A stretch of 64,000 bases of DNA from NCBI GenBank assembly GCA_017656235.1, contig JACDOF010000009.1, positions 62,001 through 126,000 of the forward strand. The letters run 5' to 3'. Below, one piece after another: positions 1-64,000 of this stretch. This DNA comes from Brevibacillus sp. GTDB lineage: Bacteria > Bacillota > Bacilli > Brevibacillales > Brevibacillaceae. Position numbers and translations under genes: made by a program. Within the stretch, counting starts at the first letter, position 1, and each line of letters starts with the position of its first letter. A model generated the notes under the pieces. It was not told the origin of the DNA. It saw only the letters and a program-made list of their open reading frames with translations, and ran no database searches.

Positions 1-573
1 CTGTCCAGCCTGTACAGCGACCTGCAGGTGCACAAGCATATCGCCCATGACAAGCGGGAGGGCGAACTGCTCGCCTGGTGGGAGCAGTTCCGGTCAGCTT
101 ATCCGCAGCTGTACTGGCAGGAGTTTGCCGCGGTTACCGGCTCGACGATCGGGATATTTGCCCTGTTTTGTCTGGCGACCGAGCCAGATCTTGAGCCCAG
201 CCAGGTCAAGGTGGTGGACGCGGCGTACTTTCCCTGGATCTGTGGTCTGCACATTTTGCTCGATTATCTGATCGATCTGGAAGAGGATCGCATCGGCGGC
301 GATCTCAACTTTGTCAGCTACTACCGCAGCGACCGGGAGGCGATGGAGCGGCTGCAGTATTTTGTCGAACAGGCAAAAGCAAGTGTCGCCGCTTTGCCCA
401 ATCCGGTGTTTCATCGTCTGATTGTCGACGGATTGGTTGCCTTCTATCTTGCCGATCGCAAAGTGAATCGCAGCCAACCGCAGATCTACGCGATCGCCAA
501 ACAACTGATGAAGCGGGCGAGCAGTTTGACCACGCTGTTTTTCTACCTGAACAGCCTACTGGTGCGCCGCTAA
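1..573 (+). CDS. ytpB: Tetraprenyl-beta-curcumene synthase YtpB (DUF2600), 3' part
   Basis: The reading frame is open from base 1 to a TAA at 571, so only the C-terminal 190 residues are present. The family makes sesquarterpenes from tetraprenyl diphosphate in spore-forming Bacillales. The visible segment has the family hallmark HDKREGELLAWW near its start. It also has an acidic stretch, LLDYLIDLEEDRIGGDLNF, that resembles a diphosphate-Mg binding site in a helical terpene synthase. Family assignment rests on these motifs. The start and promoter lie outside the window. Confidence 0.85.
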   Translation: MSSLYSDLQVHKHIAHDKREGELLAWWEQFRSAYPQLYWQEFAAVTGSTIGIFALFCLATEPDLEPSQVKVVDAAYFPWICGLHILLDYLIDLEEDRIGGDLNFVSYYRSDREAMERLQYFVEQAKASVAALPNPVFHRLIVDGLVAFYLADRKVNRSQPQIYAIAKQLMKRASSLTTLFFYLNSLLVRR

Positions 574-639
574 CGGCTCATCAGCAGGCTGTTTGGCGCG
601 GGACAACGGTTGCCGACGCGGGAGTGGCTCTGCTGTCTC

Positions 640-813
640 TTAACGCTGGTGCTTCCGCTTGTAGCGGAAGCCGGCGCCCATCAGCAGGGTGGCGGCCATG
701 AGAGAAAGGACGATCCCCGCGACGCTGCGCTCGCCGATGGAAATGCCCACGCTTATCAAACTGGCGGCAACGCCGATCGCAAACCCCAGGGTGACGAGTT
801 GATAGCGGGTCAT
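640..813 (-). CDS. ylaF: Small membrane protein, YlaF/DUF5325 family
   Basis: The product is 57 residues with two hydrophobic segments (about 5-25 and 31-47) and a basic C-terminal tail. The central ISIGERSVAGIVL stretch between the two helices is typical of B. subtilis YlaF (DUF5325). The function of the family is unknown. I chose the ATG at 813 because an AGGAGG lies about seven bases upstream. A longer in-frame start at 912 has no ribosome site and would run into the end of the neighbouring regulator gene. Confidence 0.7.
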   Translation of the reverse strand: MTRYQLVTLGFAIGVAASLISVGISIGERSVAGIVLSLMAATLLMGAGFRYKRKHQR

Positions 814-908
814 AACTTCTACCTCCTTGCATGCACTGTTCTCATTATAGCCGATTGGCGAATGGGACAGTGCTTTTTCTTGTGGGGTTGCGTCAAGCTG
901 GAAAGCGG

Positions 909-2675
909 TCATCTTTCTCGCTCGCCTCCCCGTTCGTTCTCGCCGATTAACAGCCCGTATTTGCGCAGCTTGTTGTAGAGTGTGCCGCGCGAGATGCCAA
1001 GGAGTTGGGCGGCTGCTTTTTTGTTGCCGTATGTGCGGTCGAGCGCCGCAATGATTCGTGTCCGTTCGTCAGCGGCAGATGGGGAAACCGAGCCGTAGGG
1101 AAACACGCTGTCGGGACTCGTATCCGCAAACGGCAATCTGCGCGAAACAGATGGAGCCGAGTAGACGGCCGACAGTGGAGAGACTGCGGAATGGGTACGG
1201 ATTTGGCTTGGCAGGTGTTCCGCCAGAATCACGCCGTTTTCCTGCAGGATCGACAGCCGCTCCATGGTGTTTTTCAGCTCGCGTACGTTACCGGGCCAGG
1301 GATAGGCAAGCAGAGCCTGCATGACCTCTGTCGAAATCCGCGGCACGGGCTGTCCGTGCAGGGCTGAGGCTTCCTGTAAAAAAAGCTGGACCAGTTCGGC
1401 AATATCCTCTCTTCGTTCACGCAGCGGCGGAATCTCCAACGTAAAGACATTCAAGCGATAGTAGAGGTCCTCGCGAAATCGCCCTTCCGCCACCAACTGC
1501 TCCAGCCGCCGATTGGTAGCAGCCACAATCCGCGTGTTGACCGTAATCGGCTCCGTTCCCCCGACACGGTAAAACTGCCGCTCCTGCAGTGCACGAAGCA
1601 GCTTGACCTGTAGTTCCAGTGGAAGTTCGCCAACCTCGTCCAAAAAGAGGGTTCCCCCGTCAGCCAACTCCAGCTTCCCCGGTTTTCCCCGCTTTTCCGC
1701 TCCCGTAAACGCACCGCCTTGATAGCCAAACAGTTCGCTTTCAAACAAGGAGGCTGGAATGGCCCCGCAGTTAATCGCGATAAACGGCTGGTCGTGGCGG
1801 CGGCTCGCCTGGTGGATGGCGCGGGCAAACAGCTCTTTTCCGACACCGCTCTCGCCGTAAAGCAGCACGGTGGCATCAGTCTGCGCCACTTTGCGGGCCA
1901 CCTGTATGGTCGCCTGCAGTGCGGCAGAATGCCCCTTGATCGAAAAAAACGGGTCGTCTGTTGCCTGATAGCGGTGCATCTCCTGCTGCAGGTTGTGCAG
2001 ATGGGTGGTGGCATGCTCCAGTTCTTCGTTAAGCCGGACCAGTTCCGTAATATCCTGTTCGATGGAGATGGCCCCGATTATCTCTCCGCCGCGCTTCACG
2101 GGAGAGGAGTTGATCAGCACGTGCGTATCGGGACGGGGAATGTGATAAGCACGCTGGACAGTTGTTCCGTTGGCCAGCGCGTCTTTAAGCCGGATTGACT
2201 CGCTGGCAAAGTGACGGTCGAGCGGCGTTCCCACGACATCTTCCCGCGATATCTCGTAAATGGATTCGGCAGCACGGTTCCAGTAGACTACCTGATTGTC
2301 ACGGTCCACAATCGTCGTCGCTTCACTCATCGTGTCAAGGAGCGTGTCCAGCAGCACTGCCTGGTTTTCGGCCGCTTCTGCCAACAGGCTGAGCAGTGCT
2401 GCGAGCGGTACCAGACCGTCACTGCCATCCTGGTTCTCAACCAGTACGCAGCGGGGAACCATCCGGCTCTTGTTTTCGTCGGAACGGATGAATGCAGCCA
2501 ATTGACGGCAGGCCGCGCTAAGCGTAACATCCCCGCTCATCGTCAGGGCTTCGACGATCTCGCCACCGATCAGATGCACACGACTAAGCGGTCGGCTGCG
2601 TATGATGGCAGTATCAGCAGGCAGCGGTTCAACAAATGAGCTCAACTGATGATCGAGAGAGAATAATGATTTCAA
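909..2675 (-). CDS. Sigma-54-dependent transcriptional activator (PAS, AAA+, Fis HTH)
   Basis: This 588-residue enhancer-binding protein has an unassigned N-terminal sensory region (1-105), a PAS domain (about 110-215), a sigma-54 AAA+ domain (about 245-470) and a Fis-type HTH near residues 545-585. The Walker A motif GESGVGKE (about 274-281), the sigma-54 contact loop GAFTGA and the Walker [11 protein letters not shown] are intact. It resembles RocR-type regulators of amino-acid catabolism. The gene is divergent from proline dehydrogenase, whose promoter carries a -24/-12 element, so activation of that gene is the likely job. The start is a TTG at 2675 preceded by AGGATG. An ATG at 2680 is in another frame. 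Confidence 0.88.
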
Positions 2676-2684
2676 TTCATCACA

Positions 2685-2716
2685 TCCTATACCGTAAAGA
2701 TCCTATACCGTAAAGA
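2685..2716. repeat. Exact tandem duplication of a 16-bp unit
   Basis: The unit TCCTATACCGTAAAGA occurs twice head to tail (2685-2700 and 2701-2716). It sits directly upstream of the TTG start of the sigma-54 activator, so it lies in that gene's 5' region. It may be a slippage duplication or a binding site pair for the regulator itself. Confidence 0.9.
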
Positions 2717-2731
2717 CGGAATATGCACTTA

Positions 2732-2782
2732 TACACTTATTCAATAGTGTACTGTATTAGACACATTGTTGTACATATGTGT
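2732..2782 (+). promoter_or_regulatory. Candidate upstream activating sequences for the sigma-54 activator
   Basis: Two inverted repeats lie roughly 60-110 bp upstream of the -24/-12 promoter. One is TACACT-N8-AGTGTA at 2732-2751 and the other is ACACAT-N10-ATGTGT at 2761-2782. Both share an ACAC/GTGT core. Placement and symmetry fit enhancer sites for a Fis-type HTH dimer. This is an inference from position and sequence only. Confidence 0.55.
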
Positions 2783-2836
2783 TTATATATTGAGCAGATC
2801 GGGCAGCGAATTGACGGAAAGTGTCAGACAAGCAGG

Positions 2837-2854
2837 TTGGCACACTTTGTGCTT
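2837..2854 (+). promoter_or_regulatory. Sigma-54 (-24/-12) promoter of proline dehydrogenase
   Basis: The sequence TTGGCACACTTTGTGCTT has GG at 2839-2840 and GC at 2851-2852, separated by ten bases as sigma-54 requires. It keeps the TGGCAC half of the consensus. The putB start codon is 43 bases downstream, and a sigma-54 activator gene is encoded divergently. Confidence 0.85.
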
Positions 2855-2896
2855 GAGTAGGGTCACACAGACGTTGCGAGGAGGAGAAGGAAACGA

Positions 2897-3817
2897 ATGG
2901 AACAACTCATGAAAAACTTTTTTTTGTTCCTTTCCAAAAATAAGACGCTGAACGCGGCGGCGAAGAAATGGGGGCTTCGTTTCGGAGCGCGTCGGGTCGT
3001 TGCCGGCGAGACGATTGCAGAAGCAATCGATACGGTACGGGAATTAAACAGCAAGGGACTGCTGTGTACGCTGGATCACCTGGGCGAGTTTGTTTTCAGC
3101 GTGGACGAGGCGAACGAATCTGCAGAATACTGCATCCGCACGCTGGAAGCGATTCACAAGGCCGGTGTGGACTGCAACCTGTCGCTGAAGATGACCCAGC
3201 TCGGTCTGGACATCAGCCGGGAGCTGTGCATGACCAACATGCGCCGCATTCTCGATGCCGCCAAGCAGTACGGAAACAACTTCGTGCGGATTGACATGGA
3301 AGACTATGCCCACAATGAGATCACCCTGGATATCCTGGAAGAACTGCTTCAGGATTACGACAACGTAGGCACCGTCATTCAAGCGTATCTCTACAAGGCG
3401 TCCGACGACATCGAACGGCTGAAAGACAAGCGGGTAAACCTGCGCCTGGTGAAAGGGGCGTACAAAGAGTCGCCGGAAGTGGCCTTTCCCGACAAGGCGG
3501 ACGTTGATGAGAACTACAAAAAGATCATCAAGCAGCACTTGCTTAACGGCAACTACGCAGCCATCGCCACACACGATGACAACATCATCAACTACGTCAA
3601 GCAGTTGGAGAAAGAGTACAACATTTCGCGCGATCAGTTTGAGTTTCAGATGCTGTATGGCATCCGGCCGCAGTCACAAGTGGAACTGGCCAGAGAAGGG
3701 TACCGGATGCGGGTTTACGTTCCCTACGGCAACGATTGGTACGGTTACTTCATGCGCCGCCTGGCGGAACGGCCGGCAAACGTCGCGTTTGTACTCAAGG
3801 GTTTGTTCAGCAAGTAG
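2897..3817 (+). CDS. putB: Proline dehydrogenase
   Basis: The 306-residue protein matches monofunctional Gram-positive proline dehydrogenases, FAD enzymes that oxidise L-proline to pyrroline-5-carboxylate and pass electrons to the membrane quinone pool. Typical features are a TIM-barrel core with RIDMEDYAHNEITLDI near the middle, the NLRLVKGAYKE strand, ATHDDNII, and the C-terminal RVYVPYGNDWYGYFMRRLAERP proline-binding region. The ATG at 2897 follows a GAGGAGAAGG ribosome site. The gene is monocistronic: a sigma-54 promoter precedes it and a terminator follows. No pyrroline-5-carboxylate dehydrogenase is in the window. Confidence 0.93.
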   Translation: MEQLMKNFFLFLSKNKTLNAAAKKWGLRFGARRVVAGETIAEAIDTVRELNSKGLLCTLDHLGEFVFSVDEANESAEYCIRTLEAIHKAGVDCNLSLKMTQLGLDISRELCMTNMRRILDAAKQYGNNFVRIDMEDYAHNEITLDILEELLQDYDNVGTVIQAYLYKASDDIERLKDKRVNLRLVKGAYKESPEVAFPDKADVDENYKKIIKQHLLNGNYAAIATHDDNIINYVKQLEKEYNISRDQFEFQMLYGIRPQSQVELAREGYRMRVYVPYGNDWYGYFMRRLAERPANVAFVLKGLFSK

Positions 3818-3852
3818 CTGACCGGGCAGCCCGGTATATCTTTGCGTTTTCC

Positions 3853-3894
3853 ATCCCTCTGACAAGTGATAAACTTGGAGAGGGATTTATTTTT
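3853..3894 (+). terminator. Intrinsic terminator of putB
   Basis: ATCCCTCT (3853-3860) pairs with AGAGGGAT (3879-3886), with an inner CAAGT/ACTTG extension, followed by TTATTTTT. A smaller ACCGGG-cag-CCCGGT hairpin at 3821-3835 lies just before it. Confidence 0.7.
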
Positions 3895-3941
3895 GCTCGG
3901 TCGATTGCGGTCGGCTTCGGATTGGTTGGGGAGGGGTTTCG

Positions 3942-4883
3942 TTGAAAAAAATGTGGCTTGTCTCGCTTATCCTGGTCATGGTCTGCTCATCTGCTGCGGC
4001 GGCTTCCAATGAAGGGGAGTCCACGCACTGGGCTGCTGACGAGCTGGCCCTGATGCGGGCACTCGGCGCAGACATACCGGCAGAGAAGTTGGGGGAGGAG
4101 ATTGCTGCCGACGAATGGGAGCGGATGGTAACCGCCGTCTTTGCTCCCGTGCTGATCGAGCGGCACAAAGACTACCAATACTGGATTAATACGTACACGC
4201 ATCTCAACCTCCGGGATGGCCGGATTGAGCGCAGGTGGGCTGTTGCCGGACTGGTTAAACTGCTCAACGGAGCCGGCAAGGCGCCAGGCTCGTTTTCCGG
4301 CGAGGATGCGCAATTGGAGCGGATCTTTGCGGATACGAGCGAAATCGGCGAGATGAACGAAGCGCTGTGGGAAATCGCCTACCGCCTTGGTTTGGTCAAA
4401 GGGTATCCGGACAAAACCTTGTCACCGGAGAAGCACCTGACTTACGCAGAAGCGGCTGTCCTGTTGGATCGGGCCTTTGAACGGGTTGCGGAGCACCGGT
4501 TTGGCTACATTGAGGCCGTGATCCAGAAGGAACAGAATGGGAGCCTTCTGTTCGATGAGGCAAACTGGTTTACGAATGAGGCGGAAATCAAAGAGGCCAT
4601 GGTAGAAGACGGAATGTGTCCAGACGAGGTTAATTGTTCCATTCCCAATGGTTTTTATATTCAGAACGAGAGCGATGCGGTTGAACAGGTTGAATTGTCG
4701 GCGGAGGCCGTGATCCTCCTTTGGGATCCGGAGAGCGAACCGGATCAGCTCAAACGGGTGGTGTTGGCCGACTTTCATGCCGTTTTGGCGGACAAGCAGG
4801 TTGCAAACGAAGCAGATCTCCCTTATCATTTGTACCATCATAATGGCACGGTGGTGAAGGTTGTCCAGCAATACCTGCCATGA
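3942..4883 (+). CDS. Exported protein with S-layer-homology-like region
   Basis: The 313-residue product begins with a signal peptide (KKMWLVSLILVMVCSSAAAA, cleavage near residue 20). Residues about 25-180 contain SLH-like segments: STHWAADELALMRALG, then an EIAYRLGLVKGYPDKTLSPEKHLTYAEAAVLLDRAF stretch matching the G-Y-x-D-x-T-P...R-A-E pattern. SLH repeats usually anchor proteins to secondary cell-wall polymers. The rest has no family I recognise. The start is a TTG at 3942 after a GGGGAGGGG ribosome site. The next gene begins 21 bases after the stop, so the two may be co-transcribed. Confidence 0.7.
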   Translation: MKKMWLVSLILVMVCSSAAAASNEGESTHWAADELALMRALGADIPAEKLGEEIAADEWERMVTAVFAPVLIERHKDYQYWINTYTHLNLRDGRIERRWAVAGLVKLLNGAGKAPGSFSGEDAQLERIFADTSEIGEMNEALWEIAYRLGLVKGYPDKTLSPEKHLTYAEAAVLLDRAFERVAEHRFGYIEAVIQKEQNGSLLFDEANWFTNEAEIKEAMVEDGMCPDEVNCSIPNGFYIQNESDAVEQVELSAEAVILLWDPESEPDQLKRVVLADFHAVLADKQVANEADLPYHLYHHNGTVVKVVQQYLP

Positions 4884-4904
4884 CCAATTAAAGGAGATCT
4901 GGCC

Positions 4905-5822
4905 ATGTTTACGAGCGTGATTGACGTAATACCGCCGTATTCGTTTGAACGGTTGTTGAAAAGACTGGAGACTCACCCGGACGACCAACTGCGAGTGGAG
5001 CCGGTGTCGCGTACGCTGAAACGGGCTTTTCGCATCGACGGCCGGCCGCAGGTGGTGACGCTGCGCTTTGTTGGCGGGGTTGAGCAGCCGCGGATTGAGG
5101 TGCAGACAGAGGCTTCGCCCACACCTGCCGGACAGAGTGAACTGCTGAACACAATCCGCCACATGTTCAGTGCCGATGTCGATTTGGCTCCACTATACAC
5201 GTGGATGGGAGAAGACGAAAAGCTTCGGCCGCTGGCCGATCGCTTTCGCGGACTGCGCTTCCTGCTGGATGCCGACCTGTTTCAGGCAATGGTGCGGACG
5301 ATTATCGGGCAGCAGGTAAATCTGGCCTTTGCCGCTGCCCTGACCCGACGCCTGCTGCACTTGTGCGGGGAGAGTGTGATGGATCGGGACGGCCATCGCT
5401 ATTATGTTTTTCCCAAGGCAGAGGCGATCGCCGCTCTGCAGGTGGAGCAGCTAAGGGCACTGCAGTACAGTCAGCGCAAAGCAGAGTACATTATCGATTT
5501 CGCTCGTGCTGTTGTCGATGAAAAAATAAAGCTGGACCGCTTGCAGCAGATGCCGGATGAAGACGTGATCAACGAACTGACCAAACTGCGGGGGGTGGGC
5601 CGCTGGACGGTGGAGTGCCTGCTGATGTTTGGCATGGGACGTCCAGACCTGCTGCCCGCCGCCGACATCGGCCTGCGCAACGGCATTCAGTTGGTGTACG
5701 GCCTCCCGAAACGACCGGACGAACAGGAAACCAGGCGAATCGGCGAAAGCTGGCGCCCCTGGCGGAGCTATGTGTCGCTCTACGTGTGGGAGGCGGTAGG
5801 AGCGGCCAAACGAAAAGAATAG
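4905..5822 (+). CDS. alkA: DNA-3-methyladenine glycosylase II (AlkA-like, HhH-GPD)
   Basis: The protein (305 residues) removes alkylated purines in base-excision repair. The N-terminal third is the AlkA-specific beta domain. Residues about 120-290 form the HhH-GPD fold: [20 protein letters not shown] is the conserved GQQ helix, [17 protein letters not shown] is the helix-hairpin-helix, and the aspartate in [13 protein letters not shown] is the expected catalytic residue. The ATG at 4905 follows an AAAGGAG. There is no Ada-type regulator nearby. Confidence 0.88.
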
Positions 5823-5918
5823 ACGCTGGCAGGAGCAGCATGCTCGGCGAGCCGACGGGTTCGCCTTTTCTTTTTGCCGGGCTTCCTTTTTGTGAATCTG
5901 GTATTATTCCCTATCTTG

Positions 5919-5934
5919 ATACTATATCTTGTGG
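5919..5934 (+). promoter_or_regulatory. NrdR-box-like site 1
   Basis: ATACTATATCTTGTGG matches the 16-bp NrdR consensus (ACACWATATATWGTGT) at 13 positions by eye. It lies about 115 bp upstream of the ribonucleotide reductase start and 32 bp, about three helical turns, from a second box. Confidence 0.7.
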
Positions 5935-5950
5935 TGTCGAAAAATATATT

Positions 5951-5966
5951 GCACAATATATTGAAA
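5951..5966 (+). promoter_or_regulatory. NrdR-box-like site 2
   Basis: GCACAATATATTGAAA matches the NrdR consensus at about 12 of 16 positions. It overlaps an inverted repeat of two 9-bp arms around a CA (AATATATTG-CA-CAATATATT) at 5943-5962. The 32-bp start-to-start spacing to box 1 is the arrangement typical of cooperative NrdR binding. Confidence 0.65.
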
Positions 5967-6034
5967 AAACTATTGTTTTTTTAGAGGGAAAAGGGTTAAC
6001 TTATTTATTGAGAGGAAGCGAAGGAGGAAGCGAT

Positions 6035-8290
6035 ATGTTGGCAACAGAGACAAGGACAAAGTTCCTGAGTGATGAGTTTATTGCGCAATATCCTGACTTT
6101 CCGGCGCACATGAATGCGCTGGGGCAGTTTGTTTACTACCGTACATACTCTCGTTATTTACCCGAAAAAGGGAGAAGGGAAACCTGGAAAGAGACGTGCC
6201 GCCGCGCCGTCGATTTCAATATTAAACTGGCCTACCAGCACCTGGTGAAGATCGGTCTCGAACCTGATCTGCAAGAGCTGATCAAAGAAGCGGAAGGCCT
6301 GTTTGACAATATGTTCAACCTCCGTCAATTCCTCTCCGGCCGGACCCTGTGGGTCGGCGGGGCGGAAAACGGGGTGGCGGACAAATACCCGCTGGCCAAC
6401 TTTAACTGTTCGTTTCTGAACATCAAGTCCTGGGAAGACTTGTGTGACCTGTTCTACCTGCTTTTGGTCGGGACAGGCGTCGGCTTCAAGTGTACCAAAG
6501 AGATGGCCAGAGAACTGGCGCCGATCCGCACCAATGTCACCCTGCTTTCTTCCGAATACAAGCCGCTGCCCAAACACCAACGGCTGGAGCGTTCCGAACT
6601 GAAAGTGCTGGAGAACGGTTTCGCCAAGATTTATGTCGGAGACAGCAAGGAAGGCTGGGTGGAAGCCCTGCGCCTCTACCTGCAGATTCTCACGGAGAAG
6701 CAGTACGAGAACATCCACACCGTGAAGATCTCCTACAACAGTGTGCGGCCCAAGGGAGAGCGGCTGAAGACGTTTGGCGGTACCGCAAGCGGGCACGAAC
6801 CGCTGCGCGAAATGTTTGAAGGCATCGACAAGGTGCTGAAGAACCAGATCGATCCCTATCTGGACCCAATCGAGATCGATGCCAACGGTTATGGCCGCGT
6901 GCGCCCCATTCACATCCTGGACATCGGCAATCTGATCGGAGCCAACGTCGTCGTGGGCGGCGTACGCCGGACGGCGGAGATTTTCCTGTTTGGCGAGGAC
7001 GACTACGAGTGCATGCTGGCCAAATACGGAATAAACGGCTTCTGGACGGAAGAGCAAATCGCTCATCACAAACAGGTGGGTGAACTGCTGGGCGATCGCA
7101 AGCCGTCCTGGTTTGACAGCATTCAGAAGGTAGGGGACGGCCGCTTCGGACTGGATCACCGGCGCATGTCCAACAACTCGATCGTCTTCCACAAGAAGCC
7201 GTCGCGCGAGTTTCTCCATCTGCTGTTTACGATGATGCGGATGGAAGGGGAGCCGGGCTTCATCAACCTGGAGGAAGCCAACCGGCGCCGTCCCAATGCA
7301 GAAGGTTTAAATCCCTGCGCGGAGATCCTGCTCGATTCTTACGGGGTCTGCAATCTGACCACTGTCAACCTGATGCAGTTTGTCAAAGAAAGCCCCGACG
7401 GCTCCAAATACCTCGACCTGGATGGCTTGCTGGATGCACAGCGCAAGTCGGCCCGGGCCGGGCTGCGCATGACGCTGGTCACCCTGGAACTGCCGCACTG
7501 GGACTTCGTGCAGCAGCGGGATCGTCTGCTCGGCACATCCCTGACCGGTGTAAAGGACGCTCTGGCCGCACTCGGCTATACGGAGGAGCAGGAGGTGGAA
7601 CTGCTGCGTCTCTTGGGCAAAACGGCGCGTGAAGAGGCCAATCGCTACGCTTATGAGCTGCGGGTCAATGCACCGCTCCTGGTGACGACCGTCAAGCCTG
7701 AGGGGACACTCTCCCAGGTGGCTGGCGGGGTATCCAGCGGCCTGCACTGGTCGCACTCGCCGTATTACATCCGGCGGATTCGCATCAATGCCAACGACCC
7801 GCTGGCCAAAGCGGTGCAAGCTCTTGGCTGGAGAGTGCATCCGGAAGTGGGGACACCGGGGGAGACGGAAGAAGAGCGCATGGCCAATGCCCGGACGTAC
7901 GTGATCGACTTCCCGGTTGCTTCCGGCGCCAAGGAGACGAAACACGAAGTAAGTGCCAGACGGCAGTTTGAGACCTATTTCCGCTTCCAGGAGGCATACA
8001 CCGAGCACAACTCGTCCAATACGATTACCGTCCGCCCGGAAGAATGGGATGAAGTGGAAGAGATCGTCTACAACGGCTGGGACAACTTTGTCGGCGTTTC
8101 GTTCCTGCAGCTGGATGGCGGTACGTACCAGCTGGCACCTTACGAAGCGTGCACCAAGGAGGAGTACGAGGAACTAAAGGCGTCGATGAAGCCATTCGAT
8201 CCCTCCATTCTCCAGCAGTTTGAGCGGGGCGAGGAATCCGATCTGTCAGATGCAGAATCATGCGAAGGGGGAGCATGCCCGATTCGCTAA
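6035..8290 (+). CDS. nrdJ: Adenosylcobalamin-dependent ribonucleoside-triphosphate reductase (class II)
   Basis: The 751-residue enzyme matches the monomeric class II reductase typified by Lactobacillus leichmannii (739 residues), which reduces NTPs to dNTPs with coenzyme B12. Visible hallmarks are [10 protein letters not shown] near residue 125 (active-site cysteine), [18 protein letters not shown] (radical-site loop), [19 protein letters not shown], and a C-terminal cysteine pair in CEGGACPIR that re-reduces the active site. The ATG at 6035 has GGAGG eight bases upstream. The frame stays open far upstream, but that part overlaps the alkA gene and has no ribosome site. Two NrdR-like boxes precede the gene. 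I saw no cobalamin riboswitch. Confidence 0.95.
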
Positions 8291-8307
8291 ACCATTACAG
8301 ACAGAAC

Positions 8308-8340
8308 GACCCGAGGCACTGGCCGCGCCTCGGGTCTTTT
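8308..8340 (+). terminator. Intrinsic terminator of nrdJ
   Basis: A perfect 10-bp stem, GACCCGAGGC (8308-8317) with GCCTCGGGTC (8327-8336), has a 9-base loop and is followed by TTTT. Confidence 0.9.
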
Positions 8341-8361
8341 GCATGCATATGGTGGAGGGAA

Positions 8362-9282
8362 TCAATTTGTGTTTTCTGATGTCTCAGGGCCTTCCTGCCG
8401 CCCGTTCAGATTGGACAAGCTGACCCCTGTGAGGATCAACAAGGCGCCGGCGAAAAAGCCGACACTTACCTCTTCGTCCAGCAGCAGCCAACCGAACAAG
8501 GTGCCGACGATCGGCTGAAAGAAAAAGAATCCGGCTCCGCTTCCCGCGCTCATCAGTTCAAAACCTTTGTTCCAGAGATAAAAGGCGCCCGCTGTTGAGA
8601 TGATCCCGATATAGAGAATGCCGAGTACAACAGTCCAGTCAAACGTCCAGTTGACCGGTGTGACAGACAGCTCCCAGAACATGAGTGGACTGGAGAAGAT
8701 CAAACCGAAAAACGTGGCGTAAGCGGTAACCACCAATGACGAGTAAGTGGCGGTCGCCCGTTTGCAAAGTACGGTGTACAGGCCCCAACTAAGCGCGGCC
8801 AACAGCAGAATCAGATTCCCCAGAAACGAGGAGTGGCTGTCGGCCGAATCCGGGACGCCCACAACGACCAGGACGCCCACAGTCGCCAGGAAAATTCCCG
8901 TCCACTGAAACAGGTGGAGCTTCTCTCGCAGCAGCCAGACTGCAAACAGCGCGATAAATGCCGGCGAAGCGGATGTAATCAACGCCCCCATATGCGCTGT
9001 GGACAGCTTTGTGCCGAGAAACTGCGCACCAATCGAGATCGTCGGGCCGACCAGGCCGATCATCATCATGGCAGGGATGTCTTTTAACGGAACAAACCGG
9101 CCTTTGGCCGCTGCCATCCCGCCGAGAATCAACAACGCTATCGCAAAACGGATTTCAAGCAGCGTAAAGGGGGGAATCACGTCGAGCACCACTTTGCTGA
9201 CCACGTACAATCCGCCCCAGATGGAAGCCGCCCCTGAGAGGCACAAACCTCCCCAAACCTTTTGTTTTACCGTATCTTTCAT
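8362..9282 (-). CDS. DMT-superfamily permease, EamA family
   Basis: The 306-residue protein has about ten hydrophobic segments arranged as two EamA repeats (about 18-150 and 160-295), as in RhaT/YdcZ-type metabolite exporters. Family-typical motifs are IWGGLYVVSK in helix 1 and PTISIGAQFLGTKLSTAHMGALI. The substrate cannot be read from the sequence. I chose the ATG at 9282, which has GGGAGGG ten bases upstream. An alternative in-frame start at 9321 would add 13 residues. Confidence 0.85.
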   Translation of the reverse strand: MKDTVKQKVWGGLCLSGAASIWGGLYVVSKVVLDVIPPFTLLEIRFAIALLILGGMAAAKGRFVPLKDIPAMMMIGLVGPTISIGAQFLGTKLSTAHMGALITSASPAFIALFAVWLLREKLHLFQWTGIFLATVGVLVVVGVPDSADSHSSFLGNLILLLAALSWGLYTVLCKRATATYSSLVVTAYATFFGLIFSSPLMFWELSVTPVNWTFDWTVVLGILYIGIISTAGAFYLWNKGFELMSAGSGAGFFFFQPIVGTLFGWLLLDEEVSVGFFAGALLILTGVSLSNLNGRQEGPETSENTN

Positions 9283-9462
9283 CGTGTCCAAACCCTCCCG
9301 GTCAGGATTGAATGCTGACAAGCAATATCAAGCATCACATCCCCAGCCGGGGGGAATACCGTCAGACTCCCAACGCCATTCCCGACCGGCTAGGATCGGC
9401 AGGCGCCGGGTACGTCACATTCATATCGCGTTTGTTTCATTTCGACTCACCTCCCAAGCGGA

Positions 9463-9921
9463 TTAAGGGTTGTCGGACCCGTATTTGCGAATCAACGCAA
9501 TTTGTCCAGCGTGGTGCCCCATGTGATAAATCAGGCGGCCCAGCGCTTCGCGGGGGGTCATCGTCCCGATGGGCGCCTCCACCGGCACATCCCATTTTTC
9601 CGCAGGCAGGGCGTGCATGGAGTTGACCAGATGAGCGTTGGCCTGTTCCATGAACTGCTGGAGCTGTACCAGATCGGTATAGCGGCCATCGTCTTGCACC
9701 GGGCCGATCGTTTGCAGGGTCACATCGTCAGGGAGTTCCCGGCCGAAAAACATCTGGGCAAAGCGATACTCCACTTCCGCGTTGTGGCGAAGCAAAAAGC
9801 CAATGGAATTGGTGCCCGGCAAGAGGCGACAGGAAAGTTCTTCCGGCTTCAAGTCTTCCAATGTACTTTGATAGCGGCTGCGTGCCCTTTGCCAGAGCGG
9901 CAGCAGTTCCATAAAAGACAC
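9463..9921 (-). CDS. DinB-like four-helix-bundle metalloprotein
   Basis: The 152-residue protein has the DinB/YfiT fold pattern: an N-terminal helix, FLLRHNAEVEYR carrying the first metal-binding histidine, and YHMGHHAGQIALIRK at the C-terminus carrying two more. Many members bind Ni or Zn, and some are bacillithiol S-transferases or damage-inducible proteins, but the substrate of this one is unknown. An AAGGAGGGACA ribosome site precedes the ATG at 9921. It is divergent from the thioesterase gene and shares a regulatory region with it. Confidence 0.8.
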   Translation of the reverse strand: MSFMELLPLWQRARSRYQSTLEDLKPEELSCRLLPGTNSIGFLLRHNAEVEYRFAQMFFGRELPDDVTLQTIGPVQDDGRYTDLVQLQQFMEQANAHLVNSMHALPAEKWDVPVEAPIGTMTPREALGRLIYHMGHHAGQIALIRKYGSDNP

Positions 9922-10002
9922 GGGATGTCCCTCCTTCTATTACCAGCCTCAGAATATTCTTATTATAATCGTTTGCGCAGGAAAAAACATCTGCAATCGC
10001 AT

Positions 10003-10020
10003 TGAGTGAATGTTCACTCA
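10003..10020. promoter_or_regulatory. FadR(YsiA)-like operator
   Basis: TGAGTGAATGTTCACTCA is a perfect palindrome (TGAGTGAA/TTCACTCA) around a TG. It closely resembles the Bacillus fatty-acid-degradation repressor FadR (YsiA) site, TGAATGAMTANTCATTCA. It overlaps the -35 position of the promoter whose TATAAT is at 10035-10040. This fits control of the downstream acyl-CoA thioesterase-like gene by long-chain acyl-CoA. Confidence 0.7.
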
Positions 10021-10034
10021 TGAACGTTTGGTGC

Positions 10035-10040
10035 TATAAT
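10035..10040 (+). promoter_or_regulatory. -10 box of the thioesterase promoter
   Basis: A consensus TATAAT lies 38 bases upstream of the ATG. The -35 region (10011-10017) is poor and falls inside the FadR-like palindrome. Confidence 0.6.
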
Positions 10041-10077
10041 GAAAGAAACTGGAATTGCGCAAAAGGGGGGAGTGCGG

Positions 10078-10500
10078 ATGGAACACGTGTTTGAGACGGT
10101 TGTACGTTCGACCGAGGTGGACACGATTGGTCATCTGAACAATGCCAAGTATCTGGAGTACATGGAATGGGGCAGGGTTGACTGGATGTGTCAAAGCGGA
10201 TTGACCCTGGAGGTGCTGAGAGGCCGCGGCATCCTGCCGGTGGTGGTAAACATCAACGTTAACTTTCGCAGGGAGCTTGGAATGGGAGAGCGGGTGAAGG
10301 TCGTCTCCCGACCGCTTCACGGCGGCAACAAGAGCTTTGTCATCCGTCACGAACTGTACAACCAAGCGGGCGAGCTGGCATGCGACGCAGATGTCACGAT
10401 GGTGATGATCGACGCCAATACCCGCCGGGCGACCCAACCTCCGGAAGAAATTAGCCGTCTGTTCACCAATTACGCGTCGGCGGCCGAACAGAATGGATGA
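10078..10500 (+). CDS. Acyl-CoA thioesterase, 4HBT hotdog family
   Basis: The 140-residue protein contains the 4-hydroxybenzoyl-CoA thioesterase signature: STEVDTIGHLNNAKYLEYMEWGRVDW holds the catalytic aspartate and the HLNN hotdog helix start. Family members hydrolyse acyl-CoA thioesters. The ATG at 10078 follows AAGGGGGGAGTG. An in-frame ATG at 10039 lies on the -10 box and is unlikely. A FadR-like operator in the promoter supports a role in fatty-acid turnover. A strong terminator follows. Confidence 0.82.
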   Translation: MEHVFETVVRSTEVDTIGHLNNAKYLEYMEWGRVDWMCQSGLTLEVLRGRGILPVVVNINVNFRRELGMGERVKVVSRPLHGGNKSFVIRHELYNQAGELACDADVTMVMIDANTRRATQPPEEISRLFTNYASAAEQNG

Positions 10501-10580
10501 TATGGCAGCTCGTGGCCGTGCTCGCGGTATAAGCGGCGAGCCAATCGCTCTGGAAGAGACAGATATGGTGGATCGGCAGC

Positions 10581-10606
10581 ACCGGGAGAGAGCTCCCGGT
10601 TTTTTC
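10581..10606 (+). terminator. Intrinsic terminator of the thioesterase gene
   Basis: ACCGGGAG (10581-10588) pairs with CTCCCGGT (10593-10600) over a 4-base loop, followed by TTTTTC. Confidence 0.9.
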
Positions 10607-10618
10607 TATACATACATG

Positions 10619-10647
10619 TTTACAAAGTTTTTTTGATGGGAGATAAT
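10619..10647 (+). promoter_or_regulatory. Promoter of the MFS exporter-SDR operon
   Basis: A TTTACA -35 box (10619-10624) and a GATAAT -10 box (10642-10647) are separated by 17 bases. They lie about 60 bases upstream of the MFS start. Confidence 0.55.
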
Positions 10648-10706
10648 AGAAGGGCGGTTTTACGCGGACGCGGACAAAAGAAAGAGGAGGAGTGAACTAC
10701 GCCGCC

Positions 10707-12125
10707 ATGGGCAGTACCATGACCAGTTCCAAACGAAACATCATCGTTGCGTTGATGACTGCTACGTTTCTGACTGCCATCGACACTACGGTAATCAGTA
10801 CCGCGATGCCAGCCATTGCCCGCGATTTGGGGGGCAGTGAGCTGATTTCGTGGATTTTTTCCATTTATCTGCTGACAACGGCAGTGACGACGCCGATCTA
10901 CGGCAAACTGGCCGATTTGTTCGGACGAAAGCGGATTTTTATCTTTGGCGCATCCGTGTTTCTGATCGGTTCCTTCCTCTGTGGACTGGCCCATTCGATG
11001 GTTCAACTGATGATGTTTCGGGCGATTCAGGGATTGGGAGCAGGGGCCGTGCAGCCGATCACACTGACAATTATCGGAGATGTATTTACCCAGCAGGAGC
11101 GGGCCAGATTGATGGGGCTGTTCGGCGCCATGTGGGGGGTTGCCGGAATTGTCGGGCCTTTGGTCGGCGGCTTTTTTGTCGACTATATTGCATGGCAGTG
11201 GATTTTCTACATCAACATTCCGGTCGGCTTGGTCTCGATTTTGCTGCTTTACCGGTTTTTGCAGGAAAATCTGATACTGCGACAGGTGCACATCGATTAT
11301 GTCGGAGTCGGTCTGTTTACCCTGGGCATCGGGTTGTTTCTGTACACGCTGCTGATGGGCGGGAAACGAAGCGCTTTCGTGCTGGAACCGCTGACGCTGC
11401 TTCTGTTGGGCGCAAGTGTGTTGATTTTCTGGATTTTTTTGCGGGTGGAAAAGCGTGCGGTTGAGCCCATGATGCCGATTCAGCTTTTCCGCCGTCCGAT
11501 GATTGCCGCTTCCCAGGTTCTTTCCTTGCTCCAGGGAGCGGTTTTGATCGGCTCGTCCGCGTATCTCCCGATCTGGATACAGGATGTGCAGGGATATTCC
11601 GCCACCACAGCCGGTCTGGCCGTGCTGCCGATGTCCATCGGCTGGCCGCTCGCCGCCTTCATTGGGGGAAGAATGATGATGAAGTCCGGGTATAAGCTGG
11701 TAACGGTCTTGGGCATGGGGACGCTGGTGATCGCGACATTTTTCCTTTCGCTGTTAACGACGTCCAGCCCGCTGTGGGCGGTTCCGGTTGTTGTGTTCAT
11801 TCTGGGAGTCGGATTTGGCTTTTCCGTTACTTCGTTGACGATTGCGGTGCAGAGCAGTGTCGGCTGGCAGCAGCGGGGGATTGTTACGGGGACCCTGCAG
11901 TTTATGCGTACCATGGGTCAGACAGTGGGTGTCGCGCTTTTGGGCGCCGTGCTCAACTGGTATCTGGCACATGGAGACGATCAATTGTCAGCGGGACTGA
12001 TGAGGGTGTTTCTGTCGATGATGGGTACGGCACTGATCGGGTTTCTTCTCTCCTTGTTGATCCCGCGCGAACAGGAACAACCTGAGCCGGAACTGGCAGC
12101 CGAGAAGTCGGCAGGGGGGAAGTGA
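10707..12125 (+). CDS. MFS multidrug exporter, DHA2 (14-TMS) family
   Basis: About 472 residues with 14 predicted hydrophobic segments place it in the DHA2 drug:H+ antiporter group. It has TFLTAIDTTVISTAMPAIARDLG at helix 1 (the D-T/S-x-I-V-x-x-A-L-P type motif), GKLADLFGRKRIF (motif A) and GIVGPLVGGFF (motif C, typical of exporters). The substrate is unknown. Three starts are in frame: GTG 10692 touches the AGAGGAGG site, ATG 10707 is 16 bases away and ATG 10719 is further. I take 10707, with low certainty. The SDR gene begins 57 bases downstream and may be co-transcribed. Confidence 0.85.
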   Translation: MGSTMTSSKRNIIVALMTATFLTAIDTTVISTAMPAIARDLGGSELISWIFSIYLLTTAVTTPIYGKLADLFGRKRIFIFGASVFLIGSFLCGLAHSMVQLMMFRAIQGLGAGAVQPITLTIIGDVFTQQERARLMGLFGAMWGVAGIVGPLVGGFFVDYIAWQWIFYINIPVGLVSILLLYRFLQENLILRQVHIDYVGVGLFTLGIGLFLYTLLMGGKRSAFVLEPLTLLLLGASVLIFWIFLRVEKRAVEPMMPIQLFRRPMIAASQVLSLLQGAVLIGSSAYLPIWIQDVQGYSATTAGLAVLPMSIGWPLAAFIGGRMMMKSGYKLVTVLGMGTLVIATFFLSLLTTSSPLWAVPVVVFILGVGFGFSVTSLTIAVQSSVGWQQRGIVTGTLQFMRTMGQTVGVALLGAVLNWYLAHGDDQLSAGLMRVFLSMMGTALIGFLLSLLIPREQEQPEPELAAEKSAGGK

Positions 12126-12182
12126 GGTTCAGGAGAAGGACTGTGACAAGAACTTAAGGAATGAGCAAGGGAGGGCAAGCGA

Positions 12183-12929
12183 ATGGAATACCGTGACAAG
12201 GTGGTTATCGTAACCGGTGCCGGAAGAGGCATCGGCAGGTCGGTTGCCCTGGCCTACGCTTCCCGGGGGGCACAAGTGGTTATCGCCGACCGCGATCGGA
12301 CAGTAAGTGAAATAACCATGCAGCTCGCCAAACAAGCCGGGGGCAGGGCAGCGGTCATTCCGACCGACGTCAGTCAGCCGGAACAGATTGTTGATCTGAT
12401 GAAGCAGACGACTGAACGCTTTGGGCGTATTGATGTGTTGATCAACAACGCCGGCGTAAGCGAGTGGAAAGATCCGTATGAACTGACAGTAGAGGAATGG
12501 GATCGGATCCTCAACACCAATTTGCGCTCTGTCTTTTTATGTTCGCGTGAAGCGGCCCGTCAAATGAGGCTGCGTGGTGGAGGCGCGATTGTCAATATCG
12601 CCTCTACACGGGCCCTGATGTCTGAGCCGCATTCGGAAGCGTACGCCGCTTCCAAAGGGGGAATCGTTGCGTTGACTCATGCCCTGGCAGTTTCGCTGGG
12701 GCCTGACGGCATTCGGGTCAACGCAATCAGTCCAGGCTGGATCGAGACGGGAGATTATGATCATCTTCGTCCAGAGGATCACGCCCAACATCCAGCGGGG
12801 CGGGTAGGGAAACCGGACGACATCGCCAGGGCCTGCCTGTTTCTAACCAGCCCTGACAGCGGCTTTATTACCGGAACCAATCTGGTTGTTGACGGGGGCA
12901 TGACGAAAAAGATGATCTATGAGCCATAA
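12183..12929 (+). CDS. Short-chain dehydrogenase/reductase
   Basis: The 248-residue classical SDR has the NAD(P)-binding TGAGRGIG motif near residue 12, NNAG near 88, a catalytic serine in IVNIASTRA, and the catalytic YAASKGG (Y-x3-K) near 153. AIADRD after beta-2 (VVIADRDR) suggests NAD rather than NADP preference. The C-terminal GTNLVVDGGM is typical of the FabG-like group. The substrate is unknown. An AAGGGAGG precedes the ATG. It ends six bases before the convergent GH18 gene, so no separate terminator fits between them. Confidence 0.85.
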   Translation: MEYRDKVVIVTGAGRGIGRSVALAYASRGAQVVIADRDRTVSEITMQLAKQAGGRAAVIPTDVSQPEQIVDLMKQTTERFGRIDVLINNAGVSEWKDPYELTVEEWDRILNTNLRSVFLCSREAARQMRLRGGGAIVNIASTRALMSEPHSEAYAASKGGIVALTHALAVSLGPDGIRVNAISPGWIETGDYDHLRPEDHAQHPAGRVGKPDDIARACLFLTSPDSGFITGTNLVVDGGMTKKMIYEP

Positions 12930-12934
12930 GATTT

Positions 12935-14461
12935 TTACATCACACTTTTTCTGACCACCATCTCTCGCTGCATCATCTCCCAGGTCGCCGGGTCTTCCAT
13001 CCCGAGCCGCCACAAGGCGAGACCACGGATGCCCAGCCGTGCCGCCAGCAGCAGCTTGGCGCGGATTGAGGCGGCGTTTTCAAACCAGACTTCATGTTGG
13101 TTGCCAGCTTCGTCCCGGTAGGAAAACGTCGGGGTTTGTGTCTTTTCATCGAAGCGAACCTGGGCACCGTATCGCTGGGCGCGGTTGACAGCCATCTGAT
13201 ACGTGACATAGGTGTTGCGACCAGTGGTCAGGTTGAAGTCGAATCCAAACACGGAAACGGCAGCGGTAATCTTGGAAGCTGGCATCTTGGTCAAGGTGTG
13301 GCGGACGACACGCTCCATCCACCCGATCGATACGGGCGGGCCTGGAGGACTGCCCGGCCAGCCGTGTTCATTGTAGAGCATGACCACGAATTCGTCGACG
13401 GCGGCACCGATGAGGGCGTAGTCAAATGGAGCGGAAAACGGATTGGTTGGCTGATCAGACGTACGGGCGGGTATGCTTGCCGCATAATAGCAGCCGTGTT
13501 GCTTCAAGGAACGTCCCAGTTCCTGGTAAAAGGCGGTGAGCAGCTGGCGATCTTCCAGATAGACATCTTCAAAATCGATATGTGCCCCGTCGAACCCGTA
13601 TTGCCGGATCAGTTCGATCACGTTGTTGATAAAGGTTTGCCGTGTTTCCGCCGTTCTCAACATGCCGCGGATTACCTGCTTGTTCACCTCTTGATTACCC
13701 CGCTCGTAGAGCAGGTTGTGAATGACGGGCAGCATTTTGACGTTGTGGCGATGCCCGATGTCAACCAGTGATTCCATGTACTCGTCCGTAAACGTAAAAA
13801 ACGTTTCGATCTCGGTTGGATTCTGCCGATCCAGGCGGAAATGAAACAGGCCAATGTCAGAGATAAGTGCCGTGTTCTGGACGAAGGATTGGTACGAACT
13901 GGGCAGCGTCGGACCTTCCTCTTCCGTGTAAAAACCGAGAATTTCCAGAATGGGCCGCCGGCCGCTGTGCGGAACAATGTTGACCAGTTGGCGGGCAATC
14001 CAGCCGCGCCGGCCGTCGTACAGTCGGACCTCTACCCAGTCTTCCGCACCGCCGACGACTGGCAGACGCGCTCCTTTGGCCATTCGGGCGATCACGATTG
14101 TTTCCGTCCCCGGTGCGTTGCGGATGTTGGCCGCTTCCACCCGGACGATCACTTCCGTATAGGCGGGAAGGCGGAGCTGCTGGCCTGCGCGCAGTTCGGG
14201 CGAAGAGAGGCGGTTGAAAAGCATGAGCGCCTCCGGCGTGGTCTCAAACTGTCGGGCCAGTTCATAGAGGGTGTCTCCAGCCTGAACGGTGTACACCTCC
14301 GGACGGGCTGCCGGAATCTGCAGGGTCTGCCCAATGTAAATGGTGGGTGATGTCAGGTTGTTGGCCCGCATCAGTGCTTCCACGGATATCCCATAGCGTC
14401 GGGCGATTTTGTACAGTGAATCGCCCCGTTTGACGCGGTAGATGGTTTGATCATCCGGCAT
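12935..14461 (-). CDS. Spore-type peptidoglycan hydrolase: two LysM, SH3, GH18
   Basis: The 508-residue protein carries LysM repeats at about 7-51 (IYRVKRGDSLYKIARRYG) and 57-101 (VYTVQAGDTLYELARQF), a bacterial SH3 domain at about 108-165 (NIRNAPGTETIV...GRRGWIARQLV), and a GH18 TIM barrel to the end. The GH18 signature FDGAHIDFED keeps the catalytic glutamate. This layout resembles the YaaH/YdhD spore-envelope N-acetylglucosaminidases, with an extra SH3 domain. No signal peptide is seen, as is usual for mother-cell proteins that enter the spore coat. The ATG at 14461 has AAAGGGG upstream. The longer frame to 14545 overlaps the terminator of livJ. Confidence 0.9.
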   Translation of the reverse strand: MPDDQTIYRVKRGDSLYKIARRYGISVEALMRANNLTSPTIYIGQTLQIPAARPEVYTVQAGDTLYELARQFETTPEALMLFNRLSSPELRAGQQLRLPAYTEVIVRVEAANIRNAPGTETIVIARMAKGARLPVVGGAEDWVEVRLYDGRRGWIARQLVNIVPHSGRRPILEILGFYTEEEGPTLPSSYQSFVQNTALISDIGLFHFRLDRQNPTEIETFFTFTDEYMESLVDIGHRHNVKMLPVIHNLLYERGNQEVNKQVIRGMLRTAETRQTFINNVIELIRQYGFDGAHIDFEDVYLEDRQLLTAFYQELGRSLKQHGCYYAASIPARTSDQPTNPFSAPFDYALIGAAVDEFVVMLYNEHGWPGSPPGPPVSIGWMERVVRHTLTKMPASKITAAVSVFGFDFNLTTGRNTYVTYQMAVNRAQRYGAQVRFDEKTQTPTFSYRDEAGNQHEVWFENAASIRAKLLLAARLGIRGLALWRLGMEDPATWEMMQREMVVRKSVM

Positions 14462-14543
14462 GTTCGTTCCCCTTTCTTCACGTATACTCTCTGGTTTAGG
14501 GTATTCGGCATGCCGCCAAACGGTACATTCGCCTGCTGATAAC

Positions 14544-14585
14544 AAAAAAGTGAACAGCCCGACGCTGTCTGGTCGGGCTGTTCAC
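14544..14585 (-). terminator. Intrinsic terminator of the LivJ-like gene
   Basis: A perfect 14-bp stem, GTGAACAGCCCGAC (14550-14563) with its complement at 14572-14585, and an 8-base loop. On the minus strand it is followed by TTTTTT. Confidence 0.93.
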
Positions 14586-14635
14586 GGGTTGGGGCGCCCC
14601 CTGCTCCGCATGGGCAGTACCGCCTCGGGTACAGC

Positions 14636-15865
14636 TTACTCAGCTTTTCCCACGTATACTTTTTCCCCGTTTTCGTACTTGTAGACGAATACTTCCGCGA
14701 ACTCGTTATCCCCTTTGTCATCGAAGGACACTTTCACGAACTGGCCTTGGAAGTCTTTCGTATCATGAATCGCGTTCAGCACTTCTTCGCGGGTCGGTTT
14801 CTTGCCCCCATTTGCCTTGATTGCTTCCAGAACGCCGTTGAGTGTCACGTTCATCGCGTCATAGCCAAACGAGGTGAAGATACCCACTTTGTTGCCGGTT
14901 GCTTGTTCGTATTCCTGAATCCACTTCTTGCCTTCTTCTGTCGCACCGATGTCGCCGACAGTAGAGGTGAAGACAACGCCATCGGCAGCAGGACCGGCAA
15001 TTTTCAGCATGTCGGCCGAGTCAAAGCCGTCGCCGCCCATAAAGTAGCCTTTGAAGCCTTTGTCACGGGCCTGCTTGATCAGGATCCCGGCTTCCGCATA
15101 GTATCCGCCAAAATAGATCATTTCCGGATTGGCAGCCATGACTTGATTGATGACGGCACTGTAATCTTTTTCACCGGGGGTAATCCCTTCGTAGCCAAGA
15201 ATCTGTACGCCGTCCTTTTCAAACTGCTTTTTCACTTCGTCTGCCAGCCCTTGGCCGTACGCCTGATTGTCGTGAATAATGTAAGCCGACTTGACGTTCA
15301 GATTGTTCTTGGCGAAGACGGCCGCTTTGGAGCCCTGCTGATCGTCACGGGCACAAATGCGGTGCACCACTTTTTTGCCTTCTTCGGTCAGGCTGGAACC
15401 GGTGCTGGACGGAGAAACCATCACAAGACCCTCTTGCTCGTATTTGGCCGAAGCGGCAACCGATGCCCCGGTCGTGACGTGTCCGACGACAGCCACAACA
15501 TCAGGATTGGAGATGACCATCTCGGCGATGGAAACCGCCTGTTTCGGGTCGGCCTGGTCGTCTTGCGGCAGCAGCTCTACCTCAAAGCCCAGTTCCTCAA
15601 AGGCCGCTTTCTTCTGCTGCAGCGCGTATTCTGCCCCTGCTTTGGCCGTGCTTCCATAGTCGGAGGCCGATCCGGAGAGCGGTCCTACCGATGCGATCAC
15701 AATTTTTTCTTTGCCTTGTCCGGCGCTGTCAGAGCCTCCGCTTTGCTCCTGTGAAGGGGTGTCCGCTCCGTTGGACGCATTGTTGGATGCTCCGCCGCAG
15801 CCCGCCAGCATCGTGCCAACCGCCAGGACGGCACTCAGGAAGGCCAGTTTTGCTTGTTTTTTCAT
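14636..15865 (-). CDS. livJ: Branched-chain amino-acid ABC transporter substrate-binding lipoprotein (LivJ-like)
   Basis: The 409-residue protein starts with a lipoprotein signal ending LAGCGG (lipidated cysteine about residue 22), followed by a Ser/Asn/Gly-rich linker. It is a type I periplasmic-binding-protein fold: IVIASVGPLSGSASDYG opens the ligand domain, and VVAVVGHVTTGASVAASAKYEQEGLVMVSPSST is typical of LivJ/Leu-Ile-Val binding proteins. The ATG at 15865 follows GGAGG by about twelve bases. It has its own terminator and no permease or ATPase genes beside it, so it must serve a transporter encoded elsewhere or act as a receptor. Confidence 0.88.
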   Translation of the reverse strand: MKKQAKLAFLSAVLAVGTMLAGCGGASNNASNGADTPSQEQSGGSDSAGQGKEKIVIASVGPLSGSASDYGSTAKAGAEYALQQKKAAFEELGFEVELLPQDDQADPKQAVSIAEMVISNPDVVAVVGHVTTGASVAASAKYEQEGLVMVSPSSTGSSLTEEGKKVVHRICARDDQQGSKAAVFAKNNLNVKSAYIIHDNQAYGQGLADEVKKQFEKDGVQILGYEGITPGEKDYSAVINQVMAANPEMIYFGGYYAEAGILIKQARDKGFKGYFMGGDGFDSADMLKIAGPAADGVVFTSTVGDIGATEEGKKWIQEYEQATGNKVGIFTSFGYDAMNVTLNGVLEAIKANGGKKPTREEVLNAIHDTKDFQGQFVKVSFDDKGDNEFAEVFVYKYENGEKVYVGKAE

Positions 15866-16158
15866 GTGAATTGTGTCCTCCTTTTTCACATTTTTCTTTT
15901 TGCTCGATGATTGTCCCCCGTCTACTCCATGGTGTGAATCTTGGCAGCAGATGAAAAATGGACTTGCTTTTTATTTTAAAAGAAATAGGAAAATTTACAA
16001 GTAACAAAATTTTTAAGTTTTCGATGGAAATCGGCACCAGACAGCGGAGACAGGGAAGTCGGGCAGGGCCGGACGCAGTTTTTATCAGGCATGGGGGATG
16101 TTGTTTGGTAATATACTGGTGCCAAGACTGACAACAATTGGTGGAAGGGGGAGGAAGG
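15866..16158. other. Divergent intergenic region livJ-gltP
   Basis: About 290 bases between the two divergent starts. An AT-rich stretch at 15970-16020 (TTTAAAAGAAATAGGAAAATTTACAAG) probably holds the livJ promoter. I looked for CodY-type and T-box elements and saw no convincing match. Confidence 0.5.
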
Positions 16159-17355
16159 ATGAGACTCAACCTGTTGACCCAAATCCTGGCCGCCTTTGTG
16201 ATCGCCGTCATCGCAGGGGTGGTCTTCGGACCGGCGATCGAAGCGGTAAAACCGCTGGGGGACTTGTTCCTGCGCCTGATCAAGTTTATCATTGTCCCAC
16301 TGGTACTCGCTTCCCTGGTTGTCGGGGTTGTTGGTACCGGGGATCTGTCAAAACTGGGCCGGATAGGGGGCAAAACAATTGTCTATTACCTGTTCACGAC
16401 GGCTGTGGCCGTGACAATGGGGCTGATTGCAGGCAATCTGTTCGCACCCGGGGTTGGCGTCAACCTGCCAGCAGTCAATGCCGATGGGGAACCGTCTGCG
16501 GAAGCAGGGGGGCTGATCGAGACCCTGCTGGCTGTTGTTCCAACCAATCCGTTTGCCGCACTGGTTGAAGGAAACATGCTGCAGCTCATCTTTTTTGCCA
16601 TTTTTCTTGGTTTGGGCATCACGCTGGTTGGGCAGAAGGCGGTGCCTTTGCGCCGCGTGTTTGACGGACTGGCTGAAGTGATGTACAAGCTGACCGGGAT
16701 CGTGATGCGCTTTGCCCCGGTTGGGGTGTTCGGACTGGTTGCGCCGACCGTGGGTACGCACGGAGCATCCATCCTGCTGCCGCTGGCAAAAGTGATTGTG
16801 GCGGTGGGAGTCGGCTGTCTCCTGCACGCCCTGCTCACTTACTCTCTTTCGGTGAAACTGTTCGCGGGCATGAAGCCGTCCACCTTCTTCAAAGGCATCG
16901 CCCCGGCCAGTCTGGTTGCTTTCAGCACGTGCAGCAGTTCCGGTACGCTGCCGATCACCATCAGGAATACAGAGGAGAATCTGGGGGTATCACAGCGGAC
17001 GGCAAGTTTTGTCCTGCCGCTCGGAGCCACGATCAACATGGACGGGACGGCTCTTTATCAGGGGGTATGTGTGCTGTTTGTCGCCCAGTTCTTTGGGTAT
17101 GATTTGTCGCTGGCCGAACAAATTACGGTCATCCTGACCGCTACGCTTGCTTCCATCGGTACGGCGGGTGTGCCCGGAGCCGGTCTTTTGATGCTGACGA
17201 TGGTGCTGAGTTCCGTCAACCTGCCGCTGGAGGGCATTGCCCTGATCGCCGGCATCGACCGCATTCTTGACATGTTTCGGACCGCGGTCAATGTGACCGG
17301 AGACGCGTCTGCGGCGGTGGTGGTGGCTGCTACGGAAGGGGAACTCCGGCAGTGA
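16159..17355 (+). CDS. gltP: Dicarboxylate/amino-acid:cation symporter (GltP/DctA family)
   Basis: The 398-residue membrane protein belongs to the DAACS (SLC1-like) family, which takes up glutamate, aspartate or C4-dicarboxylates with H+ or Na+. Signature elements are LRLIKFIIVPLVLASLVVGV, the serine-rich hairpin AFSTCSSSGTLPITI (HP1), LPLGATINMDGTALYQ (helix 7) and GTAGVPGAGLLMLTMVL (HP2). NMDGTA and the absence of an extended C-terminus fit the glutamate/aspartate or dicarboxylate branch, which cannot be told apart here. The ATG at 16159 has GGGGGAGGAAGG upstream. Confidence 0.9.
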   Translation: MRLNLLTQILAAFVIAVIAGVVFGPAIEAVKPLGDLFLRLIKFIIVPLVLASLVVGVVGTGDLSKLGRIGGKTIVYYLFTTAVAVTMGLIAGNLFAPGVGVNLPAVNADGEPSAEAGGLIETLLAVVPTNPFAALVEGNMLQLIFFAIFLGLGITLVGQKAVPLRRVFDGLAEVMYKLTGIVMRFAPVGVFGLVAPTVGTHGASILLPLAKVIVAVGVGCLLHALLTYSLSVKLFAGMKPSTFFKGIAPASLVAFSTCSSSGTLPITIRNTEENLGVSQRTASFVLPLGATINMDGTALYQGVCVLFVAQFFGYDLSLAEQITVILTATLASIGTAGVPGAGLLMLTMVLSSVNLPLEGIALIAGIDRILDMFRTAVNVTGDASAAVVVAATEGELRQ

Positions 17356-17364
17356 TCGTTTCGC

Positions 17365-17440
17365 AGCGGGCAGTTGTGCATCTTTGCTGGTCAGGCAACA
17401 GCGCGAGCAGGACGATTGGTCCTTTCGGGACACTTTGTCT
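17365..17440 (+). repeat. Structured intergenic repeat, copy A
   Basis: This segment aligns with 52357-52430 at about 60 of 74 positions with one 2-base gap. It can fold as a closing stem (GTG/CAC plus flanking pairs), a first hairpin (TTGCTG...CAACAG), the conserved core GCGAGCAGGAC, and a second hairpin (GTCC-tttcg-GGAC). It lies between the convergent gltP and rlmD genes. The strand is arbitrary. Confidence 0.7.
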
Positions 17441-17445
17441 TCACG

Positions 17446-17472
17446 CTGAACCCCTGACGAACAAGGGTTTTC
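17446..17472 (+). terminator. Probable terminator of gltP
   Basis: AACCC pairs with GGGTT over an imperfect CTGACGAACAA loop region (17448-17468), followed by TTTTC. It is weaker than the others in this window. Confidence 0.45.
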
Positions 17473-17476
17473 AACT

Positions 17477-18859
17477 CTATTTCAGCGTTAGCAACGCCAC
17501 GCTCTCCACATGCGGCGTGTGCGGAAACATATCGATCGGCTGAACGTGACGCAGCTCGTAGCCAGCCAGCAGCCGGTTGATGTCCTTCCCCAGTGTCGAC
17601 GGGTTGCATGAAACGTAGACGATTCGCTTCGGTCGTACCAGGAGCAGCGTTTCGATCAGGGCCGGATCGAGGCCTGTCCGTGGAGGATCAACGACGACAA
17701 CGTCAGGTACCAGGCCCTGCTTGGCCCACTTCGGCATCAGTACCTCGGCTTTTCCCGCATGGAAACTGACATTGTCTATGCCGTTGTTTCTGGCATTTTC
17801 GCGGGCATCTTCCACCGCTTCCGGGATTATTTCAATGCCGCGTACCTCCCTGGCTGCCGGAGCCAGCCAGAGACTGATCGTACCCGTTCCGCAGTAGAGG
17901 TCAAAGACTCGTTCCCGACCACTAAGACGGGCGGCCTTTTTTACTTCCTCGTACAGTTTCACCGTCTGTTCGGGATTTAGCTGGAAAAAGGCGCGGGCCG
18001 ACAGGTTGAACGAAAGCTCGCCCAGCTTTTCCACGATGGACGGTTTTCCCCACAGCGTGATGGTCTTCTCGCCGAAGACAAGCGAGGTCTTTTTGGGATT
18101 GACGTTTTGTACAATGCTGACCAGAGATGGTATCTGGCAGCGCAGCTCAAGAATCAGTTCCTTGCGCCGCGGGATATGCGGCTCCGCTGTGATCAGCGTA
18201 AGCTGTGATTCTCCGGTGGCAAAGGCCACTCGGGCTACGATCGTGCGGATCAGGCCGGTCTGCTTGCGCTCATCGTAGGGAGGGATGTTCAGCTTCTCCA
18301 GCACCTCTCGCGCTTTGGCCGCAATCCGGTTGGTCTCCTCGTGCTGGATGGCACAATCGCGCAGGTCAACGAGACGATGGCTGCCTGGTTGGTAGAGACC
18401 GGCAATCATCCGGCCGTTTTGTCGTCCGACCTGAAACTGTGCTTTGTTGCGGTAGCCCCAGGGATTGGTCATGCCGATTGCAGCGGCGACGGGAGGGTCT
18501 GACAGTCCCGCATACTTGCGCAGGGATTCTTCCACCAGCGCCTGTTTGCTGACCAATTGGGCTTCATAAGCAAGGTGCTGCAGGCTGCATCCTCCGCACT
18601 CGCTGTAAACGGGGCAGGGAGGCTCGATCCGCTCGGGTGCGTGCTTTACGACTTTAAGCAGGCGGGCGGTGGCGTAGTTTTTTTCTGCCCGGGTCACTTC
18701 CGCCCGCACAACCTCGCCCGGCAGCGCTCCTTCCACAAATACGATTTTCTTCTTGTAATACCCGATACCCTCTCCGTTGATACCGAGGCTCTTGATCGTC
18801 AGGGTCATCGGCTGGCCGACGCGAATCTGGGCGTCAGACCGCGGCCGGGTTTGCTTCAT
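17477..18859 (-). CDS. rlmD: 23S rRNA (uracil-C5)-methyltransferase, RlmD/RlmCD type
   Basis: The 460-residue RumA/TrmA-family enzyme has an N-terminal TRAM domain (about 10-70), a 4Fe-4S cysteine set (PCPVYSECGGCSLQHL near 85-97), the SAM motif FDLYCGTGTISLWLA, DPPRTGLDP, and the catalytic cysteine in YVSCNPSTLGKD. In B. subtilis one homologue (YefA) makes both m5U747 and m5U1939, so the exact target site is not certain. I chose the ATG at 18859, nine bases after GAGGTG. An in-frame GTG at 18871 lies within that ribosome site. Confidence 0.9.
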   Translation of the reverse strand: MKQTRPRSDAQIRVGQPMTLTIKSLGINGEGIGYYKKKIVFVEGALPGEVVRAEVTRAEKNYATARLLKVVKHAPERIEPPCPVYSECGGCSLQHLAYEAQLVSKQALVEESLRKYAGLSDPPVAAAIGMTNPWGYRNKAQFQVGRQNGRMIAGLYQPGSHRLVDLRDCAIQHEETNRIAAKAREVLEKLNIPPYDERKQTGLIRTIVARVAFATGESQLTLITAEPHIPRRKELILELRCQIPSLVSIVQNVNPKKTSLVFGEKTITLWGKPSIVEKLGELSFNLSARAFFQLNPEQTVKLYEEVKKAARLSGRERVFDLYCGTGTISLWLAPAAREVRGIEIIPEAVEDARENARNNGIDNVSFHAGKAEVLMPKWAKQGLVPDVVVVDPPRTGLDPALIETLLLVRPKRIVYVSCNPSTLGKDINRLLAGYELRHVQPIDMFPHTPHVESVALLTLK

Positions 18860-18967
18860 ACGGGATTTCACCTCGATTGCTTGATCTCGTATATTATACC
18901 GCAGCCGTCATGATCGGAACAAAAATCTGCAGGAGACGACAAACTTCCTCCCTTGTCCCCTTTTTGT

Positions 18968-18973
18968 TATAAT
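18968..18973 (+). promoter_or_regulatory. -10 box upstream of the 113-residue protein gene
   Basis: A consensus TATAAT lies 35 bases upstream of the ATG at 19008. No good -35 hexamer is seen at the expected distance. Confidence 0.45.
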
Positions 18974-19007
18974 GAGGCAGAGAAAGGTGAGGGAGTTGTG
19001 ACGGAAG

Positions 19008-19349
19008 ATGCAAGAGTTATTTGACAAGATGAAGGAATATCTGAACATGGATACGGAGATTTCCTTTGAAGAGTTTGACAGTTACTACAAACAAGTGATT
19101 GCGTTCTTGAATGACAACTGGAAAGAGCTGAACGAAGAGGATACGCTGCACATGCTGTTTATCCTCGACAACCTGAAGTCGAACAGCGAGGATCGGGCGA
19201 AGCGCCGCACCAAGGAATCAAAGAAGTACAAAAAGATGGAGGAACGCTCGTCGATATGGGCATCGGCAATGATCAAGCGGCTGCGTGACCTCGGTCTGTC
19301 GGATCAGGACATCCGCACACGTTATGAAGAAATATACGAAGCGGTCTGA
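19008..19349 (+). CDS. Hypothetical cytosolic protein, 113 residues
   Basis: I do not recognise this family. The product is soluble, highly charged and mostly helical, with an acidic N-terminal half (EISFEEFDSYYKQVIAFLNDNW) and a basic central region (RAKRRTKESKKYKKMEE) of coiled-coil character. It has its own -10 box, a GGGAG ribosome site and a strong terminator, so it is a genuine monocistronic gene. Confidence 0.7.
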   Translation: MQELFDKMKEYLNMDTEISFEEFDSYYKQVIAFLNDNWKELNEEDTLHMLFILDNLKSNSEDRAKRRTKESKKYKKMEERSSIWASAMIKRLRDLGLSDQDIRTRYEEIYEAV

Positions 19350-19418
19350 CGCGCTTGCCCGAACCTGGTTCAAGAAGAAAAGATGGGTGGGGATTACGAC
19401 CGCCAGACAGGTAAAATT

Positions 19419-19450
19419 GCTGCTCCGTGGCACGGGGCAGCGATTTTTTT
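19419..19450 (+). terminator. Intrinsic terminator
   Basis: GCTGCTCCG (19419-19427) pairs with CGGGGCAGC (19433-19441), with one G-U pair and a 5-base loop, followed by GATTTTTTT. Confidence 0.88.
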
Positions 19451-19633
19451 GTGCCGGATGGGTCGGGACGTGCCGCAGCCAAGTTCCGGGCCGAATGTGT
19501 GACGTTTTCGGGATAATTTGTTTTATAACAGAATGATCGTTTGTGGAAAGTTATAATACAGAGAATGGAGAAGCAAGCAGAAGAGAACGCTAGCTACAAG
19601 CCGAAAATGAGAGGTAATGTCATAGTACAATTT

Positions 19634-19662
19634 TTGTTTATTCGATTCTGTTGTATTACAAT
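19634..19662 (+). promoter_or_regulatory. Promoter of yhfH
   Basis: A TTGTTT -35 box (19634-19639) and a TACAAT -10 box (19657-19662) are spaced by 17 bases, 35 bases upstream of the start. The preceding 19451-19633 is AT-rich, and I see no gene in it. Confidence 0.6.
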
Positions 19663-19696
19663 TGAGGCAGCAAAAACGATTGAGGGGGGAAACCAG

Positions 19697-19849
19697 ATGA
19701 TGGCGGTTAGTCAATTCTTCGCGACACTACAGGAGAAGTGCTGCTCCGTGTGCGGCCGGACACTTGTCGAACAGGCAGAGTCGTACATGACCGAGTGCTT
19801 TCAGTGCAGTGAACATGCTCTGGAAGCCAAGCAGACAAGAAGCCGGTAA
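19697..19849 (+). CDS. yhfH: Small zinc-ribbon-like protein YhfH
   Basis: The 50-residue product carries two CxxC pairs (CSVCGRTLVEQAESY...CFQC), the layout of the Bacillales YhfH family, which probably binds zinc. The E-Q-x-E-S-Y between the pairs is the most conserved part. Its function is unknown. The ATG at 19697 follows GAGGGGGGAAA. A second ATG directly after is possible. It has its own promoter and a terminator. Confidence 0.75.
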   Translation: MMAVSQFFATLQEKCCSVCGRTLVEQAESYMTECFQCSEHALEAKQTRSR

Positions 19850-19917
19850 GATGGTGGTACTGTAGAGCACACAGCATGTGTACCGTTCACGTAACCGGTG
19901 ATCGTACCTGTCGCCCC

Positions 19918-19946
19918 GCACCCGCGAAAACGCGAGGTGTTTTTTG
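19918..19946 (+). terminator. Intrinsic terminator of yhfH
   Basis: GCACCCGCG (19918-19926) pairs with CGCG-a-GGTGT (19931-19940) with one bulged A and an AAAA loop, followed by TTTTTG. Confidence 0.75.
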
Positions 19947-20014
19947 TTTTGCTTGCCAACAGGACAGAAAGGGGGCATGCTAAGGAGAAGAAGCTGCGGT
20001 GGGGTGAACATGCC

Positions 20015-20566
20015 GTGTTTGATCCGATTATCTTTGACAATATCAAGGTGGTACTCGAAGGAGCTGTGTACGACCGCGATCTGGATGGACAAATAGCGGT
20101 GACCGATCGCGCTGATCTGGTCGATCTGGCCCGGTACAGCCGACAGTTCCGGATTCGTTTTTGTCTGGCGGAGGACGCCGCTCGGGAAGACGTCATCGCA
20201 GCGGAAATCGAACTGGGAACGACGCTAGTGGACATTGCCGCTGAACAGCTGGCCCAGCCGCTGGCCGAACCGGTCGGTTGTACGCTTTGTATCCACTTTT
20301 TCCTGCGGGTTGCCGAACCACAGCATGAGACGCAGTGGATCGCTTCGGTGCTGGACGACATCTGGGGCCATCGCCCGCGCATTACCCAGTTCGTAGGGGT
20401 GAGGCTGGACAAACAGTGGAGTTGGCCTGAGACACCTCACTGGTACGAAAACAAGGTGACACTCGACTTTCAGCGCAAGATCGGGGAAAGAAACATCGAA
20501 GATCTGGAGCAGTTGATAGATCTTTGTGTGGCCTCGCTGATCCGGCTGCGGTCAGGGAGCGGGTAA
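20015..20566 (+). CDS. Hypothetical protein, about 183 residues
   Basis: I do not recognise the family. The product is soluble and acidic, with no signal peptide or membrane segment. A beta-rich first half (VFDPIIFDNIKVVLEGAVYDRDLDG) is followed by a helical C-terminus (NIEDLEQLIDLCVASLIRLR). The start is uncertain: the frame is open from 19898, but that part overlaps the yhfH terminator. I place the start at GTG 20015, preceded by GGTGGGGTG. A non-standard CTG at 19993 after AAGGAG is an alternative and would add WGEHA-type residues. Confidence 0.6.
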   Translation: MFDPIIFDNIKVVLEGAVYDRDLDGQIAVTDRADLVDLARYSRQFRIRFCLAEDAAREDVIAAEIELGTTLVDIAAEQLAQPLAEPVGCTLCIHFFLRVAEPQHETQWIASVLDDIWGHRPRITQFVGVRLDKQWSWPETPHWYENKVTLDFQRKIGERNIEDLEQLIDLCVASLIRLRSGSG

Positions 20567-20613
20567 TCTGTCAGCCGATTATCTGTGGACCTCCTTTCGC
20601 AGTGGGGCTGTAT

Positions 20614-20659
20614 AAAAAAAGCTGTGCCCATGGCAGCATGTTCTGCCTTGAGACACAGC
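20614..20659 (-). terminator. Intrinsic terminator of the gntR-TRAP-racemase operon
   Basis: On the minus strand GCTGTG (20654-20659) pairs with CACAGC (20621-20626), with an inner GGCAG/CTGCC hairpin, followed by seven T residues. Confidence 0.85.
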
Positions 20660-20680
20660 CGATTATGGCGTAACCGATTG

Positions 20681-21688
20681 CTAGTCAACGATAAATCCGT
20701 GTTTGAATGGATCTTCCGGATCAATCAAGATGTTTTGGAACCCGGTGATGAATGCGGAACCCGTAATTTCGGTGATCACCGCATCGACATCGCCCAGTTT
20801 GACACGATCTACAGCTTTTCCGGTGAACGTTCCCCCTACGAATCCTTCGCACACGATTTCTTCGCCAAACCCGAGTTCATTACGTCCGATCATTCTTGCA
20901 ACCATCGCCGTTGTACCGGTACCGCCGGGAGAGCGATCTGCCTGTCGATCGCTGAAGATGTGCACATTCTTGTACGTCGCGCCCGGGATGGTTGGCTTGC
21001 TGTAAAAGGTGACGATGTCTACGGTGTTTATATAGGGTTTGGTCGGGTGTTGAACCTTGATTTGTTCGTTTACGGCTTTCTTGATCCGGCGGCCCAGTTC
21101 TTTTAACTTGGTGCCGTTCGATACATGGATGTCGACTCCTACCTGTTCGGCATTGACCCAAGCAAAGTAGTTTCCGCCAAAACTGATATCCACCGTAATC
21201 GGTCCGATTCCTTCCACTTCAATTCTGGCATCCCTATGTTCCAGGAATGCGGGAACGTTCCTGAAGCTTACGGATTTGACCCGGTTGTTTTCCACTCTTA
21301 CGGACGGGTAGACCAAACCGGCAGGGGTTTCCAATACAAGATGGGTTTCCGGTTCCGTAACCTCAACCATGCCCATTTCAACGATGGCCGTAGATACGCC
21401 AATGGTAGCATGACCACACATGTTTAAGAAATTGGTATTGTCCATGAAGATTACTCCAAAGTCGATTCCCTCTTTGGTGGGGGGGAGGAGGACAGCTCCG
21501 AACATGTCGCGGTGGCCTCTCGGCTCCTGGATCAGAGCACGGCGCAGCCAATCGTAATGCTTGGCCATGTAGTCTCTCTGCTCGGCTACGGTATTTCCTT
21601 TCAGCTTCAACAGACCGCCGTTAATGATCCGAGTCGGTTCGCCATAGGTATGGGTTTCAATGGTTTGAATCATTCTGGAAAAGATCAT
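20681..21688 (-). CDS. Proline racemase superfamily protein with Gly at the second catalytic position
   Basis: The 335-residue protein has the duplicated diaminopimelate-epimerase-like fold of the superfamily. Proline racemase and 4-hydroxyproline epimerase use two cysteines, and trans-3-hydroxyproline dehydratase has Cys and Thr. The first cysteine is present (Cys91 in NMCGHATIG), but the second site reads DRSPGGTGTT, so the residue is Gly255 (codon at 20924-20926). Two-base racemisation is therefore unlikely, and dehydration or another one-base reaction is an inference. The ATG at 21688 is nine bases after AAGGAG. An ATG at 21697 touches the ribosome site. It is the last gene of an operon with a TRAP transporter and GntR regulator, which suggests catabolism of an imported amino acid or derivative. 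Confidence 0.88.
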   Translation of the reverse strand: MIFSRMIQTIETHTYGEPTRIINGGLLKLKGNTVAEQRDYMAKHYDWLRRALIQEPRGHRDMFGAVLLPPTKEGIDFGVIFMDNTNFLNMCGHATIGVSTAIVEMGMVEVTEPETHLVLETPAGLVYPSVRVENNRVKSVSFRNVPAFLEHRDARIEVEGIGPITVDISFGGNYFAWVNAEQVGVDIHVSNGTKLKELGRRIKKAVNEQIKVQHPTKPYINTVDIVTFYSKPTIPGATYKNVHIFSDRQADRSPGGTGTTAMVARMIGRNELGFGEEIVCEGFVGGTFTGKAVDRVKLGDVDAVITEITGSAFITGFQNILIDPEDPFKHGFIVD

Positions 21689-21728
21689 GATAGACATCTC
21701 CTTCTTCTATTTATAAATAATTGGGTAT

Positions 21729-23012
21729 TTATAACAGTAAGGATTTGGGGACGTATAACATGACGTCCGGGAAAAAAATCATACCGGCAAGCGTTAAAAT
21801 CAAGACGAGAATAAACCAGATGTTATACTTGCTGGTTTCCCACATGCTCGCTTTTGCAATGGCTGTGGTGATAAACAATCCGCTTGCCACAGGTGGTGTC
21901 TGCTGTCCAATGGCCCAAACAATAATCACGACCATGGCAAACTGCAGCGGATCGATGCCTGTCGCTTGCACCAACGGCAGGAACAGAGGAACCACGACGA
22001 GAACCATGACAGTACCGTCAAAGATGAAACCGCCGATAAACAGGATGAGACTGGCGATAAGCAGCACGGCGATCGGATTGTCGGCGTAGCCCATGAGCGG
22101 TTCCATCATTTTCTGGCCGATTCCCAGGATGGAAAACGAAAATCCGAGGATTTTGGCCGTAGCCACGATAAACATGACCAGTGCGGTGTTTTTTACGCTC
22201 TCTTCCAGGGCGCGGATGAAATCTTTCCACTTTAACTCCCGATAGATGAGAGCACCTGTGACCAAACCGCACAGTACCGCTATCGCGGCGGATTCCGTCG
22301 GTGTGGCAATCCCGGTGACGATGCCGCCCAAGATCACGACTGGCACCAGCAGTGCGGGCACAGCTTCCATCATGGTTTGAAAGACAGTTCGCCACTGGAA
22401 AGGCTGCTCGGTATACGTATAGTGATTACGCAAAGAGATCAGGTACACAACGACTATATAGCCGATTGCTATCGCGATACCGATAGGAATACCGGTGAGA
22501 AACAGGCTGGCGACCGATATTCCCGAAATCGAGCCGTACAGGATCATCGGAACGCTTGGAGGAATGATGATCCCTAACGATGATCCGGCCGAAGTGACCG
22601 CGGCCGAAAAGCCGCGCGCGTATCCCTTTTTTAGCATTGCCGGGATCATGATCTGCCCGACAGCAGCGCTGGCTCCGGCCGCCGTTCCAGTGATGGCTCC
22701 GAAAAACACGGAGGTCATGACCGTGACGATCGCCAAGCCACCTCGAACCATCCCGATCAGGGAAAGGGAAAAGTTGATCAGGCGCTGGGAAATACCGCCG
22801 TGGTTCATCAGCGAACCGGCTAACATGAACAGCGGTATCGCTAACAGCGGAAAGCTGCTGGAGCCCAAATACAGTTGTTGTATGAGCAAGTCCAGCGGAA
22901 GATCCTTAAGGATCACCAAGAACAGCAAAGCAGTAACGCCAAGCGCAAAAGCAATCGGGACACCGAGTGCCAGCAAGACGAGAATCGCGACTAACATGAG
23001 GATCGGAAGCAT
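21729..23012 (-). CDS. dctM: TRAP transporter large permease, DctM family
   Basis: The 427-residue membrane protein has about 12 hydrophobic segments and DctM hallmarks: ALGVPIAFALGVTAL near the start, FGAITGTAAGASAAVGQIMIP, GIIIPPSVPMILYG and GIATPTESAAIAVL. It forms the ion-driven transport channel with DctQ. The ATG at 23012 shares its A with the TAA stop of dctQ, which implies coupled translation. The substrate is set by DctP and cannot be read here. The next gene, the racemase homologue, starts 41 bases after the stop. Confidence 0.93.
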   Translation of the reverse strand: MLPILMLVAILVLLALGVPIAFALGVTALLFLVILKDLPLDLLIQQLYLGSSSFPLLAIPLFMLAGSLMNHGGISQRLINFSLSLIGMVRGGLAIVTVMTSVFFGAITGTAAGASAAVGQIMIPAMLKKGYARGFSAAVTSAGSSLGIIIPPSVPMILYGSISGISVASLFLTGIPIGIAIAIGYIVVVYLISLRNHYTYTEQPFQWRTVFQTMMEAVPALLVPVVILGGIVTGIATPTESAAIAVLCGLVTGALIYRELKWKDFIRALEESVKNTALVMFIVATAKILGFSFSILGIGQKMMEPLMGYADNPIAVLLIASLILFIGGFIFDGTVMVLVVVPLFLPLVQATGIDPLQFAMVVIIVWAIGQQTPPVASGLFITTAIAKASMWETSKYNIWFILVLILTLAGMIFFPDVMLYVPKSLLL

Positions 23013-23515
23013 TACTTCGCCTCCTCTCCGTGTTTGTATTTGCAAGAGCTTACAAGTTTGCGGATTTCCTCAAGAATCTGTGCCAACACTTCAAGCAACA
23101 TCAGCATACAGCTTATCCATATCATGCCGTAAGGAACCCACATGGGTAACCCGGTTACGGGCATTCCCGTAGATCCTGTTTTTTGGATGAAAGGGTAAGC
23201 CCATATGTTGATCGTAATCAGGAACCAGGCGACAAGACATTTTGCTGTCACTTTCATGATGTGCTTCACTTTGGGAGAGGCGACGTTTTTCAGAAACCCC
23301 ATTTGAAGATGGCTGTCTTCTGCTGTACATTGGTAAGCACCGAAAAATGTAATCCAAACCATCGTCACGATTGACAGTTCCTCCGGCCACGCTAGCGGGC
23401 TATTCATCAGTTTCCTGGTGAAGACCTGTATTAGCAGGAGTACCGTCATCAAAAAGAGGCAGGCCATATTGGTGTACTTTATCGCCGTGTAGATGAGTTT
23501 GCGAACTTCTTTCAT
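23012..23515 (-). CDS. dctQ: TRAP transporter small permease, DctQ family
   Basis: The 167-residue protein has four hydrophobic segments (about 12-30, 47-65, 88-106 and 125-147) and the DctQ signature NSPLAWPEELSIVTMVWITFFGAYQC. It partners the large permease. The ATG at 23515 has only a weak TAAGG upstream and lies 18 bases after the dctP stop. Confidence 0.9.
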   Translation of the reverse strand: MKEVRKLIYTAIKYTNMACLFLMTVLLLIQVFTRKLMNSPLAWPEELSIVTMVWITFFGAYQCTAEDSHLQMGFLKNVASPKVKHIMKVTAKCLVAWFLITINIWAYPFIQKTGSTGMPVTGLPMWVPYGMIWISCMLMLLEVLAQILEEIRKLVSSCKYKHGEEAK

Positions 23516-23532
23516 GCCTTAATCACCCAGCC

Positions 23533-24546
23533 TCACGGGATCTGTTTGCCAATCTCGTCGATAATTTGCTGTCCTTCCTCTCCTAATTCCTGCGTCACGA
23601 TCGGCCATACCGACTTGGTCAGCTCCTGGAAGGGGGTAACATCATCGATGATCACAACTTCCATCCCTTTTTCCTGAAGGACGGTGAGCAGTTCCTGATC
23701 CCCTTTTTGATTCAGTTCCCGGTTTACATCCCTTCCCGCGGCAGCCGCTTCAAGAATAATGTTTTGTTGCTCCTCCGTCAGGCTGTTCCATTTGTCGAGG
23801 TTGATAAACAAGGTTGCCGGTGAATACACGTGATTTGTGATCGTCAGATATTTTTGCACATCGTACAATGAAGCGCTTTCGATGGCGGACAAGGGATTTT
23901 CCTGTCCATCGAGCGTTCCTTGCTGCAGACCGGTGAATACTTCTGACCAGGACATGGCGATCGGGCTGGCTCCCAGTGCTTCAAAGGTTTTGATTCTAAC
24001 CGGGCTCTCCGGTACGCGAATTTTCAATCCTTTAAAATCTTCCGGCGAGGTAATGGGACGAATATTGTTGGTCACTTGTCTGAACCCGTCCTCCCAGTAG
24101 GCGAGTACCTTGAGGTTTTTCTCTTCCAAATGTTTTCCCACTTTTTCGCCTATCGGACCGTCCAACACTTTCCATGCGTGTTCTCTGTTCTTGAAGATAT
24201 AGGGCAGCGAAAAAATTTCCTGATACGGGTTGAGAAGAACGATGGGAGTGGACGAAATGCCAATGTCGATTGTTCCTACTGCGACCCCTTCTTGAATTTC
24301 GCGGCCGGAACCACCTAACGTACCACCGCTGTAAAGGTCGATTTTGATTTGGCCGTTTGTTTTTTCCTCCACTATTTTTTTAAATGTTTCTGCGCCGTGA
24401 CCCCATGGGTGGCTTTGTGGTAATTCGAATGCAAAGGTCAATGTTACCGGTTTTTCGTTTTCGGCAGATGGAGCATCATCAGATGAACAGCCAGCGACCA
24501 GTAACATGATCGAAAGGATACTATACAGCATTGCTTTTACATTCAT
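23533..24546 (-). CDS. dctP: TRAP transporter substrate-binding lipoprotein, DctP family
   Basis: The 337-residue protein has a lipoprotein signal ending LLVAGCSSD (cysteine about residue 20), so it is membrane-anchored as expected in a Gram-positive. The DctP core is clear: ELPQSHPWGHGAETFKKIVEEKTNG, DIGISSTPIVLLNPYQEIFSLPYIF, and LKIRVPESPVRIKTFEALGASPIAMSWSEVFTGLQQGTLDGQENP, which contains the arginine that binds the substrate carboxylate. The ligand should thus be a carboxylic acid. The ATG at 24546 follows AAGGAGG. Confidence 0.93.
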   Translation of the reverse strand: MNVKAMLYSILSIMLLVAGCSSDDAPSAENEKPVTLTFAFELPQSHPWGHGAETFKKIVEEKTNGQIKIDLYSGGTLGGSGREIQEGVAVGTIDIGISSTPIVLLNPYQEIFSLPYIFKNREHAWKVLDGPIGEKVGKHLEEKNLKVLAYWEDGFRQVTNNIRPITSPEDFKGLKIRVPESPVRIKTFEALGASPIAMSWSEVFTGLQQGTLDGQENPLSAIESASLYDVQKYLTITNHVYSPATLFINLDKWNSLTEEQQNIILEAAAAGRDVNRELNQKGDQELLTVLQEKGMEVVIIDDVTPFQELTKSVWPIVTQELGEEGQQIIDEIGKQIP

Positions 24547-24648
24547 TGCCAAGCCTCCTTGCCCACTATTTTGTAAATTGCGGTAACCGAAATCTTCTGA
24601 ATATACCTCTTGGGGCAACTCTCAGCCGAGAGTTACGCATGAATCACT

Positions 24649-25308
24649 TCATTTCAGGCCGTCCTCCAGGACGACAGTTTCGTATTCAGAGATTCCTTTC
24701 AGATGCTTGATGAACAATGCTTCCACTTTTTCCTTGTCTCTTTCCTTTAATGCAAGCAGGATCTCCCGGTGTTCACGAATGGATCGTTCCACCAATTCCG
24801 GGCGCGACATAAATGAACGCCTGAAAGAAACAATATAGTCGTGCATGTTCTCCAGTATCTTGATGATCCGATTCAACCTGGAAGCTTTGATGATTGTTTG
24901 GTGGAATTCGTCATTTACCCTCATCAAGTTGTCTACATCTCTTTTTTCATGGTGGATGACGGATTCATCCAATAACTTCTCCAGGTGAGCAAGCTCTTGA
25001 TCCGTCAAGTTATCAACGGCATACTTGGCTGCAAACGGTTCCAATTGTGAGCGAATCAAGTTGATTTCGATGAGACATTCGTGCGTTATGCCTTTTACCA
25101 AGCAGTATTTTCTAGGATGGATTTCAACCAAGCCCTCCAATTCCAGCTTGTGCAGGGCCTCTCTGACCGGGGTTCTGCTGACGCCAAGTTTTTCGGCCAG
25201 TTCTGATTCAATGAGCTTATCCCCCGGCTTAAATTGGTGATTCAAGATGCTTTTGCGAATTTGCTCAAACACGTTTTCACGAATAGATAATGTGGTGATC
25301 TTCTCCAT
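24649..25308 (-). CDS. GntR-family regulator, FCD (FadR) subgroup
   Basis: The 219-residue protein has an N-terminal winged helix (about 8-72; LIESELAEKLGVSRTPVREALHKLELEGLVEI) and a C-terminal FCD ligand-binding domain (about 80-205) with the histidines that often bind a metal next to a carboxylate effector. It is the first gene of the operon with dctPQM and the racemase homologue, so it most likely senses the transported substrate. Its own promoter holds a duplicated ATACTGTATCCCA motif, suggesting autoregulation. The ATG at 25308 follows AGGGGGGA. Confidence 0.9.
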   Translation of the reverse strand: MEKITTLSIRENVFEQIRKSILNHQFKPGDKLIESELAEKLGVSRTPVREALHKLELEGLVEIHPRKYCLVKGITHECLIEINLIRSQLEPFAAKYAVDNLTDQELAHLEKLLDESVIHHEKRDVDNLMRVNDEFHQTIIKASRLNRIIKILENMHDYIVSFRRSFMSRPELVERSIREHREILLALKERDKEKVEALFIKHLKGISEYETVVLEDGLK

Positions 25309-25342
25309 GATGTCCCCCCTTTCAAGTTATTTCTTCTGAGAA

Positions 25343-25355
25343 ATACTGTATCCCA
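25343..25355 (-). promoter_or_regulatory. GntR operator candidate, proximal copy
   Basis: The 13-mer ATACTGTATCCCA contains the symmetric ATAC-T-GTAT. It lies just downstream of the -10 box, near the transcription start of the gntR operon. An identical copy starts 34 bp away. Confidence 0.65.
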
Positions 25356-25366
25356 GTTATAGGCTA

Positions 25367-25395
25367 ATTATAAGACATACTGTATCCCACATCAA
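25367..25395 (-). promoter_or_regulatory. Promoter of the gntR-dctPQM-racemase operon with internal operator
   Basis: On the minus strand TTGATG (25390-25395) and TATAAT (25367-25372) are separated by exactly 17 bases. The second ATACTGTATCCCA copy (25377-25389) fills the spacer, so a repressor bound there would block RNA polymerase. Confidence 0.75.
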
Positions 25396-25449
25396 CAACT
25401 TTCGAAAAATTTCTAATAGGATTTACCCGATTCGCCAGTATCATCACCG

Positions 25450-26790
25450 TCACTGACGAATCGGGATGGTAAACCAGAAACAGCTTCCCTCACCAAGCTG
25501 GCTGATCGCATTGATCTGCCCGCCGTGGCTTTCCACAATGCTTTTGCAGATGGACAAACCCAGTCCGGTACCGCCGTTGTTGCGATTGCGCGACTTGTCT
25601 GCTCGGTAAAACCTGGTGAACACCTTCTTCAGGTCCTCTTCGGCGATGCCTTCGCCTTTGTCGATCACCGAGAACAGCAGATGTCCGTCACGTTGATCGA
25701 CGGTCAGCAGGATGGAGCCGTCAGGTTTGTTGTAATGGATGGCGTTGTCCAGCAGGTTGGCCAGCACCCGCCGCAGTTTGCCCACGTCTGCCTCGATGTG
25801 CAGATGGGGAGAGATGCGCAGCTTGCTCTCGAAGCGGAGGCCCGCTTCCTTGGCTTTTTCTGCGTACTCTTCCGTAACGTTTTGCATGAAGGAACGGATG
25901 TGGACCCGCTCGGTCACCAGCGGGACGTGTCCGCTCATCTTGCTGAATTCCTGCAGCTCGTCCAAGAGCCGCTCAAGGTCGATCGCCCGCTGCTCGATTT
26001 TGGCGGTCTGTTTCCTGATTCGTTCCAGGTCAGTTACCCGCCCGGTGCTGATGTAGGAGGCATAGCCTTTGATGGTCGTAAGCGGGGTGCGAAAGTCGTG
26101 GGCGATGGCGGAAAGCAGCTCATGCTGGCGTTCCTCCGCAATGCGCAGCTGTTCGACCATGTCGGAAAAGTAGCGAAAGAGCTGTCCGAACTCGTCGTTG
26201 GCCCGATAGGAGAACGAAATGCTGCGATTGCCCTCATTAATCTGCTGAATCACCGAAGAAAGCTCGTTGATCGGCCGAAGGATCCAGCGAACGAGAAAGA
26301 TGACCAGCACCAGTCCGATTAAAAAAATGCTGCCGTAGATGTACAGGATGATCATGGAGACCCCTTTGCTGGCCAGGATATCGGTTTCATCCGTGAAGAA
26401 CTGGATGATCGTTCTGCCCATGCGGGGAGGCTCATGCTGAAAATGGTACTCTGCCACGACCTGCTTGCCGGACTTCTCCAGGCTGTACGCACGAGACTCC
26501 TTGGTATAGATCGTTTGTCCATTCCCGTCCTCTACGGTCATTTTGTACATCAGGTCTTCGGGAAGCTGTTTGCTGATGGTAAGTACCTCAACAGGGTCTT
26601 TAAACGAACTGGAGCGCATCAGTTGGCGGATGCGAACCAGTTTGGCCGCCTCCTGCTCCTGCAGGAATTCTTCATGCCGGTCGGTTTTGATCTGCTCGAC
26701 AATGATGTTTTTGAAAATGAGCTGATACGCAGTCAGGTGGAGGATGATAACGACCAAAAAGGAGAGAAACAGTTTCTTTCCGATTTGCAT
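25450..26790 (-). CDS. Membrane sensor histidine kinase with HAMP domain
   Basis: The 446-residue kinase has an N-terminal transmembrane helix (about 7-25), an extracytoplasmic sensor of roughly 110 residues, a second helix (about 140-165), HAMP, a HisKA H-box (AIAHDFRTPLTTIKGY) and an HATPase domain with N-box NAIHYN and G-boxes DKGEGIAEED and GGTGLGLSI. It belongs to the OmpR-partner class. The start ATG at 26790 directly abuts the stop of the response regulator gene, so the pair is translationally coupled. The signal is unknown. Confidence 0.9.
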   Translation of the reverse strand: MQIGKKLFLSFLVVIILHLTAYQLIFKNIIVEQIKTDRHEEFLQEQEAAKLVRIRQLMRSSSFKDPVEVLTISKQLPEDLMYKMTVEDGNGQTIYTKESRAYSLEKSGKQVVAEYHFQHEPPRMGRTIIQFFTDETDILASKGVSMIILYIYGSIFLIGLVLVIFLVRWILRPINELSSVIQQINEGNRSISFSYRANDEFGQLFRYFSDMVEQLRIAEERQHELLSAIAHDFRTPLTTIKGYASYISTGRVTDLERIRKQTAKIEQRAIDLERLLDELQEFSKMSGHVPLVTERVHIRSFMQNVTEEYAEKAKEAGLRFESKLRISPHLHIEADVGKLRRVLANLLDNAIHYNKPDGSILLTVDQRDGHLLFSVIDKGEGIAEEDLKKVFTRFYRADKSRNRNNGGTGLGLSICKSIVESHGGQINAISQLGEGSCFWFTIPIRQ

Positions 26791-27504
26791 TTACAACTTC
26801 TCTCCGATAAACACGTAACCGGTCCCCCACTGGGTCTTGATAAACGTGCGTTCTTTTTCCAACTTCTCGCGCAGGTTTTTGATGTGGACGGTTACAGTAT
26901 TGAGTGAGCCATACCCGTAGCCCCAGACTCGATCGTAGATTTGTTCGCGGGTAAAGACAATCCCGGGGTTCTCGGCGAGAAAGGTGAGCAGTTGAAACTC
27001 TTTTGTTGAGAGTTCAATTTTTTGGCCATCGACGAAGACGGTATAGGTCTCTTTGTGGATTTCAAGCCCCTTGAACCGCAGGACAGTGATGGAACTGCCT
27101 TCCTTCTCCGTTTCCCGTGACGGGGAGCTTTTGCGGAGGCGCTCGTAGCGGCGCAGGTGGGCACGAATGCGGGCGAGCAGTTCTTCAGCGTCAAACGGTT
27201 TGGTGATGTAATCGTCCGCCCCGATCTCCAGACCGACCACCTTGTCCACGGCTTTCCCCTTCGCACTCAAAAACAGGATCGGCATCTCCCAGTCCCGGCG
27301 GATGCTGGCACACAGTTCATACCCGCTCATGTTGGGCATCATGATGTCAAGCAGGACCAGATCCGGCTCCAGCCCGTCGCGCAGCATGTCCAACACCTGC
27401 TCACCGCTTTCGGCGGTAGAGACCTGATACCCTTCGCTCTCCAATATATCTTGCAGAAGGTCGGTGATTTCCCGGTTGTCATCGACGACAAGCACGTGTT
27501 CCAT
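26791..27504 (-). CDS. OmpR-family response regulator
   Basis: The 237-residue regulator has a receiver domain (about 3-118; phosphoacceptor aspartate in DLVLLDIMMP near residue 52, conserved Lys in DDYITKPF) and an OmpR/PhoB winged helix (about 140-232). AGGAGGGAGC lies upstream of the ATG at 27504. It is transcribed before and with the histidine kinase. The target genes are not evident, although the next upstream gene is an NlpC/P60 cell-wall hydrolase. Confidence 0.92.
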   Translation of the reverse strand: MEHVLVVDDNREITDLLQDILESEGYQVSTAESGEQVLDMLRDGLEPDLVLLDIMMPNMSGYELCASIRRDWEMPILFLSAKGKAVDKVVGLEIGADDYITKPFDAEELLARIRAHLRRYERLRKSSPSRETEKEGSSITVLRFKGLEIHKETYTVFVDGQKIELSTKEFQLLTFLAENPGIVFTREQIYDRVWGYGYGSLNTVTVHIKNLREKLEKERTFIKTQWGTGYVFIGEKL

Positions 27505-27628
27505 CAGCGGTGCTCCCTCCTAAAAAATCTGCATCTCTTTCTACCATCTTACCATGAAACAGCAGCAGCCAGTGTATGGTAGAAGAAGGAGATGGCACTT
27601 CCTCTTGAGAGCTGGTCCTAATTGGAAC

Positions 27629-27658
27629 CAAAAAAAGCCGGAGGTGTAAACCCCGGCT
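27629..27658 (-). terminator. Intrinsic terminator of the NlpC/P60 gene
   Basis: On the minus strand AGCCGGGG and CCTCCGGCT form the stem around TTTACA, followed by seven T residues. Confidence 0.85.
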
Positions 27659-27673
27659 TCTGAAGTTCATCTG

Positions 27674-28297
27674 TTACGATGCTTTCTCTTGCTGTCGGGC
27701 CGCAGTGTCCGCTTCCGCGGTTTTCGCCTGACCTGATTCGGCGGTGTTCGACGTTGCCGGTGCGGCGGCAGCCTGATCTGTTTGCTCTGTTTTCGGCTGT
27801 GCCGCTTCGGCCGCTGCCTGCTTGGCCTGATCAGCCGCTTCCTGCTTTGCCGCTTCTACCGCAGGAAGAGGGATGCGTCTGGCACCGACATAGCGCTTCC
27901 CCCAGTAGTAGGGGTCGTTTAAGTTTGTCTTCACAACACCCTGCCCGGATGCTGAATGGACAAAGGTGTTGCTGCCTATGTAGATTCCCACGTGTGAAAC
28001 TCCGCGATTGTTGGTGTTGAAAAACACCAGATCGCCCGGCTGAAGATCTTGTTTTGCCACGGCCTGTCCCACATTGTACTGGGCTGCCGAAGTACGGGGA
28101 ATCTCTGCTCCCAAGGCATGAAAGACGTAGCGTGTAAAACCGGAGCAGTCAAATCCTTGGGTGGTGTCTCCCGCTGTTTTGTAGGGAACACCGTACAACT
28201 TGTCAATGATGCTCATGAGCGGATCTTCTGCCGCCGCTGCGGCATTTCCGACGAAAAGAAGGCCCGCAAGGACGAAAGAACAAACAAATGCGCGCAA
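27674..28297 (-). CDS. Secreted NlpC/P60 cell-wall peptidase
   Basis: The 207-residue protein has a signal peptide (cleavage about AAAA-ED near residue 23), an NlpC/P60 domain (about 25-140) and a low-complexity Ala/Gln/Glu/Thr tail. The catalytic cysteine is in QGFDCSGFTRYVF (about Cys51), with histidines in GVSHVGIYIG and TFVHSAS. Such enzymes cleave gamma-D-Glu-diamino acid bonds in peptidoglycan. I chose the TTG at 28297 because AAAGGAG is seven bases upstream. The longer frame to 28375 overlaps the riboswitch. A c-di-AMP riboswitch in the leader links expression to turgor and wall stress. Confidence 0.88.
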   Translation of the reverse strand: MRAFVCSFVLAGLLFVGNAAAAAEDPLMSIIDKLYGVPYKTAGDTTQGFDCSGFTRYVFHALGAEIPRTSAAQYNVGQAVAKQDLQPGDLVFFNTNNRGVSHVGIYIGSNTFVHSASGQGVVKTNLNDPYYWGKRYVGARRIPLPAVEAAKQEAADQAKQAAAEAAQPKTEQTDQAAAAPATSNTAESGQAKTAEADTAARQQEKAS

Positions 28298-28312
28298 CTG
28301 GCTGCTCCTTTC

Positions 28313-28431
28313 CAAGCCTACGAGGTTAGCTGAAGGGTTCGGTAGAAAGGTATCCCTAGGCTGTTTGTATGGCAACAGCCATTCACCCCAGACAAATGGG
28401 TCCCCCGGTCCCGATGGCGAGATTCGGCTTT
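28313..28431 (-). promoter_or_regulatory. c-di-AMP (ydaO/yuaA) riboswitch
   Basis: On the minus strand the leader has the ydaO consensus blocks in order: AAGCCGAATCTCGCC, GGGGGACCCA, TGGGGTGAAT, AGGGATACCTTTCTACCGAA, and CCCTTCAGCTAACCTCGTAGGCTT. The 5' AAGCC pairs with the 3' GGCTT to close P1. This class binds cyclic di-AMP and commonly precedes NlpC/P60 hydrolases and K+/osmolyte transport genes, turning expression off at high ligand. It ends 15 bases before the TTG start of the hydrolase gene. Confidence 0.92.
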
Positions 28432-28624
28432 TTTTGCGATTTTACACACTAGTTGTTGTCTATTCGTGAAAGGTGGCTGGTTTCCTGTTTTCGCAGATGC
28501 AGTTCACAAAATTGTCACATTTTTATTCGTAATTTTATGAAACGTTATGTGGTTTTGTGCGTCAAGGGAAAGAAGGAGATGAAACTTGTTCGTCTCGATG
28601 ATGGTGAGAAGATTGATCGGAAAA
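28432..28624. other. Intergenic region without a convincing gene
   Basis: About 190 bases between the riboswitch and the next terminator. They probably hold the promoter of the NlpC/P60 gene on the minus strand, upstream of the riboswitch. A 120-codon plus-strand frame starting at 28453 runs through a terminator and antisense to another gene, and is not accepted. Confidence 0.5.
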
Positions 28625-28660
28625 ATAAAAAAATTGCCGGATGGTTTGACCAAACCGGCA
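28625..28660 (-). terminator. Intrinsic terminator of the AT-rich gene pair
   Basis: On the minus strand TGCCGG pairs with CCGGCA, with an inner TTTGG/AAACC hairpin, followed by ATTTTTTTATTTTT. Confidence 0.88.
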
Positions 28661-28699
28661 TTGGCTTAAACAAAATGCATTTCGCTGCTAACATATATG

Positions 28700-29305
28700 T
28701 CAGGCATTTTCTAATGATTGGACCAAATGATCTAATTCTTGGATCATTCTTTCATGGTAGTCTTGTTCACTCTCATTACTTTGCTTGGGATGCTTTGATT
28801 TTAGATGCTCTATAATTTTAAGCCTGACGAGGTCCGCAACATATCCATCATATAAAAATTCGTAAAAGAATTCGTCGACAGTAATATCCAACTCTTCAAT
28901 CATGCCTTGTGCCACAGGATATGGATCAGTTACGTACATTTGTTTGTGCTCCTCTATTCTTTTGCTTATCTCCTCTTTTGTAGGATATATATCATGCTGT
29001 TTTGCGTATTGTTCAAGAAGAATTTTTTCCTTTACTTTTTTTACTGCTTGCTCCTCAGTTAACTTCACTCCAAATGCTTTGGAATAGGCTTTATACCTTG
29101 CAATTTTATCGTTTAGTTCATTGATATTTTTTAGCTGATTATCATGCTGTTCTTTCGTCTGGTGTTTCATTGTCTCTTCTTTATATTCCTTAATAAACAG
29201 CTTTCCTTTTTCTACTTCGGATAAATCTTGCGTTGCATATACGTAGGAGATAACGCCTAATAAGAGACATGTTATAGCTATCACAACAGATTTTTTATAA
29301 TTCAT
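28700..29305 (-). CDS. Exported SurA-N-like protein of unknown function
   Basis: The 201-residue protein has an N-terminal membrane anchor or signal (about 5-24) and a long charged helical body. The segment FGVKLTEEQAVKKVKEKILLEQYAKQHDIYPTKEEISKRIEEHK resembles the SurA/PrsA N-terminal chaperone domain of Bacillales lipoproteins, but no foldase domain follows and there is no lipobox. The resemblance is by eye and only moderate. The gene is AT-rich compared with its neighbours and pairs with an exported protein 33 bases upstream, which points to horizontal transfer. Confidence 0.65.
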   Translation of the reverse strand: MNYKKSVVIAITCLLLGVISYVYATQDLSEVEKGKLFIKEYKEETMKHQTKEQHDNQLKNINELNDKIARYKAYSKAFGVKLTEEQAVKKVKEKILLEQYAKQHDIYPTKEEISKRIEEHKQMYVTDPYPVAQGMIEELDITVDEFFYEFLYDGYVADLVRLKIIEHLKSKHPKQSNESEQDYHERMIQELDHLVQSLENA

Positions 29306-29338
29306 TTGCTGATTCCATCCTCCCCGGACATTATAGTT

Positions 29339-29854
29339 TTATTTTAAGCTCACTGTTATTTGGTTTTCACTACCGTAATATACGTTATCTGCCACCGCTT
29401 TGGATATGGTTGTTACTGATGGATTTTTACTATAAGCGCTATAAAAGGTTTTTGAATTGTTTCCACCTCCTGAAACCACATTGGTATCACCCGGCATAAG
29501 GATGTCATAGTGCCTTTTTTTCCAGTCCCACTCCAAGGTAGAAATGTATCCTAACTGACCATCATCATTATTGTAGTAGGACGATTGAATAAGTTTTACT
29601 GAATTTCCATAAGACACGGCATGGTGATCGATCATTTCAACAACATCGTAATTTTTATTTGAATAAAATTTTTCACTAACATCTGAAGTGTAGACGATGT
29701 TGCCAAGGCCGTAATCGGGATGGAACGACGTAGACTTTAATCCACTTTCAGTGTCACCGGCATCTTTGTTTGGAGTAGCACCTAGTGCGGCATTTGAGTA
29801 TAGAAAAAAAATAGGGGCTAGCAAACAAAGTCCTAAAATATTTTTTTTGGTCAT
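29339..29854 (-). CDS. Secreted protein of unknown function
   Basis: The 171-residue protein has a clear signal peptide (NILGLCLLAPIFFLYSNAALGA, cleavage near residue 25). The mature part is rich in Asn, Ser, Tyr and Asp and looks beta-rich, with no cysteines and no domain I recognise. A ribosome site GAGGAGGAAGAACC lies upstream of the ATG at 29854. The gene is AT-rich and shares the downstream terminator with the SurA-like gene, so the two likely form an operon. Confidence 0.65.
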   Translation of the reverse strand: MTKKNILGLCLLAPIFFLYSNAALGATPNKDAGDTESGLKSTSFHPDYGLGNIVYTSDVSEKFYSNKNYDVVEMIDHHAVSYGNSVKLIQSSYYNNDDGQLGYISTLEWDWKKRHYDILMPGDTNVVSGGGNNSKTFYSAYSKNPSVTTISKAVADNVYYGSENQITVSLK

Positions 29855-29883
29855 TATGGGTTCTTCCTCCTCTCATTGATTGA

Positions 29884-30229
29884 GTTCATTATACATCATA
29901 TTTCCTTTTTTTGGATATATTTTAATTTTTGGGAAATCAAAACTTTCTGCGGAACGCGGGTGAACTCAACAAACAGAAACTCGTGATACTAAATGCTTCT
30001 CTGTGCTGATGATCTGTCGGGTTACCGTATTTCCCACCAATCCTCATCTAAAATACGCTTTATAACCCCAACTGTTCCCGCTGACTTCTCCGGTTTTAGA
30101 ACGACCATCAATCCGTCCTCAGACCGAGATGAAAACCAATCGGCCGCCCGTTATGGCCACTCATCGCCATTGTCTACAATAAAGCTGTAACCACCACAAC
30201 CACATAACACCAAAACGGAGGGATGCGAG
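29884..30229. other. Intergenic region upstream of liaI
   Basis: About 346 bases. The AT-rich first part (29884-29940) probably holds the promoter of the minus-strand secreted protein gene. Near the right end TTATGG (30151-30156) and TACAAT (30175-30180), spaced by 18, could be the lia promoter. I could not identify a convincing LiaR box. No gene is seen. Confidence 0.45.
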
Positions 30230-30643
30230 ATGGGTGAGCGGTCAGGGAAAGTCCTGCTCGGATTGGTCCTGCTGGTCGTCGGAGCGCTCCTTCTTCTGGA
30301 CCTGGTTGGGATCGATACAGGTGACATCATCAGACTTTTGATCCCGGCCGCGATCATGGTCTACGGGGCGAAGCGCGTAATCTCGGCAGAGTCAACCGGC
30401 AAGCGGGTTTGGGGGATATGTGCCTTCCTGTTCGGTTTGCTGATGTTGATCGGAAAGCTGGAGCTTTTGTTCAGCAGCTTGCTGGCCGTGGCGGTCATCT
30501 ACTTGGGAATTCGCCTGCTGCGGCGGCAATCGGCGTTCGCCGACGAGTCACCTGACTTTGTCGAGCGGCAGTGGGCCCAGTCTGTCCTGAGGGAAGATGT
30601 GCTGGACCGCTGGGAGCGGGAGAGAAGCCGCAAGCTGGACTAG
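30230..30643 (+). CDS. liaI: LiaI/LiaF-like transmembrane protein
   Basis: The 137-residue protein has four hydrophobic segments: VLLGLVLLVVGALLLLDLVGI, IIRLLIPAAIMVYG, and two between about 60 and 100. They are followed by a charged cytoplasmic tail ending RWERERSRKLD. It matches the LiaI-LiaF-like transmembrane region family. In B. subtilis LiaI anchors the PspA-like protein LiaH at the membrane, and here a PspA gene follows 65 bases downstream. The name is by position and resemblance. GGAGGGATGCG is the ribosome site. Confidence 0.75.
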   Translation: MGERSGKVLLGLVLLVVGALLLLDLVGIDTGDIIRLLIPAAIMVYGAKRVISAESTGKRVWGICAFLFGLLMLIGKLELLFSSLLAVAVIYLGIRLLRRQSAFADESPDFVERQWAQSVLREDVLDRWERERSRKLD

Positions 30644-30708
30644 CGTTCAGAAGAAGAAAACTTTTTCACATCTCACACAAGAATGATAAAATGAGGAGGA
30701 ATATCAAA

Positions 30709-31401
30709 ATGGGTATCTTGAAAAGACTGCGTGATGTAACGGTAGCATCGGTAAATGACGTGATTGACTCGCTGGAAGATCCGGTTGTCATGCTGAACCA
30801 GTACATGCGCGACATGGAAGCGGAGATTGGTCGGGTGGAAGTGGCGGTCGCCCGTCAGGTGGCTCTGGAGAAGAAGTTCCGCCAGCAGTACGAGGAAGCC
30901 ATGGCGATGGCAGAGAAGCGGGACCGTCAGGCAAACTTGGCGATCAGCGAAGGAGAAGATGATCTGGCCCGCCGCGCCCTGTTGGAGAAGAAGCAGTACA
31001 CGGCACGGGCAGAGGAGTACGAGAAATTGTACCACACCTCTCGTGCAGCCGCCCAACAGATGAGGGAGAAACTGGCGGAATTAAAGGACGAGTTCTACAA
31101 AATGCGCGCCAAAAAGTACGAACTCACCACGCGCGCCCAGGTGGCTCGCACCCAGAAACACTTGAATCAGGTTATTACGGGCCTTGGTCATGAATCAGCC
31201 AGCCGCGGATTTTCGCGCATGGAGGAAAAAGTGCTGCGGATGGAAGCGGAAGCCGAGTTGAGCGGCGAGAAGGTAAAAGGTTCATACAGCCTGGATCAGG
31301 CGTTCAAGCCGCTGTTCGACGATGAAATCGAGGCGGAATTGAGAGAACGAAAGGAAAAACTGAACAGCCAAAAAGCCGAAGGAAACTCGCAGACATCGTA
31401 A
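30709..31401 (+). CDS. liaH: PspA/IM30-family membrane-stress protein (LiaH-like)
   Basis: The 230-residue protein is almost entirely coiled coil and carries the PspA signatures DPVVMLNQYMRDMEAEIGRVE near residue 25 and RREALLEKKQY-type repeats. PspA-family proteins (ESCRT-III superfamily) form oligomers that protect damaged membranes. The ATG at 30709 has GAGGAGG upstream. Position after liaI and before liaFSR-like genes identifies it as the effector of an antibiotic/envelope stress system. Confidence 0.9.
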   Translation: MGILKRLRDVTVASVNDVIDSLEDPVVMLNQYMRDMEAEIGRVEVAVARQVALEKKFRQQYEEAMAMAEKRDRQANLAISEGEDDLARRALLEKKQYTARAEEYEKLYHTSRAAAQQMREKLAELKDEFYKMRAKKYELTTRAQVARTQKHLNQVITGLGHESASRGFSRMEEKVLRMEAEAELSGEKVKGSYSLDQAFKPLFDDEIEAELRERKEKLNSQKAEGNSQTS

Positions 31402-31437
31402 CGCAGACGGCTATGATTGGATAAAGGTCAGCAGCCC

Positions 31438-31461
31438 GGCAGTCCGCACATGTGGACTGCC
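31438..31461 (+). terminator. Hairpin between liaH and the methyltransferase gene
   Basis: GGCAGTCC (31438-31445) pairs with GGACTGCC (31454-31461) around an 8-base loop, followed only by TTTC. It could be a leaky terminator or an RNA-stability element that lowers expression of the distal genes, as seen after liaH-type genes elsewhere. Confidence 0.5.
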
Positions 31462-31483
31462 TTTCACCCTAGGAGGTATATTC

Positions 31484-32038
31484 GTGTCAGATTTTATGGT
31501 TTTCTTGAAGCGCTTCGTCTCCAATCCGGGACGGGTGGGCAGTGTGATCCCCAGTTCCCGTTTTTTGTGCCGCCAGATGACCAAACAGGTTCCCTGGTCA
31601 CAAGCCAACGTCATTGTTGAGTTGGGGCCGGGCACAGGGGTATTCACACAGGCCATTCTAGCAAAAAAACGGAAAGATGCACAGTTCTTTGTGGTGGAGC
31701 GGGATCCCCAGTTCCGAAAGCTTCTCCGCCAACGTTTTCCCGACCTGATTATCCGGGATGAAGCGACCAACTTGACGCGATATCTGTCCGAGCTGAAACT
31801 GCCCAAAGCGGACGTTATCATTTCCGGCCTGCCGTTTGCTGTTTTTCCGGAAACTCTTCGCACCGCTGTTTTGGACAACGTGATCGGCTCACTTGCCCCC
31901 GGCGGGATGTTTGTCACGTTTCAGTACTCGCTGCAGATGAAAGCGGAACTGATGCGGCGGTTTGACCGGGTGCAGGTCAGTTTTACTCCGCTAAACGTCC
32001 CTCCCGCTTTTGTCTATACCTGTTTTATGAAACCCTAG
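31484..32038 (+). CDS. SAM-dependent methyltransferase, phospholipid N-methyltransferase-like
   Basis: The 184-residue class I methyltransferase has the SAM motif VELGPGTGVFT near residue 46. The N-terminal SNPGRVGSVIPSSRFLCRQM and the C-terminal LNVPPAFVYTCF are features of the COG3963 group, which includes phosphatidylethanolamine N-methyltransferases. KsgA-type rRNA dimethylases share part of the fold but lack these ends. The start is a GTG at 31484 after AGGAGG. The gene sits between the PspA-like and LiaF-like genes, so it may modify membrane lipids under envelope stress. That role is inferred. Confidence 0.78.
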   Translation: MSDFMVFLKRFVSNPGRVGSVIPSSRFLCRQMTKQVPWSQANVIVELGPGTGVFTQAILAKKRKDAQFFVVERDPQFRKLLRQRFPDLIIRDEATNLTRYLSELKLPKADVIISGLPFAVFPETLRTAVLDNVIGSLAPGGMFVTFQYSLQMKAELMRRFDRVQVSFTPLNVPPAFVYTCFMKP

Positions 32039-32074
32039 CCCAGATTCGCGGCTTCGCCTAAGGAGATGACTCCT

Positions 32075-33013
32075 GTGAATGTTTCCCGACTGCAAAAAAT
32101 GATAATCGGACTGATCGTGATTTTTATCGGGGTCAAACTGCTGTTGGGCAGTCTCGGTTTCCTTTCATTTGGGGTATGGGATCTGTGGCCGCTGTTGTTT
32201 CTCTACTTGGGGTGGAGGCACTGGGAGAAAAAACGTCGGTTTGTTGGCGGCGTGCTGCTCGGACTTGGCCTCATGTTTGCCTTGGAAGAGTGGTTTTCCA
32301 TCAGCATCGATGATGTGTTTGGCATCTTGGTTGCTGCCGGATTGGTTTATGTCGGTTTTCGGTTGATTCGCTCCCGCCAATCTGAGCCGTATGAGCATAT
32401 GGCGGAACCGGATGTCTCCCCCCGTGCTGGCGACAAGAGCGGATGGAAGGATAGGGTTCGGCGTTGGCCCGGTGTCCGCTGGAACGGGGATTGGCGCCGA
32501 TACGGCGATGCGGGCCGGAAGTGGAAGGCTTACGGTCCCAAAGGGAACCCCTGCCACGACTGCGGCAAACAGGAGCAGAAGCAGAGGTACGGCAAATGGC
32601 AGTATTTCGAATCGCCGTTTGAACCGGGCCAGGTGTTCTCGGCCCGGGATAAACGAAGCTCGCTGATTGGCGATTTTCACCTGACCTCCGGCCGTTTTGA
32701 GCTCAGGGACCTGCACATTTGGCACGGTGTCGGCGATGTCAAGATTGACCTGTCCCGGGCGTTGATTCCGGAAGAGGAGACCTTCCTGATCGTCAACGGT
32801 TGGATCGGCGATGTGACGATTTACGTGCCGATCGATCTGTCTGTTGCGGTGGCGGCAGAGGTGACGCTTGGGGATCTGGAGGTGTTCGGCCACCGCCAGG
32901 GAGGGCTCAATCGGCAGGTCGTGATGAAGGCACAGGATTACGACAAAGCCACTCGCAAGGTGAAGATCATCGTATCGCTGATCGTTGGCGATGTCGATGT
33001 TCGGTACATCTAG
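32075..33013 (+). CDS. liaF: LiaF-like envelope-stress regulator
   Basis: The 312-residue protein has four N-terminal hydrophobic segments (about 8-95), a basic linker, and a C-terminal beta-repeat domain. That domain has GDFHLTSGRFELRDLHIWHGVGDVKIDLSRALIP and NGWIGDVTIYVPIDLSVAVAAEVTLGD, typical of the LiaF cell-wall-antibiotic response family. In B. subtilis LiaF inhibits LiaRS until envelope damage. An unusual CHDCGKQ in the linker has two cysteines. The start is a GTG at 32075, nine bases after AAGGAG. An ATG at 32066 abuts that site. Twelve bases separate it from liaS. Confidence 0.88.
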   Translation: MNVSRLQKMIIGLIVIFIGVKLLLGSLGFLSFGVWDLWPLLFLYLGWRHWEKKRRFVGGVLLGLGLMFALEEWFSISIDDVFGILVAAGLVYVGFRLIRSRQSEPYEHMAEPDVSPRAGDKSGWKDRVRRWPGVRWNGDWRRYGDAGRKWKAYGPKGNPCHDCGKQEQKQRYGKWQYFESPFEPGQVFSARDKRSSLIGDFHLTSGRFELRDLHIWHGVGDVKIDLSRALIPEEETFLIVNGWIGDVTIYVPIDLSVAVAAEVTLGDLEVFGHRQGGLNRQVVMKAQDYDKATRKVKIIVSLIVGDVDVRYI

Positions 33014-33025
33014 GGGGTGGCTCAC

Positions 33026-34177
33026 GTGAATCGCCAAAAGAGACTAAGCAGTATCCAGTGGCAATATGTGAGGCAGGGCTGGGGGTTGGCGGCCGTTATC
33101 GTCACAGTTCTGTTTGCCGCCTATGTGCTGCTCGTTGAACTTTTACAGGAGGAACGGTCACTCAGTGCATGGCTTCAGCTCTATCTGGGGCTTGCCTTTC
33201 CCACCGTAATTGACTGGACGACCTGCATCGTCCTGTTTCTGTTTTCTTTATTGCTGGCTTCTGCGATCGGGATGGTCAGCGGTTACGTCATCGGCAATTT
33301 GCTCAAGAAGCGGATGAACATCCTCCGGCAGGCCGCGATGAATTTGGAGCGCGGTCAGCTTTCCTATCGGGTGCCGGAGTTGGGCGACGACGAGTTGGGA
33401 GAAATCGGCTGGCAGTTTAACCGTCTGGCCGCCAGGTGGGAAGAACAGGTCGCCTCACTGCAGCGCTTGTCCAACCACAATGCAGCGCTGGGTGAACAGG
33501 TGAGACAAGCCGCTGTTTTGGAAGAGCGGCAGCGGCTGGCCCGGGAACTTCACGATGCCGTCAGCCAGCAGTTGTTTGCCATCGCGATGTCCATGGCGGC
33601 GATCAAGCGGATGATTGACACCAATCCACTGCGTGCCGCACAGCAGATTGAGCTGGTGGAGGAGATGGCGGCAGCGGCCCAGGCAGAGATGCGTGCTTTG
33701 CTGCTTCACCTGCGTCCCGCTACCCTCCAGGACAAATCCCTTCGCGAGGCGGTCGTGGAACTGCTGGAGGAGCTAAAACAGAAGCATCCGTTGGATATTG
33801 CCTGGGAGATTGAAGAGATGCCGGAGCTGCCGAGCGGCATTGAGGATCATCTGTTCCGGATCTTGCAGGAAGCGCTCTCGAACAGCCTGCGCCATGCCCG
33901 AGCCAAGAAGATCGAAGTGAAGCTGTTCGTTCTCAACAAGGAACAGGTGCGGCTGCGCATAGCGGACGATGGGGTTGGCTTCGATCCGGACGGGGAGAAA
34001 ATGACGTCCTACGGGCTGATCTCGATGCAGGAGCGCGTAACGGAACTGGGAGGGACGCTGGACGTATACACGGCCATAGGCAAAGGGACACAAATCGAAG
34101 TCATCGTTCCCTTGGTGACGGAAGAAAAGGGGAAGAAAGGAGAAACGAGCGATGATTCGGGTCATGTTGGTGGATGA
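33026..34177 (+). CDS. liaS: LiaS-like sensor histidine kinase (NarL partner class)
   Basis: The 383-residue kinase has two membrane helices (about 18-40 and 68-92) with a short extracellular loop, the intramembrane-sensing layout. HAMP (about 92-145), the HisKA_3 H-box LARELHDAVSQQLFAIAMSM near residue 175, and an HATPase domain (about 280-370) with ALSNSLRHARAK and DDGVGFD follow. The short sensor loop fits the dependence of LiaS on LiaF. The start is a GTG at 33026 after GGGGGTGG. Its last 26 bases overlap liaR. Confidence 0.9.
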   Translation: MNRQKRLSSIQWQYVRQGWGLAAVIVTVLFAAYVLLVELLQEERSLSAWLQLYLGLAFPTVIDWTTCIVLFLFSLLLASAIGMVSGYVIGNLLKKRMNILRQAAMNLERGQLSYRVPELGDDELGEIGWQFNRLAARWEEQVASLQRLSNHNAALGEQVRQAAVLEERQRLARELHDAVSQQLFAIAMSMAAIKRMIDTNPLRAAQQIELVEEMAAAAQAEMRALLLHLRPATLQDKSLREAVVELLEELKQKHPLDIAWEIEEMPELPSGIEDHLFRILQEALSNSLRHARAKKIEVKLFVLNKEQVRLRIADDGVGFDPDGEKMTSYGLISMQERVTELGGTLDVYTAIGKGTQIEVIVPLVTEEKGKKGETSDDSGHVGG

Positions 34178-34781
34178 TCACGAAATGGTGCGCATGGGAC
34201 TGGCTGCCTATCTGTCTACGGAGAAGGACATTGAACTGGTCGCCGAGGCGGCAAGCGGTGAAGAAGGAGTGAAGCTGGCCCGGGAACTGAAACCGGATGT
34301 GATCCTGATGGATCTGGTGATGGATGGGATCGGCGGGGTGGAAGCGACGCGCAGAGTCCGTGAAGTTTGTCCCACCTGCAAAGTGATTGTGCTGACCAGT
34401 TTTCTCGATGACGAAAAGGTGTACCCGGTGATTGAAGCTGGCGCGTTTAGCTATCTGCTCAAAACGTCCCGCGCCTCGGAAATCGCCCGGGCAATCCGGG
34501 CTGCCTACAACGGTGAGCCGGTGTTGGAATCCCGCGTAGCAAGCAAGATTATGGCCCGTTTTCGTCACGGGCAACCGACAGCCCCGCACGAACAACTGAC
34601 CCCCCGCGAACTGGAGGTACTGCGCCTGATCGGGCAGGGAAAGTCCAATCAAGAGATCGCTGACGAGTTGATTATCGGCATCAAAACGGTAAAGACGCAC
34701 GTCAGCAACATCTTGTCCAAATTGGGTGTGGAAGATCGCACCCAGGCTGCGATCTACGTTCACAAGCACAACCTCATCTGA
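34152..34781 (+). CDS. liaR: LiaR-like response regulator (NarL/LuxR family)
   Basis: The 209-residue regulator has a receiver domain (MIRVMLVDDHEMVRMGL start; phosphoacceptor aspartate in DVILMDLVMDGIGG near residue 54; Lys in YLLKTS) and a LuxR-type HTH (about 145-205; LTPRELEVLRLIGQGKSNQEIADELIIGIKTVKTHVSNIL). B. subtilis LiaR activates the liaIH promoter. Overlap with the kinase gene means the pair is co-translated. A weak CCC/GGG hairpin with a T-run (34780-34805) follows. Confidence 0.92.
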   Translation: MIRVMLVDDHEMVRMGLAAYLSTEKDIELVAEAASGEEGVKLARELKPDVILMDLVMDGIGGVEATRRVREVCPTCKVIVLTSFLDDEKVYPVIEAGAFSYLLKTSRASEIARAIRAAYNGEPVLESRVASKIMARFRHGQPTAPHEQLTPRELEVLRLIGQGKSNQEIADELIIGIKTVKTHVSNILSKLGVEDRTQAAIYVHKHNLI

Positions 34782-34851
34782 CCCAATGCGGGGCATCGTT
34801 TTTTCCGCTCGGGGAAAGCTAGTAACCTAACAGCACGAAAGGAGGGGTGGG

Positions 34852-35682
34852 ATGAAAGAGAATAGCAGGACCAGTCGTCGTCCCATCCAGCTAAAGGCTG
34901 ACCGAGGGGTGGATGTGATCGGAGATATCCATGGCTGTTGGGATGAGTTTGTCATTCTGCTGGACAGGTTGGGCTACCGATGCAATCCTGAGGACGGTCT
35001 CTACCGTCATCCGCACGGCCGCATCCTGCTGTCGCTTGGTGACATAACCAGCCGCGGACCGCAGTCCATCAAGCTGCTGCAGTTTTTTATCCGCCATGTT
35101 CGGGCGGGAGTGGCGGAGATGACCGACAGCAATCACGGCTGGAAAATCGCCCGCTGGCTGGACGGCCGGCAGGTGAGCCTGAAACACGGCGACGAAAAGG
35201 TGGAGGCGGAGTTTGCTGCCTACGAACGGGAACACGGGCCCGGGGCCGCCCAGGTACTGCGCGAAGAGAGCCGCCTGCTGCTCCTGACCGCTCCCTCGCA
35301 CATCCTGCTGACTGTTGCCGATAAGCCTGCAGCGGTCGCTGTACACGCCGGCATTCGCGACGAGTACATCGGCAAAGATTCTCCCGCCGTACATAATTTC
35401 TGCCGGTATGGCGATGTGGCCGGCATCGCGGCAGATGGCCGGCCGATCCGCCGCGACTGGACAACAGCCAAGAAAAGTCCGCTGACGATTGTGTGGGGTC
35501 ACGATCCTCGCCCGCAGCCGGAGCGAAAAAACGGGGCGATCAACATTGACCAGGGCTGCGTATTTGGAGGCAGTCTGACCGCTTACCGCTTTCCGGAAGA
35601 CGAACTGGTCAGCGTTCCGGCGAAAGAAAACTACTCCGGAGAGACTGACACGCCGCTTACCCGTTACGGCAGAAACGAATGA
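34852..35682 (+). CDS. prpE: PrpE-like metallophosphatase (bis(5'-nucleosyl)-tetraphosphatase type)
   Basis: The 276-residue protein has the calcineurin-like phosphoesterase motifs GDIHGCWDEF (near 24), GDITSRGP (near 63) and WGHDPRPQPERKNGAINIDQG (near 215). HAGIRDEYIGK and DQGCVFGGSLTAYRFPE match B. subtilis PrpE, which cleaves Ap4A asymmetrically. The usual GNH box reads DSNHGWKI here, so the glycine is replaced by serine while the metal-binding Asn-His remain. The ATG at 34852 follows GGAGGGGTGGG. The substrate is inferred from the homologue. Confidence 0.85.
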   Translation: MKENSRTSRRPIQLKADRGVDVIGDIHGCWDEFVILLDRLGYRCNPEDGLYRHPHGRILLSLGDITSRGPQSIKLLQFFIRHVRAGVAEMTDSNHGWKIARWLDGRQVSLKHGDEKVEAEFAAYEREHGPGAAQVLREESRLLLLTAPSHILLTVADKPAAVAVHAGIRDEYIGKDSPAVHNFCRYGDVAGIAADGRPIRRDWTTAKKSPLTIVWGHDPRPQPERKNGAINIDQGCVFGGSLTAYRFPEDELVSVPAKENYSGETDTPLTRYGRNE

Positions 35683-35790
35683 AGGACCAACATAGACAGT
35701 CACGCTGAATGTGGTACAATGAACGAGGAGCGTGAAAGCGGCAGCGCAGCGAACACGATTATTTTTTAAAACGAGGGTGGTTGCACAAGG

Positions 35791-36015
35791 ATGTTAAGTT
35801 GGATTATCCCGATTTTGACCTTGATCGTTGGCCTGGTGGCGGGCTTTTTCGGAGGGACGTACTACCTTCGCAAGCAATTGAGCAACATGCAAATGGATGA
35901 GAAACAGATTCAGGCAATGGCGCGTTCAATGGGCATGAACCTGAACCAGAAACAGTTGAAGCAGATGACCCGCAACATGAAAAACATGAAGCTGCCAAAC
36001 AAGTTTCCGAAATAA
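35791..36015 (+). CDS. yneF: Small membrane protein YneF (UPF0154)
   Basis: The 74-residue protein has one N-terminal membrane helix (about 4-24: IIPILTLIVGLVAGFFGG) and a cytoplasmic helical tail with the UPF0154 signature MDEKQIQAMARSMGMNLNQKQLKQMTRNMKN. Its function is unknown. A TACAAT -10 box lies near 35715, and AAGG precedes the ATG. A second small membrane-protein gene follows after 15 bases. Confidence 0.9.
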   Translation: MLSWIIPILTLIVGLVAGFFGGTYYLRKQLSNMQMDEKQIQAMARSMGMNLNQKQLKQMTRNMKNMKLPNKFPK

Positions 36016-36030
36016 TCGGGAGGCAAAACG

Positions 36031-36210
36031 ATGGGCCCTACGCGGTTGCGCTATACGATGATCGGCTTTATTGTCGGGGTTGTTGTCGTCTATCTGGACA
36101 CCCTGCCGACTGGTGTGCGGTTTGCCGCGCCGTTTTACGGTGCCGGAATCGGGCTGTTGGTTGACAACATGATCCTGCGTATCAGGCAAAAGAGAGGAAA
36201 AGACGACTGA
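36031..36210 (+). CDS. Small membrane protein, 59 residues
   Basis: The frame runs from ATG 36031 (GGGAGG ribosome site, eight bases upstream) to TGA 36208. The product has two hydrophobic segments (YTMIGFIVGVVVVYL and VRFAAPFYGAGIGLLVDNMIL) and a basic tail ending KRGKDD. I do not recognise a family. It follows yneF closely, and a terminator comes directly after, so the two form a small operon. Confidence 0.7.
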   Translation: MGPTRLRYTMIGFIVGVVVVYLDTLPTGVRFAAPFYGAGIGLLVDNMILRIRQKRGKDD

Positions 36211-36216
36211 GTAACG

Positions 36217-36256
36217 AGCGACCGGTTCCTTCCCCCGAAGGAGCAGGCGCTTTTTT
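36217..36256 (+). terminator. Intrinsic terminator of the yneF operon
   Basis: AGCG-a-CC-g-GTTCCTTC (36217-36232) pairs with GAAGGAGC-a-GGCGCT (36237-36251) with single unpaired purines, followed by a T-run. Confidence 0.75.
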
Positions 36257-36429
36257 CACGTCGGTGCGTTCCATGACTGTCAGTGAAGGATCAGGCAGGA
36301 AGTGGGGACCAGCTTGGCAGCAACGAATGGGTGGCGATGAAATGGGCAACACTATGGACGTTGTGTACAGCAACAAGGAAGACACACCGCGATAAACTTT
36401 TTCTTTTCAATACTTTTACAACTAGTTTG

Positions 36430-36458
36430 TTGTGATAGTTTGCCGATTGGTTTATAAT
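36430..36458 (+). promoter_or_regulatory. Promoter of sodA
   Basis: TTGTGA (36430-36435) and TATAAT (36453-36458) are spaced by 17 bases. The stretch 36257-36429 before it holds no convincing gene. Confidence 0.75.
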
Positions 36459-36508
36459 ATGAGGTGCAAACGAAAGGCTACATTACATATTATCAAGGAG
36501 GAATTGAC

Positions 36509-37117
36509 ATGGCTCATCAACTCCCGCCACTACCTTACGCGTTTGATGCGCTCGAACCACACATTGATGCCCAAACCATGGAAATCCACCACGATCGGCA
36601 CCATGCCACATACGTGAACAACCTGAATGCTGCTCTGGAAGGTCATGCTGATCTGCAGGCCAAGTCGATCGAAGAGCTGATCAGCAACCTGGACGCAGTG
36701 CCGGAAGCGATTCGTACCGCTGTACGCAACAATGGCGGCGGTCACGCCAACCACAGCCTGTTCTGGGAAATCCTCAGCCCGAACGGTGGCGGCGCTCCGA
36801 GCGGCGCACTGGCAGACGCCATCAACGCCGCATTCGGCAGCTTTGACAATTTCAAAGCCGAGTTCACCAAAGCGGCTGCTACCCGTTTTGGTTCCGGCTG
36901 GGCCTGGCTGGTAGTTGACAACGGCAAGCTGGCCGTAACCTCCACGCCGAACCAGGACAGCCCGCTGATGGAGGGCAAAACCCCGATTCTTGGCCTGGAC
37001 GTATGGGAGCACGCATACTACCTGAAGTATCAAAACAAGCGTCCCGACTACATCAACGCTTTCTGGAACGTGGTCAACTGGGACGAAGTGAGCAAGCGCT
37101 ACGAAGCGGCTCGCTAA
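36509..37117 (+). CDS. sodA: Superoxide dismutase (Mn/Fe type)
   Basis: The 202-residue enzyme disproportionates superoxide in the cytoplasm. The four metal ligands are present at His27 (MEIHHDRHH), His82 (NHSLFWEIL), Asp164 and His168 ([10 protein letters not shown]). Gly77-Gly78 and the NNGGGH stretch are typical of manganese forms, but metal use is not settled by sequence. The ATG at 36509 follows AAGGAGG. It is a monocistronic gene with its own promoter and terminator. Confidence 0.96.
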
Positions 37118-37132
37118 GAGAGGAAACGCAGA

Positions 37133-37162
37133 AGCACCGCGCGAATGCCGCGGTGCTTTTTC
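37133..37162 (+). terminator. Intrinsic terminator of sodA
   Basis: AGCACCGCG (37133-37141) pairs with CGCGGTGCT (37149-37157) over a 7-base loop, followed by TTTTTC-type sequence. Confidence 0.92.
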
Positions 37163-37242
37163 TCATGCTGACATCTTTGCTGGTACTGGCACGAGTCGAG
37201 CCTTTGCGTAAGGATGCCGTCACCAGGAATAGGCGTACCGGT

Positions 37243-38622
37243 TCATCCGATCCACTGTTTGATGGCAGGAAATCTTCTGATCACATAGTAGTCGAGCAGA
37301 AGCGCTGTGATCAGCGAGATGCCCACCAGCGGGAACAGGGTGCCGAGGATGATCACCAACAGAAACACCCCTCTGACCAAGCGGTAGTTTTTCGGAACGA
37401 CCGGTGCACCCAGTCTGCCGGGGGGTTTTCTCTTCCACCACATGATGACGCCGCTGATGACAATGGCGATGAGTCCCAGACACGTAAACAGGCCGATCAG
37501 TTGGTTCAACAAACCGAAATAATGGCCTTCGTGCAAGGCGATGCCAATGGAAATCGCCTTGGCCAGCACGCCGTAATCGGCAAAGCGGCGGTCAGCCAGT
37601 ACGCTGCCATTGTACTGGTCGATGTGCAGGGTTGCCTGGTCCTCAGGTTTGTCCGGCGACACCGATACGGTGAACACCCCCTTCTCCCCTTTCGGGAAGC
37701 TGATGGTATAGCCGGGAAAAACATCGCTTTCCTCGGCGATCCGGATGACCTCTTCGATTGACAGCCGCTTGTGGCCGGCGGTGGAATCAGGTACGGGTAA
37801 CTGTTCGCTGGCCCAAGGTACGTCAGCTATCTCCTTGGTCGGGACTGCAGATTCCGGTTTCGGTCCCCAGGCAAAAGCATAGGAAGGATATCCGGTGTTG
37901 GTTGCCGTGGCCAACTGGTTGATCTTTTCACCCAAGAGACCTGACCAGGGCAGACCGGTCAAGATCAGCAGGGCGATCAACGCTGACAGCCAGAAGGCTG
38001 TCACAGCATGCAGGTCGCGCCAAAACGTGCGCTTTCCCCTATGGAGCCGCGGTATCAGCGTTCCATGCAGTGATTTTCGTTCGCGCGGCCACCAGAGATA
38101 GATGCCGGTAATCAGCAGGATCATCGCCCAACAGGCGGCCAGTTCCACCAGGCGGTCCCCCGCTGTGCCGATCATTAGTTCCCCGTGCAGCTTCTCAATC
38201 TTGCCCATGAACCGCTCCTCATCCGGCAGTTCGCCCACAATCCGGCCGTCGTAGGGGTTTACAAATACCGTAAGCGAGCGGTCGCCGTCCACAACCCCGA
38301 CCTCAGCCGTCCGGTTTGCGGCAAAACTGGGCTTGTAGCTGGTGATTTCCGCGTCCGGATACGCATTCTGGACGGCGGCTATCTGCATGGATGGCGCCAT
38401 CTGCTCTCGTCCTGCTTCAATGTAGTAGAAATCGGCATACATCCGCTCTTCGATTTGCGGTTTAAACAGGTAAATCGCTCCTGTCACAGCCAGCAGAACA
38501 ATAAGCGGCGCAAAGATGATACCCGCGTAGAAGTGCCAGCGCCAAACGGCTGCATACAGCGGGTTTGCTTTTGATTGCTCGCCGCCTGGCCCGGTTGTGT
38601 GTCCTGAAAGATGATTGGTCAT
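37243..38622 (-). CDS. PepSY-associated membrane protein
   Basis: The 459-residue protein has four membrane helices: about 25-45 (FYAGIIFAPLIVLLAVTGAIYL), 160-180, 205-225 and 360-385, with further hydrophobic C-terminal segments. PepSY domains lie in the extracellular loops (PDAEITSYKPSF and RLSIEEVIRIAEESDVFPG). The paired histidines in RWHFYAG, KLHGELMIG, RDLHAVTAF and ALHEGHYFG resemble di-haem sites of PepSY_TM reductases such as FoxB/PiuB, which act with iron-siderophore uptake. The ATG at 38622 has AGGAGGAA upstream. No siderophore gene is next to it. Confidence 0.82.
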   Translation of the reverse strand: MTNHLSGHTTGPGGEQSKANPLYAAVWRWHFYAGIIFAPLIVLLAVTGAIYLFKPQIEERMYADFYYIEAGREQMAPSMQIAAVQNAYPDAEITSYKPSFAANRTAEVGVVDGDRSLTVFVNPYDGRIVGELPDEERFMGKIEKLHGELMIGTAGDRLVELAACWAMILLITGIYLWWPRERKSLHGTLIPRLHRGKRTFWRDLHAVTAFWLSALIALLILTGLPWSGLLGEKINQLATATNTGYPSYAFAWGPKPESAVPTKEIADVPWASEQLPVPDSTAGHKRLSIEEVIRIAEESDVFPGYTISFPKGEKGVFTVSVSPDKPEDQATLHIDQYNGSVLADRRFADYGVLAKAISIGIALHEGHYFGLLNQLIGLFTCLGLIAIVISGVIMWWKRKPPGRLGAPVVPKNYRLVRGVFLLVIILGTLFPLVGISLITALLLDYYVIRRFPAIKQWIG

Positions 38623-38759
38623 GATGAGTTCCTCCTTACGATGTGCATCTGGCGGCACATCACCCTGAGTATAAAGGGTGAGGGAGGAGAAGTCATGACC
38701 CGATTGGGTCACTAGTTTTGTCTATCTGTTGAACAAATTTCCTGGAAGGATTCACCTTT

Positions 38760-38919
38760 TGGGGAACTCGCGCTTTCCGCCCTGAGAAAACCAGGCTGCT
38801 GCCGGACGAGGGAGAGCATCTGCTGCCATCTGCTCGTATCCGTTGTCTCCTTCAGTTCGCTGTGAGGTAAAGATGACCGCATAATACGGCGGTTGTGGTG
38901 TTTGTGCAAACTGGCTCAA
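38760..38919 (-). pseudogene. Truncated, frameshifted antibiotic-biosynthesis-monooxygenase-like gene
   Basis: From TTG 38919 (AGGAGG seven bases upstream) the frame reads SQFAQTPQPPYYAVIFTSQR and on to GYEQMA. A frameshift near 38825 moves the matching sequence MLSLVRQQPGFLRAESA into another frame. The intact family continues with an ED-G-ITVSYW core, which is missing because the match ends near 38770. It overlaps the end of the methyltransferase remnant (TGA/TTG overlap), so the two were once an operon. Confidence 0.7.
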
Positions 38920-39071
38920 CTCCGCTCCTCCTTTCTTTTCAGTTCGGCGACGAACCGACCACCCGGCCGGGGAGCGAGAAGTTCAAGCACTCCCTTCCCC
39001 AACTCTGAGACAAAGCCCATCTTGGTATCGTATAGTTGGGCGTTCCACTGATTGGTTGAATCCTGTGCCAT
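38916..39071 (-). pseudogene. Internally deleted SAM-methyltransferase remnant, 51 codons
   Basis: The ATG at 39071 has GGAGG upstream, and the start (NQWNAQLYDTKMGFVSELG then GVLELLAPRPG) looks like the N-terminus of a trans-aconitate-type methyltransferase. It then jumps to GGRFVAEL, which in intact relatives lies after the SAM-binding core (KPGGRFVAEFGGKGN). The whole SAM domain is gone. A deletion between two similar PRPGG-coding segments would explain it. The short product cannot be an active enzyme. Confidence 0.65.
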
Positions 39072-39168
39072 CTGCCTCGCCTCCATCATTTGGTCTGACT
39101 ACATTGTAAGCGGCGAAGTGCATATAAGTAAAATCTATGTATATTATAATTGCAATAGGTAATTCCTA

Positions 39169-39825
39169 TTATAAGTGAACCTCCATCCTATTGGTAGCGA
39201 ACCTTCGGCGGATGTACCATTCGGCCGCGCACAGATTGGGCACCCAGCACAGCCAGGCAATCCAGGCGTAGTAGGTTTCATAAGCAGCCAAACCAAAGAT
39301 GATCATGGACAAGGGCAAATAGACGCGCAGGGTGATGGCGGCACAGGTAAGCGAAAAATTGCGGATCATCCACTTGCGGTGATCCTGGATGCTGGCAGAG
39401 CGGATGTGCTGCATTCCCTGCCAAGCTGTCCACAGCCAGAGCAGGGACAGGGAGGCGAAACCGGTGGCTGCTAACCATCCGCCAGTGGCGAAGAAGGAGA
39501 GATAGAGTCCGGACAAGCCGCCTGTTCCGACACCGAGCATGTACAACAGCCCCAAGCGACGATGCAGCCGGGGAAGGCGCGTGCGCAGTCTGCCGACAAA
39601 CTGCAAGGGGCCCGTTAAGATGGCAAGCGAGGAACAAAATACGTGAATGTACAAGAAAAGATACCACGTCTGATCGAGAACTTCCCCCAGCGACAGTTTG
39701 GTTGCGATCATTGGCGACGGTTGGCCAGAGAAGCTGTAAACCGCGATGAAATAGCCGCCTGTCAGGAAAGAGAAACTAGCGACTATCCAAAACCAGAAAG
39801 TGTAATGCTTGCCCGCTTGCTTCAT
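39169..39825 (-). CDS. DUF2306 membrane protein
   Basis: The 218-residue protein has six to seven hydrophobic segments and the DUF2306 pattern: YIHVFCSSLAILTGPLQF followed by LPRLHRRLGLLYMLGVGTGGLSGLYLSFFATGG, and HRKWMIRNFSLTCAAITLRVYLP. The conserved histidines in the helices suggest cofactor or metal binding, but the function is unknown. Its start overlaps the TetR stop by four bases (ATGA), so TetR and this protein are translated together. Confidence 0.82.
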   Translation of the reverse strand: MKQAGKHYTFWFWIVASFSFLTGGYFIAVYSFSGQPSPMIATKLSLGEVLDQTWYLFLYIHVFCSSLAILTGPLQFVGRLRTRLPRLHRRLGLLYMLGVGTGGLSGLYLSFFATGGWLAATGFASLSLLWLWTAWQGMQHIRSASIQDHRKWMIRNFSLTCAAITLRVYLPLSMIIFGLAAYETYYAWIAWLCWVPNLCAAEWYIRRRFATNRMEVHL

Positions 39826-40481
39826 CTTATTCCCTCCGCTTCATCGTTTTGTGTCCGGGCTGCACTCCCGAACACTCCCCGTATCTGCGTTTCGATCAGC
39901 GTATCGACCAATCTCTCACGGTCATCGGCCCAGGGGAAATCGTCAAATGTTACCAACAAGGAGGTAATTCCGTGGATGGCGGCCCATAAGATCTGGCTGA
40001 TCTGCTGCGGGTCGGCCTCGTGAGCTCCCCGTTCCGCAACCGCCTGCTCAACCAGTCTGGCCAGGAGTTGGAACCCCTTGCGCCGGTCGCTCTCGCAGTC
40101 TTCAAACGGCTGTCGCCGCTCCAGGTCCTCGATGAAGATCAGTTTGTAGTAGTCGGAGTGCTCCAGTCCAAAGCGTGTATAGGCTCGCATCACAGCCCGC
40201 AGCTGATGAACGATGTCGCCGCCCCGATTGGCCGCCTCGCTTTCCGCGGCGTGCAGGTAACGCAGGAACAAGGCGTACCCCTGCTTTAAGAGATGGTGCA
40301 AAATCGCTTCCTTGTCGCGAAAGTAGTTGTAAATGGTCGTAGGCGAGTATTCGATTTTCTGCGCGATCTTTCTGATTGAAACGTGCGCATAGCCTTCATC
40401 GATAAACAATTCGGTCGCCGCATCAATAATTTTTTTCTTGATCTCCTCAATCTCTCGTTGACGCCGGTCTGCGCTGGACAT
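39822..40481 (-). CDS. TetR-family regulator
   Basis: The 219-residue protein has a TetR N-terminal HTH (about 12-62; DAATELFIDEGYAHVSIRKIAQKIEYSPTTIYNYFRDKEAILHHL) and a C-terminal ligand domain of the WHG type (FGLEHSDYYKLIFIEDLE). The ATG at 40481 follows AAGGAGGG. The frame is open to 40565, but that part overlaps the promoter. It is coupled to the DUF2306 gene and probably represses its own operon through the three-site array upstream. Confidence 0.88.
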   Translation of the reverse strand: MSSADRRQREIEEIKKKIIDAATELFIDEGYAHVSIRKIAQKIEYSPTTIYNYFRDKEAILHHLLKQGYALFLRYLHAAESEAANRGGDIVHQLRAVMRAYTRFGLEHSDYYKLIFIEDLERRQPFEDCESDRRKGFQLLARLVEQAVAERGAHEADPQQISQILWAAIHGITSLLVTFDDFPWADDRERLVDTLIETQIRGVFGSAARTQNDEAEGIR

Positions 40482-40502
40482 GCAAGGCGCTCCCTCCTTA
40501 TG

Positions 40503-40547
40503 AACGGTGTTTACATTATAAACGTTGTTATTTAAATGAACACTGTT
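40503..40547. promoter_or_regulatory. Three AAC-N3-GTT sites at exact 18-bp spacing
   Basis: AACGGTGTT (40503), AACGTTGTT (40521) and AACACTGTT (40539) are each symmetric AAC-N3-GTT motifs, starting exactly 18 bp apart. The minus-strand TATAAT of the tetR promoter overlaps the spacer between the first two. Regular iteration over the promoter suggests an operator array for the TetR protein. Confidence 0.65.
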
Positions 40548-40845
40548 AATATTGGTTATACCCATAATACCGCGGCCTCACATTGCTGTCAACGCGAGGA
40601 TATGACTCTTTTTCCGCAAAAACGAAAATGTTTCCCACCCGATTGCCTGTGTTCGGCCCTGGAGGAGTGCAGGGACAAAACGAACAGCTTTGACTCCCGG
40701 CAACTTTCTTTCCTCGGCCCTCCAAACCTGACCGGTTACAAAAACGTTTCTCTGGACTAACACACTGTTTGCTTTTTACGATGATAGAGTAAAGAGTTTT
40801 GCATGCAGGCGCGCGAAAGATGGAGCGGCAGGAGGCAGGAATCGG
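40548..40845. other. Intergenic region without a recognised gene
   Basis: About 300 bases between the divergent tetR and CDF genes. Short open frames on both strands lack ribosome sites. The right end should hold the CDF promoter. I see no metal-regulator box. Confidence 0.5.
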
Positions 40846-41739
40846 ATGGAAGGTCGTCAGTTCGTTGAGGAGCGATTAAAACAGGGGAAGCGGGGTGTCC
40901 TCATCAGCATTGCCGTGTACGGGCTGTTGGGCTGTGCAAAGCTTGGCTTCGGTTGGTACGCCGCATCGCGGGCGCTGGTCGCCGACGGCTGGAACAGCGC
41001 CTCAGACGTCCTTGCTTCCCTAGCCATTCTGATTGGTTTGATGGTCGCCGGGAAACCGGCTGACAACGACCATCGTTATGGGCATTTCCGCGCGGAAACG
41101 GCGGCAGCGCTGGTTGCCGCCTTACTTATGGCATATGTGGGCGTCGATCTGCTGCTTGGAACGCTCCGACTGCTCATCTCCGCCCAAACAGTGGAACCGC
41201 CTCATCCGCTGGCGATTTACGCAGCCGTCGGCAGTGCCCTGATGATGTACGTGGTGTACCGGATCAACCGTTCCATCGCGGAGAAGACCAACAACTTGGC
41301 CGTTCTGGCCGCCGCTTATGACAACCGTTCTGACGCGCTGGTGAGCTGCGGAGCGGCAGTCGGAATCATCGCTGCCCAGGGGGGAATCGGTTGGCTGGAT
41401 CCGGTCGTCGCCCTGCTCGTATCCGGAGTGATACTCAAAACAGCCTGGGAGGTAGGCGCAGAAGCGATCCACTCGTTGATGGACGGATTTAAGGAGGAGA
41501 AGCTGAACCAGATTGCCGAGCGGATTGAACAGGTGGAGGGCGTGCGGGAAATTATTGACCTGCGAGCCCGCTACCACGGCAGCGTCGTACACGTGGACGT
41601 GACCATTGGTGTCGACCATCACCTGAACGTGGTGGAAAGCCACCGCCTAACCGAATGGGTGGAACAGAAACTGTTGGGTTATGAGAACATTCAGCGGGTT
41701 TATGTACACGTCGAACCGGCTGCGGTCAACCGCAGGTAA
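40846..41739 (+). CDS. Cation diffusion facilitator (CDF) metal exporter
   Basis: The 297-residue protein has six membrane helices in the first two thirds and a cytoplasmic domain after residue 210. Metal sites are visible as ADGWNSASD in helix 2 (Asn rather than the zinc-type second His/Asp) and AAYDNRSDALVS in helix 5. NRSD/NSASD patterns are close to the manganese-exporting MneP/MneS group of B. subtilis, so Mn2+ is the best guess but is not proven. GGAGGCAGGAA precedes the ATG. A strong terminator follows. Confidence 0.88.
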   Translation: MEGRQFVEERLKQGKRGVLISIAVYGLLGCAKLGFGWYAASRALVADGWNSASDVLASLAILIGLMVAGKPADNDHRYGHFRAETAAALVAALLMAYVGVDLLLGTLRLLISAQTVEPPHPLAIYAAVGSALMMYVVYRINRSIAEKTNNLAVLAAAYDNRSDALVSCGAAVGIIAAQGGIGWLDPVVALLVSGVILKTAWEVGAEAIHSLMDGFKEEKLNQIAERIEQVEGVREIIDLRARYHGSVVHVDVTIGVDHHLNVVESHRLTEWVEQKLLGYENIQRVYVHVEPAAVNRR

Positions 41740-41772
41740 CCGGCCATTTTAGAGAGGAGAAGGCAATCAGGT

Positions 41773-41806
41773 ACGCCCGGGCACCACAGAAGCCCGGGCG
41801 TTTTTC
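41773..41806 (+). terminator. Intrinsic terminator of the CDF gene
   Basis: ACGCCCGGGC (41773-41782) pairs perfectly with GCCCGGGCGT (41792-41801), followed by a T-run. Confidence 0.93.
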
Positions 41807-42806
41807 AGTTGATCTGCATTCCTTTGTCGGGATTCAGTTTTTTGGCCAATTGTTCTTCACCGCGATGGACCCATCCGACAAACGAATCGAGTTTTTGGTA
41901 CTGTTTGTCGAGACAGACAACAGCGACGAACATGTAATGACTCTTGCCATAGTATCTGGTCCGATAGCGCAAGTCGAACCATCTGACCTCATACCCGAAG
42001 CGCTGCTCCCGCACTTCTACGTGCGCATAGCTGGTAAAGGAGAGAAAGGCCTGTACTTTTGCATCCTGCTTGGCCAGCGCGACCAGTTCGCTCTCCGGTT
42101 TCCGCACAAACGTGTCCAGAATGATCGCTTCGCCGCCGCTCACCTCTCCGACATACCAGTGGGTTGGCGTTCTGACAATAAACGTCCATTGATTCCAGAA
42201 AAACGTGGGCATAATGGTGTATTCACCTTTGATGCCCAACGTGTGGCGGACCAGTTGCGTAACCCGCCTGTGCGCCCTGTAGCGGACAAGGTAATAGGCG
42301 GCGAGCAGCAGATAAATGGTCAAAAAGAGCAGTCCGGGCTCTGCTCCTGCCATCCACAACATAAATCCGATCAGGTGCAGGGCGAAAATGAAGGGATCAA
42401 AGATAAAAATCAGGTTGAAGGAAATCCACTTTTTGCTGAAAGGGGAAAGACCCTGCGTGCCGTATGAGTTGAACAGATCGACAAACACGTGCAGGAAGAC
42501 AGCAAGGAAGATCCACCCAAGCAAGTGAAGCCAATGAACCTGCGGAGTGATCGTCTGCACCAGTGCAAACGTGGTCAGCGTCCAGACAAACAGGGCCGGA
42601 ATGGAGTGAGAGGCTCCGCGGTGATGGCGAATGTACGCAGCACTGCCGCGCAGCCGGGTAAAGCCGTCCAGGTCAGGTGCTTGTGACCCGATTACCGTAC
42701 CCAGCATGACCGCTTCCGCCAGACCGGGTGAGGCGGCGACGAGCGGATCAAGATGAGCCAGACCTGCTAACCCAAATCCCATGGCAAAATGTGTGGCGGT
42801 ATCCAC
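41805..42806 (-). CDS. yfhP: YfhP-like membrane-bound metal-dependent hydrolase (DUF457)
   Basis: The 333-residue protein begins DTATHFAMGFGLAGLAHLD, with SQAPDLDGFTRLRG and HHRGASHSIPAL as the conserved His/Asp metal sites of the YdjM/YfhP family, and about five membrane helices. The start is a GTG at 42806, eight bases after AAGGGGAG. This gives MDTATH, equivalent to the B. subtilis YfhP start, whereas the upstream ATG at 42827 is inside the ribosome site region. The order yfhP-mutY-fabL is kept as in B. subtilis. Its biochemical role is unknown. Confidence 0.87.
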   Translation of the reverse strand: MDTATHFAMGFGLAGLAHLDPLVAASPGLAEAVMLGTVIGSQAPDLDGFTRLRGSAAYIRHHRGASHSIPALFVWTLTTFALVQTITPQVHWLHLLGWIFLAVFLHVFVDLFNSYGTQGLSPFSKKWISFNLIFIFDPFIFALHLIGFMLWMAGAEPGLLFLTIYLLLAAYYLVRYRAHRRVTQLVRHTLGIKGEYTIMPTFFWNQWTFIVRTPTHWYVGEVSGGEAIILDTFVRKPESELVALAKQDAKVQAFLSFTSYAHVEVREQRFGYEVRWFDLRYRTRYYGKSHYMFVAVVCLDKQYQKLDSFVGWVHRGEEQLAKKLNPDKGMQIN

Positions 42807-43048
42807 GATGAAGTCTCCCCTTTCCATCGGGCATCCGCTGCCTGCCCGATCCATCTGCCACATGTCGGATAAAAAAACAGCCCGCTTTCAAACACTACAA
42901 TGTCTATTATATCGCTTTCTGGAGACGAATTCCTGCTGTCGGAAGAAAAAAGCAACCGGGCCTGTCCGGACGGGACATCATGTCTTGTCCATGCCCGCCT
43001 GCTTTGGGTAAGATGAGAGAGGTGCCGCAGCCAAAGGGAGGGAGAACC

Positions 43049-43354
43049 ATGCTGATGGTGTTCATCGAGTATAAAGTAAAGGCCGAACTGCGGGAGCAGT
43101 ATCTGAAAAAGATGACCGACGTGCCCGATCAGGTGGCAGCCAGAGGTGGGAACTCCTGGCGCTTTTATGAAGGGCTGGATCAGCCGTGCCTGTTCGTGGA
43201 AAGTTTTGAGGTTCCCGATGAAGCGGTGTACCGGGAAATCAAAGAGTGGCGCACCCGGGATCAGGAATTGGCCAGATACCTGGTTGGCGGGTTGGAGAAG
43301 ATGCACGTCTGGGCGTTTTGCCCCCTCGCGCCAGGTGATGGGGGGAAGAGCTGA
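43049..43354 (+). CDS. Small protein, possible dimeric alpha-beta barrel (ABM-like)
   Basis: The 101-residue protein has the pattern of ferredoxin-like barrels: a first strand MLMVFIEYKVKAE, a helix LREQYLKKMTDVPDQVA, strands SWRFYEGLDQPCLFVESFEV, then a second helix pair and a final strand HVWAFCP. This resembles antibiotic-biosynthesis-monooxygenase/NIPSNAP-like proteins, but no catalytic motif is clear. The ATG at 43049 has AGGGAGGGAG upstream. The mutY gene starts three bases after its stop, so they are co-transcribed. Confidence 0.65.
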   Translation: MLMVFIEYKVKAELREQYLKKMTDVPDQVAARGGNSWRFYEGLDQPCLFVESFEVPDEAVYREIKEWRTRDQELARYLVGGLEKMHVWAFCPLAPGDGGKS

Positions 43355-43357
43355 CAG

Positions 43358-44458
43358 ATGGGAAAAGCCAATCCGTGTTACCGGCTTCCGGATGAGTTTG
43401 AAGTATTCGGTTTCCATCGCGATCTTTTAGCCTGGTATGATCAGCAGAAGCGCGATCTGCCGTGGCGGATCAACCGGGACCCCTATCGCATCTGGGTGTC
43501 GGAGGTTATGCTGCAGCAGACGCGGGTCGAAACGGTAAAGCCCTACTACGAGAACTTCATGGCCAGGTTTCCCACGGTGGAAGCGTTGGCCGAAGCTCCC
43601 GAAGAAGAAGTGTTAAAAGCGTGGGAAGGGCTTGGCTACTATTCGCGAGCGCGAAATCTGCAGGCAGCGGCACGAGAGGTGAAAGAAACCTATGGCGGCA
43701 GAATTCCCGATACGCCGGAACAGATTGCCAAGTTAAAAGGAATTGGTCCTTATACAGCGGGAGCGATTTTAAGCATTGCCTATGACAAGCCGGTACCGGC
43801 CGTGGACGGCAATGTCATGCGTGTGTTTTCCCGCCTCCTGTTGATGGATGACGATATCGCCAAACCGGCCACCCGCAAAAAGTTTGAGCAGCTGGTTCGG
43901 CAGACGATTCCCCCGGAGCGGGCAGGCGATTTTAACCAGGCGCTGATGGAATTGGGCGCTCTGGTCTGTCTGCCGCGCACCCCTCAATGCCTGACCTGTC
44001 CCGTGTTTGATTATTGTCTGGCCAGAAAGGAAGGCGTCCAGGAGATGCTGCCGGTAAAGGGCAAGGCAAAACCGCCGCGTCCGGTCGAACTGTTGGTAGC
44101 GGTGATCCGGCGGGGGGAGCAGTGGATGATTAACAAGCGGCCGGAAGAAGGGCTGCTCGCCGGTCTGTGGGAGTTTCCGATGTTCGAGCCGGATCGTCGG
44201 CTAACGCACGCAGAACAGCTTGAAGATGAGGTGGAGAAGAGGTTTGGACTCTCTGTCTCGGTTGTAGACCAACTGCCTCAGGTTCAGCATACCTTTTCCC
44301 ATCTGCAGTGGAATCTGCACGTCTTCGTCTGTGAGTGGCTGGAGGGAGAACTGACGGTGGAGTCCGCACGCTTTGTCCTTCCGGAAGAGTGGAAAGAGTA
44401 TGCGTTTTCCAAAGCACACAACAGGATTATTCAGCACCTGTCCGAAATGAAGCCCTGA
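43358..44458 (+). CDS. mutY: A/G-specific adenine glycosylase
   Basis: The 366-residue enzyme removes adenine opposite 8-oxoguanine. It has the HhH-GPD domain (WVSEVMLQQTRVETV with the catalytic glutamate; LKGIGPYTAGAILSIAYDKPVPAVDGNV with helix-hairpin-helix and catalytic aspartate), a 4Fe-4S loop (CLPRTPQCLTCPVFDYC, C-x6-C-x2-C-x5-C) and a C-terminal NUDIX-like domain (about 225-360; RPEEGLLAGLWEFP) that reads 8-oxoG. The ATG at 43358 has GGGGGAAGAG upstream. Confidence 0.95.
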   Translation: MGKANPCYRLPDEFEVFGFHRDLLAWYDQQKRDLPWRINRDPYRIWVSEVMLQQTRVETVKPYYENFMARFPTVEALAEAPEEEVLKAWEGLGYYSRARNLQAAAREVKETYGGRIPDTPEQIAKLKGIGPYTAGAILSIAYDKPVPAVDGNVMRVFSRLLLMDDDIAKPATRKKFEQLVRQTIPPERAGDFNQALMELGALVCLPRTPQCLTCPVFDYCLARKEGVQEMLPVKGKAKPPRPVELLVAVIRRGEQWMINKRPEEGLLAGLWEFPMFEPDRRLTHAEQLEDEVEKRFGLSVSVVDQLPQVQHTFSHLQWNLHVFVCEWLEGELTVESARFVLPEEWKEYAFSKAHNRIIQHLSEMKP

Positions 44459-44500
44459 CATCGCGAAAGACCGCTCTTCGGGCATCGACTCTACGAATAA

Positions 44501-44545
44501 AAGCGGCCACGGAATCCCGCGGGTGGCTGTGGCCGCTTGTTTTTA
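44501..44545. terminator. Bidirectional terminator after mutY
   Basis: AAGCGGCCAC (44501-44510) pairs with GTGGCCGCTT (44529-44538), followed by GTTTTTAC on the plus strand and TTTTATTC on the minus strand. It can end both mutY and the small-gene cluster. Confidence 0.88.
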
Positions 44546-44619
44546 CACGATGATTCCCGGTTTTATCCTGAATCATGTATGTCCGTCATCAAGTCCTTCC
44601 TGATCGACCGGTGGAGCAG

Positions 44620-44685
44620 TCAGGTTCCTTCCAGCACCTTTACCCCTACCAGTTTCATCCGTTGACGACGTGTTGTGTTGCCCAT
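44620..44685 (-). CDS. Candidate 21-residue basic peptide
   Basis: The frame from ATG 44685 to TGA 44620 encodes a basic peptide starting MGNTTRRQRMKLVGVK. A perfect AAGGAGG lies eight bases upstream, the ideal distance. A competing ATG at 44692 in another frame is only one base from that site. No family is recognised. It follows the YrzI-like gene by 60 bases and precedes a terminator. Confidence 0.4.
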   Translation of the reverse strand: MGNTTRRQRMKLVGVKVLEGT

Positions 44686-44745
44686 TCCACATACCTCCTT
44701 TATGATAGGATGATTGTCCTTTAATCTCATGTTCGGTTGTACCGA

Positions 44746-44898
44746 TTACCACAATTGCGGAAACTGTGCGGCTTCCAGTTGATGAGCTTCTTCTCGCCGC
44801 CGCAGCAGTTGTTCCTGCTGCCAACGGGCCATTTGCTGTGCGGTTGTGGCTTTGGTTCGTTCAATTTTAATGGTGACAAACAAAAAGTGGAACACCAT
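44746..44898 (-). CDS. yrzI: YrzI-like small protein
   Basis: The 50-residue product starts MVFHFLFVTIKIERT and continues as a charged helix rich in Gln, Glu and Arg (QQMARWQQEQLLRRREEAHQ). A hydrophobic beta-like start ending in T-I-x-I plus a charged helix is the pattern of the Bacillales YrzI family, whose role is unknown. The ATG at 44898 follows AAGGAGGTGA at good distance. Confidence 0.6.
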   Translation of the reverse strand: MVFHFLFVTIKIERTKATTAQQMARWQQEQLLRRREEAHQLEAAQFPQLW

Positions 44899-44901
44899 TG
44901 T

Positions 44902-45033
44902 TCAGTTCACCTCCTTTCCAAGGATGTTTTCCCAGAGCTTGTATGGGATAGAAAAAGACCGTGGAAGCGTAAGCGTGATCCTACGGTCTTGTGTTCGGCT
45001 GAACAAGCTGCAAGTTCGGTATGGTGTGCCCAT
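44902..45033 (-). CDS. Candidate 43-residue leader-type ORF
   Basis: The ATG at 45033 has AGGAGAGG eight bases upstream. The frame ends at TGA 44902, inside the ribosome site of the YrzI-like gene (AAGGAGGTGAACTGA), which would couple the two. A terminator-like hairpin lies within the frame. The product (MGTPYRTCSLFSRTQDRRIT start) resembles nothing I know and may be only a leader. Confidence 0.35.
   Translation of the reverse strand: MGTPYRTCSLFSRTQDRRITLTLPRSFSIPYKLWENILGKEVN
44952..44990 (-). terminator. Terminator-like hairpin inside the 43-residue ORF
   Basis: On the minus strand AAGACCGTAGG pairs with CCACGGTCTT across about 20 bases that also contain an inner GCGT/ACGC stem, followed by TTTTTC. 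It precedes the YrzI-like gene, so it could attenuate it. Confidence 0.6.
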
Positions 45034-45124
45034 CGCAAAAACCTCTCCTGACTCATTCTGAGAGGATGTGCCTGACGCCTGCACGCCCTGCCGGGAGAGG
45101 TGCGGGGGCATTCCTCACGCGATC

Positions 45125-45162
45125 AAAAAAACCGTAAGAAGCTGACAGCGCAGCAACCCACG
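45125..45162 (-). terminator. Terminator of the 39-residue gene
   Basis: On the minus strand CCGTGGG pairs with CTTACGG (G-U pairs allowed), with an inner GCTG/CAGC stem, followed by TTTTTTTG. Confidence 0.65.
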
Positions 45163-45179
45163 GCTTGGACCATGCTGAT

Positions 45180-45299
45180 TCAGGAAAGAACAGGATGAAA
45201 TCCGGCACGCGCACGATGGAAGCGGAGGATGCGCTGTCGTATGAAATTGTGTATGGCAAAAGAGAGTTTAGTCCCAACCATGCTAGGGTTCAAATTCAT
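45180..45299 (-). CDS. Candidate 39-residue basic peptide with its own promoter and terminator
   Basis: The ATG at 45299 has AAAGGAGG eight bases upstream. The peptide starts MNLNPSMVGTKLSFAIHNF and is strongly basic (RQRILRFHRARAGF). A TTTACA-N17-TACTCT promoter lies about 50 bases upstream and a terminator 20 bases downstream, so a discrete transcript of roughly 220 nt is expected. I know no family. It could instead be a regulatory RNA. Confidence 0.5.
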   Translation of the reverse strand: MNLNPSMVGTKLSFAIHNFIRQRILRFHRARAGFHPVLS

Positions 45300-45349
45300 T
45301 TGGCGCTCCTCCTTTCGTTCGTTTTGTGCAGCGTGACTGCCGTATTGAT

Positions 45350-45378
45350 AGAGTATGGAATTTCCTTCCGTTTGTAAA
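45350..45378 (-). promoter_or_regulatory. Promoter of the 39-residue gene
   Basis: On the minus strand TTTACA (45373-45378) and TACTCT (45350-45355) are spaced by 17 bases. The stretch 45379-45529 beyond it holds no recognised gene. Confidence 0.55.
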
Positions 45379-45529
45379 GAGATTTCTTACCATTTATGAA
45401 ATGAATGTTTTTTCTGAAAAAAGCAAGCGGTTTCAATGTGGAGAGCGGCCATATTCCGCACAACGACTTTGCCAACCATCCAAGCGGAGCAAGCCCGAAG
45501 CGGGGAATACGGGAGCAACTTCGTTCGAG

Positions 45530-45751
45530 TCAATCGTAGATGGGGTGGGAAGCGTGATCCCAGCCTCCTTTGTCCCCCACCGGTCCCCTTGATTCCAGCT
45601 CATGGATGATTTTGCTGTGAATGGAGACGCCCTCGGCATTGAGGTAGGCAGCCAATTCTGACATGGCATGATGAAAGTAAAGGAGTTCGTTCATTTCCCA
45701 CTGTTCGATTGGTGTCATGGTCAGCTCGGAAAACTCACGCCCGACGTACAT
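45530..45751 (-). CDS. Hypothetical protein, 73 residues
   Basis: The product is soluble, acidic and helical, with a central HHAMSELAAYLNAEGVSIHSKIIHELESRG. It is not a family I can name. The ATG at 45751 has AAGGGGGAG five bases upstream. An upstream in-frame ATG at 45784 lacks a ribosome site. It is divergent from fabL in the yfh/yga region. Confidence 0.65.
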   Translation of the reverse strand: MYVGREFSELTMTPIEQWEMNELLYFHHAMSELAAYLNAEGVSIHSKIIHELESRGPVGDKGGWDHASHPIYD

Positions 45752-45953
45752 ACGCTCTCCCCCTTTTCCTGCAATCTTGTCCAAAAGGCACTACTTGCCT
45801 AGTATAAGCAGAGCGCCGGCTGTACATGCAGGGAGACTGCCGATCGGGCAGAATCTTTTGGGGTTTACGGGAACCGTTTTCTGGCGAGTCATCAAAAAGG
45901 AGGGTATAATGGAACAGGATTTGTCTTGGCACCACCATTACGAGAACGGATGA

Positions 45954-46730
<777 letters not shown>

Positions 46731-46818
46731 ACAGGGACGAACCGGGCGTCAAGACAAACGAGGAACAGTAGTGTAAAATAGAATATTAAAGAGAGAAGCC
46801 ATCTAAGGGAGGCCGACT

Positions 46819-47232
46819 ATGGTTATTCGTTCGTTTCGCCTCGGAGACTACGCTGCCATCACCCGGATTTGGCAAGAGACTGGTCTGGAGAAGACAGAGT
46901 CTGAGTCGCTCGACGCACTTGCCAAACAGTTGGCATGGGACAGTGAACTGGTCATGGTGGCGGAGGAGGATGGAGAGGTCGTAGGAGTTGTTGTCGGGAC
47001 GATCGACGGTACGCGGGCCTACTTTTACCGCTTGGCGGTGCATCCCGCAAAGCAGGGATGCGGTATTGGGCGCCGCCTGGTTGAAGCGATCGAGAACCGC
47101 TTCCGGCAAAGAGGGGTCAATCAGGTTTTGATCATGGTGAACCAGGACAATACCAAGGTTCTGCCGTTTTACAATTCGCTTGGCTACGAACTGCAAAAGT
47201 ATGTTACACTTTCCAAAAAACTCTCTTCGTAG
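46819..47232 (+). CDS. GNAT-family N-acetyltransferase
   Basis: The 137-residue protein has the GNAT fold with the acetyl-CoA binding loop VHPAKQGCGIGRRLVEAIENR (Q-x-x-G-x-G/A motif) near residue 75 and a C-terminal NQDNTKVLPFYNSLGYEL, typical of RimI/YpeA-like members. The acceptor is unknown. AAGGGAGG lies upstream of the ATG. Confidence 0.85.
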   Translation: MVIRSFRLGDYAAITRIWQETGLEKTESESLDALAKQLAWDSELVMVAEEDGEVVGVVVGTIDGTRAYFYRLAVHPAKQGCGIGRRLVEAIENRFRQRGVNQVLIMVNQDNTKVLPFYNSLGYELQKYVTLSKKLSS

Positions 47233-47318
47233 ACGTCTTTATGCATGATGCAGCAGCCATTGGGACGAATTGGATGGCGCGTTCCCTCCACATAAAGAAG
47301 AGAAGAAAGGGGAGAGTC

Positions 47319-47855
47319 ATGTCGCCAGCTCCAGGCACAAACATTCGCATCGAAAGCTACAAACACGACCATTCCCTTCACCGATCCTGGGACAAGACTA
47401 CGTTGATCCACACCAGTGATGCGGTGATCATCGGTGGCAATGATCGGGTAAAAGTGACCGAAGCAGACGGGCGGGAGTGGCGGACGCGGGAACCGGCGAT
47501 TTGCACGTTTGGCCGGGGCCAGTGGTTCAACACGATCGCCATGATCCGGGAGGACGGCATCTACTACTACTGCAACATCGGGTCGCCGTTCAGCTTGAAA
47601 GGCAATTTGCTGAGTTACATCGATTACGACCTGGACGTCAAGGTGTACCCCGATATGACCTACACCATTCTCGATGAAGAAGAATTCGCTCTCCATTCCC
47701 GGCAAATGAACTATCCGCCACAGGTGATCCAGCGGGTGCAGCATGCCCTTAAAGAGGTAATCGAGTGGATCGATGCCCGTCGCGGACCATTTCAAAACGG
47801 TTTTGTTCAACGCTGGTACGAGCGCTATCAACTTGTGCGTGACGATGTTGAATAA
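47319..47855 (+). CDS. ntdP: Nucleoside tri-/diphosphatase NtdP (DUF402, YgaC)
   Basis: The 178-residue protein has the DUF402/FomD-like core: HRSWDKTTLIHTSDAVIIGGNDRVKVTEADGREWRTREPAI, YYCNIGSPFSLKGNLLSYIDYDLDVKVYPDM (acidic metal ligands), and DEEEFALHSRQMNYPP. B. subtilis YgaC sits at the same place after fabL. Family members hydrolyse NTPs and NDPs with divalent metal. The ATG at 47319 follows AAAGGGGAGAG. A terminator follows directly. Confidence 0.92.
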   Translation: MSPAPGTNIRIESYKHDHSLHRSWDKTTLIHTSDAVIIGGNDRVKVTEADGREWRTREPAICTFGRGQWFNTIAMIREDGIYYYCNIGSPFSLKGNLLSYIDYDLDVKVYPDMTYTILDEEEFALHSRQMNYPPQVIQRVQHALKEVIEWIDARRGPFQNGFVQRWYERYQLVRDDVE

Positions 47856-47857
47856 GT

Positions 47858-47888
47858 CCTTCTCCCGATGCGGGAGAAGGATTTTTCT
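47858..47888 (+). terminator. Intrinsic terminator of ntdP
   Basis: CCTTCTCCC (47858-47866) pairs with GGGAGAAGG (47872-47880) over a 5-base loop, followed by ATTTTTC. Confidence 0.93.
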
Positions 47889-48044
47889 GTTCACAGTACG
47901 GCCACCTGCCAAATGGATGGAAATGGGCGTACCGACGTGACCGCACGTTTGCTGCTGCGCAAGACAAAGAACGGGGAAAGGTGTACAATATGAAAAGTCC
48001 GAATGAACAAACGGTGCAGAACCGAAAAGAGAGTGAGGAGGAAG

Positions 48045-49832
48045 ATGAGCAGCGTCAGACGTTACTTGACATTTGTCAAACCGTACTCCGGAAAGATATT
48101 GCTGACGGTGTTTATCGGTGTGATCAAGTTCGGAATCCCATTGTTGATGCCGCTTTTACTGAAATACGTGATTGATGATCTGCTGCCCGGTCCGCTCCCG
48201 CGGGAGGAGAAACTGCAGCAGTTGGTCTGGCTGATGGCGGCGGCGTTTTTTGTCTTTACTGTCGTGCGGGCGCCGGTGGAGTACTATCGCCAATACTTTG
48301 CCCAATGGGTGTCGAGCCGTATCCTGTTTGACATCCGCAACCACTTGTTCGCCCACCTGCAGCGACTGTCCATGCGCTATTACAACGATCACAAGGTTGG
48401 CGAAGTGATCGCTCGCGTGATCAACGATGTGGAGTCGACCAAAAGCTTTATCGAAACCGGCCTGATGAACATCTGGCTGGACATGATTACGATTGGTCTT
48501 ACGATCAGCATCATGTTTTACATGGATCCGCTGCTCACACTGGTCTCGTTGATCGTGTTTCCGCTCTACGGGGTCTCGGTCAAGTTTTTTTACAAGCGGC
48601 TGCGGCAGCTGACCAGGGAGCGTTCGGCGGCCCTGGCCAAACTGCAGAGCCACCTGCACGAACGGGTGAGCGGAATTCCGATCATTCGCAGTTTTGCCCT
48701 GGAGAAGCACGAGGAAAAGCGGTTTTCCAGGGAAAACGGCCATTTTTTGAAAAAAGCGCTCACCCATACGAGTTGGAATGCTTATACCTTTGCGGCTGTC
48801 AATTCGATTACGGACATTGCCCCCTTGCTGGTAATCGGCTATGCCGGTTATGAAGTGATCCAGGGAGATTTGACGATCGGCACCCTGATCGCCTTCTACG
48901 TCTACCTGGAGAAGCTCTACACGCCACTGCGGCGCCTGGTCAACGCCTCCACCACGCTTACCCAGGCTATCGCCTCAATGGACCGGATGTTCGAGTTTAT
49001 CGACGAGCAGTATGACATCGTCGACAAGCCAAACGCCGGTACGCTGCCGGTCGATCCGCGCACGGGACGAATCTGCGGCGAGATTCGCTTTGAAAATGTT
49101 TCGTTTCGCTACCGGAATGAAGGGGAATATGTATTGCACGGCATCAATTTGACCATTCAGCCTGGAGAGACGGTAGCCATTGTCGGCATGTCGGGCGGGG
49201 GGAAATCCTCGCTGATCAGCCTGCTTCCCCGGTTTTGGGACGTGAGTGAAGGGAGGATTCTCATCGATGGTGTGGATATCCGCGACGTCCAGCAGCAAAA
49301 TCTGCGCAGTCATATCGGCATGGTCTTGCAGGACAACATCCTGTTTAGTGAGTCGGCGCGGATGAATATCTTGATGGGCAAGCCTGATGCCTCGGAGGAG
49401 GAGTTGATAGCTGCGGCCAAAGCGGCCAACGCTCACCGGTTTATCACGGAATTGCCGGAAGGTTACGACACCGAACTGGGTGAGCGCGGCGTCAAGCTGT
49501 CAGGCGGGCAAAAGCAGCGGATCGCGATTGCTCGCGTCTTTCTGAAAGATCCGGGCATTCTGATCCTTGATGAAGCGACATCCGCGCTTGATCTGGAGTC
49601 AGAACAGATGATTCAGGAGTCCCTGGCCAAGCTGGCCAAAGGACGGACGACGATCATCGTGGCCCACCGCCTTTCGACGATTACCCATGCGGACAAGATC
49701 GTCGTGATGAAGGACGGAAAGATTGTCGAGACAGGCACGCACGAGGAATTGCTGGAAAAGGGGCAGGTGTATTGCAAGTTGTGGAATGTTCAGGATTTCG
49801 GCTCTTCTGCGGGTCTCGGCATGCACGCGTAA
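48045..49832 (+). CDS. ygaD: ABC transporter, fused permease-ATPase (YgaD)
   Basis: The 595-residue half-transporter has six membrane helices (about 18-310) and an ATPase domain (about 345-580) with Walker A VGMSGGGKSS, Q-loop, signature KLSGGQKQRIA and Walker B ILILDEATSALD. It belongs to the B-family multidrug/lipid exporters that work as dimers. Its place after ntdP matches B. subtilis ygaD. The ATG at 48045 follows GAGGAGGAAG. An upstream ATG at 48003 has no such site. The substrate is unknown. Confidence 0.92.
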   Translation: MSSVRRYLTFVKPYSGKILLTVFIGVIKFGIPLLMPLLLKYVIDDLLPGPLPREEKLQQLVWLMAAAFFVFTVVRAPVEYYRQYFAQWVSSRILFDIRNHLFAHLQRLSMRYYNDHKVGEVIARVINDVESTKSFIETGLMNIWLDMITIGLTISIMFYMDPLLTLVSLIVFPLYGVSVKFFYKRLRQLTRERSAALAKLQSHLHERVSGIPIIRSFALEKHEEKRFSRENGHFLKKALTHTSWNAYTFAAVNSITDIAPLLVIGYAGYEVIQGDLTIGTLIAFYVYLEKLYTPLRRLVNASTTLTQAIASMDRMFEFIDEQYDIVDKPNAGTLPVDPRTGRICGEIRFENVSFRYRNEGEYVLHGINLTIQPGETVAIVGMSGGGKSSLISLLPRFWDVSEGRILIDGVDIRDVQQQNLRSHIGMVLQDNILFSESARMNILMGKPDASEEELIAAAKAANAHRFITELPEGYDTELGERGVKLSGGQKQRIAIARVFLKDPGILILDEATSALDLESEQMIQESLAKLAKGRTTIIVAHRLSTITHADKIVVMKDGKIVETGTHEELLEKGQVYCKLWNVQDFGSSAGLGMHA

Positions 49833-49888
49833 CCTGCACTTCGTCTGTCGGCAGCTTTTGGCTGTCATTGATGAGGAGTTGATGCGTC

Positions 49889-51118
49889 TTGGAAAGTTGG
49901 AAACGCAACCTGTACGTGCTGTGCTTTGCGATGTTTATCGTGATGATGGCGATGAGCATGATCATGCCCTTTCTTCCGCTTTTTATCCAAAGTGAATTGG
50001 GCATCAGCGATCCTCACGAGGTAACGGCATGGGCAGGGATTGTCTTCGGGGCCAACTTTTTGACTGCGGGGTTGGTCTCTCCCATTTGGGGGAGCTTGGC
50101 TGACAAATACGGGCGCAAGATCATGATCTTGCGTTCGGGATTTTCGATGTCGGTGATCATCACCTTGACCGGATTTGTCGGCAGCATCTGGCAGCTGTTG
50201 GGTCTTCGCCTGTTGAACGGGACGGTTGGCGGCATTATTCCGGCCAGCACCGCCCTGGTCGCGTCCAGCGCGCCGCGTGAACAAGCCGGTTGGGCGCAGG
50301 GGATGCTGCAGTCTTCCGCCGTGGCGGGAGGAATCATGGGACCGTTTTTTGGTGGACTCTTGGCGGATTATATCGGCTTTCGCCTGATCTTTAGCTGTAC
50401 CGGTCTGCTGATCTTTCTTGCCACCGTGCTGGTTACCGTCACGGTGAAGGAGAACTTCACACCGCCCCCTGTCCGCCAAAAGATCAGTTTTCGAGAGGAT
50501 GCGCGGCTGATTTTTTCCACCCAGCCGCTGCCGGCCTTGTTCTTGGTCACCGTCATGATCCAATTTGCCTTGTTCAGCATTATCCCGGTACTGCCGATCT
50601 ACGTGCAGAGTTTGCTTGGTACGGACGAGCGGGTTGCGTTCTATACCGGATTGGTAGCGGCAGCGATGGGGCTGGCCAACGTAATGGCCGCCCCCAGCCT
50701 GGGCCGCCTGGGAGACCGCTACGGTTCACACAAGGTGCTGCTGATCTGTCTGATCGCGGCAGCGTTGATCTTTATTCCGCAGGCGATGGTGACGACGGTG
50801 TGGCAGTTGGTGGTGCTCAGATTTTTGCTGGGGTTATGCCTGGGCGGGTTGCTGCCGGCCGTAAACGCCCTGCTGCGGCGTGCCGCCCCACCGCAGATGA
50901 TCAGCCGGGTGTACGGGTACAACAATGCATTTGTCTGTGCAGGAAGCATGCTGGGCCCCACGATGGGCGGACTGGTCGCGGGTTACGTCAGCTTGAGCGG
51001 CGTGTTTTTGGTTACCAGCGGATTTCTCTTTCTGAATGCGGCGTGGGTTGCCTACAGTTTGTGGCGAAAACCGCTAAAGGGAGAGACCGGGTCAGGGGAA
51101 TCGGCTTCCTCGGGCTGA
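49889..51118 (+). CDS. MFS transporter, DHA1 (12-TMS) multidrug-type
   Basis: The 409-residue protein has 12 hydrophobic segments and DHA1 motifs: GSLADKYGRKIMILRSG (motif A), GLRLLNGTVGGIIPASTALV, and GIMGPFFGGLLADYIGFR (motif C of exporters). The start is a TTG at 49889, ten bases after GAGGAG. It begins 57 bases after ygaD, so read-through from it is possible. It is not part of the known ygaD-gsaB order of B. subtilis. The substrate is unknown. Confidence 0.87.
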   Translation: MESWKRNLYVLCFAMFIVMMAMSMIMPFLPLFIQSELGISDPHEVTAWAGIVFGANFLTAGLVSPIWGSLADKYGRKIMILRSGFSMSVIITLTGFVGSIWQLLGLRLLNGTVGGIIPASTALVASSAPREQAGWAQGMLQSSAVAGGIMGPFFGGLLADYIGFRLIFSCTGLLIFLATVLVTVTVKENFTPPPVRQKISFREDARLIFSTQPLPALFLVTVMIQFALFSIIPVLPIYVQSLLGTDERVAFYTGLVAAAMGLANVMAAPSLGRLGDRYGSHKVLLICLIAAALIFIPQAMVTTVWQLVVLRFLLGLCLGGLLPAVNALLRRAAPPQMISRVYGYNNAFVCAGSMLGPTMGGLVAGYVSLSGVFLVTSGFLFLNAAWVAYSLWRKPLKGETGSGESASSG

Positions 51119-51271
51119 ATGGCAGCGTCTTGTGAAACGTTTGTTCCGACTGGTTCGTATACCCGAAGGAAAAAGGGCTTGCTGCGAGCCCGCTCTTTGT
51201 TCATGACTGGTTCTCTTCATTCAGATAAAATGAAGGAGAGAATGAACTACTGGTGAAGTGAGGGGAAGGAA

Positions 51272-52255
51272 ATGCTGAAAAAACTGATGGCCAAATTGGG
51301 AATCGGAGCGGCGACGGTGGATCTGCAGCTTGACCGTGACCAATGGCGGTTGGGCGAGACCATGACTGGCTCCATCCGCATTGAAGGGGGAGAGGTGGAA
51401 CAGCGGATTCACGACTTGCAAGTGCTGCTGATGATGCGTGCCTACGTCAAAGGCAGCGCGATCACCCGGCCGGTACAGGCGATTCCGGTACTGAGCAAGT
51501 TTGTGGTCAAAGCGAAACCGTTTGTTCAGGAAGTGCCGTTCCAATTCACGCTGCCGACCGATCTTGCGGTGTCCTCGCATGCCGTGCAGTACTTCCTGAA
51601 TACCAGGCTGGATGTGGAGCAGGCATTGGACCCGACTGACCAGGATCATGTCGCGCTGCTGCCGCCGCGACACATTGAAAAGGTGTTTGAGGCTCTGGAA
51701 CGGCTTGATCTGCGACAAAAGCCGGATTCCGGCAAGCTGACGCCATATGGCCAGGAGTTCTCCTTTGCGCCGGTTCGACCGATCGGCATCCCGCTAAAAG
51801 AGCTGGAAGTGATTTTCTTCGATGCGCCGGATCAACTGCGGCTGCTGATGGAACTGGATTTGGCGGCTGGCTTTTTTGGTCGCGAAGTGGAGCGCAAGGT
51901 AGAATTGACAGTGCCGCACGATTTGCTGCGGGAGGGCATGGAGCAGGAACTGGCCCGCTATCTGCAAGAGAAGATCGAGAGCTATGCCAACAATCCCCAG
52001 TCCATTCCGTATGTCTCGCTGGCCGGTTACGCTCCGAAAGGGCATAAGGCATACAAGGGCCACAGCGGGATGAGCGGCATGATCGGGGGGATGGCCGCAG
52101 GATTGATGGGCGGTCTGCTCTTGGGTGAGATGATGGAAGGTGCAGATGAGATGCTGGGTGCCGACGATCTGTCAGGTGGAGACGAGGGAGATGACGGCGG
52201 TTTCTTTGATGGTGGAGACGGCGGGTTTGACTTCGGTGACTTTGGCGATTTATAA
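51272..52255 (+). CDS. spo0M: Sporulation-control protein Spo0M (arrestin-like)
   Basis: The 327-residue protein has the Spo0M arrestin-like double beta-sandwich (about 1-250): KLGIGAATVDLQLDRDQWRLGETMTGSIRIEGGEVEQRI and IPVLSKFVVKAKPFVQEVPFQFTLP are family blocks. A Gly/Met-rich hinge and an acidic Gly/Asp tail (DGGDGGFDFGDFGDL) end it. B. subtilis Spo0M influences early sporulation and cell division. An AAGTGAGGGGAAGG ribosome site precedes the ATG. Confidence 0.9.
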   Translation: MLKKLMAKLGIGAATVDLQLDRDQWRLGETMTGSIRIEGGEVEQRIHDLQVLLMMRAYVKGSAITRPVQAIPVLSKFVVKAKPFVQEVPFQFTLPTDLAVSSHAVQYFLNTRLDVEQALDPTDQDHVALLPPRHIEKVFEALERLDLRQKPDSGKLTPYGQEFSFAPVRPIGIPLKELEVIFFDAPDQLRLLMELDLAAGFFGREVERKVELTVPHDLLREGMEQELARYLQEKIESYANNPQSIPYVSLAGYAPKGHKAYKGHSGMSGMIGGMAAGLMGGLLLGEMMEGADEMLGADDLSGGDEGDDGGFFDGGDGGFDFGDFGDL

Positions 52256-52356
52256 ACTTGCAGCGTAGATCTACCGGGAAGGTTGAGAAGAGGAAAATGG
52301 CCGCCTCCTCTATCCAGACACCCTTTGTCTACCACGGTGCACAGAGGAGCGCCGTC

Positions 52357-52430
52357 AGCGGACAATCGTGCATCCCTGCTGGCCAGGCAGCAGCGAGCAG
52401 GACATTTGGCCCCTTTGGGCCACATTGTCT
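52357..52430 (+). repeat. Structured intergenic repeat, copy B
   Basis: It aligns with 17365-17440. Proposed folding has a closing stem GACAAT-c-GTG (52361-52370) with CAC-ATTGTC (52421-52429), hairpin CTGCTG-gccagg-CAGCAG (52376-52393), core GCGAGCAGGAC, and hairpin TGGCCC-cttt-GGGCCA (52407-52422, sharing its last bases with the closing stem). Relative to copy A, a U-A pair in the second hairpin becomes C-G. It lies between the convergent spo0M and gltB genes. Confidence 0.7.
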
Positions 52431-52455
52431 ATGAGGGCTTTTGGCTGTTTGCATA

Positions 52456-52505
52456 GAAAAAGGGAGCTGTCCCAAAGTCTAACAACTGCGGGACAGCTCC
52501 CTTTT
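52456..52505. terminator. Bidirectional terminator between spo0M and gltB
   Basis: GGGAGCTGTCCC (52462-52473) pairs perfectly with GGGACAGCTCCC (52490-52501). It is flanked by AAAAA on the left and TTTT on the right, so it works for both strands. Confidence 0.93.
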
Positions 52506-52552
52506 CTTCGTGAAGATGATGGTGAATGGGTTGTGTCCGGATACAGGCCGTG

Positions 52553-55500
52553 TTACTCGGTGGATACGGAAGGATCTGCCTGCTCTTTGGTTGGAGAAAT
52601 CATGATAAAGTGAGCCGCCGGATCGTCGATCAGTTTCTGGATTCGTCCCGCTGTTTCGTACTGCTCGGTTGCCAGCAGCTCTGCTTTGTAAGCATTGAGC
52701 AGTTCGCGCACATCAGCGATGCCCTTTTCATCCAGATTGAGCAGGGAGACTTTGGCCCCCTTGGCGATGCGTCTCCGCAATGCCTCCTTGTCGAAGCCCA
52801 GCTCAGGCTGCATGCGTACATAGACGACACCGCCTGTCATGCCGGCGCACATCCAGGGACCGGGATCGCCCAGCACGACAGCCCGGCCGTTGGTCATGTA
52901 TTCAAAGGCAAATCCTTTGATGTTGGCTCGGGCGGCAATGCCTCCCAGATCGTCGCGCAGTGGTTCGGTAATCTCACCGCCAAACACCACATCTGCACCG
53001 GAGAGGCGAATGCAGGCGCGGGAGTCCGCGTTGCCCTGTACGATAAACGTACCTTTCTGTGCCCCATAGCAGAAGCTCTTGCCGACAGACCCGTTGATGT
53101 AGACGCCGTTTAATCCTTTCTCCTTGAGAATGGATACGCGGCCGCCGAAACTGGTCTTGCCGACCCCGTCCTGGGCACCTCCCTGCACGCGGATGTTCAC
53201 GCCTTGGGCGTTGTATGCCGCCAGACCATTGCCGGGCACACTGCCACCGGTAAAGGTGAGTGTCACCTCGGGGAGCGATGTGTAGCTTCCGTCCAGATGA
53301 TTCTTCACACGTGCGCCCGACCAGCGGCTGCCCAGTACACGTTCTCCGGAGAGTACGCCGCTGAAGGTCTCTTGAATCGGCCTGTCGGCACTGAAGTAGT
53401 CGTCGGAGGATTCCGCTGCCGCCCCCGCTGTTACCAGCACACGCTGTTTCTCCCTGGTTATCGGACTGATTACCGCTTCAGGCGTGTACAGCGGGTGTAC
53501 AGCCAGCAGGGCTGACAAGTCCATCTTCTCCAGGCAGCGCGTCTGCACCAGCAGGTCGGAGCGGCCGACGAGATCCTGGGCCCGCGTCAGACCCAATGCC
53601 GCTGTAATCTGGCGCAGTTCCTCACCAAACATGGTAAAGAAGTTTTTCAGTCCCTGTACAGCCAGATCGAACTGCCGAGGTACGAAGCGGCGCAGGCCTT
53701 TCTCTTGAGCTTCTTCCAGCGAATCGATTTGCGTCGCAATTCCCACGTGGCACGTATCCAGATGACAGCCGCGGCAGGTGGTACAGCCGACAGCGATCAT
53801 GGCCAGTGTTCCAAAGCCGACCCGGTTGGCACCGAGCATCATCAGCTTGGCGACGTCGGCAGCGCTCTTCACTCCGCCGTCCGCCCACAGCTCCACTTTG
53901 TCGCGCAGTCCTGCTTCCAAAAGGGCGTTGTGTGCCGCTTTCACCCCGATTTCCGCCGGCAGGCCGACGTGCTGCAGGGCATGCACACGTGCAGCCCCGG
54001 TACCGCCGTCAAAGCCGGACAAGGTGATGAAGTCGGCGCCCGCTTTGGCGATACCGACGGCAATCGTGCCGATGTTGGGGACGACCGGTACCTTAACGCA
54101 TACTTTTGCCTGATGGTTGGCCGTCTTCAGTTCCGTGATCATCTGCGCCAAATCCTCAATGGAGTAGATGTCGTGGTTGTTTGACGGCGAAATCAGGTCT
54201 GAACCAATTGTCGCATTCCGTGCGGCGGCAATCTTGGCCGTCACTTTGGAACCGGGCAGGTGACCGCCCTCACCAGGCTTGGCCCCTTGGCCGATCTTGA
54301 TTTCCAAGAGATAGGAGGAGTTGGCCAACTCCACGTTGACCCCGAAACGGCCGGAAGCTACCTGCATCCCGCGGGTGCGCGGGTATTTGCCAAGCATGTC
54401 TTTGATCTCGCCGCCTTCACCGTTCATGCTGATCATGTTGAGCTGGTCGGCTGCTTCCGCATAGGCACGGAATGCCGTCTCATTCTGCGAACCAAATGAC
54501 ATCGAAGAGATGATAAATGGCAGGGAATGATCGCCTACACCAAGGTCCACCGATGCCGGGTCCACCTGTTTTTCCGCCTTGTCAAAAGCGATGTCGGCGA
54601 GATGACGGATGGATATGGGATTTGTCTGTTCCGTCTCTTCCAGTTTGGTCCGATAATCGGCGTACGGGATTTCACCGGCGGCAATCTGTCCGATCAACTT
54701 CCACAGGCGGGGGAAGATGTGGAATGTCTTCGCCTCTCTGGCCTTCTCATCGTGGAAGTCAGCATGCCGCTTGATGCTGTCCGCCTGCAAATCGGCAAAC
54801 GAAGTGCCCGCCCGCTCGGAACCGCAGAAGTTGACGATGCCTAGCACATCGGCCACTTCCGTGCGCAGACCGATGGAGGAGAACAGACGGCCATACCCGC
54901 GCAGTTCGTGAATTCCGATCGTGGAGATTACTTTCTCCAGTCCCTTGTTCAACGCCGAGTACAGGTTGACGACTGATGCAACCCCGTCTTTGGCAAAGGC
55001 GGTCGCAAACATCAGATAAGGCGAGACCGCGTCTGCACCGGAGCCAAGTGCCACTGCCAAATCGTGCAGGGAGCGGACTGCACCGGACCGCAGAATGATG
55101 CTGCACTGGCGGCGCAGGTTGCCGTGCGCATTGAACGACTGCTTCAGCGTTCTGTCTACCTTGGATACGGCGAGGTGCGGATCGATCCAGTAGCGTCCTT
55201 CACGGTGTGTGTCGGAGTCGTCCAGGACCAACAGACGCGTTCCGCCTTCAACCGCCTTCACAGCGTCTTTCGCCAACCGCTCCAGTCCGCCGACGATCCC
55301 CTCCTGCTCGGTAAAGTGCAGCGACAGGACCGTGACACTGGACGGATGATCATTAAAGGCCAATACGACTTGCTCCAGCGACAGGGTGTCCTGCTCGCGG
55401 GCTGCCTGCTGCAGGGACTGTCCCTCAAACAAGAGCGGCGAAGGCAGCTCGATCCGTTTGACACTTTCCTCTTTGGCTGCCAGTGGTGCACGCGCTCCCA

Positions 55501-57097
55501 GTATGACCCGGGTTGAGAAGTGTTCCATTTCGCGGTCGCGGTCGATGGCCGGGTTGGTGACCACGGCGACACTTTCCTTGATGAAGTCTGCTATGTTTTG
55601 ACGTTCTTTGGAGATTGCCGCCAGCGGCCCGTCGTGGCCGAGCGAACGGATCGGTTCGGCGCCGTTGGAAGCCATTTGTTCCACCAGTTGGATTTGTTCC
55701 CGATCCCAGCCGTACGCCGCATATGCGCCGGACGTCGGGGTCGGATAGTCCGGTTCGGCGACTGTCGCTTCCACGTCGTAGGCGAATTGCAGATGCTTGT
55801 TCGCGCCGGCAAAGGATACTTTCTCCTGAAAACGCTCAAGAACAACACGCTGCAGTTCATGGTGATCGTACACCTTTACCTCTCCTTGATCGGGACGGAG
55901 CACAACCCCGACCTTCTCTCCGGGAGCGATTGGCTTCGGCTCGCTGGCCATCTGGCTGACAGGGATGATTCCTTGCTCCGAGGAGAAGTAGAAAGACGTT
56001 TCACTTTCCACCATCCAGAGCGGACGCAGGCCCAGCGAGTCGACACTGAACACGCATTCGTCAGCGTAGCGGGAGACAATCCCGGCCGGTCCCTGGGCAA
56101 AGTGACCCCATGCCTGACGCAGGTAGACGTACATGTCCTGCAGGTCCGGGCTGAGCGCTTTCATCTCGTTGTGGATCGGCGGGAAGATCACTTCCATCGC
56201 TTCAAACAGGCTTAACCCGTAGCGGTGAATGAATGTCTCGATCGTCCGGTTCAAATTTTGCGAGTCACTGCCGCCGTCGACCAACGGAACGCCAAGCAGT
56301 TCCGCTTCCTCTTCCAGCTTGCTGATCGTATTGATCTCACCGTTGTGTCCCAGGATGGAGAACGGTTGAACGCGGAAGAAGTTGGACAAGGTATTGGTCG
56401 AATAGCGGTTGTGGCCAATCGTCACCGACGAGCCGAAATCTTCACTCGCTAAATCGTGAAAGTACTGCGGCAAAATATTGGCAGCACCCATTACCTTGTA
56501 GGCAGTGGAGTACGGGCTGAGCGAAGCCACGTGTACATGGTAAGCCGCTTCGATCGCCACGTGCAGTTCAAACAACTTGCTGGCGTAAGCGGCAGCGGAT
56601 CCGTAAGCTTCATCGTTTTTCGGCAAAATGGCGATTTGCCAGAAAGTAGGTTCGTCTTGTCTGCCGTTCTTGCCGAGGACGGAGGGGTTGACTTGATTTT
56701 CCCGCTCTACCGCCACGGTCAGGCCGTGTTGATCAATCAGGGAGCGAATACCTGCCTTCACGGCCTCTTCATCGTGCCCCTTGCGGGGAACAAAGATATG
56801 AGCGACCGCAAACTGCGGAGCGTAAGCCAGCTTTGCATCCAGTCCTGCCTGATGCAGATATTGCGACCAAAGAACACGTGGAATATCGGTAAGGACACCG
56901 CATCCGTCCCCTTCGCCGTCGATGAAACCGGAACGGTGCTCCATCTGGACGAGGGAGCGGATTGTCTCTTCCAGATTCTTTCTGGAGGGGGTACCCGATT
57001 TTTCGATGATGCAGATAATCCCGCAGCTATCGTGCTCAATTCGGTGATACCCTTGGAACTTTTCAAGTGTCTCTCTGTTTTTATCTTTTTGCAGCAT
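52553..57097 (-). CDS. gltB: Glutamate synthase, large subunit
   Basis: The 1514-residue protein has the order expected of a GOGAT large subunit: a short propeptide, N-terminal glutaminase (class II amidotransferase; cleavage before Cys25 in EHDSCGIICI), central domain, FMN-binding synthase domain (about 800-1150; LSGFDGGTGAAR, WADGGVKSAADVAKLMMLGA), 3Fe-4S cysteines (CTTCRGCHLDTCHVGIATQ) and C-terminal GxGxG repeats. It makes two glutamates from glutamine and 2-oxoglutarate. No small subunit gltD lies beside it. The start is set at ATG 57097, which leaves the propeptide. The GGAGG site is 24 bases upstream, and a hairpin fills the gap. An ATG at 57169 has no ribosome site. Confidence 0.93.
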   Translation of the reverse strand: MLQKDKNRETLEKFQGYHRIEHDSCGIICIIEKSGTPSRKNLEETIRSLVQMEHRSGFIDGEGDGCGVLTDIPRVLWSQYLHQAGLDAKLAYAPQFAVAHIFVPRKGHDEEAVKAGIRSLIDQHGLTVAVERENQVNPSVLGKNGRQDEPTFWQIAILPKNDEAYGSAAAYASKLFELHVAIEAAYHVHVASLSPYSTAYKVMGAANILPQYFHDLASEDFGSSVTIGHNRYSTNTLSNFFRVQPFSILGHNGEINTISKLEEEAELLGVPLVDGGSDSQNLNRTIETFIHRYGLSLFEAMEVIFPPIHNEMKALSPDLQDMYVYLRQAWGHFAQGPAGIVSRYADECVFSVDSLGLRPLWMVESETSFYFSSEQGIIPVSQMASEPKPIAPGEKVGVVLRPDQGEVKVYDHHELQRVVLERFQEKVSFAGANKHLQFAYDVEATVAEPDYPTPTSGAYAAYGWDREQIQLVEQMASNGAEPIRSLGHDGPLAAISKERQNIADFIKESVAVVTNPAIDRDREMEHFSTRVILGARAPLAAKEESVKRIELPSPLLFEGQSLQQAAREQDTLSLEQVVLAFNDHPSSVTVLSLHFTEQEGIVGGLERLAKDAVKAVEGGTRLLVLDDSDTHREGRYWIDPHLAVSKVDRTLKQSFNAHGNLRRQCSIILRSGAVRSLHDLAVALGSGADAVSPYLMFATAFAKDGVASVVNLYSALNKGLEKVISTIGIHELRGYGRLFSSIGLRTEVADVLGIVNFCGSERAGTSFADLQADSIKRHADFHDEKAREAKTFHIFPRLWKLIGQIAAGEIPYADYRTKLEETEQTNPISIRHLADIAFDKAEKQVDPASVDLGVGDHSLPFIISSMSFGSQNETAFRAYAEAADQLNMISMNGEGGEIKDMLGKYPRTRGMQVASGRFGVNVELANSSYLLEIKIGQGAKPGEGGHLPGSKVTAKIAAARNATIGSDLISPSNNHDIYSIEDLAQMITELKTANHQAKVCVKVPVVPNIGTIAVGIAKAGADFITLSGFDGGTGAARVHALQHVGLPAEIGVKAAHNALLEAGLRDKVELWADGGVKSAADVAKLMMLGANRVGFGTLAMIAVGCTTCRGCHLDTCHVGIATQIDSLEEAQEKGLRRFVPRQFDLAVQGLKNFFTMFGEELRQITAALGLTRAQDLVGRSDLLVQTRCLEKMDLSALLAVHPLYTPEAVISPITREKQRVLVTAGAAAESSDDYFSADRPIQETFSGVLSGERVLGSRWSGARVKNHLDGSYTSLPEVTLTFTGGSVPGNGLAAYNAQGVNIRVQGGAQDGVGKTSFGGRVSILKEKGLNGVYINGSVGKSFCYGAQKGTFIVQGNADSRACIRLSGADVVFGGEITEPLRDDLGGIAARANIKGFAFEYMTNGRAVVLGDPGPWMCAGMTGGVVYVRMQPELGFDKEALRRRIAKGAKVSLLNLDEKGIADVRELLNAYKAELLATEQYETAGRIQKLIDDPAAHFIMISPTKEQADPSVSTE

Positions 57098-57103
57098 GAT
57101 TAC

Positions 57104-57121
57104 GGTCAGACAAGCCTGACC
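57104..57121 (-). promoter_or_regulatory. Hairpin between ribosome site and gltB start
   Basis: On the minus strand GGTCAG-gcttgt-CTGACC lies exactly between AAAGGAGGTGGAGG (57121-57134) and the ATG at 57097. Folded, it would bring the ribosome site to about six bases from the start codon. Confidence 0.5.
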
Positions 57122-57169
57122 CTCCACCTCCTTTGTGAAAGATCTACCGGACAGGAAACATGTATCCAT

Positions 57170-57586
57170 CCAAGTAAAAGTATCAATAGAATAACACGAA
57201 TATTTTGGCGAAACAAGATGGGGATGTTTTTTTATACGAATGTAAGCGTTTTTATACTGTAAGATTTATTGACATAGAAAATTTTCGTTCGGACAAATGA
57301 TTTGTATAGGCGAATAATTATTAGTTATTGCTATTTTTTATTCGTTTTTTACTTAATTATATTCCAATTTTTGTATACTTAACCCCGTTAAGTTCAGTGG
57401 CTGAATAGTGGGAATATTTATTTCCCTTATCCTGGTTGCATGAAAAATGAATAAACGGTGAGGGGGATGCCGGACCATCGGAGAAGGCGGGGTGGTCCGG
57501 CGTTGGTTGAAAGCGGCGCTTTGAGCCCTGTAATTGTTCGCTCTTTGTGGTGTTACGTCCTGCTCGCAGCCGGGAGGAATACCGGT
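57170..57586. other. Intergenic region gltB-gsaB
   Basis: About 415 bases. The left, AT-rich part (57190-57400) should carry the gltB promoter, and a TTCTAT-N17-TATAAA pair on the minus strand is a candidate. A 9-bp perfect stem, GCCGGACCA (57469-57477) with TGGTCCGGC (57493-57501), has no T-run. GCGAGCAGGACG (minus strand, about 57549-57560) repeats the core of the structured repeat at 17365. No gene is seen. Confidence 0.5.
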
Positions 57587-58879
57587 CTACCCGTTTAATT
57601 GGGCAAAGGCACGCTCAACGGCAGCGATCGTCTCCCGAATATCCTGTTCGGTGTGGGCGGTGGTGATAAACCAGGCTTCGTACTTGGACGGGGCAAGACA
57701 AATACCCTGGTCCAGCATGAGCCGGAAGAAACGCGCGAAACGGCCGCTGTCTGATCGCTGCGCTCCGGCGTAGTCGATGACGGGTTGGTCCGTGAAGTAA
57801 ACGGCCAATGCGCCCTTTACCCGATTCACCTGGATCGTCACCCCGTAGGTGGCGGCAGCTTCGCGTATGCCGTGTTCCAAGAGCGCGCCAAGTCGGTCTA
57901 GTTGTTCATACACGCCGGGCTGTTTCAGCACTTCCAGGCAAGCGATGCCCGCCGTTACCGACGCCGGGTTGCCGGCCATCGTGCCAGCCTGATAGGCGGG
58001 ACCGAGGGGAGCAACCTGTTCCATTATGTCGCGGCGTCCGCCGTAAGCGCCGATCGGCAGGCCGCCGCCGATGATTTTGCCAAGGGCGGTCAGGTCCGGT
58101 TCAACGCCAAGCAGGTTTTGCGCCCCGCCGTAACAGAACCGGAAAGCCGTGATAACTTCGTCGTAGATGACCAGTGCTCCAGCCTGATGGGCCAGTCGGT
58201 TGACTTCGGCCAAAAAGCCGGGTTGGGGACTTACAATGCCGAAGTTGCCGACAATCGGTTCCACCAGGACGGCAGCCGTCTCCCTGCCCCAGTGGTGGAT
58301 CGCCTGGGCAAAGGCATCCAGATCATTGTAAGGGACGGTCACCACTTCATCAGCAATGGACTGCGGAATGCCGGCGCTGTCCGGGATGCCCAGCGTGGAC
58401 GGACCGGAGCCGGCAGCGACAAGAACCAGATCGGAGTGCCCGTGGTAACAGCCGGCAAACTTGATGATCTTGGTCCGTCCCGTGTAGGCACGGGCGACAC
58501 GGATGCAGGTCATGACCGCTTCCGTTCCGGAGTTGTTAAAGCGGATTCGCTCCATGGAGGGAATGGCCTCGCGAATCATCCGCGCGAACTGGATCTCCCA
58601 GGGAGTAGGTGTTCCATACAGTGTACCGTTTTCCGCTGCCCGTCTGATCGCCTGCGTGATGTGGGGATGAGCGTGACCTGTGATGATCGGCCCGTAGGCG
58701 GCCAGATAGTCGATGTAGCGATTGCCGTCCACGTCCCACAGGTACGCTCCCTGGGCCCGCTCCATGACAACCGGGGCACCGCCGCCAACCGCTTTGAACG
58801 AACGGGAGGGACTGTTCACGCCGCCCAAAATCACTTCCATTGCTTCTTTATGTAATTGTTCCGATTTCTGACGATTCAT
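57587..58879 (-). CDS. gsaB: Glutamate-1-semialdehyde 2,1-aminomutase (GsaB type)
   Basis: The 430-residue PLP enzyme converts glutamate-1-semialdehyde to 5-aminolevulinate in haem synthesis. Family blocks are [15 protein letters not shown] near the start, [49 protein letters not shown] (PLP aspartate region) and [16 protein letters not shown] with the Schiff-base lysine. Its place in the yga region matches gsaB rather than hemL of the hem operon, so it is probably the second isoenzyme. The ATG at 58879 follows AAAGGAG. Confidence 0.93.
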
Positions 58880-59025
58880 CTCTGTGCTCCTTTTTTCTCC
58901 ATCTATTCGGTGTCTCATTTCATGATAGCATATTGACGATTCTTTTCAGCACATTCTGTTTTGCAGATTATGAGCGGCTCATATAAACTATCTATGGACG
59001 ATTTCCAAAAAAGGACGTGCAGGAA

Positions 59026-60036
59026 ATGATACAGGTAAACAAGCTGGAAAAGGTGTTTCGCATTCACCAGGCCCGGCCCGGATTGGCCGGAGCACTGCGC
59101 GACTTGTTTGACCGTCAGTACAAAACGGTAAAGGCGGTAGACGGGGTTTCTTTTTCAGTGGAAGCCGGTGAGATGTTTGCCTTGATTGGCGAGAACGGAG
59201 CCGGCAAGTCAACGACGATCAAGATGTTGACCGGTATTTTGACGCCAAGCGCCGGCGAAGTGGTGATTAACGGGTTTGTGCCGTACAAACAGCGGGAACA
59301 GTACGTCACTTCAATTGGGGTGGTGTTTGGGCAGCGTTCGCAGCTTTGGTGGGATTTGTCGCCAATGGAGTCCTTTCGTTTGCTGAAACGTGTCTATAAA
59401 GTGGACGAAGAGGAGGGGAACCGTTGGCTGAACCGCTTGATTGACGAGCTGGACCTCGGTTCGTTTGTCCACCAGCCGGTGCGCAAGCTGAGTCTGGGGC
59501 AGCGGATGCGCTGCGAGATTGCGGCTTCGCTGATTCACAAGCCGAAGCTCTTGTTTTTGGATGAGCCGACTGTCGGGCTGGATGTGCTGGTGAAGCAGAA
59601 AATCCGGGAATTTTTACGGCGGCTCAACGAAACGGAACGGACGACGATTCTCCTGACGACGCATGACGTGTCCGATATCGAAGCGTTGTGCAGGCGCGTA
59701 CTGGTGATGGATCAGGGCCGGCTGATCTTTGACGGGCTGTTGGGTGACTTGAAAGAAAAGTGGGGAGCGGGTACGGAGGTTGTCTTTCAATTCAAGAAGC
59801 GCACCTCGCTTGAAGAGGTGCGGACCGCTTTGGGTGCCGCTGATTACGAGCTTGTCCCGGAAAACGAATACGCGCTGGCAGTCCGCATCCCACGCAGCCA
59901 GGAGATGCTCCCGTACGTGTTGTCTACCGTGATGAGCCGGTTTGACGTGAGCGATGTCAAAGTGAAAGAGGCCAGCACGGAAGAGATCGTGCGCAATATT
60001 TACTCGGCGACAGGCGAGGTCATGGTTCATGCTTAG
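59026..60036 (+). CDS. ABC-2 exporter ATP-binding protein
   Basis: The 336-residue ATPase has Walker A GENGAGKST (about 65), Q-loop VVFGQRSQLWW, signature LSLGQRMRCEIA and Walker B LLFLDEPTVGLD. QRSQLWWDLSP and the C-terminal extension after residue 250 are typical of the large bacterial group that pairs with DUF990-type six-helix permeases. The ATG at 59026 follows AAAAAAGGA. A GTG at 59017 touches that site. The first permease overlaps its end by eight bases. The substrate is unknown. Confidence 0.9.
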   Translation: MIQVNKLEKVFRIHQARPGLAGALRDLFDRQYKTVKAVDGVSFSVEAGEMFALIGENGAGKSTTIKMLTGILTPSAGEVVINGFVPYKQREQYVTSIGVVFGQRSQLWWDLSPMESFRLLKRVYKVDEEEGNRWLNRLIDELDLGSFVHQPVRKLSLGQRMRCEIAASLIHKPKLLFLDEPTVGLDVLVKQKIREFLRRLNETERTTILLTTHDVSDIEALCRRVLVMDQGRLIFDGLLGDLKEKWGAGTEVVFQFKKRTSLEEVRTALGAADYELVPENEYALAVRIPRSQEMLPYVLSTVMSRFDVSDVKVKEASTEEIVRNIYSATGEVMVHA

Positions 60037-60823
60037 ACTGTACGCCGAACTTATCCGCATCCGCTTTTTAACCATGCTGGCTTATCGCGTCAACTACTAC
60101 AGCGGGATTATCATATACGGCATCAACATCGGTGCCTACTACTTTCTCTGGAAGGCTATCTACGCCGGTCAGCAGAATCTGGCCGGGATGAATGTGGAGC
60201 AGATGACGGTCTACGTGGCGATTGCCTGGATGTCGCGCGCGTTTTACTTCAACAATATCGATTTTGAGATCGCCCAGGATGTGCGGGAGGGGAAAGTGGC
60301 GATTGAGATGATCCGCCCGTATCATTATCTGTCGGTGAAGACGGCACAGGCGTTTGGCGAGGGATTGTTCCGCCTGCTGTTTTTTGCGATTCCCGGCATG
60401 CTGCTGGTCAGTTTGTTCCTGCCGCTTGCGTTTCCGCCTTCGCCCGCTGCCTGGGGGGTATATCTCGTCAGTCTGCTGCTCGCCTTTCTGATCAACACCG
60501 AGCTCAACCTGCTGACCGGAGTACTCACCTTTTTCTTCTTCCGCAACGACGGGATGATGCGGGCAAAACGGGTTATTGTCGATCTTTTGTCCGGGTTGAT
60601 TCTGCCGATCAGCTTCTTTCCGGGGTGGGCGCAGGCGATCATGAACTGGCTGCCGTTTCAGGCGATCAACTACTACCCCAGCATGATTTTTGCCGGAGCG
60701 ATTGATCCCCTGCAAGCGGGGGACGTGATCCTGCTGCAGTCGATCTGGACGGTCGGTTTGCTGTTACCGCTGACTGCCCTGTGGCGGCGTGCCCGCCGCA
60801 ACCTGGTGGTGCAAGGAGGGTGA
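60029..60823 (+). CDS. ABC-2 exporter permease 1
   Basis: The 264-residue protein has six hydrophobic segments and resembles ABC-2 family DUF990-type permeases, with a long N-terminal IRIRFLTMLAYRVNYY amphipathic region, DVREGKVAIEMIRPYHYL in the first cytoplasmic loop, and PISFFPGWAQAIMNWLPFQAINYYPSMIFAG near the C-terminus. It overlaps the ATPase gene and is followed four bases later by the second permease, so the three proteins are made together. Confidence 0.85.
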   Translation: MLRLYAELIRIRFLTMLAYRVNYYSGIIIYGINIGAYYFLWKAIYAGQQNLAGMNVEQMTVYVAIAWMSRAFYFNNIDFEIAQDVREGKVAIEMIRPYHYLSVKTAQAFGEGLFRLLFFAIPGMLLVSLFLPLAFPPSPAAWGVYLVSLLLAFLINTELNLLTGVLTFFFFRNDGMMRAKRVIVDLLSGLILPISFFPGWAQAIMNWLPFQAINYYPSMIFAGAIDPLQAGDVILLQSIWTVGLLLPLTALWRRARRNLVVQGG

Positions 60824-60827
60824 TGGG

Positions 60828-61616
60828 ATGCTGCAGGTGCTGCGCTTATTTGGTGACTATCTGAGTCAATATTTCAAAACGAGGTTGGCGTATCGTGCCG
60901 ACTTTTTCGGCGAGCTGGTCTCCAACCTGATTTTTGAACTGATCAATCTGGTATTTATCGTCGTGGTGTTTCAGCACGTACCGCTGCTCAATGACTGGAG
61001 CCGTGATGAGATCATATTCATTTACGGTTACTTCCTGATTCCCTATGCGCTGTTCACCATGTTTTTCGGTTTCTGGGACTTTAATGAAAGATATATTATC
61101 CGCGGCGAGATGGATCGCGTTCTGACCCGCCCGATTCACAATCTGGCACAGGTTTGTCTGGAATCTATTGCGCCCGACCGCATATTCGGCGTATTCAGCG
61201 GCCTGATCATCATGGGTTATGCGGCGATCAAGCTGGAACTGTCGTTTGCCTGGTACGATCTGCTGCTGTTTGTGGGACTGGTCATCAGCAGCGTATTGAT
61301 TTACGCCGGGGTGTATACGGCGATTGCCGCAATCAGCTTTTTTTCCGATTCGCGGACCGGTATCGCGCCAATGATCTGGAACATCCAGAACTATGGCCGC
61401 TATCCCGTTGACGTCTACAACGGCGTCATTCGCTTCATTCTTACCTGGATCTTGCCGTTTGCCTTCGTCGGACTGTACCCGTCGGCTTACTTTTTGCGCA
61501 AGGAGGAGTGGTATACCTATACCATGCTTACCCCGGTGATGGGCCTTATCTTTTTTTCACTGGGCTTGTTTGTCTGGAATTGGGGGATCAAGCGGTATCA
61601 AGGGGCTGGTTCATAA
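60828..61616 (+). CDS. ABC-2 exporter permease 2
   Basis: The 262-residue protein has six hydrophobic segments and matches its neighbour's family: YFKTRLAYRADFFGELVSNL, GEMDRVLTRPIHNLAQV, and NIQNYGRYPVDVYNGVIRFILTWILPFAFVGLYPSAYFL. The ATG at 60828 follows GGAGGGTGATGGG. With permease 1 it likely forms a heterodimeric export channel. No terminator is seen before the FMN riboswitch promoter. Confidence 0.85.
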   Translation: MLQVLRLFGDYLSQYFKTRLAYRADFFGELVSNLIFELINLVFIVVVFQHVPLLNDWSRDEIIFIYGYFLIPYALFTMFFGFWDFNERYIIRGEMDRVLTRPIHNLAQVCLESIAPDRIFGVFSGLIIMGYAAIKLELSFAWYDLLLFVGLVISSVLIYAGVYTAIAAISFFSDSRTGIAPMIWNIQNYGRYPVDVYNGVIRFILTWILPFAFVGLYPSAYFLRKEEWYTYTMLTPVMGLIFFSLGLFVWNWGIKRYQGAGS

Positions 61617-61674
61617 ACAGATGCGGCTTGCTGAAGGGGAAAGCGTTCAAGTGATGAATCGCATCCATGCCCTG

Positions 61675-61703
61675 TTGCTCCCCTTCTAAAAAAGCCGTAT
61701 AAT
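61675..61703 (+). promoter_or_regulatory. Promoter of ribU
   Basis: TTGCTC (61675-61680) and TATAAT (61698-61703) are spaced by 17 bases, about 25 bases before the FMN riboswitch. Confidence 0.75.
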
Positions 61704-61725
61704 AAGCGCGTGACAACTTCACATT

Positions 61726-61862
61726 TCCTTCGGGGCAGGGTGAAATTCCCGACCGGCGGTGATCACCACAGGTGTAAGCCCGCGAGCCTCCGTCCGCGTT
61801 CGGCGGAGTGCAGGATCTGGTGCGAATCCAGAGCCGACAGTATAGTCTGGATGGGAGAAGGA
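61726..61862 (+). promoter_or_regulatory. FMN riboswitch (RFN element)
   Basis: The RFN consensus is clear: TTCCTTCGGGGCAGGGTGAA, TTCCCGACCGGCGGTGAT, AGCCCGCGAGC, GCAGGATCTGGTGCGAATCC, AGAGCCGACAGT and the closing GGATGGGAGAAGGA. The CCTTC/GAAGG ends form P1. A transcription terminator follows at 61982, and the riboflavin transporter gene after it, so FMN should switch ribU off at the level of transcription. Confidence 0.95.
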
Positions 61863-61981
61863 TTTGGTCAGTACGCCATGCACGTGCTCGTTTTCGACGT
61901 ACGGTCGTATAGGCAGGGCTGTTTTGCGGGAACAAGCCCTTGCTTTCCTATACGCTTTTATGCCGGATCGGTCCACAAACG

Positions 61982-62013
61982 CTCCGAAGAGTCTCTCTCT
62001 TCGGAGTTTTTTT
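61982..62013 (+). terminator. Riboswitch-controlled terminator
   Basis: CTCCGAAGAG (61982-61991) pairs perfectly with CTCTTCGGAG (61997-62006), followed by seven T residues, about 150 bases before ribU. Confidence 0.93.
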
Positions 62014-62163
62014 ATGGCCGGACCGTGGAGACGGCCATCTTGTGCCAAGGGTGCAGGTCAGATGCCGTATACCGAGGCAGCGTCAGAAAAGCGCAGCCCG
62101 TGCTGCAAAAGCTGATGCCAATCCTCGACAGAAGGAAAAACACAAAATGAGGAGATGGTACAG

Positions 62164-62763
62164 ATGCAAAAAACGGAAGTACACAGCATGCAGACGGTTC
62201 AGACGCGAAAAATGGTCCTGCTCTCTGTTTTCGGGGCGATTGCGTTTGCCCTCTATTACCTGGAGTTCTCTATCCCCTTGATTCCCGCGTTTCTGAAGCT
62301 GGATGTGAGCACGCTGCCGGGATTGATTGGCGGTCTGATGTTTGGACCGGTGGCCGGCGTGTCGGTAGAGCTGGTAAAAAACATTCTCCACTTCTTCTTA
62401 AAGAACTCGGACGGATTGCTTATCGGGGAATTGGCCAATTTCGTCGCCGGTGCCAGTTTCATTGTCGTCACCGTTGCGATCCAGCGCCACTACAAGACAA
62501 CCAAATCCTTTGTCGCCGGCCTGGTGCTGGGCACCCTGTTGATGACGTTGGTGATGGCGTTGGGCAACTATTACGTGCTGCTGCCCGCCTACGCCCTGAT
62601 GTATCAGATTTCGGTTGAAGAGATGCTGGCGATGTTTCAGATAGAGAGTATTTGGTCGTACATCGTGTATGCGATCGTGCCGTTTAATCTGGTCAAAGGA
62701 ATGGTCTTGTCCTTTATCGCTTATCCGATATACCTGAAGCTGCTCCCCCGGATTTCCCGCTAA
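62164..62763 (+). CDS. ribU: Riboflavin ECF transporter S component RibU
   Basis: The 199-residue protein has six membrane helices and RibU-family blocks: LLSVFGAIAFALYYLEFSIPLIPAFLKLDVSTLPGLIGGLMFGPVAGVSVELVKNILHF at the N-terminus and NYYVLLPAY near residue 140. It binds riboflavin and works with a shared EcfAAT energy module encoded elsewhere. The ATG at 62164 is nine bases from GAGGAG. An ATG at 62155 abuts that site. The FMN riboswitch upstream confirms the substrate class. Confidence 0.93.
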   Translation: MQKTEVHSMQTVQTRKMVLLSVFGAIAFALYYLEFSIPLIPAFLKLDVSTLPGLIGGLMFGPVAGVSVELVKNILHFFLKNSDGLLIGELANFVAGASFIVVTVAIQRHYKTTKSFVAGLVLGTLLMTLVMALGNYYVLLPAYALMYQISVEEMLAMFQIESIWSYIVYAIVPFNLVKGMVLSFIAYPIYLKLLPRISR

Positions 62764-62804
62764 TGGGGGGAGCATGCGCCCGTACTCCTTTCCGGGAGCA
62801 GAAT

Positions 62805-62849
62805 ACAAAAAACCAGGCTGTCCGTGCGTTTGGGGACAGCCTGGTTTTT
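62805..62849. terminator. Bidirectional terminator between ribU and the ArsR-like gene
   Basis: AACCAGGCTGTCC (62811-62823) pairs perfectly with GGACAGCCTGGTT (62834-62846), flanked by A-rich sequence on the left and TTTTT on the right. Confidence 0.93.
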
Positions 62850-62891
62850 ATATCGCAACAGGAACCATCCGCAGATGGTTTTTGCCAAACT

Positions 62892-63518
62892 CTATTCTTC
62901 TTCCCTTTCGTCCACATCCTCAAAGGTTTCATTTTCGGCTACCGGATCGGGCGGGCTGAGCGGGAAGAGGATGTCGAAGTGCTTAAACTTGCGTCGGCCC
63001 TCACCCGCCTTCAGATCCTTGTACTTGCGGAAAATGGCGTTCAGTTCGCGTACCAGCTGGTTGCGCTCTTCCTTTGACAGGTACAGTTCGCCGACGTTGA
63101 AGGCGAACGTGTCGGAGTACTCTTTCCGCACATCAATATCGCTTTCGACAAACTGATTGATGGTCCGAAGCAGGTCGCGTTCGGTCGTGCGGATTGGGGA
63201 GAACATGATTTCACCCAACTGCTGGGCGTTTTCTTCGATCATCACCCGCAGGTTAACCTGGATTACTTTGGCCACCGGCTGATAGTACTTCTCCACAATC
63301 GATCCTTTTACCCGTGTGTCCACCTGCTCCAGCAGTCCGACGCGAACCAGTTCCTTGACGTGATAATGAAGGCGGGCGGCGTTTTCGCCCAGTTCCGTCG
63401 CAATCTGTTTGGCCGTACGCGGCTGCAGGTCTTCAAACAATTCCAAAATTTTTACCCGTTCCGGGATCGACAACGATTTGAGTGCTTCCGGATCTGTCAC
63501 ATCGTAAAATTCTCTCAT
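62892..63518 (-). CDS. ArsR-like winged-helix regulator
   Basis: The 208-residue protein has an N-terminal winged helix (about 10-90; LSIPERVKILELFEDLQPRTAKQIATELGENAARLHYHVKELVRVGLLEQV) of the HTH_20/ArsR group, followed by a helical ligand or dimer domain and an acidic tail (ENETFEDVDEREEE). No metal-binding cysteines are present. I chose the ATG at 63518 (GGTGAAAA upstream). An ATG at 63551 has no ribosome site. Its target is unknown. Confidence 0.8.
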   Translation of the reverse strand: MREFYDVTDPEALKSLSIPERVKILELFEDLQPRTAKQIATELGENAARLHYHVKELVRVGLLEQVDTRVKGSIVEKYYQPVAKVIQVNLRVMIEENAQQLGEIMFSPIRTTERDLLRTINQFVESDIDVRKEYSDTFAFNVGELYLSKEERNQLVRELNAIFRKYKDLKAGEGRRKFKHFDILFPLSPPDPVAENETFEDVDEREEE

Positions 63519-63734
63519 ATTTTTCACCGTCCAACCCCATCTGTCAAACATGATTGATCAAAATATAAATAACATTCTCTTCATTTTACTCTTTTGCAGG
63601 CTAAATCGCAATGGACAAACCTGAGCCGGCAGGCAAGGGCAAAATGTCCGGACATGCTGTCTTTCCCTTTTGAGTCTGCCCTTCTTTTGCTAAAATAAGA
63701 AAAACAACCTAAATGAAGAGGAAGGGATCAAGCC

Positions 63735-64000
63735 ATGATCGAGGCAGGACAACCTGCTCCTGATTTTACGTTATCGGCGAGTAACGGTCAAACCGTCTCA
63801 CTGAATGATTATCGAGGCAAGAATGTTGTGCTGTACTTCTATCCCAAAGACATGACTCCGGGGTGCACCACGGAGGCGTGCGACTTCCGCGACTACCACC
63901 CGAAGTTTGCCGAACTGAACACGGTCGTACTGGGGGTAAGCCCGGACGATGTCGCCTCGCATGACAAGTTTGCGGCCAAACACGAACTGCCCTTTCCGCT
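63735..64000 (+). CDS. bcp: Thioredoxin-dependent thiol peroxidase Bcp, 5' part
   Basis: The frame starts at ATG 63735 (GAAGGGATC upstream) and is still open at the window end after 88 codons. It matches the Bcp/PrxQ peroxiredoxins: APDFTLSASNGQTVSL, VVLYFYPKDMTPGCTTEACDFRDYH with peroxidatic Cys44 and resolving Cys49 (the atypical 2-Cys PrxQ spacing), and LGVSPDDVASHDKF. It reduces hydroperoxides. In B. subtilis the homologue (ygaF) lies after gsaB and before perR. Confidence 0.93.
   Translation, partial: MIEAGQPAPDFTLSASNGQTVSLNDYRGKNVVLYFYPKDMTPGCTTEACDFRDYHPKFAELNTVVLGVSPDDVASHDKFAAKHELPFP

Follow-up and report, generated by a model that had tools for sequence, protein, structure and literature searches.

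Intergenic repeats of a Brevibacillus genome as very probable remnants of miniature elements whose target hairpins are duplicated

The window analyzed here, the whole stretch of 64,000 nucleotides from a Brevibacillus sp. contig, contains two intergenic segments 35 kb apart (copy A and copy B) whose resemblance raises the question of whether they conserve an RNA or are the traces of a mobile element. A preliminary description favored a conserved RNA or single-stranded DNA fold, composed of a closing stem and two hairpins around the core GAGCAGGAC, and offered a miniature element derived from the IS200/IS605 family as an alternative.

Both segments belong to a dispersed mosaic repeat family

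A search within this genome aligned copies A and B at 79% over approximately 75 nt (E 8e-12), and the differences between them in hairpin 2 (GTCC/GGAC in copy A, GCCC/GGGC in copy B) and in the closing stem (two A-U pairs changed to G-U) were as described. Searches of the window's own 3.6-Mb draft genome (G000) with the second segment or a family consensus recovered approximately 40 copies of this end, termed the R end, far beyond chance. Modules L1 and L2 gave 33 and 45 matches, respectively. Each segment is a truncated right-hand end from one member of a dispersed family of mosaic repeats, and the repeat is longer than first stated, what had been delimited being one end of an element of approximately 254 bp or more.

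Two main arrangements of modules were observed. Type A elements consist of an L1 module of approximately 156 bp followed by R (251 to 255 bp in total), and type B elements consist of modules L2 and L3 (approximately 550 to 570 bp). Hybrids and tandem arrays are also present, and all carry the 15-bp terminal repeat CAGAYTGCAGACAAA, which occurs 104 times in G000 at up to 2 mismatches versus 10 times for a reversed control. Head-to-tail arrays of type B elements lie at C10:89454-90543 (L014/L101/L103) and C10:60440-61144 (L119/L120), with boundary sequences that recur between units.

The family has the properties of MITEs. Its dispersed copies have terminal inverted repeats in common, target sites are duplicated, and the elements, at 251 to 613 bp and with no frame open in all copies, lack transposase coding capacity. 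An autonomous relative with the same ends was found in a genome of the same genus (G001) and not in the window's own draft genome.

The remnants in the window are as follows.

17354..17448, + strand: copy A, a type A MITE reduced to its truncated right end, the R module (R-module HMM at 17354-17442, E 3.6e-28; aligned with other genome copies); the left half and left terminal repeat are absent
17434..17448, + strand: right terminal inverted repeat of copy A, TTTGTCTTCACGCTG, read from the sequence
17449..17475, + strand: weak terminator-like hairpin, AACCC...GGGTT and then T-rich, immediately outside the right terminal repeat of copy A, read from the sequence
45454..45522, + strand: third MITE remnant, a type B fragment of module L3 (L3 HMM, E 4.1e-17), absent from the earlier list of features
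52284..52331, + strand: remnant of module L3, the right end of a type B MITE (L3 HMM, E 1.6e-8)
52338..52358, + strand: short linker module M4, which connects L3 with R in several of the genome copies (blastn, 100%)
52356..52431, + strand: copy B, a truncated R module within a type B/R hybrid (R HMM, E 4.3e-19)

A 12-mer of the repeat said to recur on the minus strand near 57.5 kb is indeed present as a string at 57556-57567, but no repeat-profile HMM matched there even at an E value of <10, and this site is not part of the repeat family. The window also contains two riboswitches well over their Rfam gathering scores, a c-di-AMP (ydaO/yuaA) riboswitch at 28300-28439 (- strand) and an FMN riboswitch at 61722-61866 (+ strand).

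Conservation of the core follows from pairing across the whole element

Compensatory change between the two copies, conservation of the core, and the folding of copy B alone, which was better than that of its shuffled versions (z -2.7), all speak for a conserved structured RNA, either a small RNA or a cis element, dispersed in intergenic regions. Copy A folded no better than its shuffles (z -0.75). Across 33 copies, however, the fold advanced on the strength of the compensatory changes failed a covariation test: the closing stem and two hairpins were paired in 76.0% of cells compared to 75.8% after shuffling, with 248 of 500 shuffles as high, and pair counting gave no clear excess of compensatory change. 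In addition, RNAalifold found essentially no consensus fold for the R module alone (-0.19 kcal/mol), and Rfam scans gave no relevant match.

A structure does exist, but at the scale of the entire 254-bp element, which folds back so that the R end pairs with the opposite end. The type A element folds back over almost its entire length (DNA z -6.3), with a foldback consensus of 67 pairs at -86 kcal/mol. The core in the R end pairs with GTCC..GAC in L1, and two such pairs are altered on both sides. Because the core pairs with the L1 half in this foldback, its conservation reflects a long inverted repeat rather than an independent RNA. With core conservation accounted for by the other half of the element, and with copies that travel as mosaic elements bounded by terminal repeats and duplicated targets, we consider a dispersed structured RNA highly improbable.

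MITE insertions lie between duplicated hairpins

Intact copies in G000 are often found between direct repeats of 15 to 27 bp, which usually form a hairpin like that of a rho-independent terminator. For example, AGAATGTTCGTAACCGAACATACT flanks the element at C2:69504-69756 on both sides, and GCCGGAGCAGAYGTGCTGCTCCGGT is the duplication at C4:19699. We scored the alignment of both flanks for 30 G000 elements selected by internal sequence only, with mismatched flank pairs as the null. The 99th percentile of the null was a score of 11, and its maximum of 27 came at least partly from tandem or nested neighbor pairs included in it. Scores were at least 11 in 18 of the 30 elements and at least 12 in 16. 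A recognizable duplication is missing in approximately 40 to 50% of the G000 copies having both ends, which would be expected of old or rearranged copies yet may leave room for other modes of insertion.

When elements from four genomes (G000, G001, G011, and G027) were pooled, a duplication of 15 to 38 bp was found in 36 of 54, although the rate of duplication is readable from G000 only, as elements from the other three genomes were chosen partly by flank similarity. Within this pool, the center of the duplication coincided exactly with that of the palindrome in 22 elements and fell no more than 0.5 nt from it in 27. We also compared edges at predicted empty sites, three of them on plasmids. 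In 51% of these sites, the stem score was 6 or more and the duplication and palindrome ended no more than 3 nt apart on either side, compared to 0.17% of random positions, and duplication length correlated with palindrome length (Spearman rho 0.50, p 0.001). At least four T (or A) residues in six were found at the palindrome edge in 34 of 39 predicted empty sites versus 25% at random; such edges fit terminators, where they are expected. The duplicated sites have no long sequence in common, and many duplications begin with A-R and end with Y-T.

Both window copies are truncated, and neither itself displays a target duplication. From its sequence and position, the hairpin at 17449..17475 is presumed to be the surviving copy of the target hairpin of copy A, the left-hand duplicate having been lost.

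IS1182 elements of a sister species share the MITE ends and duplicate hairpins

Several related genomes are rich in the terminal repeat. In G001, a sister species in the same genus, elements of 1537-1546 bp begin and end with the MITE terminal repeat, and duplicated hairpins (e.g., AGACGCCTTCGTAAGGCGTCT) enclose eight of these 1.5-kb elements. The G001 element encodes a transposase of 481 aa that belongs to the IS1182 family (NF033551, 491.7 bits against a cutoff of 270) and contains the Pfam domains DDE_Tnp_1_6 and DUF772. Targeting of palindromes, a trait reported for some IS1182 members, is seen here as well.

G011 and G027 have MITE families of their own with hairpin duplications (approximately 255 bp and 328 to 343 bp, respectively), and transposase was detected in these two genomes as fragments only. 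The IS1182 fragments of G011 are located at C1:1369148-1369677, in a genome with approximately 39 matches to the terminal repeat and many hairpin duplications that are still near-identical, and the G011 mobilizer may have been lost recently. As for the MITE sequences themselves, G011 and probably G007 contain diverged relatives of the family in G000. A search for the core across 84,980 species gave scattered single matches only, at about the level of chance, and the sequence family therefore seems confined to the species of the window.

The window's own draft genome yielded no IS1182 transposase above the cutoff. Its elements may therefore be orphans, or their mobilizer may have been lost or may be collapsed in or missing from the draft assembly. 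Assembly breaks fall at or near type B elements at the start of contig C2 (L123) and the end of contig C23 (L115), so that the draft may lack longer repeats, for example an intact IS. A PF13751 match at C12:16460 was rejected as the mobilizer, being a distant pseudogene well under the IS1182 cutoff. The decayed DDE transposase at this locus (C12:16460-17338; L129) adjoins a frame that appears to resemble the C-terminal region of a maturase from a group II intron.

Plasmid IS1182 elements provided an empty site. In Sutcliffiella horikoshii, Peribacillus, and Enterococcus faecium, plasmid-borne IS1182 elements lie between perfectly duplicated hairpins of 24 to 30 bp, and the terminal repeats of these three elements are near-identical. 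They represent three of the seven plasmid IS1182 loci inspected; at the other four (Peribacillus pA, Arthrobacter, Exiguobacterium, and E. faecalis pGTC3), there was no clear duplication or the ends were not located within the flank examined. The E. faecium flanks joined with one hairpin make up 526 nt, and other plasmids of Enterococcus contain this sequence without interruption (99.8% over 526/526), indicating that the empty site has a single hairpin and that insertion duplicated it. A search for the empty site of the Sutcliffiella element did not find one.

Because the IS1182 elements of the sister species share both the ends of the MITEs and the duplication of hairpins, with plasmid IS1182 elements behaving likewise, our data point to IS1182-mobilized MITEs with a target stem-loop as the duplication. 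We are thus confident that the window segments are decayed right ends of MITEs that a DDE transposase of the IS1182 family mobilized in trans, with duplication of the target hairpin. For the copies in G000, mobilization in trans by such a transposase is what we infer from the shared ends.

The alternative offered in the preliminary description, a palindrome-bearing miniature element, was correct in kind but assigned to the wrong family. IS200/IS605 elements lack terminal inverted repeats and do not duplicate their targets. In this family, both are present, as 15-bp terminal inverted repeats and duplications of 15 to 38 bp, and the partner transposase is a DDE enzyme of the IS1182 type and not an HUH enzyme. 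The palindromic ends and hairpin-rich sequence would suit an IS200/IS605-derived, REP- or PATE-like element that moves as single-stranded DNA, as do the PATEs of Haloquadratum, which are mobile, palindrome-associated repeats without a transposase; PATEs, in contrast to the elements here, are IS605 derived and have internal palindromes without terminal repeats or target duplications (PMC3119063). We therefore give this origin almost no credence, even less than a structured RNA. Terminal repeats, target duplication, and the transposase also excluded group IIC introns, attC-type targets, HEARO/omega-RNA, PATE, and IS605.

A model for duplication of the target hairpin

In the mechanism that we propose, the IS1182 transposase would join the element ends at sites equidistant from the axis of a palindrome, one on each strand, with the palindrome usually being a hairpin like that of a rho-independent terminator. 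Gap repair would then leave a full hairpin at each side of the insert, and the target-site duplication would be the hairpin itself, its length set by the hairpin and not by a fixed stagger. The upstream gene would retain its terminator, making an insertion nearly harmless, which could plausibly account for the high copy number.

How the target would be recognized is the less certain part of this model. We lean, by a narrow measure, toward a branch of IS1182 that reads DNA shape and attacks an extruded terminator hairpin at both of its feet. The stem-loop would then set the duplication length and a terminator would be left on each side, allowing low-cost multiplication; the transposase would thereby recognize the extruded hairpin or cruciform. 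The duplicated sites are nearly all palindromic, which is as compatible with symmetry of the duplex as with an extruded hairpin, and the shared first and last dinucleotides of the duplications could be a weak sequence preference. These observations would also suit an ordinary IS1182 transposition in which a long staggered cut merely prefers palindromic duplex and neither a cruciform nor other structure is read. That account is possible but unlikely, since duplication length varies and the duplications are symmetric about the palindrome axis without a long sequence common to the sites, and the literature on IS1272 favors structure recognition (PMC5678879, PMC4923244).

Relation to known systems

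Within the IS1182 family, the staphylococcal elements IS1272 and TnSha1 use hairpins as insertion sites, some of them confirmed terminators, and remove all or part of the target hairpin without making a duplication (PMC5678879, PMC4923244). These elements and the ones described here have in common the transposase family and an inverted-repeat target, often a terminator hairpin, without sequence specificity. They differ in outcome: the staphylococcal elements delete the hairpin or take its place, whereas the whole hairpin is duplicated here, and the E. faecium empty site with its one hairpin is inconsistent with replacement of the IS1272 type. A 2017 model included, as a possibility only, an attack at the 5' feet that would duplicate the whole stem-loop (pathway b; PMC5678879), and a 2025 paper describes IS1182-related transposases as acting with or without target duplication or deletion (PMC12056078). 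The natural insertions here are examples of the duplicating outcome drawn as pathway b. Our search, which covered the open-access literature, found no prior report of hairpin duplication. ISfinder may already record long duplications in the IS1182 family.

Structure-directed transposition that deletes the hairpin was reported for one staphylococcal element, with duplication drawn only as a possibility. The duplicating outcome is now seen in the window's genome, in three relatives, and in the plasmid copies of Sutcliffiella, Peribacillus, and Enterococcus. The choice between 5'-foot and 3'-foot attack becomes directly testable, and these findings suggest how such elements pile up beside genes without breaking transcription termination.

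Like other bacterial MITEs, the elements of this family are short, multicopy, and nonautonomous and have terminal inverted repeats and target duplications. They are distinguished by very long palindromic duplications, a foldback of nearly full length in type A, and recombination between modules that gives rise to hybrids. BOX, RUP, and other intergenic repeats of Gram-positive bacteria are likewise dispersed, modular, and hairpin rich, but Rfam searches revealed no sequence relation to them, and the family described here comes with a candidate IS1182 mobilizer and a target rule.
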